This document shows positions 1 to 64,000 of a stretch of 64,000 nt of DNA, in pieces. The notes beneath the pieces are model-generated. The model did not search any database and was not told where the DNA came from. It saw only the letters and a list, made by a program, of their open reading frames with translations. Each line of letters starts with the position of its first letter. Position 1 is the first letter of the stretch. Both the position numbers and the translations under genes were made by a program. Source of the DNA: Natrinema sp. SYSU A 869 (GTDB taxonomy: Archaea; Halobacteriota; Halobacteria; Halobacteriales; Natrialbaceae); assembly GCF_019879105.1 (NCBI RefSeq), contig NZ_CP082248.1:124001-188000 (forward strand), read 5' to 3'.

Positions 1-547
1 CGTAGAGGACGTCGCCCTCCTCCTCGTCCACTTCGTCCATCTCCAGGCGGTGGGCCTCGAAGAACCCCACCGACGCGAAAAACGGAGGCTCGAGACCGCT
101 GTCCAAGTACTGCGAGAGGGTGTCCGCGACGTCCGCCGCGCGGTTGACCGAGTGCAATTCGGGAGCGACGTTCGGAGAGAGGCGACCGGCCGTATGGATC
201 TCGTTGTAACCGATGTCTTCGGGCGACTCCGAAATGTGCTGGAGTCCGAACAGGTGTGTCCCGTAGCCGGCTTCGGACAACCGATGCGAAAGCGTCTGTT
301 CGGTGTCGAGTTCCCATTCGGTATGAGCCAGTCCCAAGAGTCCGTTCACGTGCGGGTAGTAGCCGGTGAAGAGGCTACTGCGGCTCGGCGAACACTGCGG
401 TGCCGTCGTAAAGTGGTTGGCGAACCGGGCGCCCTCATCGGCCAACCGATCGAGGTTCGGCATCTCGATGTCGACGCCGTAGCACCCCACGTATTGGCCG
501 AGATCGTGGCAGTGTATCAGGAGCACGTTCGGCGCATCCATTGTCAT
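1..547 (-). CDS. Sulfatase, N-terminal part (runs off the window)
   Basis: This is the amino-terminal third of a sulfatase/alkaline phosphatase-superfamily hydrolase, read on the minus strand and cut by the left window edge. The translation opens PNVLLIHCHDLGQYVGCYG, followed by MPNLDRLADEGARFANHF and then QCSPSRSSLFTGYYPH. The CSPSR block is the sulfatase signature, whose cysteine (about residue 52) is converted to formylglycine in type I sulfatases. The early histidine and aspartate would help bind calcium. Two in-frame ATGs lie at 547 and 541, and a GGGAG stretch just upstream fits either. The substrate cannot be told from this portion. No signal peptide is seen, so a cytoplasmic enzyme is likely. 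Family assignment is confident; specificity is unknown. Confidence 0.85.
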   Translation of the reverse strand, partial: MTMDAPNVLLIHCHDLGQYVGCYGVDIEMPNLDRLADEGARFANHFTTAPQCSPSRSSLFTGYYPHVNGLLGLAHTEWELDTEQTLSHRLSEAGYGTHLFGLQHISESPEDIGYNEIHTAGRLSPNVAPELHSVNRAADVADTLSQYLDSGLEPPFFASVGFFEAHRLEMDEVDEEEGDVLY

Positions 548-611
548 TTTCTCCCACGGGAGAAAACGGTTAAAACTGCAGCCGTGTGACGGCGGATTTC
601 GAGAGAAGTAG

Positions 612-886
612 GTGTCTCAGCGATGGACAAGAAGACAGATACTCGAGAATCGTTACCGCAACATTCTGAAGCCCGAGAGCGTCGTCTGGGACAAGATCGG
701 TGAAACCGTCGAAGAGAACGCAGTTGTCGACAAGCTTTGTCAGCTCCGCGAGGCCGCTCGAGAGGGCAACGTCCCAGTGTTCTACTCCCCGCATACTACG
801 AGGACGCGGAGTACGACGACTGGCAGCACCTCAACGCGATCGACGAGATCATGTCCGACACGCGGATGTTCGACGTCGACACCTAA
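612..886 (+). pseudogene. Isochorismatase-family hydrolase relic
   Basis: Codons from about 660 to 795 read like the middle of a haloarchaeal cysteine hydrolase (isochorismatase family), with GETVEENAVVDKLCQLREAA and then NVPVFYSPH. The reading frame is lost near 797. In the next frame it continues YYEDAEYDDWQHLNAIDEIM and stops at 886. Adding one T in the CAT-ACT junction rejoins the two frames. Even so the gene is short: the family is usually near 200 residues and the second half with the catalytic cysteine is missing. It is therefore a truncated remnant rather than just a frameshift. The neighbours (sulfatase, alpha/beta hydrolase) give no clear pathway. Confidence 0.6.
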
Positions 887-980
887 CCGTCAAAAACGAA
901 CTCCAGTTGTTTGTTGGTCGTGAGAACGATCGGCGCCTAAGCGGCACAACGCTTTCACCTAACGGACCGTACGACGGCAC

Positions 981-1811
981 GTGAACCACGATACCTGGTC
1001 CGAGTCACAAGCAGAAACGACCGTCACCGTCGACGGCCACGAGCTGTCGATCGCGTATCGTGACGAAGGCGAGGGCGAGCCCGTCGTGTTTCTCCACGGT
1101 ATTCCGACGTGGTCGTTTCTCTGGCGGCGGATCACTCCTCAGTTAGCGGATCAGTTTCGGACTATCGTCCCGGATTTCGTCGGCTACGGAAACAGTGATC
1201 GGCGCGATACGTTCGACCGCTCAATCCGCGCTCAGGAACAGGCCGTCGCCAACCTCGTCGACCAGCTGGGACTCGAGGAGTTCCACGTCGTCGGTCACGA
1301 TATCGGTGGTGGCGTCGCGCTCCGGTACGCCGCACAGACGGACGATCGGATCGACAAACTGGTCCTTTCGAACGCGACAGCGTACGGATCTTGGCCGGTC
1401 GAGTACATTACCTCGCTGGGGCTCCCGCGGACCCTCGAGATGGATGCTGACGCGTTCCGCGAACGACTCGATCGCGCGTTCGTCGACGGTCTCGAACGAG
1501 ACGACCTGAATCCGGAGTGGGTTGACGGGATGACAGAGCCGTGGCTCCGAGCTGACGGTCGGCGGGCGTTCGCCCGCGCTGCCGTCGCGACGAACACGAA
1601 CCATACGACCGAAATTGATTACGATATCATCGACGTCGACCTGTTGTGCCTGTGGGGCACAGCGGATACGGAACAACCCGTCGACGATGGCCGGAGACTC
1701 GTCAACGATATCGGTGGCGAGATCGTCGCGCTCGAGGACGCCGGACACTGGGTGACCGAAGACCGGCCGGACGCGTACCGTGACCATCTCGAAGCATTTC
1801 TCACTGAGTAG
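981..1811 (+). CDS. Alpha/beta hydrolase, haloalkane dehalogenase/epoxide hydrolase type
   Basis: A 276-residue alpha/beta-fold hydrolase with a GTG start. The oxyanion-hole region is FLHGIPTWSFLWRR (residues 38-50). The nucleophile elbow is VVGHDIGGGVALRYA with aspartate 107, an aspartate-nucleophile arrangement typical of haloalkane dehalogenases and epoxide hydrolases rather than serine esterases. The catalytic histidine is probably in LEDAGHWVTEDRPD (about residue 257). There is no signal peptide, so it is cytosolic. Length and motif order match the family. The physiological substrate cannot be deduced. The next gene, a DUF302 protein, lies 200 bases downstream on the same strand and is probably separately transcribed. 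Confidence 0.85.
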   Translation: MNHDTWSESQAETTVTVDGHELSIAYRDEGEGEPVVFLHGIPTWSFLWRRITPQLADQFRTIVPDFVGYGNSDRRDTFDRSIRAQEQAVANLVDQLGLEEFHVVGHDIGGGVALRYAAQTDDRIDKLVLSNATAYGSWPVEYITSLGLPRTLEMDADAFRERLDRAFVDGLERDDLNPEWVDGMTEPWLRADGRRAFARAAVATNTNHTTEIDYDIIDVDLLCLWGTADTEQPVDDGRRLVNDIGGEIVALEDAGHWVTEDRPDAYRDHLEAFLTE

Positions 1812-2010
1812 CGTCGGTCGACGCCGTGACAGCGATTACAAATCTGGAGAGTATCGTTCGGGCAGACGACCGGGTCACCATTATAATCCGTGCGGTCGTC
1901 GTTCGCGTGATGGTAGCAATTCATCGAGTGACGACGACGGAAGAGAGGGTGTCGGGAACGATGCTCGGCGGCCGCTTGCCGACGGTGGGTCGGACGACTG
2001 ACTCGTGACC

Positions 2011-2391
2011 ATGGAGAGCGATTCCGATGTCGAGACGTCCGTCAAGCGGGTGAAAGACGCCATCGAGGGGAACGACGACCTCGGCCTGATGGCGGAAGTC
2101 GACCACGAGGCCAACGCCGCTTCGGTCGACCGTGACCTCCAGCCGACGACCGTGCTGGTATTCGGGAACCCGGATCTGGGAACGCCGTTGATGCAGTCGG
2201 CCCGGACGCTGGCGATCGATCTCCCGCAAAAACTGCTCGTTATGGAACGAGAGGATGGAACGGTCACGGTAACCTACAATGACACGACTTATATCGCGGA
2301 ACGACACGGCGTCGACAAGCAAGACGACCGCTTAGACACTGCTTCGGATACACTGTCATCGCTGGCCGCTATCGCGGCCGGACGGGAGTAA
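2011..2391 (+). CDS. DUF302 domain-containing protein
   Basis: A 126-residue protein of the DUF302 family, a small alpha-beta domain of unsettled function found in bacteria and archaea. The translation has the usual pattern: an amphipathic helix (VKRVKDAIEGNDDLGLMAEV), a central strand LQPTTVLVFGNPDLGTPLMQ followed by ALDLP-like ARTLAIDLPQKLLV, and a C-terminal strand TVTVTYNDTTYIAERHG. A GTG lies two codons upstream at 2005; the ATG at 2011 is preferred because no ribosome site supports either and ATG is commoner. There are no membrane segments or signal peptide. Function unknown; family assignment is fairly confident. Confidence 0.8.
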   Translation: MESDSDVETSVKRVKDAIEGNDDLGLMAEVDHEANAASVDRDLQPTTVLVFGNPDLGTPLMQSARTLAIDLPQKLLVMEREDGTVTVTYNDTTYIAERHGVDKQDDRLDTASDTLSSLAAIAAGRE

Positions 2392-2529
2392 CGAGCCTGT
2401 TGCGACTACGGGTTTTGATCAGAGGGGAAAGGGACGCCTTTAGCAGTCACATTCGCCGGTCGTGGCGGCAGTGTACTCCAGCATAGTGAGGTTACGATAC
2501 TACCTCGAATACCTGTTTGCTGATCACGA

Positions 2530-3594
2530 TCAATCGTCCGCCGTCGAGGCGTGTTCATTCGCCCGACTTCGCAGGCCGGCCGCCATCGCGGGGACGTCAC
2601 TCGCCGTGACGGGACCATCGGTCTCGAGTTCCCCGAGCGACTTCGGGAACTCGCGGTGTTCCTTATGAATCGCGATTCCAACCTTCGCCCCCTGGCCCAT
2701 CGCGACGGGGATCTGGTTGTGTCCAGTCGTCAGATCGCCGACCGCGTACAGGCCGCCGACCGACGTTCGGCCGTGATCGTCAACATCGACCATTCCGTCG
2801 TTATTTAGATCTGCGCCGAGCGATGCTGCGAGGGCATTGTTGTACTCACTCCCGTACATCGCGAAGCCGCCCGTGTACTGACGGACTGTACCGTCGCCGG
2901 GCTCCGTCTGGCTGCCAGTGGGACGTGGTCCCACGCTGTCTGCGAACTCCAAGGCCTCGAGCCAGCCGTCATCGCCGTTCCGGACGCCGGTCACGTCCTC
3001 GTGAATGACGTCGACGGGGTGGTGCTTGAGTATCGTCGCAGTCTCGTCGCTCCAGGTCGGTTCGTCACCGCGGAGCAGCAGATCGACGTCGTCGGTGACG
3101 TTCAGCACGATCATCGCGACATGGGCAGCGCTCTCGTCGTGGCCCATCATGTAAACCGGCTCGTCGACGAACATGGACGCGTCGCAGTGCAGTCCGCGCC
3201 CGGTTCGAGGCAGCGGCGGCTCAGGTCGTCCGTCGGAGAACCCAGTCGCCAAAACGACGCTATCCGCGATGGCCGAACCATCCGTCGTCTCGAGTGCGAA
3301 CGAGTCGTCGATCCGCTTGACGCCCGTCACGAACTCCTGATGGTAGTCGGCACCGTACGATTGAATCTTCTCGACCGCCGTTTCGAGGAGTTCGTTGCCC
3401 GACACTGATTCGGGGGTGCCGATGACGTTGTGCGTGTCCTGCATCATCGCGGCCCGACCCCCGCCCCGGTCGAAGACTGCGGTATCATGTCCGAGTCGCG
3501 CCGTGTAGAGGGCGGTTGTCAAGCCGGCGGGACCACCTCCGACCACGGCGACTTCGTATCGGGATTCATTCGAGGTATCAGTGGATGTCGTCAT
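2530..3594 (-). CDS. NAD(P)/FAD-dependent oxidoreductase, thioredoxin-reductase-like
   Basis: A 354-residue two-dinucleotide-binding flavoprotein. The N-terminal FAD site is VAVVGGGPAGLTTALYTARL, and the C-terminal FAD contact is YAVGDLTTGHNQIPVAMGQG, both as in thioredoxin reductases. Where true thioredoxin reductases carry the redox CxxC pair there is only GLHCDASMF with one cysteine, so it probably does not reduce thioredoxin. It is more likely a ferredoxin/NADP reductase-like or other soluble flavin reductase. The ATG at 3594 is chosen over an upstream one at 3618, because 3618 falls inside the promoter and inverted repeat. It is divergent from the HxlR gene at 4009, whose product is a natural candidate regulator. 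The C-terminal 50 residues are an extra tail. Confidence 0.8.
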   Translation of the reverse strand: MTTSTDTSNESRYEVAVVGGGPAGLTTALYTARLGHDTAVFDRGGGRAAMMQDTHNVIGTPESVSGNELLETAVEKIQSYGADYHQEFVTGVKRIDDSFALETTDGSAIADSVVLATGFSDGRPEPPLPRTGRGLHCDASMFVDEPVYMMGHDESAAHVAMIVLNVTDDVDLLLRGDEPTWSDETATILKHHPVDVIHEDVTGVRNGDDGWLEALEFADSVGPRPTGSQTEPGDGTVRQYTGGFAMYGSEYNNALAASLGADLNNDGMVDVDDHGRTSVGGLYAVGDLTTGHNQIPVAMGQGAKVGIAIHKEHREFPKSLGELETDGPVTASDVPAMAAGLRSRANEHASTADD

Positions 3595-3610
3595 TTTATG
3601 GTGACCTATA

Positions 3611-3664
3611 GTTAGCAATAAACGCTCGCTAACCTGTTGGTCATTCGGTCACCGGTCGGTAACC
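3611..3664 (-). promoter_or_regulatory. Promoter and candidate operators of the flavoprotein gene
   Basis: On the minus strand a TATA-like TTTATTG lies about 25 bases upstream of the ATG at 3594. It is bracketed by a perfect inverted repeat, GTTAGC (3611-3616) and GCTAAC (3628-3633). A second imperfect palindrome, GGTCACCGGTCGGTAACC, covers 3647-3664. Repeats around the TATA box are a typical place for a haloarchaeal repressor to act; HxlR encoded just across the gap is the obvious candidate. The repeats are seen directly; binding is inferred. Confidence 0.45.
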
Positions 3665-3771
3665 GGCCTCAGTGCAGGAGCGAAGAAGTAGTCTAAGAAC
3701 AGAATAGATACTACTAGTAACTAGGTTACAATACGTGACAATATGCCGATTCAGGACTAATTGACCCCTAT

Positions 3772-4002
3772 GGCACTGTCTAGTTACTCGATCTCGACGT
3801 ATAGAAGTGTTTCAGAGCCTGCTACAGCATTACTGGTGAAATATGAGATTGTCACTGCTTATGAGAAATTTGCTGAAGCAGCCGAATTATCGCTGCTCGT
3901 GGAACAGAGTCCCCTATATCAGATCCAATATGGTGATTTTACAGCCGATACCGTCACTTCATCACCTTCCCGTATTGCGGTTTCTCTTATCTAGACAGTG
4001 CC
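3772..4002. mobile_element. 231-bp IS6-type MITE with 8-bp target duplication
   Basis: The element begins GGCACTGTCTAG (3772-3783) and ends with its perfect inverse CTAGACAGTGCC (3991-4002). It is flanked by identical 8-bp repeats ACCCCTAT at 3764-3771 and 4003-4010. Ends starting GGCACTGT and 8-bp duplications are the hallmark of IS6-family insertions. At 231 bp it is too short for a transposase and must be moved in trans. The insertion point overlaps the first two bases of the HxlR start codon, so the gene keeps its ATG but has lost the DNA immediately upstream. A second pair of the same ends is at 10823-10971. Confidence 0.8.
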
Positions 4003-4008
4003 ACCCCT

Positions 4009-4383
4009 ATGGACGAATCAACACAGCAACTGAAAGTGTGGTGTACAGGCGAAGACTGGTGTCCGATCACCTCCACTGCAACGCTAATCGGCAAGAAGTG
4101 GCACACTGTGGTCATTCATCAGCTACTTGCCAACGGTCCGCTTGGGTTCAATGCACTCAAAGAAGAAGTCGGAGGCATCTCCAGTAAGGTTCTCTCGGAC
4201 GTCCTCGAAGATCTCGAACAAAAGCAACTGATCGACAGAGAGATTGTCAACGAGAAACCAGTCCGAGTCAAGTACTCGCTGACCGACATCGGTGAGTCAC
4301 TCGAACCAGTCATTCAGGAAATGGCTCATTGGGGAGAAGAACACCTAATGACTGCACCGAACGAAGAGAGTTCAGTTGCGTAA
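4009..4383 (+). CDS. HxlR-family winged-helix transcriptional regulator
   Basis: A 124-residue HxlR/YybR-type regulator. The family core is present: CPITSTATLIGKKWHTVVIH, the helix-turn-helix LGFNALKEEVGGISSKVLSD, and the wing region RVKYSLTDIGESLEPVIQEM. Two cysteines near the N terminus (CTGEDWC) are in the place where some members sense redox or electrophiles; this is a family feature, not shown here. It is divergent from the flavoprotein gene at 2530-3594, a common HxlR-oxidoreductase pairing. The MITE ends six bases before the start codon, so expression must come from a promoter within the element or from read-through. Confidence 0.85.
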   Translation: MDESTQQLKVWCTGEDWCPITSTATLIGKKWHTVVIHQLLANGPLGFNALKEEVGGISSKVLSDVLEDLEQKQLIDREIVNEKPVRVKYSLTDIGESLEPVIQEMAHWGEEHLMTAPNEESSVA

Positions 4384-4481
4384 CTGTATGGATTATTTGG
4401 ATGTTATAAGGTTCTACCTGTTGTTTCGCCTCGCTAATAAGAATATTACATAGCGGTCGCTGTGTGAGTGAGAGTATGAGT

Positions 4482-4603
4482 AGGAGCGGCGAATCGAATT
4501 TCCCAGAGGGTCGCCCACTCCAGTACTCACCGAAACGTAGGCGAGCTTATCTTCCGTGTTCGGGATGGGTACGGGAGGTACCTCGCCACTGTGGCCGCTG
4601 TAA
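4482..4603 (-). rRNA. rrf: 5S ribosomal RNA, second copy
   Basis: A 122-base minus-strand sequence closely matching the neighbouring 5S gene: it shares GAGGTACCTCCCGTACCCAT, CCGAACACGGAAGATAAGC and GGTGAGTACTGGAGTG. It differs by scattered substitutions, mostly in the outer helices, for example a GTGGCGAGG in place of GCGGCGAGG near the 5' side. The 5S fold looks preserved. It is distal in the operon. Ends are set by alignment with the first copy and may be off by a base or two. Confidence 0.85.
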
Positions 4604-4674
4604 TGCCGATCAGCGGAATCGAACCGCCGTCAGACCACGATCGGTGAAGTTCGACCGTATTGGTCGATATGAGT

Positions 4675-4796
4675 GGAGGCGGCGAAACGAATTTCCCAGA
4701 GGCTCGCGCACTCCAGTACTCACCGTAACGCTGGCGAGCTTATCTTCCGTGTTCGGGATGGGTACGGGAGGTACCTCGCCGCTGTGGCCGCCCTAA
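4675..4796 (-). rRNA. rrf: 5S ribosomal RNA, first copy
   Basis: The 5S gene directly after 23S on the minus strand. It starts TTAGGGCGGCCACAGCGGCG, contains the invariant CCGAACACGGAAGATAAGC block, and ends in GCCGCC, which pairs with the 5' GGGCGGC. About 70 bases separate it from the second 5S copy, and no tRNA is found in that gap or after the second copy. Length 122 bases fits haloarchaeal 5S rRNA. Confidence 0.9.
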
Positions 4797-4849
4797 TGCC
4801 GATCAACGGGATCGAACCGTTGCAATACCAATATCGGTGGTGTGTCTAA

Positions 4850-4901
4850 GACCGTGTATACGTGTAGTCCAGTTTACGTCCGGACCCGTTCTCGCGTCAC
4901 G
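4850..4901 (-). other. Pre-23S processing stem, 3' arm (5' arm 7874-7925)
   Basis: The plus-strand segment 4850-4901 (GACCGTGTATACGTGTAGTC and onward to CGCGTCAC) is nearly the inverse complement of 7874-7925 (GTGACCCGGGAACGGGTCCA and onward to ACACGGTC). The two arms enclose the 23S gene. Such long stems with small bulges are where archaeal splicing endonuclease cuts the rRNA precursor at a bulge-helix-bulge. The complementarity is seen in the sequence; the exact cut sites are not defined here. Confidence 0.7.
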
Positions 4902-4919
4902 GATCCAATGCGATGTAAT

Positions 4920-7840
<2,921 letters not shown>

Positions 7841-8063
7841 TTCATCGGATCGGCGGTTGCAAAGCAACCACGTAGTGACCCGGGAACGGGTCCAGTGGAC
7901 GCCTGGACTACACGTACACACGGTCTCATCTGCACGCCGTAGACGCGGCATGCATTAACCCTTCCCACCCGCGTTTACACGGGATGGTGCATCGGTTCTA
8001 TCGTACTCAATCATCGAGCCGTCTCCCACTTAAGGGGCACGATTCGATGACCAGTACGAGCCA

Positions 8064-8135
8064 TGGACCCACAGGGATTCGAACCCTGGGCATCCTCCTT
8101 GCAAAGGAGGCACTCTACCACTGAGCTATGGGCCC
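8064..8135 (-). tRNA. tRNA-Ala (TGC)
   Basis: In the 16S-23S spacer on the minus strand. The acceptor stem GGGCCCA pairs with TGGGTCC, the D-arm is AGCTCAGTGGTAGAGT, and the anticodon stem-loop CTCCTTTGCAAGGAG shows anticodon TGC. The T-arm is CAGGGTTCGAATCCCTG. CCA is not encoded beyond the discriminator A. A tRNA-Ala(TGC) in this position is the norm in haloarchaeal rRNA operons. Confidence 0.95.
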
Positions 8136-8170
8136 ACGTCCGCCCACAATGGGCGGACAAAGCGTATCAC

Positions 8171-8232
8171 GTTAGCCTCGGTAGTTCAAAGGTGCCCGAT
8201 CGGCCATACGGTGGTCGATCGAACGTGGAACC
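8171..8232 (-). other. Pre-16S processing stem, 3' arm (5' arm 9825-9887)
   Basis: Plus-strand 8171-8232 begins GTTAGCCTCGGTAGTTC and ends GATCGAACGTGGAACC. Positions 9825-9887 read GGTCCACGTTCGATGACACT and end GAACTACCAAGGCTAAC, its near inverse complement. The arms bracket the 16S gene and would fold into the archaeal pre-16S stem cut by the bulge-helix-bulge endonuclease. Pairing is strong at both ends and looser in the middle. Confidence 0.7.
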
Positions 8233-8279
8233 GCAATCCGCTAAGGTGGGTCAGGCGCGACGGCCTGATCCCGATCTGT

Positions 8280-9752
<1,473 letters not shown>

Positions 9753-10029
9753 GCTATATATGTACTCCCCATAGTGGGGAGGGTCTGTTGGCGGTGAATG
9801 TTGCAAACACACTCACACATAAATGGTCCACGTTCGATGACACTGGTCGAATGACCAAACGGGCGTCACCGAACTACCAAGGCTAACATCAGATCCCATC
9901 TGTACGGCGGACCGCAGGGGTAGGATCCTCATCTCCTTCGGATGTATTCGTACTCCCTCCGGGGTACATAACCCCTTTGGACTCGAACCATCCGAGGTGG
10001 CGGAGTGCATCACACACGCCGCCTCCTTC

Positions 10030-10045
10030 TTCGTATATATACAGA
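10030..10045 (-). promoter_or_regulatory. rRNA operon promoter (TATA element)
   Basis: On the minus strand, about 290 bases upstream of the 16S 5' end, GTATATATACGAAGAAGGAG includes a strong TATA box. Just downstream (plus strand 9930-9955) lies a degenerate copy of the same block, GAATACATCCGAAGGAGATG. Haloarchaeal rRNA operons commonly use several tandem promoters with such repeated blocks, so both may be active. Start points are not determined. Confidence 0.55.
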
Positions 10046-10822
10046 ATCGCCGGTCACTACTTAAGGCCTACGAACCACAGGTCCGAAGGTAGGTAGTACC
10101 ACGCGTACTATGTGGAGGAAACTGAACAGTACGAGGAGGAAGTCAACTCTGAACCGGCCGCGGTCGATGAGTCAACCTCTAAAAGATATCAAGCACCTGC
10201 TCTCAAGATTTGGGTCTGAATCACCCCTCCGTCGAATGAACTACTCACCCGTTGGCTGTCGAGGGAACCAGCCGTTCACTCGAGACGGTTTATCGGTCCC
10301 AAAGGGTGCGGAGGATTGAATGAAGCTCTCTGCAGAGATGTATGAGGGCAACCAATGGAGCAACAGCGCCACCAGACGCTGAGACGACACAGGTTCTGAG
10401 GCGAGAGAGTGCCAAACGACCAACCGCGACACATGCCGAATGCCGAACTGTTCGAGACCCGCTCGAGATCGGACAGGGTATGCTGGCCGGTTCTGCTTGG
10501 ACAGCTGTGAAGTCCGCTACGGATATATAGCCCGTACGTCGCACAGCCGCTAGCACATCTCGAGTAAACTTGCCCCCTGAAAATGGCCTGTCGAACCAGC
10601 AACCGTCATCGCTCCGTTCGTGACGACCACCAGTTACATGACACTGTCGACTCGAGTCACTCGAGCAGAAATGACTCTACCACAACGGCGACATGATCCT
10701 CTCTACTGCTCCCACGAGGGACATCACTGCCCTACCACCCACAGAGTATGAATTGTGGTCATTCAACGACTCTTTGGGACAATAGTCGAAGTTAATCCTC
10801 TGAGTGAGACATTTCCCAGACC
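10046..10822. other. No gene recognised upstream of the rRNA operon
   Basis: This 780-base stretch contains several short reading frames, none of which resembles a known protein or has convincing codon usage. Another TATA-like sequence on the minus strand (GGGCTATATATCCG, about 10523-10536) could be a far-upstream promoter of the rRNA operon. Otherwise nothing is seen. Confidence 0.5.
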
Positions 10823-10971
10823 GGCACTGTCTAGTTCTGGATTATTTCAGTTGACGTTTTGTTCGTTGAGAGCTTAATGCGGTCTCTAGCGGGTATCGGA
10901 GTTCTTCGAGCGACATGGACCTTGCGACAAGAACACTTCATCGTCTCAAACAGGTTCAACTAGACAGTGCC
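10823..10971. mobile_element. Short IS6-type element or solo-end pair
   Basis: A 149-bp segment starts GGCACTGTCTAGTTCTGG and ends GTTCAACTAGACAGTGCC, giving 14-bp inverted ends identical in their first 12 bases to the MITE at 3772-4002. The flanking 8-mers (CCCAGACC and TCAGAAGC) do not match. It therefore either rearranged after insertion or is an internally deleted IS6 copy that took part in a cointegrate. It has no coding capacity. Confidence 0.6.
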
Positions 10972-10989
10972 TCAGAAGCATCCGCGTGA

Positions 10990-11180
10990 ACTCTTCGACC
11001 CGGCTTAAGCGCAGAGCTTCGTCGCCGTGCCTCGAGATCCCGCGTGGCCCCCAGGGGGCTTCTACTCGTGACATTCCGGCGGCAGCCACCTGTCAGCAAA
11101 GGGCTTCGGCTCCGACATCGCCCACAACAGCCGTGTCCTCGGCCATCCCAGGCTTGGTCGTGTGCGTATCGCCGGTAGCT
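10990..11180 (-). other. Possible IS200/IS605 (TnpB-type) right-end remnant
   Basis: The minus strand reads like the non-coding tail that follows tnpB in haloarchaeal IS200/IS605-type elements: GGAATGTCACGAGTAGAAGC, a short hairpin GCCCCCTGGGGGC, then GGGATCTCGAGGCACGGCGA and GAAGCTCTGCGC. No intact tnpB frame is present upstream. The match is to remembered family sequence, not to an alignment, so this is tentative. Next to the IS6 ends it marks the edge of a mobile-element zone. Confidence 0.3.
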
Positions 11181-11283
11181 TTCGGCGGCAACTGCTACGG
11201 ATTGTCTTTCATTCCGCTGGGGCGGGACGGATGTCCCAAGGGTGGGTACTCCATGCTGAGATGTAAATGTTTCGAACATTTGG

Positions 11284-11690
11284 TTACCGAATCTTGTTTT
11301 TGGCCAGTTCCATCACATCGCTGATCCACTGGGTCAATAGCCGTGTCGCCGGATCGCGATTGATACATCGGCCCTCTTTGTCGAACTCGAGAACCCACTC
11401 GTCTTGGCCGTGATTGATAGTGACCGTCTTACCATCGTCCTCGTAGATCAACTCAACGTGGCCGTCGTGGACTCGTCTGCTGGGGCTTTCGGATTGAGGT
11501 CGATATCAATCCATCGGCTATCAATAATTGCCGACGTTACATTCTTATCTTCATGATATAGCTGCTTAAAGGTTTCTTCCAATTCTGAAGCCAGTTTGAT
11601 GTGATAATCGGCGTTCCGGTCAAACAAGCCCCTCCGAAAACCAGCACCTCGTACGAGTAACCTGATATTCAACGATGCTTCTATAACTCG
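11284..11690 (-). pseudogene. Degraded hypothetical gene downstream of orc1
   Basis: Two overlapping minus-strand frames together look coding. The first includes YHIKLASELEETFKQLYHED and AIIDSRWIDIDLNPKAPADE. After a shift near 11470 the second continues VHDGHVELIYEDDGKTVTIN and EWVLEFDKEGRCINRDPATR, then stops at 11284. The N-terminal side runs into the origin boxes without a clear start codon, so the gene is truncated as well as frameshifted. The composite is acidic and soluble, like a haloarchaeal cytosolic protein. Family not recognised. Confidence 0.45.
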
Positions 11691-11712
11691 GTGAGAAGAC
11701 AAACACCCACCA

Positions 11713-11889
11713 TTTTCGAGTTGTGAATGGGGAGGGGTATGACAGTCTATGAAGGAGAAAGTCGATTTTCGCGGTTCACCTACCCCCCGTTTTCGAGTAG
11801 TAACGGAAATCCTGACGAATGACACACCCCATTTTCGAGTTGTAACGCACTACTCGGAACACTCACACTCCCCGTTTTCGAGTAGTAAG
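11713..11889 (+). repeat. Four origin recognition boxes (ORBs)
   Basis: Four copies of a C-rich run followed by TTTTCGAGT(T/A)GTAA lie at about 11710-11726, 11783-11804, 11823-11846 and 11865-11889, all in the same orientation and 42-74 bases apart. This is the haloarchaeal ORB consensus bound by Orc1/Cdc6. The last copy lies about 20 bases beyond the 3' end of orc1. The iterated box is directly visible; binding is from family knowledge. Confidence 0.8.
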
Positions 11890-11910
11890 ACAGTGGGAAT
11901 AGAGTCAAGA

Positions 11911-13410
11911 TCAGTTCTTGGTACGGAACTTCTTCAGCCATTCGCGAACGACGGCGCTGATAGTCGCGTCTTCATGAGCTAAATCAGCGAACCGAGAGTC
12001 CTCACGGATCGTCTCCAGAATCGTTTCCGGATCCTCAGAGAGGGAGAAATACATGTGCACTCCTCTCCCCCGGCCCTTACCTCGTCGCTCGAAGTCCAAC
12101 ACACCGTACGTACTCTGCTCAGTTACGTGGTTCACGAAGGTTTCGCGACTGTACTGATCCGCATCCATCGTGTCGGCAATGAATTGGTAAGTCTTGAACG
12201 CAGGCCCAGCCGGTATCCACTCTGGATATTCTTTCGCATAGTGGGCAGTGGCTGCCACGGCATAGATGGAGAGTTTCTTCTGAGTCGAAATCCCGCTAAT
12301 ATGGCGGAGCTTCCGATTCTCGGTATATTTCTCTTGGGCCTCACGGACATCAGTCTCGGTGACCGTGTTAGTGCCACACCGCTCGGCCAGTTCACCAGCC
12401 CACCTGAGGAGATCGATCGCTTTCCGTGCATCCCCGTGCGTTTGGGAACCGAACGCAGCAACAAGTGGAATGACGTCATCTGCAAGCGATTCCGGTTTGA
12501 AAGCATCGTGGCGGTATTTGAGGATACTACGGAGTTGCGTTGCATCATAGTCATCGAAGAAGATGTCATCAGGGTTGTAAGAACTTTGTGCCCGACTGTT
12601 GAGGTCTCTCATGAAATCGGCATAGTTAGTGATCGTCGTGAGCGAGATTGGGCCATCAAAATCGGCGAGTTTTCGAGCCCGTGAAAGCTGGTAGATGAGA
12701 GAATTGTACTCAGCCTCTTGGTACGGTCCCTCAAGCATATCGATTTCATCGAGAATGAAGATAACGCCGTCATAATGCTCTCGCATTAGCTCGTACAGTC
12801 GTTCGAGTTTCTGATCCGTAGAGACGCCGGTTTGGGGAACACCAGGATCAACACCAAGGTCGTCCGCAGCAGCTTTGACTAACCGATAGACAGCACGATC
12901 TGCGGTCTTCGGCCCCTCGCAGTTGATGGAGAGGACACCGAACGTCTTTCCTTGCGATTCACATAGTTCGACAATCTGTTTACAGACTGCATGAATGATG
13001 AGCGACTTCCCCGTTCCGGAGGGACCACTCAGAAGCATATCCGAAATGCCTTCGTTCTGGAGAACAGGTTTTAGATTGTCAACGACGCGGCTCAACTGGT
13101 CATCGCGACCGACGATACGATCCTCATCGATGATAGTATCTGAACGAACCAGATCTTTATTGGCGAAGACCCCACCAGATGACTCAGTTTGAAGCCGTTC
13201 CCGAATTGAGATACCACCATCATCGCCGTTTATAGCCTCTTGAGGCGGATTAGTAGTGTCCGAGCCATTCTCGAAAGCCGTTTGCGATGTTGCAGAAGAA
13301 TCTGCATCCTCGATCACCGAGTCAGGATTCTCTGGATCAGCAGAGGAGGATTCATGATCCTTCTCACCTGATTGATGATCTGAACCGTCTCCACGTCCCT
13401 CTCGTCCCAT
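11911..13410 (-). CDS. orc1: Orc1/Cdc6 replication initiator
   Basis: A 499-residue origin-recognition AAA+ ATPase, which binds ORBs and loads the MCM helicase. An acidic, low-complexity N-terminal extension covers about residues 1-90. Then come Walker A GPSGTGKS (129-136), Walker B FILDEID (218-224), a sensor 1 ITNYADF (260-266) and sensor 2 GDARKAIDLL (326-335). The C-terminal 130 residues hold the winged-helix DNA-binding domain (KKLSIYAVAATAHYAKE onward). The extension makes it longer than the roughly 400-residue norm. ORBs lie on both sides of the gene, the usual sign that it serves the adjacent origin. Whether it is the main chromosomal initiator or one of several paralogues cannot be told. 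Confidence 0.93.
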   Translation of the reverse strand: MGREGRGDGSDHQSGEKDHESSSADPENPDSVIEDADSSATSQTAFENGSDTTNPPQEAINGDDGGISIRERLQTESSGGVFANKDLVRSDTIIDEDRIVGRDDQLSRVVDNLKPVLQNEGISDMLLSGPSGTGKSLIIHAVCKQIVELCESQGKTFGVLSINCEGPKTADRAVYRLVKAAADDLGVDPGVPQTGVSTDQKLERLYELMREHYDGVIFILDEIDMLEGPYQEAEYNSLIYQLSRARKLADFDGPISLTTITNYADFMRDLNSRAQSSYNPDDIFFDDYDATQLRSILKYRHDAFKPESLADDVIPLVAAFGSQTHGDARKAIDLLRWAGELAERCGTNTVTETDVREAQEKYTENRKLRHISGISTQKKLSIYAVAATAHYAKEYPEWIPAGPAFKTYQFIADTMDADQYSRETFVNHVTEQSTYGVLDFERRGKGRGRGVHMYFSLSEDPETILETIREDSRFADLAHEDATISAVVREWLKKFRTKN

Positions 13411-13450
13411 TATGAACCCCCTCGAACTCTGGGTATAAAAATGGACCCTT

Positions 13451-13630
13451 GTGGAGTTGTAACCGGTCGAAAACAGGTTCTATAACAGCTATAGATAAGT
13501 ATTCTCTGAGTCAGTCAGATACCGTCTTCGCAATCTATCACCCCCCGTTATCGAGTTGTAACAGATCGGGGGTAGCTTCATCATCGGCTTTCTGACTCGA
13601 CCCGCACACACACCGTTTTCGACTTGTAAG
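13451..13630 (+). repeat. Origin recognition boxes upstream of orc1
   Basis: Two good boxes, CACCCCCCGTTATCGAGTTG (starting 13539) and CACACACCGTTTTCGACTTG (starting 13607), plus a weak one, GTGGAGTTGTAACC, at 13451-13464. All read on the plus strand, in the same direction as those at 11713-11889. They lie in the orc1 promoter region, so Orc1 may also regulate its own gene. No convincing AT-rich unwinding stretch lies between them. Confidence 0.7.
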
Positions 13631-13768
13631 CTATTGAGAAGAGATAACATATCTCTTCTGACCATCTTATTTTTCAAGTTGTTAGAGCAGGAGGATCAAT
13701 CTCAGGACCAGAATCGTCAGGGCTTAAATCGATGGCCGTGGTGAATCGCCATACGGCGTTGGATTTGC

Positions 13769-14421
13769 CTAGCTCACAGCACGCTTGATGTTGTAGACGG
13801 CACACATCAGGATGATTTCACGGGACTCACAGTACCAGCTTCGCGCACGCTCGGTGATGCTCGTGCGTGCGCTTGATTACTGAGAAGACGGTTTCAGACA
13901 GCGCTCTCTGGACGTAGAGAGCCTCATCGATCCGCACGTTATGCACGTGATCGATGGGGCGGAATTCACGATGTTTGGTCAACGGTCTGACGTCCCCTTC
14001 CCGCAGTTTTCCGCGTAATCGTTGCTAGTCGTAGCCTTTGTCTGCGGCGAGGCTGTGCAACTTGCCCGCCACAACGCAGGCGAGTTGCCAGCCGATCTGC
14101 GTGTCGTGGCGTTTCCTCGCCGTACAGTGAATGTCAAGAACGGCCTGTGATGCTGTGTCGACGAAAGCGGTGGTTTTGAGCGTCTGAACACGGTAATTGG
14201 TGCAGCGGCAGTAGTGTTTGCTGGCGTTTTCACGGTCGAAATCGAAAAACGTCACGTCCATCGCTACATGGCCAGATGACTTGTGCAGCTGCGCGAGAGG
14301 CGCAGCAGCACTCGCCAGACCGCCATCTTGATCCTGTCAAACGCCTCCACTAGTGACCTGAACGCCAAAACGTTTGTCAGATAGTACTGAAGTTCATCGA
14401 ATCGTGCTGACGGAAGCCGGA
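13769..14421 (-). pseudogene. IS5-family transposase, decayed
   Basis: The minus strand encodes pieces of a haloarchaeal IS5-group DDE transposase spread over several frames. IKMAVWRVLLRLS is followed by MDVTFFDFDRENASKHYCRC, TTAFVDTASQAVLDIHCTAR and DTQIGWQLACVVAGKLHSLA. Then come DKGYD with an in-frame stop, and LSETVFSVIKRTHEHHRARA before a stop at 13769. Frameshifts separate several of these blocks and the N terminus is missing. The same family is represented by another wreck at 42401-43262. It abuts the 3' end of the membrane-protein gene at 14422. Confidence 0.75.
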
Positions 14422-14922
14422 TCACTCGACGGACGGGCCACTCAGCCGGGACAGTGGCCCCTCTGGGAACAACTGAAAGAACACGGCCCGTAACAAGACG
14501 AGGGCACCAAGTACCCCTCCAAACAACAGCGCCCAGATCGATGGGGAAACACCGCCCGTTTCCGCCAGATAGTGGATGTACAGGCTTACAACGGCCCACA
14601 ACAGGGTGAACGCGGCGAGGGTTCCGAGCACGATCGAGGCGAGGATCCGAGTCACCGCCGTGTCACCGGGCTGGATCCGATTGCCGGAACCGAGAACTGT
14701 CGAACTGAGTCGGATTCCGTGTGCCAACACACCGACCAGAACGGAAAGGGCGAGGAGACCAGGAACGAGTATCCTTACTGGGAACCAAAGCAATCCGAGG
14801 ACGGTCTCGAAAAGAATCACGGATTCGTTGACTACCTCGGCCGTCAAGAGGATCGCGAGGACAGCGAGGACGAGTTCGGCTACTCGTCTCCCGACCGGAT
14901 TATCGAGGTGGAAGGCAAACAT
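14422..14922 (-). CDS. Small multi-span membrane protein, unknown function
   Basis: A 166-residue hydrophobic protein with about five membrane segments (for example LVLAVLAILLTAEVVNESVI, ILVPGLLALSVLVGVLA, ILASIVLGTLAAFTLLWAVV and IWALLFGGVLGALVLLRAVF) and short loops. The charged C-terminal tail ends GPLSRLSGPSVE. No family motif is recognised. Codon use and the clean single frame support a real gene. It stands alone between an IS5 wreck and a degraded region, with no operon partner. Confidence 0.65.
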   Translation of the reverse strand: MFAFHLDNPVGRRVAELVLAVLAILLTAEVVNESVILFETVLGLLWFPVRILVPGLLALSVLVGVLAHGIRLSSTVLGSGNRIQPGDTAVTRILASIVLGTLAAFTLLWAVVSLYIHYLAETGGVSPSIWALLFGGVLGALVLLRAVFFQLFPEGPLSRLSGPSVE

Positions 14923-15039
14923 GACGTGTCACACACTATTGTTTTAGAAGTAATAAATCTACTGTGGACCGGGGGTCGTCGCCTGTATCGAGCGAGTCGG
15001 GTCAATGTCTGTTAGGAGCGTGTCTGTGCTGCACACGTG

Positions 15040-15275
15040 TCCTCAATTCTATGGAAACGCCGTCTTCGAGTCAGTCGAGCCGGTACTCGAGCTGCCAGCG
15101 CTGTGTATCCAGGCGCTTGAACTCGGCGACGAATAGCTCGAGCGCGTCGAGAAGGGCTGCGAGTTCCTAGTCGTCGACCGTCTCCTCGAGTGCTGATAGT
15201 CAGTCACGAACGTCGTCAACATCCGGCCGTCTGACGGGTTCACTGGTGGATTCCGATTCTACACTTATTATAGTA
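15040..15275 (-). pseudogene. Gene fragment with three in-frame stops
   Basis: Read through its stops, one minus-strand frame gives a plausible acidic haloarchaeal helix-rich protein: SEPVRRPDVDDVRD, stop, LSALEETVDD, stop, ELAALLDALELFVAEFKRLD, TQRWQLEYRLD, stop, LEDGVSIEL. TGA, TAG and TGA interrupt it without any frameshift. Such a pattern indicates relaxed selection. Neither a start nor the family is recognised. Confidence 0.4.
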
Positions 15276-15336
15276 GGTCCTACGTTAGATACGAATACAA
15301 AGACTGTCCCACCGAATCAGGTTGTCTCGAGTAGAC

Positions 15337-15462
15337 CTACCGATCACAATCAGGACACTGCGTGATCTTGTCCTCGTCGCCAATGTAGAATCGATTGGAC
15401 GGCCTCGTAAAGACAGCAAGATACCAGAACCCGACGTAGTATAGCGATTCATCAGATCCCAT
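15337..15462 (-). CDS. Possible 41-residue CxxC mini-protein or C-terminal remnant
   Basis: ATG at 15462 opens MGSDESLYYVGFWYLAVFTR and the frame ends DKITQCPDCDR at 15337. One CPDC knuckle is present, so zinc binding would need a partner or another site. It may be the tail of a larger lost gene, since the coding-like character begins abruptly. Function unknown. Confidence 0.35.
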   Translation of the reverse strand: MGSDESLYYVGFWYLAVFTRPSNRFYIGDEDKITQCPDCDR

Positions 15463-15760
15463 CAGTTATGTCGAGTCGTTCAATCGTCTGATCAGTGGCA
15501 TTGTGGAGCAGGTGGAGCTTCTCTCCAGCCTGCTCCTCCTTGCGAGCTTTGTACGAGAATAGTGAACTGATACATGATTCTCGATGAGGAGGCGTCTTAG
15601 TGCACACTTGCCGCCTCCTCATCCTCTCGAAAAGATGTCTTGATAAGCCGCCGAAGTCACTCGGGCCTTAGCTTAGTTAAAGATATATAGTCGTTACAAT
15701 TTTCATATAATGATAATTTGAAAATACTTTATAATATTATAACTATAATACCCAGATGTT

Positions 15761-16993
15761 ATGTCTGGTGATACCAATAAACGACGAACCGTTCTGAAAA
15801 GAATTGGCGTCCTGTCCGCCGCGCTGGCGACGCCTGTAATGACGGGCTCCGCACTAGGGATAGCCGAGGGCAACTCGACCGCAGTGGAGCGGTCCGATAG
15901 AATCTCAGAACCGATAGCACACCTGATAGCGAAGTCTCGTGTCGAACACAACAGCACGCGCAAACAGTTTTCAGACCTCGATCCAGAGGGACTCGCTAAG
16001 CCGGAACTGTTCTATTCCGTCTCCGAGACCGGAACGTACAGGCCTGCCGCCTGGGTCTATCCGATTGAAACCGACGGAGAAGAAGTCGGACACGTAGCGG
16101 TGAGCGCTCGACCGGACTCACCCGGGATTATCAGGTGCAGCACTGGGGTCGCACCACAGACCCGACTGCGACACAACCGAACGCTCCGAAGCAAGGTTGG
16201 ACGTGTCAAAGATGGGCCGCGGCTCATATATAACAACCCGATGAGTTTCGGGGTTGAGGTTCCAACGACGAACGTCGCAGGCGCCGAGGCTGCAGAAGAT
16301 GGGAAGTCGGCGTTCGTCGACCTGAAGCACGGATTAACAGCGTCGATAAACGCTGTTGCGAACCCGGAATCAGCTACACAGACCGACGGAACGTTGACCG
16401 TCGATCGAACGACTCTAGAAGAGGCTGAAGAGACATCGTTCAGTTCGCTTTCTACGGAAAGCATCAGTAATGTCCCGAATTGGAACGCACACCGGTGTGG
16501 CTCCAATTGGGTCGGCTGTACTCCCGCTGCCTCGTCGATGTGTATTGGGTATCACGAGAACATATCTTCCCGGGACTGTGATCTGATGTGGGAACTTAAC
16601 GATCATATGGGCACCAACAGCAACGGTGAGACGGTTCCCACGGACTTCGTTAGCGGTATTGAGGATTACGACTCCTCATACAGTGCCTCGAATACTGTAT
16701 GGGGGCGCCGTTCGAAGATTAAAAATCAGATCGATTCGGGGAACCCCTGTGTACTAAGCCACTGGTTCAACAGTAGCCTTGACAAAAGCGATATAGATGG
16801 CGTAGAAGATCTCAAAGACATAGCGGTCGGCCACTCCGAAACGGCCTACGAGTATGAGGAAGACGACAACCCCTGGTATGATCCAACGGAACCCGCGCTG
16901 TACGTAACCACTCACGACACGTACGGGAGTGTCAACGAGATCTCCTTGAAGAGTACAACCGTCATGTTCCTCGTGCAGTCGATCGAACCGTAA
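15761..16993 (+). CDS. Secreted C39-like (papain-fold) cysteine peptidase candidate
   Basis: A 410-residue exported protein. The N terminus KRRTVLKRIGVLSAALATP is a twin-arginine (Tat) signal, followed by a threonine- and serine-rich propeptide-like region. From about residue 236 the sequence SNVPNWNAHRCGSNWVGCTP matches the start of peptidase C39-like domains, with Cys253 (GCTPAAS) as the likely nucleophile. His358 in AVGHSETAYEY is the likely base. Several extra cysteines (246, 261, 273, 330) may form disulfides outside the cell. An AT-rich promoter with TATAAT-like runs (15720-15750) ends about 10 bases before the ATG, suggesting a leaderless transcript. It stands alone between two sets of origin boxes in mobile-element country. 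Family is moderately sure, substrate unknown. Confidence 0.7.
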   Translation: MSGDTNKRRTVLKRIGVLSAALATPVMTGSALGIAEGNSTAVERSDRISEPIAHLIAKSRVEHNSTRKQFSDLDPEGLAKPELFYSVSETGTYRPAAWVYPIETDGEEVGHVAVSARPDSPGIIRCSTGVAPQTRLRHNRTLRSKVGRVKDGPRLIYNNPMSFGVEVPTTNVAGAEAAEDGKSAFVDLKHGLTASINAVANPESATQTDGTLTVDRTTLEEAEETSFSSLSTESISNVPNWNAHRCGSNWVGCTPAASSMCIGYHENISSRDCDLMWELNDHMGTNSNGETVPTDFVSGIEDYDSSYSASNTVWGRRSKIKNQIDSGNPCVLSHWFNSSLDKSDIDGVEDLKDIAVGHSETAYEYEEDDNPWYDPTEPALYVTTHDTYGSVNEISLKSTTVMFLVQSIEP

Positions 16994-17065
16994 CACACAC
17001 CGAAAACGAGATCACAATCTTCAGTGCTTCACAAAGCCGTTAGTTGGAAGTCCGCTTGCTGAGTT

Positions 17066-17194
17066 GTGACCAAACAAACAGCAGAGCAAGCGGGCAGTGA
17101 AATCCACAAAGATCAGCTCCTGAACTTTCTCGTCATCAATAGAGCCGGTGAGATGACTTTCTGGGTTACAATGGAAGCGAGAGTGCGATTTTGA
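17066..17194 (+). pseudogene. N-terminal scrap of an ISH3-type transposase
   Basis: A GTG start gives VTKQTAEQAGSEIHKDQLLN followed by FLV, which resembles the opening of ISH3/ISH27-group transposases (typically ending ...EDQLLNFLVN). The similarity ends after about 30 residues and a stop follows at 17194. Upstream DNA resembles the leader of such elements. Everything beyond the N terminus is missing, so this is a relic. Confidence 0.4.
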
Positions 17195-17426
17195 CCCCTT
17201 TAAATTACTACTGAACAAGGGTTTCATAGCCTATTTTGGATAAAGAAAGCATTAGCAACTATGTTAGAGGAACCATCTATTTCTTCATCTAGAGAAGTCC
17301 TCTCTTAGTTGTCAATCGTATTCATTGAGCGCTACTTGAATAACTGGGGGGCGATGAGTGAAGTGTTTCCACTTGCTAGCAACTTCTCGCCGCCGATCGA
17401 AGTTCTAACAGGCGGAGCAGGCCGAG

Positions 17427-17455
17427 TGCCTCGGGGCTTGACCCCGAGCGGTTCA
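17427..17455. other. Perfect hairpin, possible IS200/IS605 end
   Basis: CTCGGGG (17430-17436) and CCCCGAG (17442-17448) form a 7-bp stem around CTTGA. The context GTGCCTCGGGGCTTGACCCC resembles the subterminal hairpin found after tnpB in haloarchaeal elements. Nothing else between 16994 and 17536 looks coding apart from the transposase scrap, so the assignment is tentative. Confidence 0.3.
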
Positions 17456-17536
17456 CACAGCCGTGCGATTCACCAGAGCCGAATCGATACAATTGGAACT
17501 ACGTGAATGATGCTTTGAGTGAAATGCTTCATGTTG

Positions 17537-18037
17537 TTCCCCCCGTTTTCGAGTTGTAAGCACCGAAGTCGACGCAGAAGGACTACGCTTGCCGAGGCAG
17601 TTCAGGATTGGTAACAATATTGGTCTGCATATGATAACCTCCAAAGCAATGCAGCAATCTTGATCACCTCACCCCTCCCCCTTTTTCGAGTTGTAAACTC
17701 GAGACAGAGGGGAAGGAAGAACTACCGAGTAGATGTTCTGATGACTGGTTGGGCCGAATTCCCTTGGCAAAACGTCTGAACGCTTCCTTCTTCTACTTGA
17801 AACTAGAAGAGCAAAAGTTTATATAATTCGTGGCCTTACCATACCCGCACTGGGAACAGAAGTTGTATAGAATGTATGAATATAGATAGGAGACGCTGTA
17901 CAGATATATTATCTCATAATGAAGAATTGTGGCGTATCAAACCTTCTCCTCCCGAGATTAATTAGATACACCTCATCAGTTTGCTTCTCACTTGACCGCC
18001 ACCACGCAATTTACAACTCGAAAAAGGGGGGAGAGGG
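17537..18037. other. Putative replication origin: inverted ORBs around an AT-rich stretch
   Basis: Two boxes point right, CCCCCCGTTTTCGAGTTGTA (17539-17558) and CCCCTTTTTCGAGTTGTAAA (about 17678-17697). One points left, TTTACAACTCGAAAAAGGGG (18010-18029). Between the facing pair lies about 310 bases of AT-rich DNA (for example ATAGAATGTATGAATATAGA and TATATTATCTCATAATG), free of genes. Facing ORBs flanking a duplex-unwinding region is the canonical haloarchaeal oriC layout. The initiator gene is normally next door, but here orc1 ends 4.1 kb away. Boxes and composition are seen; origin activity is inferred. Confidence 0.7.
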
Positions 18038-18596
18038 TTCTTAGTTCCAGTTCGTTAGATTGACTGTCAAATTTCATCGAGTTCATCGAATGTCTGTCCG
18101 GTCCTAGCCGAGGAGAGAGAACGCTCTCGACAGCTTGGATGAGCTGCATCTCGTGTGGCTCTTTCGTCGTCGACGACCACGTTCTCAATATCATATCCTG
18201 AATGGACTGTAAGGTCCTGACTGCGAGTACGTTTAAGCGCCCAATGTGGGCGGGAGATCTCAGTTATCTGAACACCACCGGCTGAAGGGCGAGTTATAAT
18301 TCAGTGCAGACTGGCTAAACCAGTCTGCTTTGACCGATCGGGAGATTTGCTATTGATTCTGACCGGCTCGCTTGCCGATCACTGATCCTCCGAAGTCGGC
18401 CACTAAATTGACTCGAGCATGTAACGCTGGAATTTCTGTTCTGTGATTACTGAGTGTGTCATCTGAACATACTGGCTGCGCTGCTCATACCACTGCAACG
18501 GATAACAGTAAATTTCATTTAATAACCTTTATGGAAATAGTAGATTTCCCATTCCTCTCCCCGCGAAGAGAAACAATCTGCTTACTGGATATTCTG
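18038..18596. other. No intact gene; possible frameshifted remnant near 18060-18200
   Basis: Minus-strand 18060-18200 reads YDIENVVVDDERATRDAAHP in one frame and MQLIQAVESVLSPRLGP in the next, suggesting a broken coding segment that is too short to identify. The remainder is AT-rich and shows no reading frame of interest. Confidence 0.3.
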
Positions 18597-18757
18597 ATCG
18601 TCAACTCCTGAATGCGGTCCTCGATCAGCGTGGTCACCACATACTGCTCCTCAAGGTCAACCAGGGCCTCGTTCGCGAAGGTGGCGAACTGGTCGTCGCC
18701 GAGTCGGTCAATCTGCGCCTCGAGTTCACCTCGGACGACGTCGTATTCGGGGCTAGC
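18597..18757 (-). pseudogene. Short coding-like fragment cut by the IS630 element
   Basis: The minus-strand frame ASPEYDVVRGELEAQIDRLG then DDQFATFANEALVDLEEQYV and TTLIEDRIQEL is strongly haloarchaeal in composition (acidic, helical). It starts abruptly, four bases downstream of the last base before the IS630 end region near 18769. It looks like the C-terminal part of a gene whose front was displaced. Family not recognised. Confidence 0.35.
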
Positions 18758-18768
18758 CTACACGAGCA

Positions 18769-19825
18769 TATAGTAACCGTTAGAACTTTTTGCTCATAGA
18801 TTGTTGCTGAATGTAGTGGATCATCTCGACGAGATCTCTGTCGAGGAATTGCAAAATTCCCTCGACAATGTGGAAGGAAAGAAGCCGACACAACGACTCT
18901 TAGCGGCAATAGCGTACAAAAACGGTATCACGCAGACTGAACTAGCCGAGTGGTACGACGTTCAGCGACGGACAATCTATAGCTGGCTCAAGCGACTCGA
19001 TACTGACGAGTCGCTTGAACAGGCCGTCACTGATGATCACCGATCTGGAAGAAAACGAAAGCTATCAGAAAAGAGCAAGAAAAATTCGAAGAAACTATTC
19101 ACGGATCACCTGCAGAAGTTGGGTTTGACGCGTCGGCGTGGACGCCGGCGCTCGTCCAGCAGTATCTTGACGAGACGTACGGTGTCGAGTACTCAATCCC
19201 AAGTTGCCGGCGGTTGCTCAAAGAGGCGGGATTGAGATATCAAAAACCTCGCCGTACAGCCGCTGGATCTGATGCTGACGAGCAAGAAACGTTCCGCGAG
19301 GAACTCAAAAAGAGCGGCGGGAAATGGACGCCACGGTAGTCTGTATCGATCAAACCAAGAAATCGGTTCAAGTTGAGCCGCGTGCCGCGTAGTTTCCCCG
19401 CGACATGCGCCCTTCAGTCGAATTATCCGGAAACACGACTGGACGTGCCTCTTGGCAGCGATCACCGAGGACGGTGATCGCTTTTTCTCTCGATTCGAAG
19501 AGTACGTTACCACCGATCACGCAAAACATTTCATTCTCGCATTATGCAATGAGCTCGAAGATGACTTGATCGTCGTTCTGGATGGAGCGCCGTACTTTCA
19601 AGCGTCGCCCGTCACGGACCTGACGGCCCGTAACGACCTCGCATTCATCACGTTGCCGGCGTATTCGCCGGAACTAAATCTGGTCGAAGAGTGCTGGCGA
19701 CAACTGCAAACAGCTCTCAGCAACCGGTTCTTCGACTCACTTGGGGAGCTAACAACGGCGATCGATACCGCTCTTAAGCAATTCTCTATACCAAGAATGA
19801 GAAACTATTTTTAATCCCTACTATA
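18769..19825 (+). mobile_element. IS630-family insertion sequence, defective
   Basis: The ends TATAGTAACCGTTAGAAC (left) and the inverse of TACTATA preceded by AATCCC (right, ending 19825) form imperfect inverted repeats. Both start at a TA, as expected for IS630, which duplicates TA on insertion. The 1.06-kb length is normal for the family. The transposase inside is broken (next entry), so this copy cannot move itself. Confidence 0.65.
18816..19814 (+). pseudogene. IS630-family transposase, frameshifted
   Basis: The helix-turn-helix half is intact in the first frame: VDHLDEISVEELQNSLDNVE, KNGITQTELAEWYDVQRRTI and YSWLKRLDTDESLEQAVTDD. The frame is lost near 19070. The middle (WTPALVQQYLDETYGVEYSI, RRLLKEAGLRYQKPRRTAA) and the catalytic part lie in other frames. 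VCIDQTKKSVQVEPRAA carries the first DDE aspartate and is followed by a TAG. The last frame has LIVVLDGAPYFQAS and AYSPELNLVEECWRQLQTAL, with the second aspartate and the glutamate. At least two frameshifts and one stop make it non-functional. Confidence 0.85.
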
Positions 19826-20747
19826 GTCTGTTTCTCACGTCCCGGCCGCTAACCGACTGCTGTGTTGGTCGAGACAGCGGCGTGTCGTGCCTCCTCTTGA
19901 CGCTCGGCATCGATTTTTGGAAGCTATTCATCTAGGTAGGCGCTCCTTGTAACCGATATGACAATTGAAATCCCTAATCGGAATATATGGCTGTACATTT
20001 CTGCTATTGAGTGAGTGGAATAATGATGGTAATATAAGCGTATAATCGTACCAAGATACCGATAGAGGGAAAAATATGAATTAGTATCGAGAATCAGTGG
20101 AAGACCATTTCTAATATAGTGGACTCTTCCTAAGAACAATAGAATTTGACTAATAGCTACTTAGGCGTACATTATATGGGTGAGCGTTTTCGAAACATGG
20201 AGGTCGTATTTATGCTCGTGTTGGTCTGGGATCGATATCGTCGATTCCGTCCAAATCGAAGACGGGGTCAGCCGACGCGCGCGACGACGTTGCGAGGAGC
20301 TCGAGCGACGGTGCCGTTCGGGTCAAAGAACGCGACTCCCGAGTCAATCGGTGCGGCGTCGGTTCGGAACGATGGTACGGCCGCCAGTACACGAACCGAT
20401 AGGCGGGTCAGAACGAGACCGGAGCGACATGAGCAGCGCCGAACCGTTCACTTCTCCGCGTGCCCTCGACCAGTGGCGGTTCGAAGATGGGGAGACTCCG
20501 CCGCCAGCTGATTACAGACATACAGCTGTAATACTCGGAGCTCGATCACGTTTTGATGTGACTGCGGTAAACACCACGCTTGAGGCGATTCCCGCTCAAA
20601 ATCGCTGAGTGACACGAGGTGAGACAACTACCGACATGATCTCTAGCACCGCATTTATGATGCTGTTCGTCAACGATCACGGAACTCCGAGCGCAACTAG
20701 CGAACCCAGGATCGATTCAATACTCCGAAACCGATCTCCGGAGCCGT
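19826..20747. other. No gene recognised between the IS630 element and the IclR gene
   Basis: Nine hundred bases with an AT-rich left half and a GC-rich right half. Reading frames of 71 residues (minus, 19924-20139) and 142 residues (plus, 20180-20608) exist. The first reflects AT-rich DNA and the second is arginine-rich and non-acidic, unlike the proteins around it. No known motif is seen in either. Confidence 0.45.
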
Positions 20748-21521
20748 TTACAAGTCATGGAACTTGAGTTCCAACTCGAATTCGTTGCCCGTTTCGCGCA
20801 GTCGCTGCGTCAGCGCTTCCTTGGATTGTTCGTTCTTAATGCGCTCGATCGGTCCGCCGAGTGCGAGCGCTCCCAGCACTTCGTCTTCCGGCCGAATGGG
20901 GACCGCGATTCCGCAGTACCCTTCGACGTGTTCCTCCCAGTTGTACGCATACCCCTGTTCACGGACCTGATCAAGTTCCGCTACTAGCTCTTCTCGATCC
21001 GTAATCGTGTGGTCGGTGAGCGCAGGAAGCCCAACCGTGTCGATTATTCTGTCGAGACGTTCCTCGGAGTAGAAGGCAAGAATTGCCTTCCCCGCCGCAT
21101 TCGCATGGAGATAAATTCGTTTCCCTGGTCGGCTGTCGATCGCCGTGGCGTGTTCACCGGTCGCCGTGTACACGTGGTATCCGAATCCGTTCTCCTCAAC
21201 GATGAACTGCACTTGTTCGCCCGTCTCTTCCGCGAGCGCTTCGACGAACGATTCGGACAGACGGTTCACTTTCTGCCGGTCGCGAACTCGTCCCCCGATG
21301 TAGAGGAACTCTAGGCCGGGATAGTACGTGTCGCCATCTCGAGTGACGTATCTCCGTTTGATGAGTGTGTTCAGGTGGTGGTACACCGTGCTGTTCGCCA
21401 GATCCAACTCCTCCGCGATCTCGTGAAGTTTTGCTCCGTTCTCCGTCTGGAGGAACTCCACGATATCGAACGCCGTTTCCGAGGCCCGCACCGTTCGCGT
21501 GTCGCTAATATCTGAGACCAT
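20748..21521 (-). CDS. IclR-family transcriptional regulator
   Basis: A 257-residue IclR-type regulator. The N-terminal helix-turn-helix is KLHEIAEELDLANSTVYHHL (about residues 35-54). The C-terminal effector domain includes SFVEALAEETGEQVQFIVEE, GKRIYLHANAAGKAILAFYS and EGYCGIAVPIRPEDEVLGAL, the standard IclR ligand-binding pattern. Such regulators commonly control sugar-acid and aromatic degradation genes. It is divergent from the oxidoreductase at 21967 and heads the catabolic island, so it is the natural local regulator. On its own promoter, TTATTTTATC (21544-21553) sits about 25 bases before the ATG, suggesting a leaderless message. The inducer is unknown. Confidence 0.9.
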   Translation of the reverse strand: MVSDISDTRTVRASETAFDIVEFLQTENGAKLHEIAEELDLANSTVYHHLNTLIKRRYVTRDGDTYYPGLEFLYIGGRVRDRQKVNRLSESFVEALAEETGEQVQFIVEENGFGYHVYTATGEHATAIDSRPGKRIYLHANAAGKAILAFYSEERLDRIIDTVGLPALTDHTITDREELVAELDQVREQGYAYNWEEHVEGYCGIAVPIRPEDEVLGALALGGPIERIKNEQSKEALTQRLRETGNEFELELKFHDL

Positions 21522-21966
21522 AGTCGACTTCCCATTTCTATCGATAAAATAATTCTGGTAATCGTCGCGGTTATACGTATTCTGTGTCCACCCGTTTTCA
21601 TACCTGAGAGCGACGGGGTACTACCGACTCGAGACGTCCCAGATGGGAACCAACTGTTTGCAATTCTGCCGCGGAGAGTGCCTGTGTTCGGTTCCTCACG
21701 CAGCAGTACGGTTAGCGAGGAGGAAAACGGACTATTGTTCTGCAGTATGCGATGCCTCTCGATAGTCGACTTCGGGACGCGGCGTGTCGCGTTTTCCGTC
21801 ATACTCCGAAAACCGAATCCAGAGGGGGTACCGGTGGCTTTTGCCGGGTGCCCCGTCGCTGTTATCGTTCGGTCAACGGAATCGCTTCTCGCTAATGCGT
21901 CATAATCGTGCCGTAGCAGCAATGTTTAACCCATTGGGCAGAGTTGGTAGAAACAGATTAGCAAGC
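21522..21966. other. Divergent promoter region of the catabolic island
   Basis: 445 bases between the IclR start and the oxidoreductase start. Apart from the IclR TATA box near 21548 I see no convincing operator palindrome. The sequence ATGTTTAACCCATTGGG about 40 bases before 21967 could supply the TATA of the rightward gene. Frames within the region are not convincing. Confidence 0.4.
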
Positions 21967-22796
21967 ATGACCACTCGAGTCGCTCTTCTGGGAGCCGGCG
22001 GAAAGATGGGATGCAGGATCACCGACCGCCTCAAGAATAACTCCAGATACGACATGCGGTACGTGGAACCGAGCGAGCAGGGCCAGGAGAGACTCGCCGA
22101 GCAGGGGGTCTCAGCGATCGGGCTCTCGACGGGGCCGAGATCGTTATCATGGCTGTCCCGGACGACCTCATCGGACCCATTTCCGAAGATATAATTCCGA
22201 AGATCGATACCGGAACAATGGTCGTTCTCCTAGATCCTGCGGCGGCGTACGCCGACACGCTCTATGAGCGGAATGACACCTCCTATTTCATCACTCATCC
22301 CGCTCATCCGTCTATCATCGATGCGAGCTCGGATTTGAGTCGCGAAGACCCGGACTGGTTCGGCGGCCAGGGACGAGAAGAACAGGATATCGTCTGCGCT
22401 CTCCATCAGGGACCCGACGAGAACTACGAGCGCGGAGAGGCCCTGGCGCGCGACATCTACGCGCCGGTCCGCCGCGCCCACGAGCTGACGACGGAACAGA
22501 TGATCTTGCTGGAACCGGCGCTCGTCGAAATGGTGCTCGGTTCGTGTCTGTATGCCGTTCGAGAAGCATACGATCACGTGGTTGAGCAGGGGGTCCCCGA
22601 ACAGGCAGCGAGAGATTTCCTCTTCGGTCACTTCAGGGTCGAATTGGGGATCGTATTCGGATTTACAGACTTTCCCTTCTCCGACGGGGCACAGGAGATC
22701 ATTGAGGAGACCAAAGGAGACATCTTCGCGTCCAACTGGAAGGATCAGGTGTTCTCCGAGGACAAACTCGACGAGATCGTGGCTGAAGTGGCGTAG
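21967..22796 (+). pseudogene. 6-phosphogluconate dehydrogenase-like oxidoreductase (ApnO-like), frameshifted
   Basis: The N terminus MTTRVALLGAGGKMGCRITD is an NAD(P)-binding Rossmann motif. The frame breaks near 22121 and continues GAEIVIMAVPDDLIGPISED, then YFITHPAHPSIIDASSDLSR and ELGIVFGFTDFPFSDGAQEI. The whole resembles the PGDH_C-type family that includes D-apionate oxidoisomerase (ApnO) of bacterial apiose pathways. Adding one G to the GGG at 22120-22122 gives a continuous 276-residue protein of normal family length. It may therefore be functional in the organism if the deletion is an assembly error. It faces the RuBisCO-like/kinase genes and lies beside IclR. The substrate is inferred only from context. 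Confidence 0.75.
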
Positions 22797-22998
22797 GAAC
22801 GACGCTCTCTCGCTTCGAGAGCGACGAGCCATTCCTCGAGTTCGATGATTGAAATCCTTCGCGAAAAAGGCGGCGTTCAGAGATGGATACTGTGCGATCA
22901 CAGTTCTTGTTCAGACAGAGGACAAGAGAACTCGTACCGCGTCTATTCGTTGGCCAACAAGAGGGCTGTTCATCAGAGCCGATGCAACTGGAGCGTAA

Positions 22999-24393
22999 TC
23001 AGTCGGTACGGTCTATTCCGCCCTGTCGAACGACCCCGAAGTAATCAAATTCGTCGTTCCTCGTGTGGACTTGCCCTCCTTTAAGCGCGAGTTCTAGACC
23101 ATCGAATTCCGTCGTCGAGTGGGCTCGGCACAGCGGTCCACCGGGTGCGACCGGTGCGATCGCCTCGAGCGCGTCGAGGTCCAGTTCAGAGATCACGTGG
23201 CTGCTTGTGTCCCCGCCGGCGACGCAAGCGCGCGTCACGCCCGATCGCTCGAGGATCTCACGGAACATGATCCCCTGCTGGCGCCCCAGGTACGATTCGA
23301 GGCTCTCCTCCGCACCGTGTTCCTCGAACGCCGCCCGCGTGGCGTCGATAGCGGGGTCGTCCGGACCGCGGGCGGAGTAGAGAACGACGCTCTCGCCTTC
23401 GTCCAGTACAGCGAGGGCCTCCTCGACTGCGGCGGCCCGTGCGTCGCTCTTCTCGTCCGGGTCGACCAGACGCTCGGTGTCGATCGAAACGAGGCGGAAC
23501 CCGTGGTCGCTCGCCCAGTCGATCTGCGTCGCCGTCTCTTCGGACGCGCTTCCGGACATGACGGCGATACGGTCCGCCGGCTCTCGCTTCTCGAAGTACG
23601 TCGCGTTCCGATCTATCTCTCCGATCTCGTCCCAGTGGCTGACGAGGGCGTGGTGTTCGAGGCCCGAGGAGCCGACTGCGAACAGCTGTCCCGACGTTTC
23701 GGTCGCGCGGGTCCACAGAAGGCGCCCGATCGTAGCGAGGTGGTCCGTGTTCAGTGCGTCGAGGACGACGATTTCGTCCTCGTCCTCGCGAATCGTCTCC
23801 TCGAGCTCCGTCTCGGCGGCCTCGTAGTCGTCGAGGAACCGTTGGTCGACGCGGCCGATCGGCCGATTCGTCTGCTCCCCAAGATGGCGCCGGAGGTCGC
23901 TCTCGTGCATCGGGGTGACTGGATGGTCGCGCATGGTCGGGTGGCGATCGATCCGATACACGTCTCCTCCCTGTTCCGCAAAGAGGTCCGAAAACGCAAC
24001 GTAGCGTCCGTGCGGGACCTCCGTTCCCTGAGACACGGGAACGAACGGCGAGTCGTACACGTCTTGGGCGATGTCGATCGCAGTACCGATGCTTCCGACC
24101 TTTGGCGAGGAATCGAACGTCGAACAGACCTTGTAGTGGACGATCGGAGCGTCCAATTCGGCGAGCGCTTCGAAAACTGGAGGGAGTTCCGATTCCATCT
24201 CTTCCGGCGTCATTGTCCGGCTTACACCAGCGACGCCGACAGCGTCGAGGTCATCGAAGCGCTCTAGGTCCTCCGCGGTCGGGGGTGTCATGAAGAGGAC
24301 AGCCCGAACGCCGTTGTCGGCCAATCCCTCTAGCGCGTCGGTCGATCCCGTAAAGTCGTCTCCGTAGAACGTCAGCAGTAGTTCGTCAGTCAT
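22999..24393 (-). CDS. DUF1537 four-carbon acid sugar kinase family protein (OiaK-like)
   Basis: A 464-residue ATP-dependent sugar-acid kinase. It opens MTDELLLTFYGDDFTGSTDA, the substrate-binding motif of the DUF1537 N-terminal domain. The C-terminal nucleotide-binding domain has AVGSSGLEHHALVSHW, AVMSGSASEETATQID, ESVVLYSARGPDD and ACVAGGDTSSHVISELDLD. The family phosphorylates erythronate, threonate, 3-oxo-tetronates or 3-oxo-isoapionate. Paired with a RuBisCO-like protein, the 3-oxo-isoapionate kinase role (OiaK) is the closest precedent. The ATG at 24393 overlaps the stop of the RuBisCO-like gene (ATGACTGA), so the two are translationally coupled. Because of a frameshift upstream, an uninterrupted frame runs from that gene into this one; the 882-residue fusion should not be taken at face value. 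Confidence 0.85.
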   Translation of the reverse strand: MTDELLLTFYGDDFTGSTDALEGLADNGVRAVLFMTPPTAEDLERFDDLDAVGVAGVSRTMTPEEMESELPPVFEALAELDAPIVHYKVCSTFDSSPKVGSIGTAIDIAQDVYDSPFVPVSQGTEVPHGRYVAFSDLFAEQGGDVYRIDRHPTMRDHPVTPMHESDLRRHLGEQTNRPIGRVDQRFLDDYEAAETELEETIREDEDEIVVLDALNTDHLATIGRLLWTRATETSGQLFAVGSSGLEHHALVSHWDEIGEIDRNATYFEKREPADRIAVMSGSASEETATQIDWASDHGFRLVSIDTERLVDPDEKSDARAAAVEEALAVLDEGESVVLYSARGPDDPAIDATRAAFEEHGAEESLESYLGRQQGIMFREILERSGVTRACVAGGDTSSHVISELDLDALEAIAPVAPGGPLCRAHSTTEFDGLELALKGGQVHTRNDEFDYFGVVRQGGIDRTD

Positions 24394-25647
24394 TGTCTCC
24401 GTAGTAGTCGATTGCCGTTCGTAATTCTTCGTGTGTCTCTGCGTATTCTTCGAGCGGAATGCCCCGCATCGCAGCCTCCCATCCTTGCTTGAGGTGAGCG
24501 ACGCCCGCTTGAGGGCCGTTGGGGTGGCCCAGGATACCGCCCCGGCGAGGTACATGAGGTCGGTGTTTCCCAGCGCCTCGTACGTATCGTGCGCTTGCCC
24601 GGCCCACTGGCCGGAGGAGAACACAGGCATCACCGCGTCGTCGGTACTGATTGGCGTCTGGCACGCCTCGGCGGACGATATCACCGACTCGTCCGCTTCC
24701 GTGAACTTGTTCCGGATCCCGCTTACGTGCAGGTGGTCGACGCCAGCGAGTCGCCAGAACTTCTGCCACGCCTCATAGCTAAATCCCAGCTGTGGACACC
24801 GGGAAAGCGCGCCCCAACCGTTCCGGTGCCCGTGTATCGGGAGGTCGGATTCCTCGCGGAGTTTCTTCACTCCGGAGAGACCGACGCTTCTGAGACTCAC
24901 CATGAGGCAGTTGCCGCCCGCGTCCTTCACCGCCTCGTACCGCTCTACCATTTCGTCGACGCCGCCGGTGATGTTACAGGCGTACATCACCGTCTTCCCG
25001 GTCTCCGCTTCGTGGCGGTGGATGGCATCCATCACTGCTTCGATCCGGTCTTTGACTCGAGAGTACGGGGGATCGGCGATGAGTTCGTCGTCCTTGATGA
25101 AGTCGACGCCCGCATCGACCAGCGTTTCGACGAGTTCGCCGGTCTCTTCGGGAGAGAGCCCGACGCTGGGCTTGATGATGGTTCCGATGATCGGCTGGTC
25201 GTGGACGTCGACGATCTCTCGTGTCCCCTTGATACCGAACTGCGGTCCAGGCTGAGCGGCCGCGAACGAATCCGGAATGGAGAGTTCGACGAGCTGGACA
25301 CCGGAGAGCTCCTGCAGGACGAACAGGTTCCCGGCGACCATCGTCATGAGGTTCGGAAGCGACGTCCCGATATTCTCCGTGGGAAACGACAGGTCGACCT
25401 CCGCTCGGGTGTACTCCGTCGAGTCCTCGATGTCGGGCGGAGCGGCCGACCCTGGAAGGGTCGGCTCGTCTACTGTCTCCAGTTCGGTCACTGCTTCGAC
25501 TCTCGCACCGTGGCGCTCGGTGAGGTCGTCCGTCTCGGCCGATACCTCGACGAAGGTGCCGGAGGACTGTTCGTTCGCGATCGCCTCCGCCGCTCGCTCG
25601 GGGTCGTACGGTGTCTCGATGCGGTATGTTGCGTGGATCCGTGACAT
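24386..25647 (-). pseudogene. RuBisCO-like protein (form IV, OiaX-type), one-base frameshift near the 3' end
   Basis: A form IV RuBisCO-like protein. GTIIKPSVGLSPEETGEL keeps the lysine equivalent to RuBisCO K175. VDFIKDDELIADPPYSRVKD keeps the carbamylated lysine and metal-binding Asp-Glu. PIHGHRNGWGALSRC and VDHLHVSGIRNKF carry the active-site histidines, and VFSSGQWAGQ the later phosphate-site region. Loop-6 lysine and other carboxylation residues are not conserved, so it is not a CO2-fixing enzyme. The frame breaks at the G run 24540-24543; the other frame continues GGILGHPNGPQAGVAHLKQG and ends ...YYGDND at 24386. One extra G restores 420 residues. In bacteria OiaX cleaves 3-oxo-isoapionate 4-phosphate. 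Confidence 0.85.
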
Positions 25648-25718
25648 ATGATTGGTGGGTAGACGTCTGATCGCTCGCTTTTAGTCCGCACCCGTCCGTC
25701 TGCACTCGTATGTGGTGG

Positions 25719-26525
25719 TCACTGTTTCTCGGCCTCTCGGACACGCTCGACGAAGCTCGAACAGGAATCGCCGGGCTCCACACCGAGCTCGGCGGCGATG
25801 TCATTGACGTGACTGAGGACACCCTCGTCCAGCGCCGACTTCGAATCGCCGATCCGCGCTGAATCGACGCCGACGGTCGCAGCGGGGATACCCCGGTCGT
25901 TCATTGTGCGGATCCGACCGATGCCGGCGTCGTCTTTCCCGACGCCCGCGTCGAAGAGGGTGATCCCCGCGACGTCGGCCTGGATGTAGGAGTCGAACTC
26001 CCCGGCGAGTCGCTCGCCGTGACTGCCGGTGACCGTGATCGCTCCCTCGTGTTCGTCGGAGATCAGACCGATCGAATCGAGCGTCCAGACCGGGATCTCG
26101 CCGTCTTCGACCTTCGACTGCGTCATCTCGCTTCCGACGTCCTCCTGGACAGGTTTGACGCCCGCATCGTGCATGGTTGCCGCGCATTCGAGGGCGGACT
26201 GGCTGACTTCACAACCGCAGTCTGCAGCGACGTCGTTGATGTGGCTTATCACGCCGTCTCGAGCCATATCTGCACCGTCTCCGATTCGAGCGCTCTGATT
26301 ATCGACCGTCGCGGCCGGGAGGCCGAGTTCCTCAAGGTAGGACAGCGATTCGATTCCGGCGTCGTCTTTGCCGACACCGGCGTTGTTGAAGACGATCCCG
26401 GTGAGTCCGAGCTGTGCGGCGTATCGGCCGGACGAGATGCCGCCGTGACTGCCGGCGATGATGACCGTCCCCTGCGAGTCTTTCGGCTGGGTGATGCTAT
26501 CGACTAGTCGGATGTCTCTTGGCAT
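25719..26525 (-). CDS. Tandem-duplicated domain protein of the catabolic island, unknown function
   Basis: A 268-residue protein made of two copies of one roughly 100-residue domain (about 4-105 and 146-247), joined by a cysteine-containing linker. Both copies show GSHG near the start, AGVGKDDAGI in the middle, then G(L/I)PAATV, SARIGD, and GV(I/L)SH(I/V)ND(V/I)AA at the end. The glycine-, aspartate- and histidine-rich conserved blocks look like an enzyme active site rather than a structural repeat. It is soluble with no signal peptide. It lies 70 bases upstream of the RuBisCO-like gene on the same strand, so it is probably in the same pathway. A TTTTAAAA box about 30 bases before the start gives it its own promoter. 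I do not recognise the family. Confidence 0.75.
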   Translation of the reverse strand: MPRDIRLVDSITQPKDSQGTVIIAGSHGGISSGRYAAQLGLTGIVFNNAGVGKDDAGIESLSYLEELGLPAATVDNQSARIGDGADMARDGVISHINDVAADCGCEVSQSALECAATMHDAGVKPVQEDVGSEMTQSKVEDGEIPVWTLDSIGLISDEHEGAITVTGSHGERLAGEFDSYIQADVAGITLFDAGVGKDDAGIGRIRTMNDRGIPAATVGVDSARIGDSKSALDEGVLSHVNDIAAELGVEPGDSCSSFVERVREAEKQ

Positions 26526-26693
26526 CGTGGTTCATACAGTGATTAGGAATTTTAAAAACGTTTGGGTCATACCAGATCTATCCGGACGAATCTCCTCGGC
26601 CGCGAGAGCACTCCGTGTGCGCGAACGCCGATTTCGAATAGCGCTCTCACCGACAGGCAAAATTATTTGTAACTGACGAACGGACTCTTCAAT

Positions 26694-27119
26694 GTGTTCG
26701 AGAGAATCCATCACATAGCGATACTTGTAGGCGGCGTTGAGCAAGAGATAGATGAATACACGGCCTTGTTTGAGGAAGACTTCGGCATGGATCGGATTCA
26801 GAAAGTCCTCTTCGAGGACGATAATTGCGAAGTCGCCCTCTACTCGGTCGGCGAGACTATCATCGAGTTCACGTCCCCGACCGGCGAAAGCGGTTGGCAC
26901 TACGAACACCTCCAGGAGCACGGCCCCGGCTTCTTCCACATCGCGTTCGAGGTAGACGATATCGAACGGCGGCGGTCAGAACTCGAGGAGCTGGGATACG
27001 GCTTCGTCGACGATATCCGTGACGGGATCGACTGGAAGATAACTACGCTCGATTACCACGATACCCCTCTCCCCATGCAAATCGTCGAAGATCCGCGGCC
27101 CGTCGATGAACGGGTATAG
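26694..27119 (+). CDS. VOC-family protein (glyoxalase/methylmalonyl-CoA epimerase type)
   Basis: A 141-residue vicinal-oxygen-chelate protein with a GTG start. It begins MFERIHHIAILVGGVEQEID, with the first metal-ligand histidine in the IHHIAI strand. VGETIIEFTSP holds the glutamate of the first half. HGPGFFHIAFEVDDIERRRS supplies the second-half histidine, and DTPLPMQIVEDP ends the fold near the final ligand. This layout is that of the methylmalonyl-CoA epimerase and glyoxalase I subgroup. In the island it might epimerise or isomerise an oxo-acid intermediate, but that is a guess. It faces away from the tandem-domain gene, sharing an upstream region of about 170 bases. Confidence 0.8.
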   Translation: MFERIHHIAILVGGVEQEIDEYTALFEEDFGMDRIQKVLFEDDNCEVALYSVGETIIEFTSPTGESGWHYEHLQEHGPGFFHIAFEVDDIERRRSELEELGYGFVDDIRDGIDWKITTLDYHDTPLPMQIVEDPRPVDERV

Positions 27120-27525
27120 CGAGATAGCGGCGCGTTCGAGAAATCCGACACGGACTACCACTGATTGGCACTGACAGTCGGTTACGCGACAGCGTATTCT
27201 CGCAACCATTGAACGGCCGCCTTCCGACCCTATTCGTGTTTTCCAAGTAATCTGACGGTCGTAATCTACGTTCAGCCGTGCTACGATCGAGATCCGATAT
27301 AACGGCGGAACAGAACTAGTCGAAAGATACAGCTACTGCCGGAACTCTTTTACTTGACAACGGGTCTTTGCTGGAATCTGCCATCTGTTAGCGGAGTCTC
27401 ACCAGTCTCGTTGGTCCTGTCCTGCACACGTGACCTCCATCCGTTGCACTCAGTATTGACGCTACTTTGCACTCTGTATCGACGCTATTCAGGCGTTCGT
27501 CGCATGCGATCGGTCCGGATGATCG
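27120..27525. other. Intergenic, convergent genes
   Basis: About 400 bases between the ends of the VOC gene (plus) and the SDR gene (minus). No reading frame of interest, no strong hairpin and no mobile-element end were recognised. It probably contains both terminators. Confidence 0.4.
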
Positions 27526-28314
27526 TCAGTAGCCACCGCCCATCGTGGTCGTGACGCCGCCGTCAACGACCATCGTCTCGCCGTTTATGAAGCTCGCGAG
27601 CGGGCTGGCGAGGTACAGCGCGGTGTCCGCCACGTCTTGGGGCTGGCCGATCCGACCGAGTGGTGTCGCCTGCTCATGTTTCTCGGATGATTCGTTATCG
27701 ATTAGCTCAAGATCGTCCTCCGTCATGGGCGTCTCGATCATACTCGGGTGGATCGAATTCACTCGAATACCCTCGGGACCGAGTCGGTCCGCCAGCGCGT
27801 ACGTCATCGATTCGACTGCGCCTTTCGACGTGGAGTACCGCACGCCGTCGCCGCGGCCGATAGACGACGTGACACTGGACATGTTGATGACCGATCCGCT
27901 CCTGCCCGCTCTAATCATGCTCTCGGCGGCCGCCTGAGCGCCGAAGAACACGCCCTTAACGTTGATATCCATGATCTGATCGAAGTCCTCCTCGGTCGTC
28001 TCGAGGAACTCATCGCTGTGCGTGATGCCGGCGTTGTTAACCATGATCGAGACGCCACCGAGCTGATCAGCGACGGAGATCGCTTCTCGAAGATCCTGCA
28101 CATTAGCAACGTTGCATTCGACGTATTCCGCTTCCTGCTCGTACTCTCGCTGAATTTTCTCGTGAGTCGGGATGCCGCCGCCGCGGGGGTCCGACTGTAG
28201 GTCGGCGACGACGACATTCGCGCCGTGTTCTGCTAATGTCAGGCTGATCGCTCGTCCGTTACCGCTCGATCCGCCAGTAACTACCGCTACATCGTCTGCT
28301 AACCAATCAGGCAT
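27526..28314 (-). CDS. Short-chain dehydrogenase/reductase
   Basis: A 262-residue classical SDR. The cofactor motif is VAVVTGGSSGNGRAISLTLA (TGxxxGxG) and ADLQSD after the second strand suggests NAD preference. NNAG is in VSIMVNNAGITHS. The catalytic tetrad is visible as MSSVTSSIGRGDGVRYSTSK, with Ser, Tyr and Lys in YxxxK. The C-terminal GETMVVDGG is the usual last strand. The start at 28314 (MPDWLADD) is preferred to an upstream ATG at 28383, because a TATATAAT element lies between them at 28341-28352. It probably oxidises or reduces a sugar-acid intermediate in this island; the substrate is unknown. Confidence 0.88.
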   Translation of the reverse strand: MPDWLADDVAVVTGGSSGNGRAISLTLAEHGANVVVADLQSDPRGGGIPTHEKIQREYEQEAEYVECNVANVQDLREAISVADQLGGVSIMVNNAGITHSDEFLETTEEDFDQIMDINVKGVFFGAQAAAESMIRAGRSGSVINMSSVTSSIGRGDGVRYSTSKGAVESMTYALADRLGPEGIRVNSIHPSMIETPMTEDDLELIDNESSEKHEQATPLGRIGQPQDVADTALYLASPLASFINGETMVVDGGVTTTMGGGY

Positions 28315-28612
28315 ATTCCTGTGGTTATTTCTCTCCCGCCTATATAATAGTACCGCTGCTAATAGCGGAGAAGCAGCCGGCACTCAGCAACTTGTTTCGG
28401 AAGGGGGCGATTTTGTCAATGAAGATCTGTCTATCGGATCGATTGCGACACACGATACGCGGTAGACCCGATAGTTGCAGTCGAGGCCGTCGAAACTGTC
28501 CGTTGCGTGCACCGAATGTACTGTCTAGCTGGAACGAATCACGCGCTCGAGATCCCGTGGGAAGGGATCTCGGACAGCAGGTTTTTACTTGCAGGTGTCG
28601 ATTCATATTCCG

Positions 28613-29374
28613 ATGATGAACGATACACAGCAGTTGTTCCAGCCAAGCGAGCCCGCAACGGGGAACTGGATCTCGATCGGACATCCGGCCGTCGCAGAAA
28701 TCTGTTCCGAAGGGTTCGATTTCGTCGTTATCGATACGGAACATACCGCGATGGGCTTGGAAACGATCGAGAATATGCTCCGGGCCGTTCATGACGACAC
28801 GGCGTCTATCGTGCGCATCCCATCGAACGACCCGGTGCGGATAAAGCGTGTCCTCGATCTCGGAGTCGCGGGGCTCATGATCCCGATGATTGAAACCGGC
28901 GAGCAGGCAGAGCAGGCCGTCAAAGCGATGCAATACCCTCCGGAGGGAACGCGTGGTGTCGCACCCGCACGAGCGTCCGATTACGGCCGTACCTTCGGCG
29001 AGTACTTCGAGACCGCCGACGACGAACTGGTCACCGTCCTCCAGATCGAAACGAAACGGGGCGTGGAAAACGCGGAAGATATCGTCTCCGTCGACGGCGT
29101 AGACGCAGTCATAATCGGTCATGGAGACCTCTCGGCGTCGCTGGACATCTTCGGAGAGTGGACCGACGAGCGGTTCGAGTCGGCGTTGGACTCGATAGTA
29201 ACGGCGGCACAGGATAACGGCAAGCCCGTCGGGATGTTGGCCACGGACCACGAAGGGATCCATCGCTGGGTCGATGCGGGTGTCGACTTCCTGTTAGTCG
29301 GCGCGGATATCGCCTACCTTTCGGCCGGTAGCGACGCGGCGCGAGAGGAGTTCGAAGAACTCGTCGGGAAGTGA
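28613..29374 (+). CDS. HpcH/HpaI-family aldolase
   Basis: A 253-residue class II metal-dependent aldolase of the HpcH/HpaI (2-keto-3-deoxy acid, 4-hydroxy-2-oxo acid) family. Key segments are GNWISIGHPAVAEICSEGFD, FVVIDTEHTAMGLETIEN (the conserved D-x-E-H), GVAGLMIPMIETGEQAEQAV, VTVLQIETKRGVENAE with the metal-binding glutamate, and GVDAVIIGHGDLSASLDI with the metal-binding aspartate. Such enzymes cleave to pyruvate, or to glyoxylate-type oxo acids, plus an aldehyde. ATGs occur at 28613 and 28616; TTTTTACTT lies about 25 bases upstream, so the message is probably leaderless. In the island it could take the last carbon-carbon cleavage step. Confidence 0.88.
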   Translation: MMNDTQQLFQPSEPATGNWISIGHPAVAEICSEGFDFVVIDTEHTAMGLETIENMLRAVHDDTASIVRIPSNDPVRIKRVLDLGVAGLMIPMIETGEQAEQAVKAMQYPPEGTRGVAPARASDYGRTFGEYFETADDELVTVLQIETKRGVENAEDIVSVDGVDAVIIGHGDLSASLDIFGEWTDERFESALDSIVTAAQDNGKPVGMLATDHEGIHRWVDAGVDFLLVGADIAYLSAGSDAAREEFEELVGK

Positions 29375-29590
29375 TCGTAGCTGCGGTCCGGACCGTTCCA
29401 TAGTTCGATTGTGTGGGTATCCGATGCTACTCTCCACCATTGAACGGGGCGGACGGCCGGCGATCGATTTCCATCGACGAAGAGTTCTGAACAACTCTGG
29501 CACCCTCAAGCGATCGCTGATCGACGTATTCGATAGCGCTGCAACCTCGTCGGTCGAATCGAAGGAAGCGACGGAAGGTGAGCCAGCGCG

Positions 29591-30895
29591 CTACACGAGA
29601 CCGAAGTAGCGAGGGACAGCGAGGACGACCGATGGGAAGAGGATTAGCACGACCAGGGCACCGAGCAACGGAATGTAGTACGGGATGATCCCTTTGATGA
29701 TATCTTCGATATCCAGATCGGTGACACGTTCCAGCGCGAAGAGTACGACGCCGAACGGCGGCGAGATAAGTCCGATCATCAGGGCGACCATCATCACAAT
29801 ACCGAAGTGGATCGGATCAATGCCGATCTGCGGGAGTATTGGTGCGACGATCGGGACGACGATCATGATGATCGCAATGGTCTCCATGAACGTTCCGAGG
29901 ATCAGGAAGAATAAGGCGAACAGAAGGAGCAGGACCGTTGGTTCCGACGAGATAGTCAGTAGCTGCTCGGTGAGAACCGTCGGCAGACCCGAGATAGTGA
30001 GGACGAACCCATAGACGTTTGCGAACGCGATAATGAGCGTCAGCACGGCGGTGTCTTCAAACGTGTCGCCGAGGATGGACCATAGCGTCCTCGGATCTAA
30101 GTTCTGGTAGTAGAGGCCGCCTAGGAATACCGCGTAGATTCCGGCGACAGCGGCTGCCTCGGTCGGCGTGAACAGGCCGGTCGCGATTCCGCCGATGATA
30201 ATCGCCGGTGCTATGAGTCCGGGCAAGGCCCGCACGCTCGACTCAAGGAGTTCACTGAGGCTGAACGACTCCACGGTCGCCGTGCCGCTCTTCAGCGCGC
30301 CGACGGTGATGAACGCCATGAGACCGACCCCCATCACCAGGCCGGGAAGGATTCCAGCGAGGAAGAGGGCCCCGATCGAGACCTGCGCCGTCACTCCATA
30401 GACGATAATGGGAATACTCGGCGGGATGATCGGTCCGATGGTAGAGGACGCACCGGTGATTCCGGCTGCGGTCGATCCGTCATATCCACGGCTGGTCATC
30501 GCCTCGTATTCGATGGACCCTAGTCCGGCGGCGTCTGCCACCGCCGCACCGCTCATCCCGGAGAAGATGATACTCACCACGACGTTCACGTGGCCGAGTC
30601 CGCCGGGGAGCGGACGCACGAGGGCTTCGGCGAAGTCGAAGATGTCGTCCGTCAGTCCGATGGAGTTCATCATCCGCCCCGCGAACAGAAAGAACGGGAT
30701 CGCGAGTAGCGTAAAACTGTTTAGCGAACTGTACATCTGATTAGCGAACGTCTGGACGGTCCACGCCGGACCGACACTGAGCAGCATCACTAACGCCGAG
30801 ACTAACCCGAGCGCGAACGCGACGTGAACGCCGAACACGTACATGACTAACAACGGTACGACGAACAACGCGGCCAACAGTATCGGATCAGCCAT
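29591..30895 (-). CDS. dctM: TRAP transporter large permease (DctM family)
   Basis: A 434-residue integral membrane protein, the transport subunit of a tripartite ATP-independent periplasmic (TRAP) system driven by ion gradients. About 12 hydrophobic segments are spread along its length. Family landmarks are LAIPFFLFAGRMMNSIGLTD, GMSGAAVADAAGLGSIEYEA, ITGASSTIGPIIPPSIPIIV and GLISPPFGVVLFAL. Length is standard. It overlaps the DctQ stop by eight bases (ATGGCTGA) and follows DctP and DctQ in the same transcript. The substrate is probably the sugar acid handled by the neighbouring enzymes, which is inference from linkage. Confidence 0.92.
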   Translation of the reverse strand: MADPILLAALFVVPLLVMYVFGVHVAFALGLVSALVMLLSVGPAWTVQTFANQMYSSLNSFTLLAIPFFLFAGRMMNSIGLTDDIFDFAEALVRPLPGGLGHVNVVVSIIFSGMSGAAVADAAGLGSIEYEAMTSRGYDGSTAAGITGASSTIGPIIPPSIPIIVYGVTAQVSIGALFLAGILPGLVMGVGLMAFITVGALKSGTATVESFSLSELLESSVRALPGLIAPAIIIGGIATGLFTPTEAAAVAGIYAVFLGGLYYQNLDPRTLWSILGDTFEDTAVLTLIIAFANVYGFVLTISGLPTVLTEQLLTISSEPTVLLLLFALFFLILGTFMETIAIIMIVVPIVAPILPQIGIDPIHFGIVMMVALMIGLISPPFGVVLFALERVTDLDIEDIIKGIIPYYIPLLGALVVLILFPSVVLAVPRYFGLV

Positions 30896-31438
30896 CGTCG
30901 GTCACCCGGGCGTCCGGCTCGGTAGTTTCGCCGGTCCATATCAGAGCCGTCTGCTCGAAGACGAACACTATGCAGAGACCGAACACACCGATAAGGTAGA
31001 CCATCAAGTATCCGACCTTCAGCCAGCCTACCGTCGGAAGCGACTGAAGCATCGTTCGGTCCAAGATGCTGATACCGGATAGTATTACTATGGAGCACAT
31101 CACGACGACCAAGACGTTCGAGAGCGTGATCATGAGATGTCGCACCAAATCGGACACCATCCGCAGTAGTGGCCGCACAGAGATGTGATTTTACGCCGCA
31201 TCGAGTACGGAACACCGGTTAGCGTCATAAAGACGAGCAGGTATCGAGCGACCTCGGTCGTCCAAACGCTCGGGAAACTCACCGGAACGAATCGAAAGAG
31301 TATCTGTAGTCCGACGATCACTCCCATCGTAGCCAAGGTAAGCCTCCCAATGCCGCCCAGCAACTCCTCTACCCTGCCCATCAGCGGGCGGACGGACACC
31401 CCGAAATCCAGGTTGGCTATATCTCGTATACTAGTCAT
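30888..31438 (-). pseudogene. dctQ: TRAP transporter small permease (DctQ family), one-base frameshift
   Basis: The four-span small permease is split over two frames. The first part reads GGIGRLTLATMGVIVGLQIL, EVARYLLVFMTLTGVPYSMR and RK. The second part begins HISVRPLLRMVSDLVRHLMI and ends WTGETTEPDARVTDDG. YLLVFMTLTGVPYSMRRK followed by H is the conserved DctQ loop, and the break falls exactly there, in the A run 31189-31192. Adding one A yields a continuous 183-residue protein, the normal DctQ size. Loss would inactivate the TRAP system, so this is a key base to check. It lies between DctP and DctM. Confidence 0.8.
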
Positions 31439-31465
31439 GGTGTACTCTATTCATGTTCATCCATG

Positions 31466-32479
31466 TTAGGCTAACGACTGAACGTCTTCCAGACTCGGCT
31501 TCCAGCGGTCGCTGAAGAACTCCTCTAGCTGCGGTTCTGCGGCACTCCGGAACGCGTCTTGATCGACGTCGCTACCGGGGATGACCGTCACGTCGTGTTC
31601 GTCTTGCACCATCTGGAGCAGCTCGTCTGCCCGTGTTCGGGTCTCTTCGTTGCCCCACTCGATCGCCTCGTCGAGCGCAGTCTGCATCGCTTCCTGCTCG
31701 CTTTCGTCCAGGCCCTGCCACCGATCCTCATTGATCACCCAATTCTGTGTCTGAAGGAGGTGATCGGTCTGCGAGAAGTGCGTTTGAACCTCGTAAAGGC
31801 TGGAATCCATGAACTGTACGATCGGACCTTCGGATGCATCCACGACGCCTGTTTGAAGAGCCTGGTACAGTTCATCGTACGGGACCGGTGTCGCCTCAGC
31901 GCCGATCTCTTCCCAACTGTTCACCCACGTCTCGAACTCGGGGAGTCGCATCTTGACGCCCTCGATATCGGATGGCGCACTCACCTCCTTGTTTGCGGTA
32001 GTTCCTCGAAATCCGCGGAACGCCGACCCGAGAATCCGCTGGTTGGCGTCGGCTATCAGTTTGTCGTTGAAACCATCGTCACCGTAGACGTATTCGTCCA
32101 TGAGCGCCTGAAAGTGCTCCCAGTCCTCGGCGATGAACGGAGCTTCCAAGAAGCCGTACTCAGTACCGTATGACTGCGTGAGTGCCGTCATCGCCACACC
32201 GTGGCCGGCTATGCTTCCGGAAGACGTGGCACTTATGTGATCTTCCTCTCCACCAAGGCTCACGTATTCGAGACTCAAACTCCCATCAGTCTCGTTTGAG
32301 AGGCTCTCTCCCCATCGCTCGAGAAGCTTCACTTGTGGGTGATCTTGACTGAACGTCGCAGCTATCTGAAATGAATTTCCAGACGTACCGCCACCGATAC
32401 AGCCGGCGAGGGTACTGATTCCGAGCGCTGCTGTGCCACCGATAGTTTTCAGTAATGGTCGCCGCTCTTTATCTGCCAT
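31466..32479 (-). CDS. dctP: TRAP transporter substrate-binding protein (DctP family), Tat lipoprotein
   Basis: A 337-residue extracellular solute-binding protein. The N terminus KERRPLLKTIGGTAALGIST ends in the lipobox LAGC, so it is a twin-arginine-exported lipoprotein, the usual haloarchaeal form. DctP features follow: QVKLLERWGESLSNETDGSL, the ligand-arginine region VKMRLPEFETWVNSWEEIGA, TPVPYDELYQALQTGVVDAS and INEDRWQGLDESEQEAMQTA. It captures organic or sugar acids for DctQM. A TATA-like element (TTATGCATAATTAG, about 32505-32518) lies 26-39 bases upstream. First gene of the transporter operon. Confidence 0.92.
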   Translation of the reverse strand: MADKERRPLLKTIGGTAALGISTLAGCIGGGTSGNSFQIAATFSQDHPQVKLLERWGESLSNETDGSLSLEYVSLGGEEDHISATSSGSIAGHGVAMTALTQSYGTEYGFLEAPFIAEDWEHFQALMDEYVYGDDGFNDKLIADANQRILGSAFRGFRGTTANKEVSAPSDIEGVKMRLPEFETWVNSWEEIGAEATPVPYDELYQALQTGVVDASEGPIVQFMDSSLYEVQTHFSQTDHLLQTQNWVINEDRWQGLDESEQEAMQTALDEAIEWGNEETRTRADELLQMVQDEHDVTVIPGSDVDQDAFRSAAEPQLEEFFSDRWKPSLEDVQSLA

Positions 32480-33139
32480 GGTATCCCATACTACACAACC
32501 CGCTAATTATGCATAAAGATTGGGGAGTTATGTGCCTCAAATTCATTAGAATACTGAGTATATAACGTCGCAGAATCGACCAGGACAATCCCGGTATCAG
32601 CGGCATCCTCAGTCAATGAGGAATCCGGCCCCTGCATCAGACCGCCGGAGATGGACAACGGAGACGAACATACCGCAGAATATACTGGTCGCCGGTGGTG
32701 TTGATATCGGAATAGCACGAAGAGAAACGCGGCCATATTTGTGTTACGCGTGTGGAACGACGTGGCCAACCGACAGAATGAGGGACTCCTGATGAAGTGC
32801 TATGGTACTCTTCGGCGAGAAATCGGCTGAGTGGAAGGGATAGTGAGAAGAGACTCTAGCGGACACGACCCAAAAGAAGCTGATAGACTCGTTCGCAGTA
32901 CTTCAGCTGTCTTCGCATCTCGCGAAAGCAGATGGTGACAGTATCAATCGACGCCGCCCGTGTGGCAACCTACGGATTCGACCCGAACACCCAACCCTAC
33001 AATCTATCGTGACATGCGTCGCGGTGTCGGCAGACCAACTGTCTTCGGATCGGATTAGAGGCGCGTATTCCACCGTGAGAGCAGTCATTAAACGGTGTCG
33101 ACCACATCCCACGAGAGACTGCTACGGCCCACTCTCCGT
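32480..33139. other. Intergenic between the TRAP operon and UspA
   Basis: 660 bases. Apart from the DctP promoter at the left, no gene, repeat or RNA was recognised. Frames present (for example minus 32503-32769) lack family features and start inside the promoter. Confidence 0.4.
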
Positions 33140-33577
33140 TCACTGACTCAACACGGACACAACCGGACGGTTCGTGTTAAGAAGTACGGTCTGAGCGACG
33201 CTCCCGAAGAGGATCTTTCCTGTTTGCGACCGCCGCCGCGGACCGATGACAATGTATCGAGCGTCGTGATCCTCCGCATACTCGATGATTTCGTCTGCCG
33301 GATCTCCGATAAGTCCAGTTTCCGTCGTTTCGACCGTGACGGGATGGGCTTTGAGCAGGTCCGTAACCACGCTTGCGGCGACCGCACGTAACTCCGTTAT
33401 CTCGACGGCGTCGTCCTTGCTGATACTTGCGGTTTCGGCATCGACGGCTTCCGACCGCGTCATCACGTGGACGACGTGAAGGTTGTCCCCGAACTGTTCG
33501 GTCAAGGTGGCAGCTTGGTCGAGGACGTCCGGTGCTCGCTCTGAACGGTCGACTGCTGCGACGATTACCATGTTCAA
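33140..33577 (-). CDS. UspA-family universal stress protein
   Basis: A 145-residue single-domain UspA protein. It opens MNMVIVAAVDRSERAPDVLD, with the adenine-contacting aspartate. DPADEIIEYAEDHDARYIVI is the fourth helix-strand. GPRRRSQTGKILFGSVAQTV is the ATP-binding G-x2-G-x9-G-S/T type loop (slightly degenerate in its first part). Haloarchaeal TRAP operons often have a UspA protein nearby, thought to regulate transport. An alternative start is the second Met at 33571. Confidence 0.88.
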   Translation of the reverse strand: MNMVIVAAVDRSERAPDVLDQAATLTEQFGDNLHVVHVMTRSEAVDAETASISKDDAVEITELRAVAASVVTDLLKAHPVTVETTETGLIGDPADEIIEYAEDHDARYIVIGPRRRSQTGKILFGSVAQTVLLNTNRPVVSVLSQ

Positions 33578-34043
33578 TTCCTACAATTCGCATTATTATA
33601 GTTGTTTCTCTGCCGCGACTGAACGCGATCCGCCTGAAACGATAGCCCAGTAGGACTGTGGGTTGACATCTCACGGGTTCCAGAGATCGGTGGCTCCGGC
33701 CGAGAATTCGTCTCTCGCTAGCACCTGAGTGGAGAAGACGGGATCGTATCACCTATTCAGCCGCCAATGAAGATATTCCATATCACTCTATCTGCCTCAA
33801 AAAGTATCTCCCGTATTTTAACCTGTTACCAAGGACCAAGAAGAATTTCTAATTCGATGGTATCACCCATTCAGCAACTGGATAGAACCCAATTTCGCAT
33901 CTCGCTAAAACCAGTCGGTCGCCACAATTCGCTTTTCCCGTCAACTACGGTTCGTTCGCTGTTCAAAGAATTCATTGAGAGGGAACGTTACCTTCACCCG
34001 GACAAGGAGGGCAGTGTACAGACGCCCGTAGTTGAGGAACTCT

Positions 34044-34205
34044 CTCGTGTTGGACGAGAGTGAGAGCGGTGTTCTCTACTCTGCCGGCGGTCCGAATGAT
34101 CCCGCTATCGGTAGCACGAGGGCGTTTTGGAATGTAAGTTCCACCTCGAATTCGATGGCTAAGCTAGATGACGGGTTTAGCGGGAGGAACGATTACAGTA
34201 AAGGC
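34044..34205 (+). pseudogene. Fragment of a second DUF1537 kinase gene
   Basis: One frame reads VLDESESGVLYSAGGPNDPA then IGSTRAF. This is strikingly close to the intact kinase at 22999-24393 (VLDEGESVVLYSARGPDDPA, IDATRAAF). After a shift, EFDG followed by stops corresponds to the kinase's later EFDGLELALKGG with the intervening 60 or so residues deleted. Only the C-terminal domain is represented. It is a relic of a duplicated or formerly longer kinase region. Confidence 0.6.
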
Positions 34206-34949
34206 AAGTATCCCTTTACAGCTATATGTTCGTAATCGCATCCGACCGTCTCCAGTACAGGAGACGATCCATCCCTCAAACTCCAACATTCCGACCGTCT
34301 ATTTGCGAGTTACGAACACGGTGAGCAGCCTTTCACGGCCGATCGGTTGTCCGGGGTCTGCACGTTTGATGATCGTGGGGTCGCTAATACAGGTGTGCTG
34401 AGTGTCTTCTGCTTGGTCTCGATTAATTCCGAACTCGTTCGGGATCGAAACGTGTTTTGCCCAACTCTCTGGACATCAATCCGAGCTAGTACTGGTCGCG
34501 TCGTTCCGTGACGTCGATGGTCGTCTCCTCGAAGTTGACCGTGACTCGCTTGAGTACATCTGTAACGTTTCGATCGAATCGACTGATTCGGTCGATTTCC
34601 CCATGTGAATCGTTGACTGCTGTTTGACGACTACTAACATCCCTATCGTAGGACCCGATATCCTCTTTCAGAATGGCAATCGAGGGGTTCGTCACAGAAA
34701 TCAGCTGTTATCTGCTGTTCGTTTTATTGAAGCGACCAATTGATTCAGTTGAGCGCTGTGAGTTGTTGCCGAAGCGAAGGCATTGGCGGATCAATTTAAT
34801 GAACCGCCTCTACGTCACACACATTGATACTTACCTTTCTCGGTGCTGTTTCGTTACGCGTGAAAAGCATAGGACGATCTTGTGGTGACAATTCCAAAAA
34901 TCGACTGCCTCAGTGGATATATCGACTGGATCGATTTGAGTGGTCGTGT
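34206..34949. other. No intact gene recognised
   Basis: Roughly 740 bases of mixed composition between two relics. A minus-strand stretch near 34490-34690 (HGEIDRISRFDRNVTDVLKR) has a coding look and might be another transposase scrap, but no family could be named. Confidence 0.35.
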
Positions 34950-35537
34950 TTAGTTCTGAGCATTGTGACAGATGGCAAAGGCTTGAAGCCACGATTCTAC
35001 TGTTGACTATTTTGCGTAACTAAATAGTTTGAAAACGAAGAAGTATGTTATTTTATCTCTTGAAAGACACGTTCTGCAGCGTTCCGGTTTCCATATTTTT
35101 CATATCAAAATCGGAGTTCACGTCGACGGAGTGCAGTCTGGAGATGTTTTGCACCATCGACAAGAAACTCAGCATCGTCGAGGTTATGTTTCTTAGTGAG
35201 GTCTTGCAGGAACTATTCTGTCAAAGCGGTCGTAATCGTCGAATACAGCGTATGTGGAGAATACTGCTCGTTTGCGGATCAACAGCAGTGTATAGCCAGT
35301 AACGGTATTTGCCGATCTGAACCACCGCTTTATCAAGCTAGATTTCATTCGGATTCTTGTCAGCTGTCGGCTATAGATCGCACTTGTGTACCCAATCATG
35401 GACTGCCTTGCGACTGCGTTCGACACCGAACCTCTCTAATCACCGAACTGTATTTGAAAGTGATGGTCCAGCAAACTGGAGTCGAATACCGATCTTCATC
35501 AGCTGACGTGGTGTCCACTCTCGGGCGCTGTTCAGAT
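34950..35537 (-). pseudogene. IS6-family transposase, decayed
   Basis: Nearly a whole haloarchaeal IS6 (ISH14/15-like) transposase can be read over several frames: ERTPRQLMKIGIRLQFAGPS, LSNTVR, stop, LERFGVERSRKAVHDWVHKC, then DKAVVQIGKYRYWLYTAVDP, HNLDDAEFLVDGAKHLQTAL, YEKYGNRNAAERVFQEIK and ESWLQAFAICHNAQN with the stop at 34950. At least five stop codons or shifts interrupt it and the extreme N terminus is missing. An old copy. Confidence 0.8.
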
Positions 35538-35576
35538 TAGGATGAAGAGTGAGGCGGTACGATTTGCTAGTGGTTC

Positions 35577-35790
35577 ATGCCAGAAATCGACCGTCTCAAG
35601 GCGCTAGCGCAGCGATCCAGTTAGATTTGTGGAGCGTGAGGCGACACTGCACGAACTGATGCGATTGAGTATCCAGCTCCATCTGACTGGACTATCACTT
35701 TCGGATACTGTTTCTATCTTAGAGAAATTCGATGTCAAACGAGCGTGATTGACGATCCATAATTGTTACGAGCGGTGGCGGTGAGTTTGG
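35577..35790 (+). pseudogene. IS6-family transposase N-terminal fragment, opposite orientation
   Basis: ATG at 35577 gives MPEIDRLKALAQRSS and a stop. In the next frame VEREATLHELMRLSIQLHLT continues with GLSLSDTVSILEKFDVKRA. This is the beginning of an IS6 transposase like the one on the other strand, and the two N-terminal halves face away from each other only 40 bases apart. The rest of this copy is absent. Confidence 0.7.
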
Positions 35791-36222
35791 ATATACGGAG
35801 ATCGTCGGACGGAGCCGGCCCCGAACCGTGACGGAACTAAATCACCCGCGTGCCGAGACGGCACGAGATGAACTCACTGAACTGCCGTGATCCAGGTGAA
35901 GTCGATGGCGTCTGCCAAATGGAAATCGTGCCGAACCGGCACGAAAGCCAGAACATTTGATGCTTCAGGCCTTATAAAGAAGGTCGAAAAGTCGCCGCAA
36001 TCAGGCGGTTTCCAGTATTACCTGAAGTGAGAAAACCATGGGATCTGCAGGCTTGCGTTCGACCGTCGAACGAATAGACCTTCGCGGCATGAGACGGCCG
36101 AAATCAGACGTCTTAGAATGGGTTCTAACGAGGACTCGCTTGGAAGCAACCCGTGAGGCTCAAACTCATCACCCCGACCGCGCACTTGAACCGTACCTCG
36201 CCGACCGTCCGAACCTTTTGAT
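35791..36222. other. No gene recognised
   Basis: About 430 bases after the IS6 fragment. It contains small inverted motifs such as GTGCCGAGACGGCACGA (35850-35866) and GTGCCGAACCGGCACGA (35928-35944), two copies of a short hairpin 60 bases apart, but no supported gene. Confidence 0.4.
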
Positions 36223-36612
36223 TCAATCGTCCAAAACGCGATCGACGCCTCGGTGGAGCTCGTGGACTGACACACGTCCGCTTCCCAACTCCGACGCTTT
36301 GTCTTTCAATCGCTGGATGAGATCATCACTTACGTGGCCATACACGTCGATGAATTCGAGGTCGATGAACTCGCCAATCGGGGGGAACTTAGGGCCCGCA
36401 ACCTCCATGTGAAAATCCAACGAGGCTTGATCGGCGTGCATGTGCATCACGGTCATCCAGTCCCCGTCGGCGCTGAAGTAAACGTCGTACGCCAGTATCT
36501 CCGGCTCGTTGTCCTCGATGAAGTCCACTAACTCCCCCATCGCCGATTTGAGCTCTTCCACCTCCCCGTCATGCACCGTAGATCGGTCAATGTACACGAT
36601 GAAGTCAGTCAT
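36223..36612 (-). CDS. Hypothetical protein, possibly dimeric alpha/beta-barrel (ABM-like)
   Basis: A 129-residue soluble acidic protein with the strand-helix order of antibiotic-biosynthesis-monooxygenase-like ferredoxin folds: MTDFIVYIDRSTVHDGEVEE, then LKSAMGELVDFIEDNEPEIL, AYDVYFSADGDWMTVMHMHA and DQASLDFHMEVAGPKF. No cofactor motif is seen. It stands alone among relics, with an apparently intact frame and good haloarchaeal codon use. The fold assignment is an inference from pattern only. Confidence 0.6.
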   Translation of the reverse strand: MTDFIVYIDRSTVHDGEVEELKSAMGELVDFIEDNEPEILAYDVYFSADGDWMTVMHMHADQASLDFHMEVAGPKFPPIGEFIDLEFIDVYGHVSDDLIQRLKDKASELGSGRVSVHELHRGVDRVLDD

Positions 36613-36835
36613 CTCGCCCCCTACGTTTGACGCTGCAACCGCGTTGTACCGCTTCCGTGTTGGTCGCTATTGGTGCTGTCATAGGATCACTCTCGTCGCT
36701 GCGCCCAGCACAACAGAACGGCCTTGAGTACCGAGACGGCGGAGCAGGCGCTACTAGTTGCTACGTCGCGGATCACGTTAGCTGTTACCGTGTACAAAGT
36801 GACGGAGGGAACCCCGGATACGTTCGAACAATTGA

Positions 36836-37195
36836 CCTCCTCCACGCCCTGAAGGGCGTGGAATCCGACCATCTGATTTCCGCCGGGTGTGGCGTTCGAG
36901 GTTCCAGCCCGCACTCAAGGGGAACCGGCAGCATACCGGGGGAACTCTCGTTTCCTCCCCTGTATAGGGCTGTGGCCCGGTCAAACAGGCCCCGTCGAAT
37001 ACCATGTCATCGCCGTGCGAACCACCGCTGGTTCGCCATCCTTTGTGGTTCAGGAACGGCATCTCACGGTATTCGTCGCACTCTATGCTACGACGCACCA
37101 CACTAAAACAGTTTTGATGGAAATCCGTTCCGGCCATCTACGACAGTTGGTCGGATAGGCCTACCGCTCGACCCGCGCCTGAAGACGCGGGTATG
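36836..37195. mobile_element. PATE-like, IS200/IS605-derived non-coding element
   Basis: The left edge is a hairpin, CCACGCCCTGAAGGGCGTGG (about 36841-36860), and the right edge another, CCCGCGCCTGAAGACGCGGG (about 37174-37193). Hairpins of this type mark the ends of haloarchaeal IS200/IS605 elements and their non-autonomous PATE relatives. The 360-bp interior has no intact tnpA or tnpB. Boundaries are approximate and the identification rests on the hairpins. Confidence 0.4.
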
Positions 37196-37285
37196 CGCTA
37201 TCGTTCTGTATCATAGCAGCTACTGCCGAAACGGATTGCTACTGCCGAAACGGATTTAGAGAAACCACGAGGCCCAGAGGATAGT

Positions 37286-38317
37286 CTACTGTTCGGACTT
37301 CGGCCACTCCTGCCAACCCTTACCGGTAGTTGGTGGGTCAGGGGCGACCCACGCTCTCGATTTCCTGAGCGCAGCAATCGACGTGCGGACGATCGCACTA
37401 CTGACCAAGACCGCGGTTCCAAAGATGAGGACTGTACTCACGGTTTCAAGCATCTCAACGCCGTACACAACACTTACTTGCTTACTTGCGATGGCGATAC
37501 CCCCCGAGAGCAGCATCACTGCGAAGTATCCTTTGATGTCAGCCTCATTTACCAGCCGCGTCGCACCCGCACCGATGCGAGCACCGAGCGCGCTCCCGCC
37601 GAGTAACGCGGCGACAACGGGGATATTGACGGCGTTCAACTGGGCGTAGACGAACGTCCCGAACGCACCCGAAACCGAGATCTGGAGGATGCTGGTCCCA
37701 GCAGCGATTGCAGTAGGAATGCCGAACCCGTAGACCATGACGGGGAGCAGAAGGAATCCCCCACCGACGCCGAGACATCCAGAGAGAATGCCGATAGCCG
37801 ACCCAACGACAAGGATAACCCACACCGAGACGGTCGCACCGCCAGGTAGCGACATCATCGGTGGGAGCTTGATGGCCTGAACCTTGGTAGCGACTCGGCC
37901 CGTTCCCACATCTGTCCCGTCAGTACGGACATCTCGGAGAACAGAGAGGCCGACGGCACCAAGAAGTCCGACGTACACCACGCTGATGACGACGTCAGCG
38001 CTGCCGAGATCCGCAAGCAAGAGCACGACTCGAGTGCCGACCTCGATACCGAACGTCATTCCGAGAATCATCACCGCCGCCAGTGTATAGCTGACTTGGC
38101 CGTGATCGCGGTGTTTGAGCGCACCGATGACACTAGTGCCGAAGACGAACGCGAGTCCGCTCCCGACGGCCACCGGTGCCGGATATCCGACCACCAACAG
38201 CGCTGGCGTCACGAGGAACGACCCACCCATCCCGAAGAAGCCGAAGAGAATGCCGATGAGCAGGCCGAATCCGACGAAGAGACCGATCATCGAGATACCG
38301 AGGCCAAGGAGTTCCAC
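37286..38317 (-). CDS. TauE/SafE-family sulfite exporter-type membrane protein
   Basis: A 343-residue permease with about nine membrane segments. The family's duplicated glycine-rich motifs are present: GILFGFFGMGGSFLVTPALL near the N terminus and GILSGCLGVGGGFLLLPVMV in the second half, followed by FGIPTAIAAGTSILQISVSG. Family members export sulfite, sulfonates or related organic anions; the substrate here is not known. It is the last of three genes on the minus strand, preceded by DUF7512 with a two-base gap, so it is co-transcribed with it and with the FAD oxidoreductase. Confidence 0.9.
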   Translation of the reverse strand: MELLGLGISMIGLFVGFGLLIGILFGFFGMGGSFLVTPALLVVGYPAPVAVGSGLAFVFGTSVIGALKHRDHGQVSYTLAAVMILGMTFGIEVGTRVVLLLADLGSADVVISVVYVGLLGAVGLSVLRDVRTDGTDVGTGRVATKVQAIKLPPMMSLPGGATVSVWVILVVGSAIGILSGCLGVGGGFLLLPVMVYGFGIPTAIAAGTSILQISVSGAFGTFVYAQLNAVNIPVVAALLGGSALGARIGAGATRLVNEADIKGYFAVMLLSGGIAIASKQVSVVYGVEMLETVSTVLIFGTAVLVSSAIVRTSIAALRKSRAWVAPDPPTTGKGWQEWPKSEQ

Positions 38318-38319
38318 GG

Positions 38320-38562
38320 TCAGGTGCTCACGAGGATTTCACGGGCGGCCGGGCCAGCAACCCGCGCCAGCGCCCCGTATCCGACGTACAGTACGAGTGC
38401 CTCCGCCAGAACGTAACCAACCGTAGCAGCAGCCTGCCCGGACTCACCGAATACGGGAGCGACCAACAGGACGCTCAGCGACACCGCTAGTAGACTCATC
38501 AGCACGATCCAGCCTGTCGATACCTGCCAGACTGCCGTACATTCGGTGTATAGATCACTCAT
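38320..38562 (-). CDS. DUF7512-type small membrane protein
   Basis: An 80-residue protein with two hydrophobic helices (TGWIVLMSLLAVSLSVLLVA and AAATVGYVLAEALVLYVGYG). Small proteins of this kind are regularly encoded directly upstream of TauE-type permeases in haloarchaea, and may be an accessory subunit. Its ATG overlaps the stop of the preceding oxidoreductase gene (ATGAGTGA), indicating coupled translation. Family name is from recollection of that gene pairing. Confidence 0.7.
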   Translation of the reverse strand: MSDLYTECTAVWQVSTGWIVLMSLLAVSLSVLLVAPVFGESGQAAATVGYVLAEALVLYVGYGALARVAGPAAREILVST

Positions 38563-40043
38563 GGCATTCCCCGCCGCCGGCTTGAGCGTTTTCGGACGGC
38601 GTGATGTTCTGATTGAGGCGGAACAGGTTCGTCGGGTCGTACTCGTCCTTGAGCGCGACCAACCGCTCGTACGTCGGTCCGAACGTGGACCGCATCATAT
38701 CGTCGCCCTCTTCGAGGAATCCCGGGAAGTTCAGGTACACCGAGCCGTCCGAGAACTGGCGCATGTCGTCGAGACAGTCGCGCACCCACTCGACGTTGGC
38801 GTCGTCGTCCTCCGAGCGTTCCCAGTTCGCTTCGACGCCGAGCAGGAAGGGCGCGTGCCGCCCCGCGAACGCACTGTCCTCGACGCCAACGTGGGCGATT
38901 GCGCCACCCAACTGCCAGACATCGACCGTCGATAGCGGTGACGGTGCTACATCGGACCAGTACGCAATTCGATCGATGCCGGACTCCGACAGGCCGTCGA
39001 GATACAGCGACTTCCAGTAGTAGCGCATCCCGTCGGGGTAGTCCTCGTCGAAGAGTTGCTGGAACTCGACGTACGGCATCGGTCCGCTGAAGTCGGCGAT
39101 CGGCTCGGCGATCTCCCGCAAAGGTGCCAGTGCGCGTTCGCCGTCCGCGACCGAGCCCGCATAACAGCCCGCGATCGCTATTTGGATTCGTGCACCGCGT
39201 CCGGTGGGAAGAGGTCCTCGTCGGGCATCACACCGGACAAGGTGAGCAAGCTGACTTCCGAGGGCGCATCCGCGACGTAGTCGCGGTATGCTTCCAAAAC
39301 CTCGACCATCCGGTCACCCGAATAGAACACGAGGCAAATCGCCACGTCCGGGCCGACCGGGTGGAGGTCGAACTCGAAGCCGGTGACCACCCCGAAGTTA
39401 CCGCCGCCGCCGCGGAGTCCCCAGAAGAGGTCTGGGTTCTCGTCCTCGCTGGCGGTCAGGTACTCGCCGTCCGCCGTGACTAGATTTACGGATGCGAGGT
39501 TGTCACAGGTCAAGCCGTACTTGCAGCGGAGATGACCGATGCCACCACCGAGCGTCAGTCCAGCGACCCCCGTCTCCGAGACGGCCCTCCAGGCGTTGCC
39601 AGCCCGAAGGCCTGAGTTTCGTGGTCCACATCCGCCCACGTAGCACCGGCTTGGACCCGCGCCGTCCGTGTGTTAGGATCTACCCACACGCCCCTCATCT
39701 CAGAGAGATCGATGACGAGCCCGTCGTCGCAGACGGCGGTCCCGGCGACGTTGTGGCCACCGCCACGTACCGCGACGAGGAGATCGTTCTCGTGCGCGAA
39801 GTCCACCGCGCTGATGACGTCTCTGACGCCTCGACATTGGGCAATCAGGGCCGGACGCTTGTCGATCATCCCGTTCCACACCGAGCGCGTGTCGTCGTAG
39901 TCAGCGTCCTCAGAACGGCTGCGCCGTTCTGATGGGCTCGAAAGAGCGCCGCTCTTTCGAACGTCACCGGGACGAATCAGGTCGCCGTGGAATTCTGCTT
40001 CGAACCGTTCAATCTGTTCGGCGGGGATAGCTTGTTGTGCCAT
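38555..40043 (-). pseudogene. FAD-binding berberine-bridge-type oxidoreductase with two one-base frameshifts
   Basis: The N-terminal FAD domain contains LLVAVRGGGHNVAGTAVCDD, with the histidine that covalently links FAD in this family. After a break at the CCC run 39585-39587, GVAGLTLGGGIGHLRCKYGL and LFWGLRGGGGNFGVVTGFEF follow. After a second break near 39190, IAIAGCYAGSVADGERALAP leads to the BBE tail DEYDPTNLFRLNQNI. Adding one G and one A gives 496 residues without interruption, the family norm. Both breaks are one-base losses in short homopolymers. The protein also carries a 19-residue insertion (see 39906-39962). First gene of an operon with DUF7512 and TauE; divergent from a winged-helix regulator. 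Confidence 0.8.
39906..39962 (-). repeat. 57-bp in-frame palindromic insertion in the FAD oxidoreductase
   Basis: Relative to the expected IRPGD-ADYDD sequence, 19 codons (residues 28-46) are inserted between GGTGAC and GCTGAC. The insert consists of two palindromes, TCGAAAGAGCGGCGCTCTTT(CGA) and AGAACGGCGCAGCCGTTCT, separated by 8 bases, and ends in GAC, a copy of the target triplet. A 51-bp insert of the same design lies at 41601-41651. The length is a multiple of three and there is no stop. Confidence 0.65.
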
Positions 40044-40192
40044 ACAGAAGTGGACGATAGCGCGGGTGTTGGCCTCACCCATCGAGCAGGGTTCGGTGTC
40101 AAGAGCACCGTTTCAGGCAGTGAGACGAATTCCGGAGCGTGCACAGGATAGAGTTACTATCAGTGACACCCTTTGTCTAGAGGGTGAGTCAC

Positions 40193-41103
40193 ATGGAGCT
40201 TGATCAAGACGACCAATTGGATGACGATGGCCGTCCACTACCTGGCTCGCCGGTCCTGGAGGCTATCCTGGAAAACGAACGGAACCGCCGCTATCTCGGC
40301 GAGCGTCTGGACGCCGCGGGCGACCGCGTCGATACGGACCTGCTTGGCGACATCGTCCGGCACGGCCCGGTCCTCGAAGTACTGTTGGAGGAGCGGCTCG
40401 ACCGCCGGGAAATCGAAGCGCGCCTCGACGTCTCGCGGGCGACGAGTCACCGCTACACGCAATGGCTCGACGAGCAGGGATTCGTCGAGAAGGTCGATGG
40501 CCGATTCAGTTGACCTGGCGCGGCGCAGTCATCGCCGAGGAGGTCCTCCGGTTCGAGGCGAACGTGCGGACCGCACACAGAATGACACCGCTTCTGGATG
40601 CGGTCTGTGAGGATCACCGGGACTTCATCCTCGAACCGTTCGTGGACGCAACGATCACCGTCGCGGAACCGGACGATCCCTACAAGCCGATCGAGCGATT
40701 CATCGCGCTTGTCAGCAAATCCGACACCTTCCGGGGATTCAATACAACGCACATGGCTCCGCTGATTCTCGGTGAGTTTCACCAGCAAGTGTTCGAGGAA
40801 ACCGACACCGAGATCGTCTACCTCCCGCACATCGTGGAGAAACTCTTCGAGACGTACCCCGAACGTGCACAAGAAGCGATCGATAGTGGACACCTGGCCC
40901 TCCGGACGCGTGATGAACTGCCGTACGGTCTCGCTCTCTTCGACGAACGCGTCGGGATCGGAGGCTACGACGAAACCACAGGTCTCATGCAGGTGTTCGT
41001 CGATACGGATGCACCGATCGCATGGGAGTGGGCTGAGCGCGTCTACGCGTCAGTGAGAGCCGATTCCAATCCACTCGACGCGAAGCCAGATCTGAGTCGG
41101 TGA
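40193..41103 (+). pseudogene. Winged-helix transcriptional regulator, one-base frameshift
   Basis: The first frame (SPVLEAILENERNRRYLGER, VLEVLLEERLDRREIEARLD, VSRATSHRYTQWLDEQGFVE) is a haloarchaeal winged-helix DNA-binding domain with the recognition helix in VSRATSHRY. It stops after DGRFS. The other frame continues LTWRGAVIAEEVLRFEANVR and a C-terminal ligand-binding-like domain ending near 41103. One extra base in TTCAG (about 40507) restores 303 residues with the sequence RFQLTWRG expected for this family. It is divergent from the FAD oxidoreductase operon and is its likely regulator. Confidence 0.75.
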
Positions 41104-41372
41104 TACGCATCGATGTGACGAAACGTTTGACGAACATCTCCGTCACATCACAAGGGCTGCTCTGAAATTCCCAAATCAGAGACGTGATTTGATGCATCCA
41201 GGCGAAGTAGATAACGTGACTACCATTCTCTGGTTGATACCTGCATCCAAGGCGCATATCGTCCACCGACTGCTCGACTCAAAGCGGGTCGTGCTTCCCG
41301 TTCAGACCGTGGGGACTTTTCACGAGATGACTCTATGTGATTGCGTCTCATAGAGGACGGGGGTGAACCACC

Positions 41373-42257
41373 ATGGCAGAAGCAACACCACCAGACACGG
41401 GTAGAGACATGGAAACAGTCACGTCCGCAGACGGGACTGAGATTGCCTTCGAACGAACGGGGAGCGGGCTACCGCTCGTGCTCGTCCATGGAGGTGTCTG
41501 TGACCACAGGTTCTGGGAGTTATCCGATGTTCGTGCCACCTTCGCGGACCACTGCACGGTCTACGCGATGGATTGTCGTGGTGTCGGTGAAAGCGGCGAC
41601 GTCGCCGAGCGAAGCTCGGCTGGCCAACCGGAAGCGTACGCTTCCGGTGACGCCGACGAGTACAACTTGGAACGGGAGTTTGAGGATGTGGCCGCGGTCG
41701 TCGAGACAATCGACGAACCTGTAACCCTCCTTGGGCACTCATCGGGAGCGCTCTTATCGCTCGAGGCGGCCCTGCGAACCGACAACCTACACAAACTCGT
41801 CCTGTACGAGCCGCCCATTACGTTCGACGATCACAAACTCTATTCCGATGAGGTACTCGCCGAAATGGAGCGGCTGCTGAAAGATGGGAAGAACGAGCAG
41901 GTGCTCGTCCTGTTCCTGCAAGAAATCGCCCAATCCACGCCGGAGGAAATCGACGCGCAGCGCTCAGCCCCGGACTGGCAGGACCTCGTAGACGCCGCAC
42001 ACGTCTGGCCCCGCAGCCTATCAGCGATCGGCGAGTACGAATTCGATGCAGCTCGGTTCGCCGACATGACGACACTGACGTTGCTGTTGTCCGGCAGCGA
42101 GAGCCCTCCGCTCTTGAAAGATGCAACGGACCCGGTCCACGACGCGCTCCCGAACAGCCGGATCAGTACCTTCGATGGGCACGCCCACGAGGCGATGCTC
42201 ACCGCGCCAGACCACTTCACCGAAGAAGTACTTGGCTTCATCCGAGAGGAGAACTAA
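41373..42257 (+). CDS. Alpha/beta hydrolase (serine nucleophile)
   Basis: A 294-residue alpha/beta hydrolase. LPLVLVHGGVCDHRFWE is the oxyanion-hole strand and AMDCRGVGESGD the DxRGxGxS turn. VTLLGHSSGALLSLEAAL has the nucleophile Ser123. FDGHAHEAMLTAPDHF holds the catalytic His. The closest families are C-C hydrolases and esterases; substrate unknown. Residues 77-93 are an insertion between ESGD and ADEYN that homologues would not be expected to have, encoded by a palindromic DNA insert (41601-41651). The insert is in frame and sits in a surface loop after strand 4, so activity may be kept. A second start candidate is Met13 (41409). Confidence 0.85.
   Translation: MAEATPPDTGRDMETVTSADGTEIAFERTGSGLPLVLVHGGVCDHRFWELSDVRATFADHCTVYAMDCRGVGESGDVAERSSAGQPEAYASGDADEYNLEREFEDVAAVVETIDEPVTLLGHSSGALLSLEAALRTDNLHKLVLYEPPITFDDHKLYSDEVLAEMERLLKDGKNEQVLVLFLQEIAQSTPEEIDAQRSAPDWQDLVDAAHVWPRSLSAIGEYEFDAARFADMTTLTLLLSGSESPPLLKDATDPVHDALPNSRISTFDGHAHEAMLTAPDHFTEEVLGFIREEN
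41601..41651 (+). repeat. 51-bp in-frame palindromic insertion in the alpha/beta hydrolase
   Basis: Seventeen extra codons lie between GGCGAC and GCCGAC. The insert holds the palindromes CGCCGAGCGAAGCTCGGC and GGAAGCGTACGCTTCC, separated by about 9 bases, and ends GGTGAC, repeating the target GAC. Architecture, target and reading phase match the insert at 39906-39962 on the other strand, although the sequences differ. Confidence 0.65.
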
Positions 42258-42400
42258 CGATCGGTGATCGGTCGCTCCATCATTTCCGGCGTCTGCTCAA
42301 TACACAGTCGTACGTAACGGCTGATTCGAACATTCAACCCCGAATAGAGATAGTGATCCGTGCTGAACACATCCTCTAGGTCTTGTTTGAACGCGTGACT

Positions 42401-43262
42401 TCATGGGTGTGAGTCCTCGATGGCGCGTTCGATGTTGCGAACCGCGGATTTCATGACAAGGTCACGGAATTGACCGAACCAGGTTCTTGACCAGAGCGTA
42501 TCGCCGTATCTGCGTCGGAGACCGAAAAACACCGATTCAGCGTTCGAACGAAGGTGATACGCCCGATCATATATGAGTGAGTTTCTCGCCCACCCCCGCA
42601 ACCCAGGATCTCGCTGCGGAATCAGCGGTGTGACACCTTCCGCTCGCAACTTTGTGCGAAGATCCTCCCAGTCGTAGCCTTTATCGGCTGCGACAGTCGC
42701 AACTCGTCGAGGTTCCGCACTAACACCTGCCAGCCGACCTGTGTATCGTGCGGTTGTTTCATCGAGCAGTGTATATCGAGAATCGCACTGGTTTCACAAT
42801 CGATGAGCAGCGTCGTTTTCACCGCCTCGAACGTGTAGTCCGTTCGTTTGGCGTAGTGCTGGCTGGCTTGGACGCGATCGACGCCGGTTGCGTCGATTGT
42901 CTGAACATCACCGAGGTCATACAGTTCGACGGACTGATCGAGAATCGCTCGCCACCGCTTCATCGGAATTTCCTGCTTTCGCGTACACTCCGTCGAGAAA
43001 TGTGGCACCGTTTCAGGCGTCAGCCCGAGTAATTTCGTCACTCTCGGCATCTCGCGGAGGACGTCCATCAGCTTCCGGTACGGATGGCCGAGATACTCTT
43101 TCGATCCCTGAACGGCGAGAATCACTTAGTCAGCGTAGCCTTCTTCTCCCGGTCGGTAGGTCGGAGCTGGCGTTCCAACGACGGCTTTTGGGCAAGCGAC
43201 ACAACCCTCTCTGTGAAGCGGGAGGTCTTCGTGTACACAACGAACCCGTCCCGCTTCACTTC
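42401..43262 (-). pseudogene. IS5-family transposase, frameshifted
   Basis: A haloarchaeal IS5-group transposase in at least three frames. An N-terminal part EVKRDGFVVYTKTSRFTERV leads to AQKAVVGTPAPTYRPGEEGY and then a stop. A long central frame from 43125 reads ILAVQGSKEYLGHPYRKLMD, VQTIDATGVDRVQASQHYAK and AILDIHCSMKQPHDTQVGWQ. A final frame reads LRAEGVTPLIPQRDPGLRGW, AESVFFGLRRRYGDTLWSRT and WFGQFRDLVMKSAVRNIERA. It is better preserved than the copy at 13769-14421, but not functional as read. Confidence 0.8.
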
Positions 43263-43517
43263 CTAGTAGATTTGGTATTTCCCCCGAGCTACTAGCACAG
43301 CGATACGAGCTCGATCGACTCTCCACTGCTAACGTTTGAGCGTCTAAACAAGGCCCACCCTCTGTATCCATCGCGCTATTTGTGACAGTGTTCGAGAATA
43401 TGGCGGAGCCATTGCTGAATAGATAGCGCGAATGTAGCACGAGATTGGGCTTGATTTTCGAAGGCGGTGATCGCTCAGTAGGTGAAGTAGATCATACTCA
43501 TTCTATTACCCCGGTCG

Positions 43518-44240
43518 TTGAAAGCGTATCACTGCGATGGCCCAAAATCAGCGAAAGATATCGACCCCGGTGACGCTGAACACCGCGAAGTCGGCGAGGG
43601 ATTATTAGAGGAGGAAATGGCACCGAGTTCGTCGATGGCACACCTCTACCGTGGCGAGATCCACCGAATGAAATTTTGGCGTGAACGGCTCGACCGGACG
43701 TCAAACTGGGCGGTTATCGTCATGAGCGGGGTCCTCACATGGGGCTTTTCAGGCCGCAATCGACCACATTACATCCTCTTATTGGGAGTAGCGGCATTGG
43801 CTGCGTTCTTGATCATGGAGGCACAGCGGTATCGCGGCTACGATCTCTGGCGCGGACGCGTTCGGATACTCCAGAAAAACGTCTTTGCGTACGGCTTAGA
43901 CCCGTCCGCGGGGCTCGAGGAACCGTCATGGCGGGAGACGTTGAGCCAAGACTACCGCACACCCGTTATCAAGATCACGAGAGAGGAAGCGATTGCGCAT
44001 CGCCTCCGCCGGATCTACTTACTGCTCTTCACGATTATGTTGAGTGCGTGGGCGGTCCGAATCACCGCATTCGTAACGACGCCGTGGCCGACCAGTGCCT
44101 CCATTGGAGCGATATCCGGCCTCCTCGTGACCGGTATCATCGTCGCACTGTATCTTGTTGCAGTCCTCATCGCCGTGCGACCACGGACGTGGCGGGCTGA
44201 AGACGAACTCCACTCACGAGATATCGGAAAGCATCGATAA
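43518..44240 (+). CDS. DUF2270 family membrane protein
   Basis: The family core is intact: APSSSMAHLYRGEIHRMKFW, RERLDRTSNWAVIVMSGVLT, HYILLLGVAALAAFLIMEAQ, RYRGYDLWRGRVRILQKNVF, and a second pair of hydrophobic helices near residues 165-220. This gives about four membrane spans with cytoplasmic charged loops. Function of DUF2270 is unknown. The start is doubtful: the open frame reaches a TTG at 43518, and an in-frame ATG exists at 43617. If one A is added to the AAAA at 43544-43547, an ATG at 43537 gives MAQKSAKDIDPGDAEHREVG, an N terminus much more like the family. That would be another one-base homopolymer loss. Confidence 0.82.
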   Translation: MKAYHCDGPKSAKDIDPGDAEHREVGEGLLEEEMAPSSSMAHLYRGEIHRMKFWRERLDRTSNWAVIVMSGVLTWGFSGRNRPHYILLLGVAALAAFLIMEAQRYRGYDLWRGRVRILQKNVFAYGLDPSAGLEEPSWRETLSQDYRTPVIKITREEAIAHRLRRIYLLLFTIMLSAWAVRITAFVTTPWPTSASIGAISGLLVTGIIVALYLVAVLIAVRPRTWRAEDELHSRDIGKHR

Positions 44241-44375
44241 CGAATCCTGAAAACCGAGAGGGCAACGGAGGGACGCCATTCGCATTGGAGCGTTTCGAAT
44301 CGATCGGTATTGGTACTCTTTGACGGCAAAGCGGGCTGCAACCCCACCGTTGACGATTATGTAGCTGACTCGCGT

Positions 44376-45374
44376 ATGTCGAAAAACAGTATGGACGATA
44401 TGACCGTCGAATTGGCTGGCCGCCATCCGTTCACGGGATTCACGCGATGGTTCTTGCTCACTGGAAATCGACTCTCGGTCTCGCTCGTCATCTTGGTCGG
44501 GATCGGTGTAGCGTTCGTCGTCGTTGGCGGTTCCGGTCTCGCCACGGTGACCGCACCGTCACGGGTCATGTGGTACCTCAACGGGACCGTCAACGGGCTG
44601 TTGACGCTCGTTCCGATTTCGGTCGGCGTCAACCAGATCGTTCTCTCCCACGAATTCGGCTCGATACAGGACCTCCACGAGCGTCGGACCGACGTCACGG
44701 ACTTTCGAGAGCGCGTCGAGGATCGAACCGACACGCCGGTGAGTTCCCCGTACGCCTCAGCCTTCTTCGGGACGCTTCTCTCATCCGTCTCGGACACTGC
44801 GAGTTCATTTCAGCGCGGACGTGATAGCTCTCAAGCGGACGATCAGATACCGGATGATCTCGAGACAGTCGCCGAAGCGGTCGTCGACGAAGCGAACCGA
44901 GCGAACGACGAGTTGGAAGCGAACAGCTCGAGTATGCTGCAGACGCTCGTCGTGATGCTCAATTACGATAATTCGTCCCAATTCTACGAAATCCGGCGGT
45001 TACAGACGGAATTATCCAGTCGTGACGATGAGCCGACGGAGAAACTGCAGCAGATCAAAGAGCTGTTCGTCGAAATCGACGCTGCACGCCAGTTCCTCAA
45101 AACAGTCGTCGTCGAACGGCAATTGGCGCGTCTCTCTCGACTGCTGATCTATACCGGGATTCCGGCCGTGACGATCGCTGCGATCGGCATCTTCAGGTAT
45201 CCAGACATTTCTGATTTGGCGTTGTCACACGGCGTCCGTGTAGTCGTCGTCGGAACGCTACTCATCACGACACTCGTACCGCTCGTGATATTGAGCGCAT
45301 ACATCCTCCGCGTGGCGACAATCGCCCGCCAAACGGCAGCGTTCGGCCCTTTCCTCCCAGAATCTACTGACTGA
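44376..45374 (+). CDS. Four-span membrane protein with central coiled region, unknown function
   Basis: A 332-residue protein. Two hydrophobic segments near the N terminus (SVSLVILVGIGVAFVVVGGS and LNGTVNGLLTLVPISVGVNQ) are followed by about 150 mostly helical, charged residues, then two more spans (LIYTGIPAVTIAAIGIF and VVVGTLLITTLVPLVILSAY). The ATG at 44376 is preferred to an earlier one at 44310 because MSKNSMDDMTVELAGRH fits a cytoplasmic N terminus. The family is not recognised, although its C-terminal half recurs as a broken copy just downstream (45417-45728). Confidence 0.7.
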   Translation: MSKNSMDDMTVELAGRHPFTGFTRWFLLTGNRLSVSLVILVGIGVAFVVVGGSGLATVTAPSRVMWYLNGTVNGLLTLVPISVGVNQIVLSHEFGSIQDLHERRTDVTDFRERVEDRTDTPVSSPYASAFFGTLLSSVSDTASSFQRGRDSSQADDQIPDDLETVAEAVVDEANRANDELEANSSSMLQTLVVMLNYDNSSQFYEIRRLQTELSSRDDEPTEKLQQIKELFVEIDAARQFLKTVVVERQLARLSRLLIYTGIPAVTIAAIGIFRYPDISDLALSHGVRVVVVGTLLITTLVPLVILSAYILRVATIARQTAAFGPFLPESTD

Positions 45375-45416
45375 TAGTGTTCGGTATCGAATACCGGCTG
45401 TCGGTCCTCGGTCTAT

Positions 45417-45728
45417 CTCTAAGAGGAACTAGCGATTCTCTCGCGAACTCTTTTTATGTGGGCCTGCCAGCAGTGGCGATCGTCGCGAGCGGACTGTTCG
45501 TCTTCACCGCGTCGAACGGCGCGTCCGTGTCGCGCTCGGTCCTCACCGTTGCGGTGCCGGCGATCGTCGCGATCGATTTTTCTTCCGCTCGCCGTGCTGT
45601 TCGCGTTCATCCTCCGGATCGCAACTGTCTCCCAGCGGACGGCCGCGATGCTCCCGTTTACGACTCCAGTACAGGAACGAGAATGGAGCGACTCGTCGAC
45701 TCAGATCGATCGACGACGAGATCACTAA
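45417..45728 (+). pseudogene. Truncated copy of the preceding membrane-protein gene
   Basis: SFYVGLPAVAIVASGLFVFT, then SRSVLTVAVPAIVAI in one frame and IFLPLAVLFAFILRIATVSQ, RTAAMLPF in another, parallel the last two membrane spans and tail of the gene at 44376-45374 (YTGIPAVTIAAIGIF ... AYILRVATIARQTAAFGPF). The front is absent and a frameshift lies near 45575. A relic of a tandem duplication. Confidence 0.5.
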
Positions 45729-45790
45729 TGCGGCTTCTCGAGACGCGCCGGCGAAATCGATCTCGATGGGGCAACGGCCTCTCAACACCG

Positions 45791-47287
45791 TCACACCGAT
45801 CCGCGAAGGAGGACGAGGACGGGAATGATCGTCAGCCGGCCAACCCACATATTTCCCATCAGAATCAGTTTCGCGCTCGGGGAGAGCGAGGGTGTCGTGA
45901 TGCCACTCGAGAGACCGACGTTCCCCTGGGCGCTCGCGACCTCGAAGAGGACGTTCTTCAGTGGCGCACTCCCGTTCGGTATCGTCACGAACAGCGCGAA
46001 GACGCCCGCGAGCAGAAATCCTATCCAGAGGAACGTGATGATCGATGCATCGTAGAAGTTCGCGGACACGTGCTCGCCAGCGATTTCGATCTCTCTCGAG
46101 CTGTCGGTCTCGGGGAACGGTTCACTAACCCGTTCGCGTACCCCTTTCGCGAGGCTCACGACGCGAACGATTTTGATTCCGCTGGCAGTCGATCCCTCGG
46201 ATCCGCCGACGGTCATCGCGACCGTCAGCAATACCATCGCACTGGGCGGCCAAATGGTGCCCATGTTCGTCGCAGTCGAGAAGCCGGTACACGTGATCGC
46301 CGAGACGAACTGAAACGCCACCGTGACGCCGCCTTCAACCGTCGAACGATACACGTCTGCGGTAACGAGATACGCAGCTAACAGCGTCGTTCCGGCCGCA
46401 GTGACGAATAGCAGCCACCGCGTCTGACGGTCAGTGGCGAATCCATCGAGGTTCCCCTCGAGCAGGAGATAGTAGACGGGAAGCGGGATCGCTCCGATGA
46501 ACATGATCGGGAGGAGAACGAGTCGGATCGCCAGGCTGTCGTACGTCGCGATGCTATGGTCGGTGACGGTGAATCCGCCGGTCGACAGTCCGGTCATCCC
46601 GTGTTTGATCGCGTGCCACGGCGGCATGCCGGCGATCCAGAGGAGGACGATCGAGAGGACCGTGAACGTGGTGAACACGCCCAGCATCGCTTTAGGAGAG
46701 GGAATCCCGCTCTCGGACTGTCCAAGCGGCGAGCGTTCCTCGTAGTACTGGTTGAGGACGTTGCCGTCGGACCGCCTGACGACCGACAGGATCAGGACGA
46801 TGATTCCGATGCCGCCGAGCCACTCCAGCAGCGAGCGCCACCACTGGAGCGTCGCCGAGAGTTCGCTCGCTCGACGCGTCACTGTCAGCCCCGTGCCCGT
46901 GATCCCGCTGAGGGCCTCGAACGCGGCGTTGGTGGGCGAGAGAAACGCGCGGACCGTCGGATTCATCGATGGCGTCGCGACGCCGCCGGGATCGAGGGCG
47001 ATGGTTCCGGCGACGAACGCGAACGGGAGCGCACTGATCAGGCCGACGACGAGCCAGACGATCGCTGCGGACGCGAACGCCTGTGCGGTGGACGTATCGT
47101 CGGTAACCGACGTGATGGAGAGGAGCAGCCAGCCGACTGCGTAGACGATCGCTGCCGAGAGGAGTTCGGCCGGAATCGCGTAGTACTCCCCCCAGATGAT
47201 CGACACGGCAACGAGGCTCGTAATTACGCCGGCGAAGCGCGTCAGGACGAGCCCCAGGTTTCGAGCGATCGGCCCGTACCAGCTCAT
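45791..47287 (-). CDS. trkH: TrkH-family potassium/sodium uptake permease
   Basis: A 498-residue ion-translocating membrane protein. The four pore-loop repeats of the Trk/Ktr superfamily can be seen: AAFEALSGITGTGLTVTRRA, HGMTGLSTGGFTVTDHSIAT, FQFVSAITCTGFSTATNMGT and FEVASAQGNVGLSSGITTPS, each with the filter glycine. The family link SEGSTASGIKIVRVV is also present. No trkA gene is adjacent, so the regulatory NAD-binding subunit must be encoded elsewhere. The start at 47287 (MSWYGPIARN) is favoured because the 40 residues upstream are polar and unlike TrkH, though an ATG occurs at 47407. Confidence 0.9.
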   Translation of the reverse strand: MSWYGPIARNLGLVLTRFAGVITSLVAVSIIWGEYYAIPAELLSAAIVYAVGWLLLSITSVTDDTSTAQAFASAAIVWLVVGLISALPFAFVAGTIALDPGGVATPSMNPTVRAFLSPTNAAFEALSGITGTGLTVTRRASELSATLQWWRSLLEWLGGIGIIVLILSVVRRSDGNVLNQYYEERSPLGQSESGIPSPKAMLGVFTTFTVLSIVLLWIAGMPPWHAIKHGMTGLSTGGFTVTDHSIATYDSLAIRLVLLPIMFIGAIPLPVYYLLLEGNLDGFATDRQTRWLLFVTAAGTTLLAAYLVTADVYRSTVEGGVTVAFQFVSAITCTGFSTATNMGTIWPPSAMVLLTVAMTVGGSEGSTASGIKIVRVVSLAKGVRERVSEPFPETDSSREIEIAGEHVSANFYDASIITFLWIGFLLAGVFALFVTIPNGSAPLKNVLFEVASAQGNVGLSSGITTPSLSPSAKLILMGNMWVGRLTIIPVLVLLRGSV

Positions 47288-47549
47288 CGGATTATGCCGG
47301 TCGTATCGACGATGGCGATCCTCAGCCGCAGCCGAACCGGTCCACCCGAAACGGTGATCGAACTCACGAGCCGCCGTTTGTCTCGAGCGCGCATTTAGTA
47401 CCCCCATTCATGCTAAAGGCGACAGACGCCGTCATCCGGATCGTCGAGATGTCGAATTCGTATACGCTGTCGTCTCTCCATCTCGAAAATCACCGGCCGA
47501 CGACGGCCGGTATCGGATCTAACTTCTCGCGTCGCATAGTCGGGGTCGA

Positions 47550-48065
47550 ATGGTCAACGCCTTCTGGCTCGATCGCGACCTCGAGCGGACCGCGGCGTGG
47601 CTCGTCGACCGCCACGTGACGAGCAGCGTCTTCGAGTGTTCGATGGTGCTGACGACCGCGGTCCAGTTGAACGGCTATCCCGAATCCGATTCGCTCTATT
47701 TCACTCATCCCGACAATGAGCTGACGCGCTGGGCGGCGCGGTCGCTCGCCAACTGGGTGTACCTGCGCGACTACACCGACCGAGCCCACGAGGAGTGGCG
47801 ATATCGGTGGGACCACGACCCGACGGATCGCCACGGCTCGTGGGCGACGGTCCGCTCGCTCGACGACGCGGTCGTTCGCGACCTTGAGTGGCCGGCCGAG
47901 GGCCGATCCGACCCGCCGCAACTGACGGGGGAGTGGACGGCTGACGACTACGTCGACGCCTACCGGTACTACTACGCCAACGAGAAGCGCCATCTGTTCG
48001 GCTGGTCGAAAGATCGATCGATGCCGCCCTGGATTCCCGAATACACGGTCGACGGCGAGGCGTGA
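47550..48065 (+). CDS. Conserved hypothetical protein, phage-like family
   Basis: A 171-residue soluble protein. The pattern VNAFWLDRDLERTAAWLVDR followed by HVTSSVFECSMVLTTAVQLN, YFTHPDNELTRWAARSLANW, RAHEEWRYRWDHDPTDRHGS and ADDYVDAYRYYYANEKRHLF matches in outline a family found in phages and cellular genomes. Those members begin with a strand containing xFxLDxDxxxxAxxxxDKHV and contain a THKxHPxxxWxxxSxxNYxWL block. The family has sometimes been annotated near DNA-repair genes, but its activity is not established. Intact and well expressed by codon use; a lone gene upstream of the isomerase. Confidence 0.7.
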   Translation: MVNAFWLDRDLERTAAWLVDRHVTSSVFECSMVLTTAVQLNGYPESDSLYFTHPDNELTRWAARSLANWVYLRDYTDRAHEEWRYRWDHDPTDRHGSWATVRSLDDAVVRDLEWPAEGRSDPPQLTGEWTADDYVDAYRYYYANEKRHLFGWSKDRSMPPWIPEYTVDGEA

Positions 48066-48101
48066 TCTCGAGACAGAATATTTCTGCCCGCGCGGTATAG
48101 T

Positions 48102-48848
48102 ATGGCTGACATGGTGCGAACCGCGATACAGTTGTACACGCTGCGTGACCTCGACGACGGGCTCCCGACGCTGCTCCGCCGCGTCGGCGAGACCGAGTTC
48201 GATGGTGTCGAATTCGCCGGCTTCGGCGAGACGTCACCGCGAGAAGCCGCCGATGTACTGAACGAGGTCGGTCTCGAGGCCGCCGGTGCACACGTCGGAA
48301 TCGACGCACTCGAGGACGACCCCGACGGAGCGGCCGAGATCTGTACGGCCCTCGACTGCAATCGCGTCGTCGTCCCCTATCTCGACGAAGCGCAGTTCGA
48401 GACCGCGACGGCGGTTCGAAAGACGGCCGACCGGCTTTCGGCGCTCGCGGACCGGCTCGCGGAGCGCGATCTCGAACTCGGCTATCACAACCACGACCAC
48501 GAGTTCGCCGCGCTCGAGGGCGACGACCGGAGCGCCTTCGAGGTCTTGATCGACGAGACCGACGATACCCTGTCGATCGAACTCGACGCGGGGTGGGCGG
48601 CCGCGGCGGGTCACGATCCTGTCGCGCTACTCGAGCGACTCGAGGGGCGCGTCCCACTGGTACATATCAAAGACGTGGCCGACGGCCGACCGGTCGAACT
48701 CGGCGACGGCGAGGTAGATATTGAGGCGTGTGCGGCGACCGCTCGCGACGCCGGAGCCGAGTGGCTGATCTACGAACACGATGAGCCGACGGATCCCGCC
48801 GCCTCGCTCGCGCACGGGGCGCGGACGCTCGCGGAACTTCGCGAGTAA
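48102..48848 (+). CDS. Sugar phosphate isomerase/epimerase (AP endonuclease family 2 TIM barrel)
   Basis: A 248-residue TIM-barrel enzyme. RTAIQLYTLRDLDDGLPTLL opens the barrel. LGYHNHDHEFAALEG carries the metal-binding His and Glu, TLSIELDAGWAAAAGHDP the next aspartate pocket, and VPLVHIKDVADGRPVELGDG the later His/Asp ligands. WLIYEHDEPTDPAASL ends the barrel with the last Glu. Members act on inositols, hexuloses or, in bacterial apiose pathways, decarboxylate 3-oxo-isoapionate. With the sugar-acid island 16 kb away no role can be assigned. A related C-terminal fragment lies at 61436-61645. Confidence 0.88.
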   Translation: MADMVRTAIQLYTLRDLDDGLPTLLRRVGETEFDGVEFAGFGETSPREAADVLNEVGLEAAGAHVGIDALEDDPDGAAEICTALDCNRVVVPYLDEAQFETATAVRKTADRLSALADRLAERDLELGYHNHDHEFAALEGDDRSAFEVLIDETDDTLSIELDAGWAAAAGHDPVALLERLEGRVPLVHIKDVADGRPVELGDGEVDIEACAATARDAGAEWLIYEHDEPTDPAASLAHGARTLAELRE

Positions 48849-48896
48849 TCGGAGGGGTCGGATACGGTCCGTCGAAACGCTAGGTTCCCGGGCGGC

Positions 48897-49478
48897 TCAA
48901 CTCCGAACCCCGGTTTCGGCGTCCGTCGACGAGTCCGCCTGCAACTGCCCCCGAAGGTACCGTTCGCCGCGTCGCGTCAGCCGATACTTTCCCCGTTCGA
49001 CTTTTTCGACAAACCCGTGGTCCGCCAGTTCGATCAGGTGACGGTTCACTTCCTTTCGATTGAAGCCGGTGTTGAAGGCGACGACTGCTGGCGTCAGCAC
49101 GAGGTCCGTGCCGTGGAACGCGCCGAGGATCTCGTCGTCCATCGGCGTCATCCACTCGGCCGGCCGTCGGACTCGCGACGGCTCGCTCAACAGCACGCGC
49201 TCCCACTCCGTCGTCCGCAGGTCGTTCGTCACGGGGTCGTAGAGGCCGAAGACGACCAGCAACGCGGCCGTGCCGTGAACCCAGTGGACCAGTTGCGGCG
49301 CGACTAGCTCGACGATCGGTCCGCCGATCACGGCCAGTACCAGCCCGGCGACAGTCACGAGCACGAACCGCCGGTAAGCCGTCACTGACGCCTCGAGCGA
49401 GAGGAGATACAGGAGCTCGAGGGCGACGACGACCCCGATCGCCAAGTTGTACCTGATGAAGGGGGTCAGTCCGTCCAC
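48897..49478 (-). CDS. Membrane-anchored winged-helix protein
   Basis: A 193-residue protein with about four hydrophobic segments in the first 90 residues (LAIGVVVALELLYLLSLEAS, FVLVTVAGLVLAVIGGPIVE, VHGTAALLVVFGLYDPVT). A winged helix forms its C-terminal half: LTPAVVAFNTGFNRKEVNRH, LIELADHGFVEKVERGKYRL, TRRGERYLRG. A DNA-binding domain tethered to the membrane suggests a one-component sensor that signals from the envelope to DNA. It overlaps the start of its upstream partner (49466-49786) by 13 bases, a pairing seen repeatedly in haloarchaea. Confidence 0.75.
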   Translation of the reverse strand: MDGLTPFIRYNLAIGVVVALELLYLLSLEASVTAYRRFVLVTVAGLVLAVIGGPIVELVAPQLVHWVHGTAALLVVFGLYDPVTNDLRTTEWERVLLSEPSRVRRPAEWMTPMDDEILGAFHGTDLVLTPAVVAFNTGFNRKEVNRHLIELADHGFVEKVERGKYRLTRRGERYLRGQLQADSSTDAETGVRS

Positions 49479-49786
49479 GGGATCTCACCTCCCGATTGAT
49501 CGCGGCGGAGCTGTCGGTGGCGCAGTATCAGCAGGCCAACGAAGATCGCGACGATCGTGTTCGCCGCGCTCCGGAGGACGTGGAGGACCAGCGACTCCGG
49601 CTCGACGACGAGCAACATCGTGTGGTAGATGGTCATCGCGACCATCCCGACCGAGAGGAGAGCGATCGACGTGCCGAAGGGGGAGTCACGGAAGATCCCC
49701 CAAGACAGGAGCGCGAACACCCCGGCGCCGGTGCCGGCGACGATCGCGAACGGAACGCCGAGGAGGTGGACGACGGAGTGGGTCAT
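49466..49786 (-). CDS. DUF7521-like small membrane protein
   Basis: A 106-residue protein with three hydrophobic helices (LLGVPFAIVAGTGAGVFALL, SIALLSVGMVAMTIYHTMLL, NTIVAIFVGLLILRHRQLRR). It is first in a two-gene operon with the membrane winged-helix gene, overlapping it by 13 bases, and is probably its sensor partner. Family name is tentative; the pairing is the main clue to function. Confidence 0.65.
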   Translation of the reverse strand: MTHSVVHLLGVPFAIVAGTGAGVFALLSWGIFRDSPFGTSIALLSVGMVAMTIYHTMLLVVEPESLVLHVLRSAANTIVAIFVGLLILRHRQLRRDQSGGEIPWTD

Positions 49787-50066
49787 GTTGCGGGCTTCGG
49801 TTCCGGTGGTCGTGAAGCTGCGGCATGGTATTTCATCGGCGTAACGATCGGATCGAAACTGTCCCGACGCGGTGCGGTATCGGTTGGCAGCGGTGGCGGT
49901 GATCCACCGGTGACTCTGCCGCCGGCCTCGCGGTAATCATCTGTGAACCGCTCCTCACCGATCGGCCGTCCCGCGGTGCCCACTGCGAGTCTCTTCCCTC
50001 ACCGTTCGGTCGGGCTGTCGTGGACTGTGAATAACAAAGCGGGTCGTAGGCGACTGATTGATCGCA

Positions 50067-50420
50067 ATGGCACTGACCCAGATCGATCACGTCAGCGAAA
50101 ACGAGGAGATGCAAGAGTGTATCGACAACTGCTTCGAAGCCGCCCAGGCGTGTGAGTGGTGTGCCGACGAGTGTGCCGGCGAGGGCGAGGAGATGGCCAA
50201 GTGTCTCCGGCTCTGTCGCGACGTCGCCGACTTGACGACGATGCATGCGCGGTTCATGGCCCGTAACTCGAATTACAGCACGGAACTCGCTGAAGCCTGC
50301 GCCGGCGCTTGCGAGGAGTGCGCCGAAGAGTGTGAACGTCACGACGCCGAACACTGTCAGGTCTGTGCGGATGTGCTGCAGGACTGTGCGGAGACCTGCC
50401 GGAACATGGCCTCGGCCTGA
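50067..50420 (+). CDS. Csp-like four-helix-bundle copper-storage protein (DUF326)
   Basis: A 117-residue cysteine-rich protein with 15 cysteines in repeated CxxxC spacing along predicted helices (ECIDNCFEAAQACEWCADEC, AKCLRLCRDVADLTTMHARF, EACAGACEECAEECERHDAE, HCQVCADVLQDCAETCRNMA). This is the pattern of Csp proteins, whose four-helix bundle is lined with thiols that bind many Cu(I) ions. There is no signal peptide, so it resembles the cytosolic Csp3 type. ATG 50067 is used rather than the TTG at 50058. The SPW-repeat membrane protein follows eight bases later, so they form an operon. Confidence 0.9.
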   Translation: MALTQIDHVSENEEMQECIDNCFEAAQACEWCADECAGEGEEMAKCLRLCRDVADLTTMHARFMARNSNYSTELAEACAGACEECAEECERHDAEHCQVCADVLQDCAETCRNMASA

Positions 50421-50427
50421 ACGGCGA

Positions 50428-50781
50428 ATGGATGCGACGCCGAGACTCGCTGCCAGCGGCAACTGCCTGCTTGGCTGCTGGCTGATCACCGCCCCCTTCG
50501 TCTTCGCCGTGGCGGGAATCGCTCGGTGGAACGACGTCCTGGTCGGCACCGCGGTTGCGGTCGTCGCCGGCTACAACTACGCTAGCGTCCGCAGCCGGCG
50601 GCCCCCGAGCGCCACCGGAGCGGGAGTCGTCGCGGTCCTCGGCTGCTGGCTCGTCGTCGCTCCCTTCGCTCTCGGATTCGAGGGACCGGCGCTGTGGAAC
50701 GACGTCGTCGTGGGGACCGTGATGGCGAGCTTCGGCGGCTACAATGCGTACACCGCGACCGCCGCCGACCGCGATCCGTGA
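50428..50781 (+). CDS. SPW-repeat membrane protein
   Basis: A 117-residue integral membrane protein with two copies of the SPW motif: CLLGCWLITAPFVFAVAGIA then RWNDVLVGTAVAVVAGYNYA, and VLGCWLVVAPFALGFEGPAL then WNDVVVGTVMASFGGYNAYT. Each repeat forms two membrane helices. Function of SPW proteins is unknown. Its position directly after the copper-storage gene suggests a linked role, but no metal motif is visible. Confidence 0.85.
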   Translation: MDATPRLAASGNCLLGCWLITAPFVFAVAGIARWNDVLVGTAVAVVAGYNYASVRSRRPPSATGAGVVAVLGCWLVVAPFALGFEGPALWNDVVVGTVMASFGGYNAYTATAADRDP

Positions 50782-50782
50782 G

Positions 50783-51510
50783 AGTGTCCTCCTCACGAAC
50801 TCGCGGTGGATGGCTAATGTTGTTCAAGATGTCTACGACGTTCGCCCACAAGTTGTCCATCCACCGGTTGACACGGACAATTTTGAGCCGCGCCCATGGG
50901 ATGAGCGCGAGAACGGATTCGTCACCGTGGGCCGACTCGCCCGCTACAAGAACGTCGAAGAGACGATTCGCATCGTCGACGGCGTCCGTAATAGCGGCCA
51001 CAACGTCCACCACCACATCGTCGGTCCTTCCTACCACCCCGACTACCGGCGCGAACTCGAGGCGATGGCCGACGCCTGCGAGTACGTCACGCTCGAGGGC
51101 GAACTCCCGCGCGAGGAACTCAATCGATCTGCTCTGTACGCACCGCTATGGACTCCACGGCAAGCGCCACGAGCACTTCGGGACGGCGGTCGCCGAGATG
51201 GTCGCAGGTGGTGCGATTCCGTTTGTTCCCGACAACGGCGGACAACGCGATATCGTCGATCGCCGCGAGGAGCTACTATACGGAACGCCGGACGAGGCCG
51301 TCGCGAAGATCGATCGGGTGCTTTCCGATAGGTCATTTACGGATGCGAGGTTGTCACCCCGGCTTTCGACGCGATGTCCGCCTTGATCCGGAGCGCGTCG
51401 AAGCTCGGTTCGGTCGCGACCGCTTTCGCGAGGAAATTCAATCTCTCGTCCGGGGGATACTGGACGGTGAAGAGACACCTCAGCGATTCGAGGAGTTACC
51501 CGCGAAGTAA
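50783..51510 (+). pseudogene. Glycosyltransferase family 4, truncated and frameshifted
   Basis: The C-terminal half of a GT4 glycosyltransferase. ESVLLTNSRWMANVVQDVYD, VVHPPVDTDNFEPRPWDERE, GFVTVGRLARYKNVEETIRI and HHHIVGPSYHPDYRRELEAM are in one frame. After an extra A near 51125, LLCTHRYGLHGKRHEHFGTA and VAEMVAGGAIPFVPDNGGQR follow, with the donor-binding E-x7-E region around EMVAGG. A third frame reads RVEARFGRDRFREEIQSLVR. The acceptor-binding N-terminal half is missing, and the remnant begins just after the SPW gene. Two N-terminal fragments of similar enzymes occur at 60902-61114 and 62114-62275. Confidence 0.75.
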
Positions 51511-51796
51511 CTCGTACCGAACCCGACCGGGTAGCCGTTTTCACAGTCTAGGAACTCCAGACAAACCGAAGGGGATGAGGCGGGGGGCTCCAACAAACAG
51601 TTAACTTCCGATACGGGGCGTTCGTGTTCGGCGACCGTCACCGTGGCGCGATCAGTCCGAAACCAGCTGCATCTCGATTTGTTTCCGGGGAGAGACGAAT
51701 AATAGGTGAAATAGCCACCTATTCTCCGTTCTCTGGGCCATACTCGAGGAAACGAAACTGTCTGATCTGAAAGCATGCCATATTGATGGCGAGTTA
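51511..51796. other. No gene recognised after the glycosyltransferase remnant
   Basis: AT-richer DNA than its surroundings. The last 80 bases read in frame with the small ORF at 51797 (LFSVLWAILEETKLSDLKAC), which suggests that ORF is the tail of a longer lost gene. Nothing else is seen. Confidence 0.35.
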
Positions 51797-51964
51797 ATGG
51801 ATAAGAAGGACGTAACACACTTCTGGTCAACGGGCCACGATTCCAATTCAAATATCCAATTAATTTCGAACTCGGTGTCAGAAGACAATATCAGTGAAGC
51901 AATCTATAAAGCTGTTGAGAATATGGAGACAACTCAACAAGACTCGTACACTGATAACAAGTGA
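51797..51964 (+). CDS. 55-residue ORF, unknown, possibly the tail of a lost gene
   Basis: MDKKDVTHFWSTGHDSNSNI continues to NISEAIYKAVENMETTQQDS and stops at 51964. The open frame extends about 26 codons upstream without an ATG, with a coding-like appearance. It may therefore be a real small protein or the preserved end of a gene truncated by the glycosyltransferase remnant. Low G+C compared with its neighbours. Confidence 0.35.
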   Translation: MDKKDVTHFWSTGHDSNSNIQLISNSVSEDNISEAIYKAVENMETTQQDSYTDNK

Positions 51965-51968
51965 CTTC

Positions 51969-52217
51969 TCAATGGATATGGAACCCAACCAGATTATCCT
52001 CGAGCGTTCGGTCGAGGTCCAGCGTTTCACCGCAGATCGGACATTCGACCGGTGGCATGAATGCTATTTCTTTCCCATTCTTATCCATTCGGTAGAAAGC
52101 GATCGGCTGTCCGCCTATACAACGAGGCAGTATCCGAAAGAGCAAGCGGTGAACACCACATCCCAGAAGGGTGAGGGTAGGGGTAACGGCGGTTTGGCAC
52201 TGCCAGCAGTTCATCAC
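51969..52217 (-). CDS. Possible small zinc-binding protein
   Basis: An 82-residue frame with two cysteine pairs, MNCWQCQTAV near the start and VECPICGETLDLDRTL near the end. A hydrophobic middle (TLLGCGVHRLLFRILPRCIG) precedes FYRMDKNGKEIAFMPP. The two knuckles could make a zinc ribbon. The last third is convincing; the first third is less so, and the start may be internal. Function unknown. Confidence 0.4.
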   Translation of the reverse strand: MMNCWQCQTAVTPTLTLLGCGVHRLLFRILPRCIGGQPIAFYRMDKNGKEIAFMPPVECPICGETLDLDRTLEDNLVGFHIH

Positions 52218-52302
52218 ACCGATGCTGTGGGACTACCCGTGCCCGAAAGGTATGGTCGTCCGGTGATTGGACTGCGAACCTGACACTCCCACCGCTTGGG
52301 AT

Positions 52303-52332
52303 TCCTCCGCGTTTACGCGGAGGAGGATGTCA
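52303..52332. other. Hairpin at the 3' end of the histidine kinase gene (IS200/IS605-type end)
   Basis: TCCTCCGCG and CGCGGAGGA form a perfect 9-bp stem with loop TTTA (52312-52315), followed by GGATGTCA. The flanks (GGGATTCC before, GGATGTCA after) match the terminal hairpin seen after tnpB in haloarchaeal IS200/IS605 elements. A near twin lies at 58708-58738. It could also serve as a terminator for the kinase gene ending at 52334. Confidence 0.45.
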
Positions 52333-52333
52333 A

Positions 52334-54775
52334 TCAGGTACCATCTGGGGCCGGGAGCGACACCGAGAATGTTGCTCCCTCATCCGGCTCCGAATCGACC
52401 CAGATCTCGCCCTCGTGGCGTTCGACGATTCGCTTGCAAAGCGCGAGCCCGATACCTGTACCGGTATGTTCCTCCTGAGTGTGGAGCCGCTGGAACACCT
52501 CGAAGATACGATCCTGATCTTCGTGGTCGATCCCGATCCCCTCGTCGCTGATTGATAGAACCCGCTCGTCGCCAGCCCATGTGGCCGAAACGCGTACACG
52601 TGGCGGCTCAGCGCCGCTGTATTCAAGGGCATTCCCCAGCAGGTTCTGGAACAACTGGCGGAGTTGACTGGCGTCACCCTCGATCGCTGGGAGATTCTCA
52701 GTTGTAATCTCCGCATCGGTCTCCTCGATCTGGAACTGGAGATCAGCCAGCACGTCCTCAAGGACAGCGTTCAGGTCCACCGGTTCAAACGAGTCACCCT
52801 CTGTCTCGATGCGAGAGTACTCAAGCAAGCCCTCGATCATTGTTCGCATCCGGTCAGCACCATCCACAGCGAACTCGATGAACTCCCGGCCGGTCTCGTC
52901 CAACTCGTCGACGTATCGATCCTCGATGAGTTGGAGGTAGCTCGACACCATGCGTAACGGCTCTTGGAGATCATGAGAAACCGCGTATGCGAACTGTTCG
53001 AGGCGCTCGTTCGACTCCTTGAGTTTGCGCCCGTATGTCTTCCGTTCGGTAATGTCACGAGCCACACCAACTACCCGCGTCAAACCGTCGTCGTCCTGAA
53101 CAGGGTGACCAGGGGCTTCGATCCATCGTACTTCTCCGTCTCGAACGATCCGAATCTCTTCGTGCTTCGGCTCGCCCGTTTCGAGGGCCTTCTCGATACC
53201 CTGTTGTACCCCCTGTCTGTCCTCTGGGTGAACTATATCAAAGAAGTCCTCCCAGGTTTCGACTGTAGTTCCGTAGAGTGACTCCGCCGAGGGATAGAAC
53301 GAAACTTCATCGTTCTCGACGTCCCAGTCCCAGACGACCGCATCGGTGGCATTGAGGGCGAACTCCATCCGGTCTCGGACACGCTGGAGTTCCCGCTCGC
53401 GTTCTTTCCGCTTAGTAATGTCTTGGACTGCTCCGCGGAGCAAGGTAACCTCTCTATTATCTACGTTGGGATCGCCCTTGACATGGAGCCAGCGTACCTC
53501 GCCGTCAGGTAATCTGAACCGAGCCTCTACGTCGAATGACTCGCCGGAGTCGAGCGCCTCCTCGACGGCGTTCTCGATGATCGGTCGGTCCTCCTTGTGG
53601 TAGACGTCGAGGGCTTCGTCCAGTGATGGTTCCTCGTCGTCGGGTATTTCCAAAATCTCGAAGAGATGCTCGGTCCAGAACGCCTCACGAGTGTTTGTGT
53701 CTATCTCCCAGCCGCCGACGTCTGCGATGCTTTCCGCCTTTTCCAATAGTTCGCGTGTCCGTTCGAGTTCCTTTTCGCGCTTCTTGCGGTCGGTTATATC
53801 CCGGAAATACACGGAGAGGCCAGATTCCGAGGGGTAGACTCGGACCATCGCCCAGATTCCCAACGGGTCAGAATCCCATTCGAAGCTCACCGGTTCCCGG
53901 GTAGCCATCGACGTCTCGAACTTCTCGAAGAGCAGGTTGGATTCATCGACATCGAGCACCTCCCAGGGTTTTCGTCCAAGAAGTTCCCCTGCCGATTTAC
54001 CGAGATATGCCTCGGTGCGTTGATTCATATACTCAAATTTGAACTCATCGTCGAGGGCATAGAACGCATCATCAATTCGCTCGAAGATGTCGTCGAGTTC
54101 CTGCTCAAGTTCGTCGCGCTGCCGCTCGAGTCGCTTAGCCTGCTCCTCCAGTTGTTGCTCGTACTCACGCCGCTCGGTCATATCGCGGGTAACCTTCGTG
54201 AATCCCTTGAGCCCTCCCTTGTCATCTCGGATGGCGGTGATTGTGACGTTTGCCCAGAACGTCGAGCCGTCCTTGCGGACCCGCCACCCCTCGTCCTCGA
54301 TACGGCCCTCGGCCGTAGCGCTTTCGAGATTCCGATCTGGCAGGCCGTCGGCGATATCGGTGTCGGTATAGAACGTCGAGAAGTGCTCGCCGACAATGTC
54401 GTCTTCCGAATAGCCCTTGATCCGCTTGGCCCCCTCGTTCCAGCTGATGATCCTACCTTCGGGATCAAGCATGAAGATAGCGTAATCTTTGACAGCACTC
54501 ACGAAAGCGCTAAACTGCGCTTCGTCTGGCTGCTCACCACCTGCCAGATTTTCCGCAGGTTTCCACCAGATTCGGCTCAAATCGTCTCTTTGTTTGGTTT
54601 GTATCTCTCCCTGTTCGGCGAGGTCCTCCAGACAATGGCGGGCGGTTTGACGGGGGCACTCCAGCTCTTCGGCGACTTCCCCCGTGAAGACTGGCGCCGA
54701 CGGTTGGTCTGTTTGGCTGAAGAACACCCGAATATCATCTATCGTGACGTCTGGTGGTGGCCCAGGGAATTCCAT
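52334..54775 (-). CDS. Multi-PAS sensor histidine kinase
   Basis: An 813-residue soluble kinase. Order: an N-terminal helix-turn-helix-like domain (PSAPVFTGEVAEELECPRQT, about 25-75); a PAS domain (SAVKDYAIFMLDPEGRIISW, near 90-190); a coiled coil (RREYEQQLEEQAKRLERQRD); and three further PAS/PAC units, each ending in an (F/V)xDITxRK-type motif. The dimerisation/phosphoacceptor helix SHDLQEPLRMVSSYLQLIED has the phosphorylated His near 608. HATPase motifs NLLGNALEYS, SISDEGIGID and HTGTGIGLALCKRIVE complete it. There is no membrane span, so the signal is internal, perhaps redox, oxygen or light. The start at 54775 is preferred to a longer frame from 54958, whose extra 61 residues lack coding character. 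No response regulator is adjacent. Confidence 0.92.
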   Translation of the reverse strand: MEFPGPPPDVTIDDIRVFFSQTDQPSAPVFTGEVAEELECPRQTARHCLEDLAEQGEIQTKQRDDLSRIWWKPAENLAGGEQPDEAQFSAFVSAVKDYAIFMLDPEGRIISWNEGAKRIKGYSEDDIVGEHFSTFYTDTDIADGLPDRNLESATAEGRIEDEGWRVRKDGSTFWANVTITAIRDDKGGLKGFTKVTRDMTERREYEQQLEEQAKRLERQRDELEQELDDIFERIDDAFYALDDEFKFEYMNQRTEAYLGKSAGELLGRKPWEVLDVDESNLLFEKFETSMATREPVSFEWDSDPLGIWAMVRVYPSESGLSVYFRDITDRKKREKELERTRELLEKAESIADVGGWEIDTNTREAFWTEHLFEILEIPDDEEPSLDEALDVYHKEDRPIIENAVEEALDSGESFDVEARFRLPDGEVRWLHVKGDPNVDNREVTLLRGAVQDITKRKERERELQRVRDRMEFALNATDAVVWDWDVENDEVSFYPSAESLYGTTVETWEDFFDIVHPEDRQGVQQGIEKALETGEPKHEEIRIVRDGEVRWIEAPGHPVQDDDGLTRVVGVARDITERKTYGRKLKESNERLEQFAYAVSHDLQEPLRMVSSYLQLIEDRYVDELDETGREFIEFAVDGADRMRTMIEGLLEYSRIETEGDSFEPVDLNAVLEDVLADLQFQIEETDAEITTENLPAIEGDASQLRQLFQNLLGNALEYSGAEPPRVRVSATWAGDERVLSISDEGIGIDHEDQDRIFEVFQRLHTQEEHTGTGIGLALCKRIVERHEGEIWVDSEPDEGATFSVSLPAPDGT

Positions 54776-54899
54776 TGCCTCCGAATATGGCCGTGAGCCT
54801 ATAAGCGCTTGGCGTCCCCGGGGTAGTTTCCGCCAGATTCGACTTATTTCACAGAGAGTTTCATCAAATAATATGGTTATAGAACCGATTTGAGCCGGT

Positions 54900-55283
54900 C
54901 TACGATTTGGTACCCGGAGATGGGGGAGAGTCAAGGCAGATGTACACGCGAGTGGCACCGTCCCCGTCGAGTTTCTGAGTCAGACCGTCGTTGTCGCCGG
55001 ACGACCAGTAGTCCAGGAACAGTCGTGTCGGCCCGATAGTGGCCGCAAGCAGATTAGAGATGTCCTCACGCCCCATCCACCGCCGAATCCGTCTTGTGTT
55101 CGAATCCAGCCGCTTCCGCAGCAGCGAAATCTCGTAATCCTCCTCATTGTCCCTGTTGTCGTGCGTTCCCGGCCAGTAATCCAGTCGGCGTTCCACGTCC
55201 CGTGAGACCGTCCGCTCATGATCTGGACCGTCATCCGCAGCACCTGTTCCAGGCCATGACGGGAGCGCCTTGAGCAAACTCAC
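54900..55283 (-). CDS. Hypothetical protein
   Basis: A 127-residue hydrophilic frame with haloarchaeal composition in its middle part (VERRLDYWPGTHDNRDNEED, LRKRLDSNTRRIRRWMGRED, ISNLLAATIGPTRLFLDYWS). No family is recognised and there is no convincing promoter. It lies between the kinase and the AI-2E transporter on the same strand. The end (LDSPPSPGTKS) is low complexity. It may be real or a degraded gene. Confidence 0.4.
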   Translation of the reverse strand: MSLLKALPSWPGTGAADDGPDHERTVSRDVERRLDYWPGTHDNRDNEEDYEISLLRKRLDSNTRRIRRWMGREDISNLLAATIGPTRLFLDYWSSGDNDGLTQKLDGDGATRVYICLDSPPSPGTKS

Positions 55284-55331
55284 GTTACGACCGACAGAAT
55301 CGGTAATACAGAGATGTGCCGTCGGTCGCAG

Positions 55332-56423
55332 TCATTCTCCGAGGAAATCACTACTGAGGGAGGGGAAGATCATGTGCGCGAAATGGACCGCGAGGACGAC
55401 GACGATAGGGCCGAGGAAGAGTCCGTACCAGCCGAAAGCGAGGGTCCCGAGGAAGTACCCGAGGAGAACTAACCCCATGTGGACGCCGCTTCGCGCGGAG
55501 AGGTACGACCGCGCGAAGAAATCGGGGATCGTGTCGACGACGACGAACGTGAGAACCAAGAATGCGATCGGGTGCCAGAGCGGCGTTGACGCCGTCACTG
55601 CGAGTCCGAACAGAACAAGTCCGTACGGGACGTAGACGATTTTCATTCCGACGGCCGGTATCAGCGTCCCAATTCCGATAAGCAGTGAGAGTAACACCGG
55701 CGTCGCAACGATAGCCCCACCCGGTGTGAGGTAGTTGAGACCGGTGTACGTTATGGCAGCGGTTACGGCTGCAACCGCAATGACCGCGAGATTACTAAGA
55801 AAGACCGTTTCGAGGTCGTCGTCGACCGACTCGATGTATGAGACGATCTCGTCGTCATGGTCGATGCTCTCATAGAACCACCGTCGTAACTTCTGGTCGT
55901 CACGCAAGAGATAGAAGAGAAATGTGAGCATGAGAAAGAACCGAGCGAGAACTGAGAAGACGAATCCGGCGAACGACTGTAGTCGTCCCAGCGCGCTCGG
56001 AACGCCTTGGCGGAGGACGCCAGCGACCGGGCTGCCGGAACCAGCTGTGAGTGCGTCTCGGAGTCTGTCGACGTTGCCCTCCCTGACCAATCGCAAATAC
56101 GGCTGGAAGAGCGATCGATATGCCTCGAGTTCACTCGAAGCGAGGAATTGATCCAGCTCCCGGAGTGCGACGACGCCCGCGTAGACAATGACGGCCGCCA
56201 TGGGGACGACGACGAATAGTATCGTGACTGTCGTCGTCACGTTCGGGTGGTCGATGACGCGATCGAGTTGGCGATACAGTGGACGCGTCGCGTAGTAGAC
56301 GAATATCGCGAAGAGTACTGTCCCCACGTATCTGAAGAGGGCGATTCCGATCAGTATCGCGATACCCAAGCCGAATCCAACCCAGAGGAGTCGCTCGCCG
56401 TCCCATCCGTCGAAAACGGCCAT
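55332..56423 (-). CDS. AI-2E family transporter
   Basis: A 363-residue membrane protein of the AI-2 exporter (PerM/TqsA) superfamily, with about eight spans. Landmarks are GTVLFAIFVYYATRPLYRQL, the long soluble helical region between the third and fourth spans, SYIESVDDDLETVFLSNLAV, ALNYLTPGGAIVATPVL-like TGLNYLTPGGAIVATPVLLS, and the C-terminal DTIPDFFARSYLSARSGVHM and VLLGYFLGTLAFGWYGLFLG. Archaeal members include Na+/H+ antiporters, so quorum-signal export should not be assumed. Start at ATG 56423; a TTG at 56429 is less likely. Confidence 0.9.
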   Translation of the reverse strand: MAVFDGWDGERLLWVGFGLGIAILIGIALFRYVGTVLFAIFVYYATRPLYRQLDRVIDHPNVTTTVTILFVVVPMAAVIVYAGVVALRELDQFLASSELEAYRSLFQPYLRLVREGNVDRLRDALTAGSGSPVAGVLRQGVPSALGRLQSFAGFVFSVLARFFLMLTFLFYLLRDDQKLRRWFYESIDHDDEIVSYIESVDDDLETVFLSNLAVIAVAAVTAAITYTGLNYLTPGGAIVATPVLLSLLIGIGTLIPAVGMKIVYVPYGLVLFGLAVTASTPLWHPIAFLVLTFVVVDTIPDFFARSYLSARSGVHMGLVLLGYFLGTLAFGWYGLFLGPIVVVLAVHFAHMIFPSLSSDFLGE

Positions 56424-56569
56424 GGTCAATTACACGGATACAAACCGGAAAAATGCCGGTCTTGAAAGAGTAGACTGTAATCATCGCGTGGTCGTCGCAG
56501 AAGCGAGTAGTCGACACGGCGGCAAATGCGGCTGCGGGTTTTAGTGTTCTCGAACCTAGTTAGTGCTCT

Positions 56570-57157
56570 GTGACGCTCGAGAAACTCGTCCGCGACGAGT
56601 GGATGAACGCCGTCATCGGATGGTCGTTGACGGGCATCGTGGCGCTGGGTGCCATCGAGAGTATTCTTACAGGTGTTCTACTCTGGGGTGGGTTCGAGCT
56701 AGTCATCGTCGCTATGGTATCAGTACCAGCGCTGATAACCAGCGATTGGACGGCGATGGTTCCCTGGCCGCTCTTGGCAGTCGCTACGCTCTCAGTCGTC
56801 GCCGGTGTGGCCGGATTTCCGTCCGAGACCGTGGTGTATCTCGCTGTTGTGACGCTCGCACTCATCGTCGTTGTCGAGCTTGAGACGTTCGCATCGGTCG
56901 AATTGAGTCGTCGGTTCGCTGTCGCCTTTGCGGTACTGACGACGATGGCACTTCAGGCGCTCTGGACCATCACGCAGTTCTACTCGGATCAATGGTTCGG
57001 GACCGAGTACCTGCGCTCACAGACTGAACTCCAGTGGGACTTCGTCATCGTCACCGTCGTGGGGCTCGTGCTCGGCGGACTCTTCCAGTGGTACGCCGAT
57101 CGATTCGAGCCGGCGGGTGCCGTCGCTCGAGCCGCAAATGGAACGGAATCACCATGA
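56570..57157 (+). CDS. Membrane protein, partner of DUF2238-like gene
   Basis: A 195-residue protein with six hydrophobic helices (for example AVIGWSLTGIVALGAIESIL, VIVAMVSVPALITSDWTAMV, FAVAFAVLTTMALQALWTIT and VIVTVVGLVLGGLFQWYADR). GTG start at 56570. It overlaps the next gene in ATGA, so they are co-translated. The family is not recognised with certainty; similar proteins are encoded next to DUF2238 genes in haloarchaea. Confidence 0.75.
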   Translation: MTLEKLVRDEWMNAVIGWSLTGIVALGAIESILTGVLLWGGFELVIVAMVSVPALITSDWTAMVPWPLLAVATLSVVAGVAGFPSETVVYLAVVTLALIVVVELETFASVELSRRFAVAFAVLTTMALQALWTITQFYSDQWFGTEYLRSQTELQWDFVIVTVVGLVLGGLFQWYADRFEPAGAVARAANGTESP

Positions 57158-57771
57158 CGCTCGGCGACGCACTGGGGCTGACGGATGCTCAAGAGCGCCG
57201 TATCGTTCGAGGCCTGCAACTTGGGCTCGTCGTGCTCCTCGGTTACGGGGTAGTGACGTTTCAGTTCGGAATCTCCGGAACGGCGGGATTGGCCCTTGGG
57301 ATAACGCTCCTGCCGGCGTGGTTGCGTTGGGAATACGGATACTCGATGGATGCCGGACTCGTCCTCTGGATCACCACCGCCGTGATCCTCCACACGGTGG
57401 GATCGCTCTGGCTCTACGAAGCGTACCAGTGGTACGACGAGATCGCCCACACCGTCTCGGCGTCAGTCATCGCGGGACTGGGGTATGCGGCCTTCCGGGC
57501 GTTCGAGCTCCACTCCGACGAGATGAACGTCCCGTCGACCTTTCGCTCCGTGTTCATCGTCGTCTTCGTCCTTGCGATCGGCGTCATCTGGGAGGTACTG
57601 GAGTTCGCTCTCGGCGGCGCGGTGGTCACTGTCTATGGAATCGACGATATCGTTACTGACTTCGTGTTCAACGCAGTCGGCGCAGTGATCGTCGCGATCT
57701 TGGGGACCGGCTACGTCGGCGAACTTGTCGGATTCTTCAGGCGACGACTTCGGTCTAGACCCGAGAACTAG
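57154..57771 (+). CDS. DUF2238-like membrane protein
   Basis: A 205-residue integral membrane protein. YQWYDEIAHTVSASVIAGLG and VIWEVLEFALGGAVVTVYGI with DDIVTDFVFNAVGAVIVAIL carry the family's conserved intramembrane charged residues (D-x-x-x-H, W-E-x-x-E, D-x-x-x-D), typical of YjdF/DUF2238 proteins. These acid and histidine residues suggest ion or substrate handling in the membrane, but no function is known. Second gene of the pair starting at 56570. Confidence 0.8.
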   Translation: MTLGDALGLTDAQERRIVRGLQLGLVVLLGYGVVTFQFGISGTAGLALGITLLPAWLRWEYGYSMDAGLVLWITTAVILHTVGSLWLYEAYQWYDEIAHTVSASVIAGLGYAAFRAFELHSDEMNVPSTFRSVFIVVFVLAIGVIWEVLEFALGGAVVTVYGIDDIVTDFVFNAVGAVIVAILGTGYVGELVGFFRRRLRSRPEN

Positions 57772-57884
57772 ATCCCTGCAGTGACGTTCGATCGATGGCG
57801 CTGCCAACGGCTGCAAAAGCCAGCACGAGGACTATCTGAGGACGGGGTGAATGACTGATTGTCCGGGAGGGACATCGATTCAGC

Positions 57885-58703
57885 ATGAACGACCAGCCTA
57901 GCCGGAAATCGCGACGGTGGTTCGTAAAGGCGGGGTCGGTCACTTCGGCCATATTGGGACTCGGAGTGACCAAGAGTGCAGTGGCACAGGAGACGTCTAC
58001 CGAGAGCGACGCCGGTGGTGGCAACGGGCAGTTTCGGGAGGCGATCGCGACCCGTGAGACGTACTTTTCGGGCGCGATCTTCCGGGTCGTCTCGCCGGCA
58101 CTGGAGGACGCCCCCGTGGTGGACAATCCGGATGTCCTGCAGAACCACAGCGTACGCATCGTCGAACACTTCAACACGAACGAGGAGGGGTATCTCTTCG
58201 CACCCCAGGACGCGCAGATCGAAGAAGGAGAGCAGTACGTGTTTGACGACCGGTTATCGCCGTCGACTGAAGACGAGCTAGCAGTCAACGATCTCGTCCG
58301 CGTCCAGTACCGACCGCTCACCGGAGAAGACCTCCCCTTCAAGCTCGAGGCCAAGGAAGACTTCGAGATTCTGAATGAGGGTGGCGGCGAAGCCGCCGTC
58401 CGTCCCGATAACTTCTTCTCGAGCTCACCGTTCAAGATAACTTCGGGACCGCAGGGCTGGGTTCCACAGGATATCGAGCAAAGCGGCCTGTTTACGGGGT
58501 ACAATACTGTCCATGCCGAATACTTCGGTACGAACAATCGGTTCCTCTTTTTCCCTCAAGAGGGAGCAGAAACGGAACAGGGAGAACTCTACGTAATGCG
58601 TGACGAGTCCGAGATATTCGATCCGGCGGGCAATCTCGTGGCCACCGAGTTCGATGTCGTCGACGAAGAAACCCTTACTATCGACGACGATTCCCTCCGG
58701 TGA
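57885..58703 (+). CDS. Tat-exported protein of unknown function
   Basis: A 272-residue protein. SRKSRRWFVKAGSVTSAILG is a clear twin-arginine signal, with cleavage likely after the AQE region near residue 36. The mature part is acidic and strand-rich. It shows an approximate two-fold repeat in which IVEHFNTNEEGYLFAPQDAQ, EEGEQYVFDD resembles VHAEYFGTNNRFLFFPQEGA, EQGELYVMRD. No metal, heme or protease motif is visible. No lipobox, so it is probably released or loosely surface-bound. Confidence 0.75.
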   Translation: MNDQPSRKSRRWFVKAGSVTSAILGLGVTKSAVAQETSTESDAGGGNGQFREAIATRETYFSGAIFRVVSPALEDAPVVDNPDVLQNHSVRIVEHFNTNEEGYLFAPQDAQIEEGEQYVFDDRLSPSTEDELAVNDLVRVQYRPLTGEDLPFKLEAKEDFEILNEGGGEAAVRPDNFFSSSPFKITSGPQGWVPQDIEQSGLFTGYNTVHAEYFGTNNRFLFFPQEGAETEQGELYVMRDESEIFDPAGNLVATEFDVVDEETLTIDDDSLR

Positions 58704-58707
58704 GACC

Positions 58708-58738
58708 CTCCCCGGCGTTTACGCCGGAGAGGATGTCA
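58708..58738. other. Hairpin downstream of the Tat protein gene (IS200/IS605-type end)
   Basis: CCGGCG (58712-58717) and CGCCGG (58722-58727) form a stem around TTTA, followed by AGAGGATGTCA. It shares the CGTTTACG core and GGATGTCA trailer with the hairpin at 52303-52332. Directly after the stop at 58703, it could be a terminator, but the shared trailer argues for a mobile-element end. Confidence 0.4.
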
Positions 58739-59001
58739 CACCTTCGACGTCGCCGACGAGAACAGGCCGACAGGACGCATGATCGTGGGAAGGAGTCGAT
58801 TCAACTACGGCGAGCGAAATCCCATCGAAACGCAGTACAGGCCGCCTAGGCGGATCGATCGCTTCCTGCCGTCCGGAGGAGCGGTCCGCCTCGAGCTCGC
58901 CGCCCGGTGAGGCGAGTCGACGCCCGCTCTGATCGTGATCGGCCGAACCGGGCGTCGGATCGGCGACCGTCTGCCGAAAAGGTGCCGACTCGCCCAGTAT
59001 C

Positions 59002-59838
59002 ATGTCGGTTGAATATCCATGGCTATGTGTTATCCAGTTAGTACGTGTCAACTCCGACGTGCCAATTGCTCCGGATCCAGCAGAGATATTCGATCGGGCA
59101 GTCACGGAAGGTGAACGGCGGCTCGACCAGTCACTGCTCGAGCTCACGGCGACCAGCTTCATCGCGGGATTTACCATCGTCTTCGGTATTGCCGCGCTCG
59201 GAGTCGTTGACGGACTGGTCGAACCGCGCTTCGGTGACGTTGCACATATTGCGGGCTCACTCACCTTCGCGGTCGGCGTCGTCTTCCTGGTCGTCGGCCG
59301 ATCGGAGCTGTTCAACGAGAACTTCTTCGATCCGGCCGCGAAGGCGGTTGACCAGAACGGTTCGTGGCTGCTCGGGTCGCTCCTTCGCCTGTGGATCGTC
59401 ACCCTCGCCGTCAACCTTGTTGGCGGGTTCCTCTTCGCGTTCGTCTTTGCCGTCGATGGCGTTCTTCCGTCCGGCACAGCACACGCACTGTCGCGGACTG
59501 CCGAAGCAATCATCCACCGGCCGATGAGAGGAATGTTCGCAAGCGCCATCATCGGCGGTGCGCTCGTGAGCTTACTATCGTTCCTCCTCCAAGGCGTCAA
59601 CAGCGTTCGGAGCCGCATCACGATGGCCTACATTGTCGGGTTCCTGTTGGCCCTCGGGCCGTTCGACCACGTAATCGTCACTGCAATCCACGTCTTCTTT
59701 GGGCTTCTCTTCGACGCTCAGATCGGGTACGGAGCACTGGCCGAAACGATTGTCATCACGACTGCAGGGAACTTCGTCGGTGGAATCGGCCTCGTTACGT
59801 TCACCCACGTCGCTCAGGTGGTGGGTGCGGAAGAATGA
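59002..59838 (+). CDS. Formate/nitrite transporter (FNT) family channel
   Basis: A 278-residue six-span FNT-type protein. APDPAEIFDRAVTEGERRLD leads into the first helix TATSFIAGFTIVFGIAALGV. ELFNENFFDPAAKAVDQNGS is the conserved loop (normally xLFTGNxxxxxxx). The later helices contain IVGFLLALGPFDHVIVTAIH and TAGNFVGGIGLVTFTHVAQV, where FNT channels have the GN-x-x-GG motif. Family members move formate, nitrite or hydrosulfide; this divergent subgroup with FN at the loop is uncharacterised. The start might instead be the GTG at 59044. Confidence 0.82.
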   Translation: MSVEYPWLCVIQLVRVNSDVPIAPDPAEIFDRAVTEGERRLDQSLLELTATSFIAGFTIVFGIAALGVVDGLVEPRFGDVAHIAGSLTFAVGVVFLVVGRSELFNENFFDPAAKAVDQNGSWLLGSLLRLWIVTLAVNLVGGFLFAFVFAVDGVLPSGTAHALSRTAEAIIHRPMRGMFASAIIGGALVSLLSFLLQGVNSVRSRITMAYIVGFLLALGPFDHVIVTAIHVFFGLLFDAQIGYGALAETIVITTAGNFVGGIGLVTFTHVAQVVGAEE

Positions 59839-59910
59839 ACGCAACGAGAACCGACATCCCGGCCGCATCCAGCCCAGTGTACTTGAGCGCTCATCCCGTC
59901 CGATTCCGTC

Positions 59911-60846
59911 ATGACCAGTGGAGACACGGGTTCGACGGACAAGATGACCAAGGACACGCGTCGTCTCATCCTCAATCCGATGAGTGGGGAGGGTGACCAT
60001 ACTGAACAGGCCCATCAACTCGCCACTGATCACGGATTTCAGACCGTCGAGACAGAACGCGCCGGACATGCGGTCGGTCTCGCGACGCAGGCCGCCGACG
60101 ACGATGTCGATCTTCTCGCGGTCTGTGGCGGCGATGGGACTGTCCACGAAGTCGTTCAGGGACTCGTCGCTGCCGACGCACTCGAGGATGTGACGCTCAG
60201 CATCATCCCAGCGGGAACGGCGAATATCGCCGCGTCGGCGCTGGGAATCGAGACCGTGAACGACGGGTTCGCGGCCGCGGAACGAGGCGATACGAGGCGA
60301 CTCGACCTGGGGACGGCCGACGGCGAGCCGTTCGTGATGTCGGCCATCGCGGGCCTCCCCGCAGCGGCGAGTACGACTACCTCAGGGGAACTCAAGGAAC
60401 GAATCGGCACGCTCGCGTTCGTCATCGAAGGCCTGCGGACCGCCCGAGAGTTCGACGGGCTCGAGGTGGCGGTCGACGCCGTCGCTGGTGACGGAGAGTA
60501 CGCTTGGCAGGGCGAAGCGCTGTGTCTGCTGATCGGGACCCTCCGGCACTTCACTGGCGAAAATGAGCCTTTAAACGCCCAGACTGGCCGTCTCGAGGTG
60601 ACAATCGTCGATCAAATGCCGCCGGCGGACGCGATCGCCGAGGCTGTCGAACGACGGCTCTTCAGTCGGGAAACGCCCCACGTCACAACAATCGAAGCGT
60701 CCGAACTCGAGGTCGTTGCCCTCGAGGACGAGCCGGTGCGGTTCAGTCTCGACGGAGAGCACCGGAAATACGAGACGGTTGAAATCGGTGTTCAACCGCG
60801 AGCGCTCCGTGTTTGCGTGGGGGAGGAGTACAGTTCCGGAACGTGA
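59911..60846 (+). CDS. Diacylglycerol/sphingosine-type lipid kinase (YegS/DAGK family)
   Basis: A 311-residue lipid kinase. RRLILNPMSGEGDHTEQAHQ is the first phosphate-binding strand, and LAVCGGDGTVHEVVQGLVAA the family's GGDGT active site. LSIIPAGTANIAASALGIET is the third motif and PVRFSLDGEH the C-terminal D-G. It would phosphorylate a membrane lipid alcohol using ATP. In haloarchaea such enzymes may act on archaeol precursors, but that is not established. Start candidates are 59911 and Met12 (59944), the second being closer to the fold. Confidence 0.88.
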   Translation: MTSGDTGSTDKMTKDTRRLILNPMSGEGDHTEQAHQLATDHGFQTVETERAGHAVGLATQAADDDVDLLAVCGGDGTVHEVVQGLVAADALEDVTLSIIPAGTANIAASALGIETVNDGFAAAERGDTRRLDLGTADGEPFVMSAIAGLPAAASTTTSGELKERIGTLAFVIEGLRTAREFDGLEVAVDAVAGDGEYAWQGEALCLLIGTLRHFTGENEPLNAQTGRLEVTIVDQMPPADAIAEAVERRLFSRETPHVTTIEASELEVVALEDEPVRFSLDGEHRKYETVEIGVQPRALRVCVGEEYSSGT

Positions 60847-60901
60847 GTCGGGTCCGCCTCGAGAGTACGTCGACCGAGGCCGTTCCCTGCCGGTGTGACG
60901 G

Positions 60902-61114
60902 TTAAGCCCGCAGCCGTGGAAGTCCGCGGCGAACGCCATGCGCGTACTTCTGGTCCGTATTGAAGTACGCGTTGAGTTCGTCGAGGTCCGGGTCGGTCAG
61001 CGTGAGCAGGGTGACATCGTGGTCGTCCTGCAACGCCTCGAGCACGTTCATATTGACGGCTTCTCCGCCGCCTTTCGACATGAGGTCCATATGGACGACG
61101 CCGATTTCAGCCAT
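60902..61114 (-). pseudogene. N-terminal fragment of a GT4 glycosyltransferase
   Basis: EIGVVHMDLMSKGGGEAVNM then NVLEALQDDHDVTLLTLTDP and DLDELNAYFNTD is the N-terminal donor-side opening of haloarchaeal GT4 enzymes (the GGGEAV glycine loop). Coding similarity stops near 60950 and the frame closes at 60902, so only about 55 of some 350 residues remain. It has an ATG at 61114 preceded by a plausible TATA. Confidence 0.65.
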
Positions 61115-61435
61115 CGTATCAAACCAGATAAATGGACTACCGATAGCTCCTAATAGCTGTTACAGGCAATGGGAAGGGACTCACGGTTCGGTCAATTATG
61201 TATCATAAAAAGCCGTGTTAATCAAATCCCTGTATGTCCGTCGAATCACCGTACTTTTGGACAGAGTATCCAGAAGTTCGTCTCTTTCTCAAGAGTGAGA
61301 GATGTTTCCCAGAAATTCACTGTTCGACAGCGATAGCGCGTATTTGGATATGGCTCAAGTCAGCAACATCAGACTGACCAGTAGTGGGCAATCGCGTCTC
61401 GTTTTCCCCTACTCGCACCTTCGCTGCTCGCTGAG
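61115..61435. other. No gene recognised
   Basis: About 320 bases, AT-rich on the left, between two gene fragments. No reading frame, repeat or RNA gene could be supported. Confidence 0.4.
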
Positions 61436-61645
61436 AAAGGGGAGGGCGTCCCGCTCGTTCACAGCAAAGACGTGACTGACGGCCGTCCAGTCGAGTTCAG
61501 CGACGGTGAGGTGGACATCAACTTGTGTGCAGCGGCTGCCCGTGATGCCGGCGCTGAGTGGCTGATATACAAGCACGACGACCCGGTCGATCCTATCGCC
61601 TCGCTTGAACGTGGGGCACAGACGCTCTCGAAAGTATGCAACTGA
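61436..61645 (+). pseudogene. C-terminal fragment of a TIM-barrel isomerase
   Basis: EGVPLVHSKDVTDGRPVEFS, DGEVDINLCAAAARDAGAEW and LIYKHDDPVDPIASLERGAQ closely follow the last 70 residues of the intact isomerase at 48102-48848 (VPLVHIKDVADGRPVELG, DGEVDIEACAATARDAGAEW). The N-terminal 180 residues are absent. Ends at a TGA, 61645. Confidence 0.8.
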
Positions 61646-61774
61646 TTCGTTGATGTCGCTTGGTAGATTTTCGTCGAACAGGATTCGTTACAGTTTCGAA
61701 CTGATCAGCGAGACACTATTTATCTCATTTTTAGATAATAGTTAACTCAGATCATCACACAATATACTGTAGAG

Positions 61775-61969
61775 ATGACTGAAGAAGGTGAGAGACAGCG
61801 GGCAGCAGCAGTATGTGACAACTGTGGAACTGCCCATGCGGTACGTCTCGGGCCCGACGGGGAAATACGGCCGATCGGGAGCGGACGGGATGCCACTTGC
61901 ACATGTGGAAATGCCAATCTCCGTATCTTGAGCAACGACGCGGAGGTTCTCGAAGACGTAAATATGTAG
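61775..61969 (+). CDS. Small zinc-ribbon protein
   Basis: A 64-residue protein with two cysteine pairs, AVCDNCGTAHAVRLGPDG and DATCTCGNANLRIL, the arrangement of a zinc ribbon. Haloarchaea encode many such one-domain zinc-finger mini-proteins, several with regulatory roles. It is flanked by fragments and is not in an operon. ATG at 61775 about 25 bases after a TATA-like stretch. Confidence 0.7.
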   Translation: MTEEGERQRAAAVCDNCGTAHAVRLGPDGEIRPIGSGRDATCTCGNANLRILSNDAEVLEDVNM

Positions 61970-62113
61970 AATCGGCGGTGTTCGATCACGAAGACTAATC
62001 AGGACAATGGCTTTCTGAGTCATCTCTATTGACCACTGCGAGTATTGAACTGCTCTGCGACCCGTCGGGTGCCGGGCCGAGGTTTTGCCAGCAGCTGCGG
62101 ACGCCCCCGACAG

Positions 62114-62275
62114 ATGGTGCGGATTGCCGTAGCGCACACGGATCTGATGGCGAAAGGCGGCGGTAGGGCCGTCTGTATGACCGTCCTTGAGGCCCTCCAC
62201 CGATATCACGACGTACGGTTGCTCACGCTGATGCGGCCCAACTTCGCCGAACTGAACCGGTATTTCAACGTCCGC
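62114..62275 (+). pseudogene. N-terminal fragment of another GT4 glycosyltransferase
   Basis: MVRIAVAHTDLMAKGGGRAV, CMTVLEALHRYHDVRLLTLM and FAELNRYFNVRF parallel the fragment at 60902-61114, but are about 60 percent identical, so they come from a different gene. Similarity ends near 62275, where the opposite-strand gene begins. Confidence 0.65.
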
Positions 62276-62672
62276 TTTCGATCGCCCGTTCGTTGAGCAA
62301 CTGTCGCGTCGTCGACGTCGCCGGATAGACGTTATCTGCCCAGACGTGGATCTCGAGGTCGTCCCGGTCGAGCGAGATAAGTCCGATGCCAGAATCCTTG
62401 CACTGCTTCTCGTGCTTGATCGCGTCTTCGATTGCATCGGCGTCCATGACTACCCAGCGCATATCGGCGTAGGAGTCGGATCGGATCGCCTGTCGGAGTG
62501 CCTGTTCCCAGCCGCGTTGCTTGAGCTCGAAGGTACGAATCGAGAGGGCGTCTGGATATCGGACTGTCACGGCCGCAATATTCGATCGACTGGTGAGGTT
62601 GGGATCGGTAGAAAACTGCTTGCCTTCGCGTTGACCACGCTGATCCAAAATATGTGGCAGCAGTGATCTCAA
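62265..62672 (-). CDS. Hypothetical protein, nuclease-like fold suspected
   Basis: A 135-residue frame. ALSIRTFELKQRGWEQALRQ, AIRSDSYADMRWVVMDADAI and HEKQCKDSGIGLISLDRDDL, then EIHVWADNVYPATSTTRQLL, resemble haloarchaeal proteins with an (F)ELK strand-helix, as in restriction-endonuclease-like folds. The N-terminal 30 residues look less coding, so the gene is possibly truncated at its front. It overlaps the glycosyltransferase fragment at its 3' end. Function unknown. Confidence 0.5.
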   Translation of the reverse strand: MRSLLPHILDQRGQREGKQFSTDPNLTSRSNIAAVTVRYPDALSIRTFELKQRGWEQALRQAIRSDSYADMRWVVMDADAIEDAIKHEKQCKDSGIGLISLDRDDLEIHVWADNVYPATSTTRQLLNERAIESGR

Positions 62673-62696
62673 TCGGCGTCGATGATTGAGTATTCC

Positions 62697-62849
62697 TTAG
62701 AGGTCAGGCGACGCGACTCGACAGCCACACGGCGCCGCAACATGCTCCATCGGACCGCGTGTGTGTACCAGAATCACTGCTTTCCCACAGTGCGGACACG
62801 ATGGCAGCGACCAGTCTTCCTCCTCTCCTGACTGTCTCTTCTCGCTCAT
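62697..62849 (-). CDS. 50-residue zinc-finger mini-protein
   Basis: MSEKRQSGEEEDWSLPSCPH then CGKAVILVHTRGPMEHVAAP and CGCRVASPDL. The CPHCGK and CGC pairs could bind one zinc, as in other haloarchaeal CPxCG mini-proteins. It has a clean ATG at 62849, an acidic N-terminal tail and a TAA stop. It lies 24 bases upstream of the hypothetical gene at 62265-62672 on the same strand and may be co-transcribed with it. Confidence 0.65.
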   Translation of the reverse strand: MSEKRQSGEEEDWSLPSCPHCGKAVILVHTRGPMEHVAAPCGCRVASPDL

Positions 62850-63191
62850 AGCCACCTCGAGCGGTGACTGTCGGGATCGACGGCTCCTCGAGTGCGATAC
62901 GACTCTCGTGCGGGACGTTTATATCCCGTTAGAAGTAAGCGAAACATGGCTTGCAAACCGCTCGTTTGGAAGCCACGTCTCGGGTGGTAGTGACACCCGG
63001 GACATTTCAACGCATGCCCCCGCGACAAGGTGGAGCGCGGCTTCCATCTTGATTAATGATACCTAGTTACTTATAGCATTGGGATTACCACTCGAGAGAA
63101 ATAGTCGGCACCAATCCTGCTCGGTGATTGCTCGCCGGTATTCTGGCCGCCGTGCTCTGAGTTATATCCAATCAGGAGGCCACTGCCGGCG
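62850..63191. other. No gene recognised
   Basis: 340 bases with short frames on both strands and no recognisable motif. It likely contains the divergent promoters of the mini-protein (left) and the 64-residue ORF (right). Confidence 0.4.
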
Positions 63192-63386
63192 ATGTCTGAA
63201 TCCGAATACAGAGATGACCGTCTCATCGCTGTCACGCTGACTGAGTTCAGCATCCAGTACGAGCAGGCCGATCCCGAACTTGCTGAACATGCATGGCAAC
63301 TGGCTGCCATCCGTCTCATCGATTACGATAGTCGGCCCGCTAGGGCTGTCGACGCACTCGAGATTGGAGCGCCAAGTAGAGAGTGA
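63192..63386 (+). CDS. Small hypothetical protein
   Basis: A 64-residue acidic protein, MSESEYRDDRLIAVTLTEFS continuing through EQADPELAEHAWQLAAIRLI to a charged tail. The composition and single clean frame look haloarchaeal, and the ATG is well placed. The family is not recognised. No partner genes; the HTH-10 gene begins 140 bases downstream. Confidence 0.5.
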   Translation: MSESEYRDDRLIAVTLTEFSIQYEQADPELAEHAWQLAAIRLIDYDSRPARAVDALEIGAPSRE

Positions 63387-63524
63387 GACTAATCAGAGAA
63401 TAGCTCACATAATAGTATTCTGATGAGAGCTACCGTTCAGTACAGGTATAGCAATTATCACCTATCTCTGGGTCAGTATCACGTCCAGCCATGGTCTTAT
63501 TCTGCGTGAGACTGAACTGGCCTT

Positions 63525-64000
63525 ATGAGCATTATTGCAGAGTTTTCCGTTGACTCAGACGATTTCGCCCTCCATGAATCGTTGACTGCTGCACCAGACA
63601 TGATTGTTGAAATTGAGCGTGTCGTCGCAACGCTTGAAGACAAGGTTATGCCATACTTCTGGGTCAGTGGTGGTGATCAGACGGAGTTCGAAGACGCATT
63701 CCGCGATGACAATTCCGTGCAGAATGTTACTGCTATTGACGAGGTTGATGGTGGGAAATTATATCGGTCAGAATGGACTGAGAATATCGAGACGATTATC
63801 TATGCGTACGTCGAAATTGGGGCGACCATTCTCCAAGCGATCGGGAGAAACGAGAGTTGGGAACTACGGATGCGGTTTGACGATCAGGATAAACTCTCAC
63901 AATTTCAGGCATACTGCAGTGAAAATGATATCTCGTTCGTACTCAACACCCTCAGAGAGCAGGAACAACCAATGGCGAGTGCACAGTACGACCTAACGAC
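63525..64000 (+). CDS. HTH-10 (Bat-type) regulator, N-terminal part (runs off the window)
   Basis: The first 158 residues of a bacterio-opsin-activator-type regulator. MSIIAEFSVDSDDFALHESL, PDMIVEIERVVATLEDKVMP and FWVSGGDQTEFEDAFRDDNS, followed by WELRMRFDDQDKLSQFQAYC, are the typical N-terminal effector region of haloarchaeal HTH-10 proteins. The helix-turn-helix itself would lie beyond the window edge. Such proteins are transcriptional regulators responding to oxygen, light or metabolites; the target is unknown. Start at ATG 63525. Confidence 0.85.
   Translation, partial: MSIIAEFSVDSDDFALHESLTAAPDMIVEIERVVATLEDKVMPYFWVSGGDQTEFEDAFRDDNSVQNVTAIDEVDGGKLYRSEWTENIETIIYAYVEIGATILQAIGRNESWELRMRFDDQDKLSQFQAYCSENDISFVLNTLREQEQPMASAQYDLT

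Follow-up and report, generated by a model that had tools for sequence, protein, structure and literature searches.

A tandem DUF1805-like protein encoded next to a RuBisCO-like gene in Natrinema sp. SYSU A 869, a candidate enzyme of oxo-acid catabolism

The gene at positions 25719-26525 of the stretch of DNA analyzed here (the window, 64,000 nucleotides of Natrinema sp. SYSU A 869) encodes a protein made of two tandem copies of one domain, and we conclude from structure models and from comparisons with its relatives that this protein has a predicted DUF1805-like fold and can be placed in an unnamed tandem DUF1805-like family. As to its role, we tentatively propose a soluble enzyme that needs no cofactor and takes part in the breakdown of hydroxylated oxo-acids or ketols, many of them branched, a reading that we regard as plausible, if somewhat short of an even chance. 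The gene, its two domains, and the neighboring genes that bear on the argument are as follows.

25719..26525, minus strand: tandem DUF1805-like protein, 268 aa, two domains (ORF, self-alignment, model, and structure match)
26211..26516, minus strand: copy 1 of the domain, residues 4-105 (self-alignment; residues 1-140 modelled alone match 1QW2, Z 7.8)
25785..26090, minus strand: copy 2 of the domain, residues 146-247, with invariant H169, D192, S238, and N241 (self-alignment, structure match, and conservation)
24389..25647, minus strand: RuBisCO-like protein (RLP), best NCBIfam match OiaX in the intact orthologue, with a 1-bp deletion near 24.5 kb (comparison with Haloterrigena sp. KLK7)
23002..24387, minus strand: four-carbon acid sugar kinase of the DUF1537 type (95% identity to the KLK7 protein, whose best NCBIfam match is OiaK)
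21922..22793, plus strand: frameshifted gene for a PGDH_C (PF16896) oxidoreductase, homologous to that of rhizobial apiose operons
20751..21521, minus strand: IclR-family regulator (KLK7 comparison)
26694..27119, plus strand: VOC-family protein, divergent from the tandem-protein gene, a conserved haloarchaeal neighbor
27562..28314, minus strand: SDR oxidoreductase, 94% identical to the KLK7 protein
28613..29365, plus strand: HpcH/HpaI-type aldolase
29591..32479, minus strand: TRAP transporter (large permease, frameshifted small permease, and binding protein)

Translation of 25719-26525 gave an intact open reading frame with zero internal stops, and the orthologue in Haloterrigena sp. KLK7 (protein WP_339106093) was 89% identical to it without gaps. 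When residues 1-130 were aligned with residues 131-268 (BLOSUM62), the score was 209, as against a mean of 33.6 (SD 6.2) and a maximum of 56 in 500 shuffles, and the motifs GSHG, AGVGKDDAGI, PAATV, SARIGD, and GV(I/L)SH(I/V)ND were each located in both copies. The two tandem copies and five shared motifs described in the initial annotation were thus upheld, as was its placement of the gene directly upstream of the RLP gene, which lies 71 bp downstream on the same strand. Other genomes carry it in split, single-domain genes, so that the repeat is a domain in its own right.

The same annotation had been unable to assign a family. At the level of sequence this held, since the window protein matched no Pfam family up to an E value of 5 and no NCBIfam family, gave no match to the DUF1805 profile (PF08827) at the gathering cut-off, and found no relative in a sequence search of the PDB; at the level of the fold it did not. 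Structure prediction, the check that had been suggested, gave a confident AlphaFold model from 58 sequences (57 relatives plus the window protein; pLDDT 94.3, pTM 0.91), and the best match of the full model among solved structures was 1QW2 (TA1206 of Thermoplasma acidophilum), a DUF1805 protein, with Z 8.6 and an rmsd of 2.8 over 92 residues of copy 2 (next match, Z 5.4). Copy 1, modelled alone as residues 1-140 (pLDDT 87.4), again matched 1QW2 best, with an rmsd of 2.0 over 76 residues (next match, Z 5.7). Foldseek by itself returned no significant match, and the Rossmann dehydrogenases and glycosyltransferases that appeared in the fold lists at Z 4-5 were set aside as sharing a common arrangement only. 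A Z of about 8 alone is no proof, but the two independent models agreed, the gap to the next row was 2 to 3 Z units, and several relatives matched the DUF1805 profile, one of them above its cut-off (L022 from Aminobacter, 31.7 versus 29.5); it is on these three points that the predicted fold rests. Because the window protein itself fails the profile, we do not file it as a formal DUF1805 member. It also differs from DUF1805 and TA1206, with which both of its copies appear to share a fold, in that two domains are fused and that additional GSHGG and NDAGVGKD motifs are present.

DUF1805 proteins form tetramers through an N-terminal beta region, according to the Pfam description. We know of no function for DUF1805 and of no biochemical data on relatives of the tandem protein, and a search of the literature on DUF1805/YunC and apionate found no function for the tandem DUF1805-like family. 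Other identities were considered and dropped. A PHROG match to the window protein (2e-4) covered 32 residues only; DNA polymerase IV or another Y-family polymerase (IMS, PF00817) was rejected because about 30 residues align (31-61 of 148), in a local helical motif; and nothing was found in support of a toxin, a regulator, or a polymerase fragment.

Exact-peptide scans starting from the single window protein gave no matches in genome or viral collections, an alignment being required, and a search profile built from ten relatives was therefore run on reference genomes. It found 68 loci, spread over Poribacteria, Latescibacterota, Alpha- and Betaproteobacteria, Actinomycetota, Chloroflexota, Dehalococcoidia, and one haloarchaeal genome; the closest named relatives were on plasmids of Haloterrigena, Haloarcula, and Natronosalvus. 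The family turned up in 10 of the 292 haloarchaeal genomes sampled and in 26 of 300 genomes of the order that includes the Alcaligenaceae locus L050 (called Burkholderiales here). Single-domain genes occurred in Chloroflexota, Dehalococcoidia (where two stand side by side in tandem), and many Burkholderiales. In a FastTree tree of 127 domains, most first copies were separated from most second copies (85 of 96 correctly placed, support 0.875), the main exception being copy 2 of the actinobacterial set, which indicates that the duplication is old and may have occurred more than once. Four clusters (L059, L075, L076, and L086) each held two full tandem genes, that is, four domains. The Aminobacter relative (L022:9743-10696) began with a hydrophobic stretch resembling a signal peptide, and some family members may accordingly be exported. 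On a contig labelled Enemella evansiae (L038), the gene adjoining the family member was 99% identical to a PQQ dehydrogenase gene of a Ponticoccus plasmid, so that the contig is either mislabelled or the recipient of a recent transfer.

Conservation was counted over 58 tandem sequences. In copy 2, H169, D192, S238, and N241 were invariant (58/58), and D150 and S151 were found in 57 and 56 sequences, respectively. In copy 1, N97 was invariant and D48 was present in 55 of the 58 (the window protein has Asn), whereas H27, the counterpart of H169, was found in 36, the remainder having mostly Tyr. In the secondary structure of the model, the conserved residues come after strands 1, 2, 3, and 5 of each copy, as would be expected for a site at one edge of the sheet. 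The polar conservation from which two active or binding sites had been proposed is therefore real, but a second site is doubtful, given the contrast between H27 and H169.

The gene neighborhoods of the relatives, scored by profile searches around the loci, fell into several kinds. On plasmids of KLK7, H. salifodinae, Haloarcula JP-L23, and Natronosalvus rutilus, the tandem gene stood directly before genes for an RLP and a four-carbon acid sugar kinase, with PGDH_C nearby in the first three. The family gene of L050 lay beside the kinase gene, with those for the RLP and PGDH_C close by, and five Burkholderiales loci had the order RLP, kinase, PGDH_C, single-domain gene. An IlvD-type dihydroxy-acid dehydratase gene started 25 to 42 bp away in four of these five, and the one IlvD protein checked scored 663 against the IlvD equivalog cut-off of 618. 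The RLP-linked members from haloarchaea, Alcaligenaceae, and Burkholderiales occupied three separate branches of the domain tree. Co-occurrence with the DUF1537-type kinase, which had been named as a check, was borne out: family and kinase were found in the same genome in 6 of the 292 haloarchaea (0.4 expected; Fisher 2e-7) and in 12 of the 300 Burkholderiales (1.9 expected; Fisher 4e-9), relatedness being uncorrected in both cases, and 6 of the 12 Burkholderiales pairs were adjacent.

A second context involved thiamine diphosphate (TPP) enzymes. Genes for acetolactate synthase (ALS)-like proteins, E1 alpha/beta proteins, or both were present at 28 of the 68 loci (E1 alpha/beta at 24), in Poribacteria, Latescibacterota, Proteobacteria, and Actinomycetes, with an ALS-like (IlvB-type) gene within about 150 bp at 18 loci. 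Haloarchaeal genomes in which no RLP gene was adjacent had E1 genes, mostly together with VOC, TRAP, and SDR genes. A third context, the CoA clusters seen at 15 actinobacterial loci, consisted of DUF35, AMP-ligase, thiolase, and amidohydrolase genes. TRAP transporters and SDRs were frequent neighbors, and several relatives had no recognized partner nearby. An ALS, E1, RLP, kinase, PGDH_C, or IlvD homologue lay within 6 kb at 51 of 104 loci, a set that includes follow-up loci and close relatives, so that this figure is a description and not a rate. The earlier suggestion of a candidate enzyme of the RLP pathway thus survives in part: the link to the RLP, kinase, and PGDH_C genes recurs in haloarchaea and Burkholderiales, but the family is not specific to RLPs, most relatives being found beside TPP enzymes or in CoA-degradation clusters.

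One of the closest known counterparts of the haloarchaeal clusters is the rhizobial D-apiose operon (OiaX, kinase, PGDH_C, and ApnL; for example, L173), which contains the same trio; in comparisons of intact loci with L173, identity was 44 to 49% for the RLPs and 44 to 61% for the PGDH_C proteins. In Rhizobium beringeri, the operon annotated oiaX combines this trio with an ABC transporter, a Gfo/Idh/MocA dehydrogenase, and ApnL (1043.6 versus a cut-off of 750) and has no tandem protein. The KLK7 RLP had OiaX (NF042437) as its best NCBIfam match, at 515.6 below the equivalog cut-off of 700 (a rhizobial OiaX scored 777), and the KLK7 kinase had OiaK (NF042436), at 441 against a cut-off of 700; the kinase of the annotated rhizobial operon itself reached just 472. 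The window carries a PGDH_C homologue, as do the orthologous clusters on three of the four plasmids examined; intact copies are 44 to 46% identical to the rhizobial gene, and the product is presumed, judging from gene position alone, to be the D-apionate oxidoisomerase. In contrast to the rhizobial operon, most haloarchaeal clusters are TRAP fed rather than ABC fed and have the tandem protein, VOC, and SDR genes in addition; apiose dehydrogenase (ApsD) and the ApnL lactonase gave no tblastn match in the window or in the 16 loci tested that pair an RLP with a family member, whether tandem or single domain. Conversely, the tandem protein is not encoded in the annotated apiose operon examined (L173). 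Enzyme names for an apiose cluster are given in PMC11747546, and RLPs acting on 3-oxo-isoapionate-4-phosphate are described in PMC6302742, which cites Carter et al. 2018.

A different comparison is with the Ilv set of acetolactate synthase, ketol-acid reductoisomerase, and dihydroxy-acid dehydratase. IlvB and IlvD homologues are among the family's neighbors, as is a weakly IlvC-like PGDH_C protein (one PGDH_C partner resembled ketol-acid reductoisomerase at E 5e-7), but the tandem protein is unlike any Ilv enzyme or subunit, and its operons look catabolic (TRAP transporters, IclR, and SDR). 3-Oxo-isoapionate is chemically a dihydroxylated acetolactate, and the oxidoisomerase shifts a hydroxymethyl group. 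What the contexts have in common is a chemistry in which alpha-hydroxy-beta-oxo acids, 2,3-dihydroxy acids, and ketols are formed, rearranged, dehydrated, or split. The enzymes concerned are acetolactate-type TPP enzymes, the reductoisomerase-like PGDH_C protein, IlvD, and the RLP, and the simplest reading is that of a small acid-base enzyme for such an intermediate. From this we infer catalysis, the class of substrate, and the type of reaction. In the window, the partners of the tandem protein would be the RLP, kinase, and PGDH_C protein and its substrate a 3-oxo-isoapionate-type intermediate, with acid-base chemistry expected in the form of isomerization or tautomerization, or of hydrolysis of that kind of oxo-acid or of the corresponding lactone. 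The putative site would lie at the C-terminal edge of the beta-sheet, with Asp/Ser, SHGG, DAG, and SxxN following strands 1, 2, 3, and 5, respectively, and most of the catalysis would fall to copy 2. Against an enzyme of this kind, the actinobacterial DUF35/thiolase/AMP-ligase context has no obvious tie to the same substrates, and the annotated apiose operon works without the tandem protein.

The proximity of ALS-like catalytic genes at 18 loci, together with a duplicated small domain of the sort typical of binding modules, would also fit a noncatalytic accessory or regulatory subunit (ligand sensing or assembly) of the adjacent carbon-carbon-cleaving enzyme, as IlvN is of acetolactate synthase. 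We consider this unlikely, since the partner changes completely (ALS, E1, RLP, IlvD, or DUF35/thiolase) while the His, Asp, Ser, and Asn residues are invariant, and the signal-like start of the Aminobacter relative suggests export. Still less likely is a lactonase-like hydrolase at the entry to the pathway, a TRAP-fed counterpart of ApnL: the failure to find ApnL- or ApsD-like genes in any RLP-linked locus tested would be explained, and Ser238, His169, and Asp192, each invariant, could form a triad, but the sequence has no visible nucleophile-elbow motif and the TPP and CoA contexts have no call for a sugar lactonase. That the majority of relatives lie outside RLP operons, and that DUF1805 is uncharacterized, could instead mean that the RLP link is incidental and that these proteins travel with catabolic islands while serving some unspecific housekeeping or stress role. 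To this we also give little credence, because the linkage recurs on three tree branches, two groups have family and kinase in the same genome far more often than chance predicts (with relatedness uncorrected), and the contexts are mostly catabolic.

The oxo-acid enzyme reading can be widened, with more doubt, to the proposal that the tandem and single-domain proteins form a single undescribed enzyme family with branched 2,3-dihydroxy or alpha-hydroxy-beta-oxo acids as substrates, and that they mark archaeal and bacterial catabolic pathways of IlvB-, IlvC-, and IlvD-type enzymes and RLPs; we think this possible rather than probable. If true, it would offer a first way into the function of the DUF1805 fold, reveal an unrecognized step in sugar-acid pathways of the RuBisCO-like and thiamine-dependent kinds, and supply a marker gene with which such pathways could be looked for in microbes of soils, the sea, and hypersaline habitats. 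It would also make a testable enzyme candidate of a "hypothetical protein" whose range extends from haloarchaea to Poribacteria.

Whether the pathway works in SYSU A 869 is a separate matter. Three neighbors are frameshifted compared with KLK7: the RLP gene, the PGDH_C gene (21922-22793, net 10 bp absent), and the TRAP small permease gene (30894-31438, 1 bp absent). The pathway may therefore be broken in this assembly, or these may be sequencing errors. An apparent 882-aa RLP-kinase "fusion" ORF (22999-25647) is an artifact of the 1-bp deletion, the true end of the RLP lying at 24389-24541 in another frame. No second copy of the window's RLP was found in the genome, and fragments at 33974-34157 (plus strand), 36 to 57% identical to four-carbon acid sugar kinase, are possibly the remnant of a second kinase gene. 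These features would suit a decaying cluster in which the tandem gene is a remnant with no working pathway, which is compatible with any of the family-level readings. We think decay a minority prospect, however, because the tandem, kinase, SDR, VOC, aldolase, and regulator genes and two TRAP genes are all intact, and two of the three frameshifts consist of one missing base within or next to a short run of a single base, a kind of gap that sequencing errors also leave. Elsewhere in the window, three adjacent ORFs at 38555-40082 (minus strand) resemble one FAD-linked oxidase broken by frameshifts, and broken transposase-like ORFs (18801-19814) adjoin the catabolic island.
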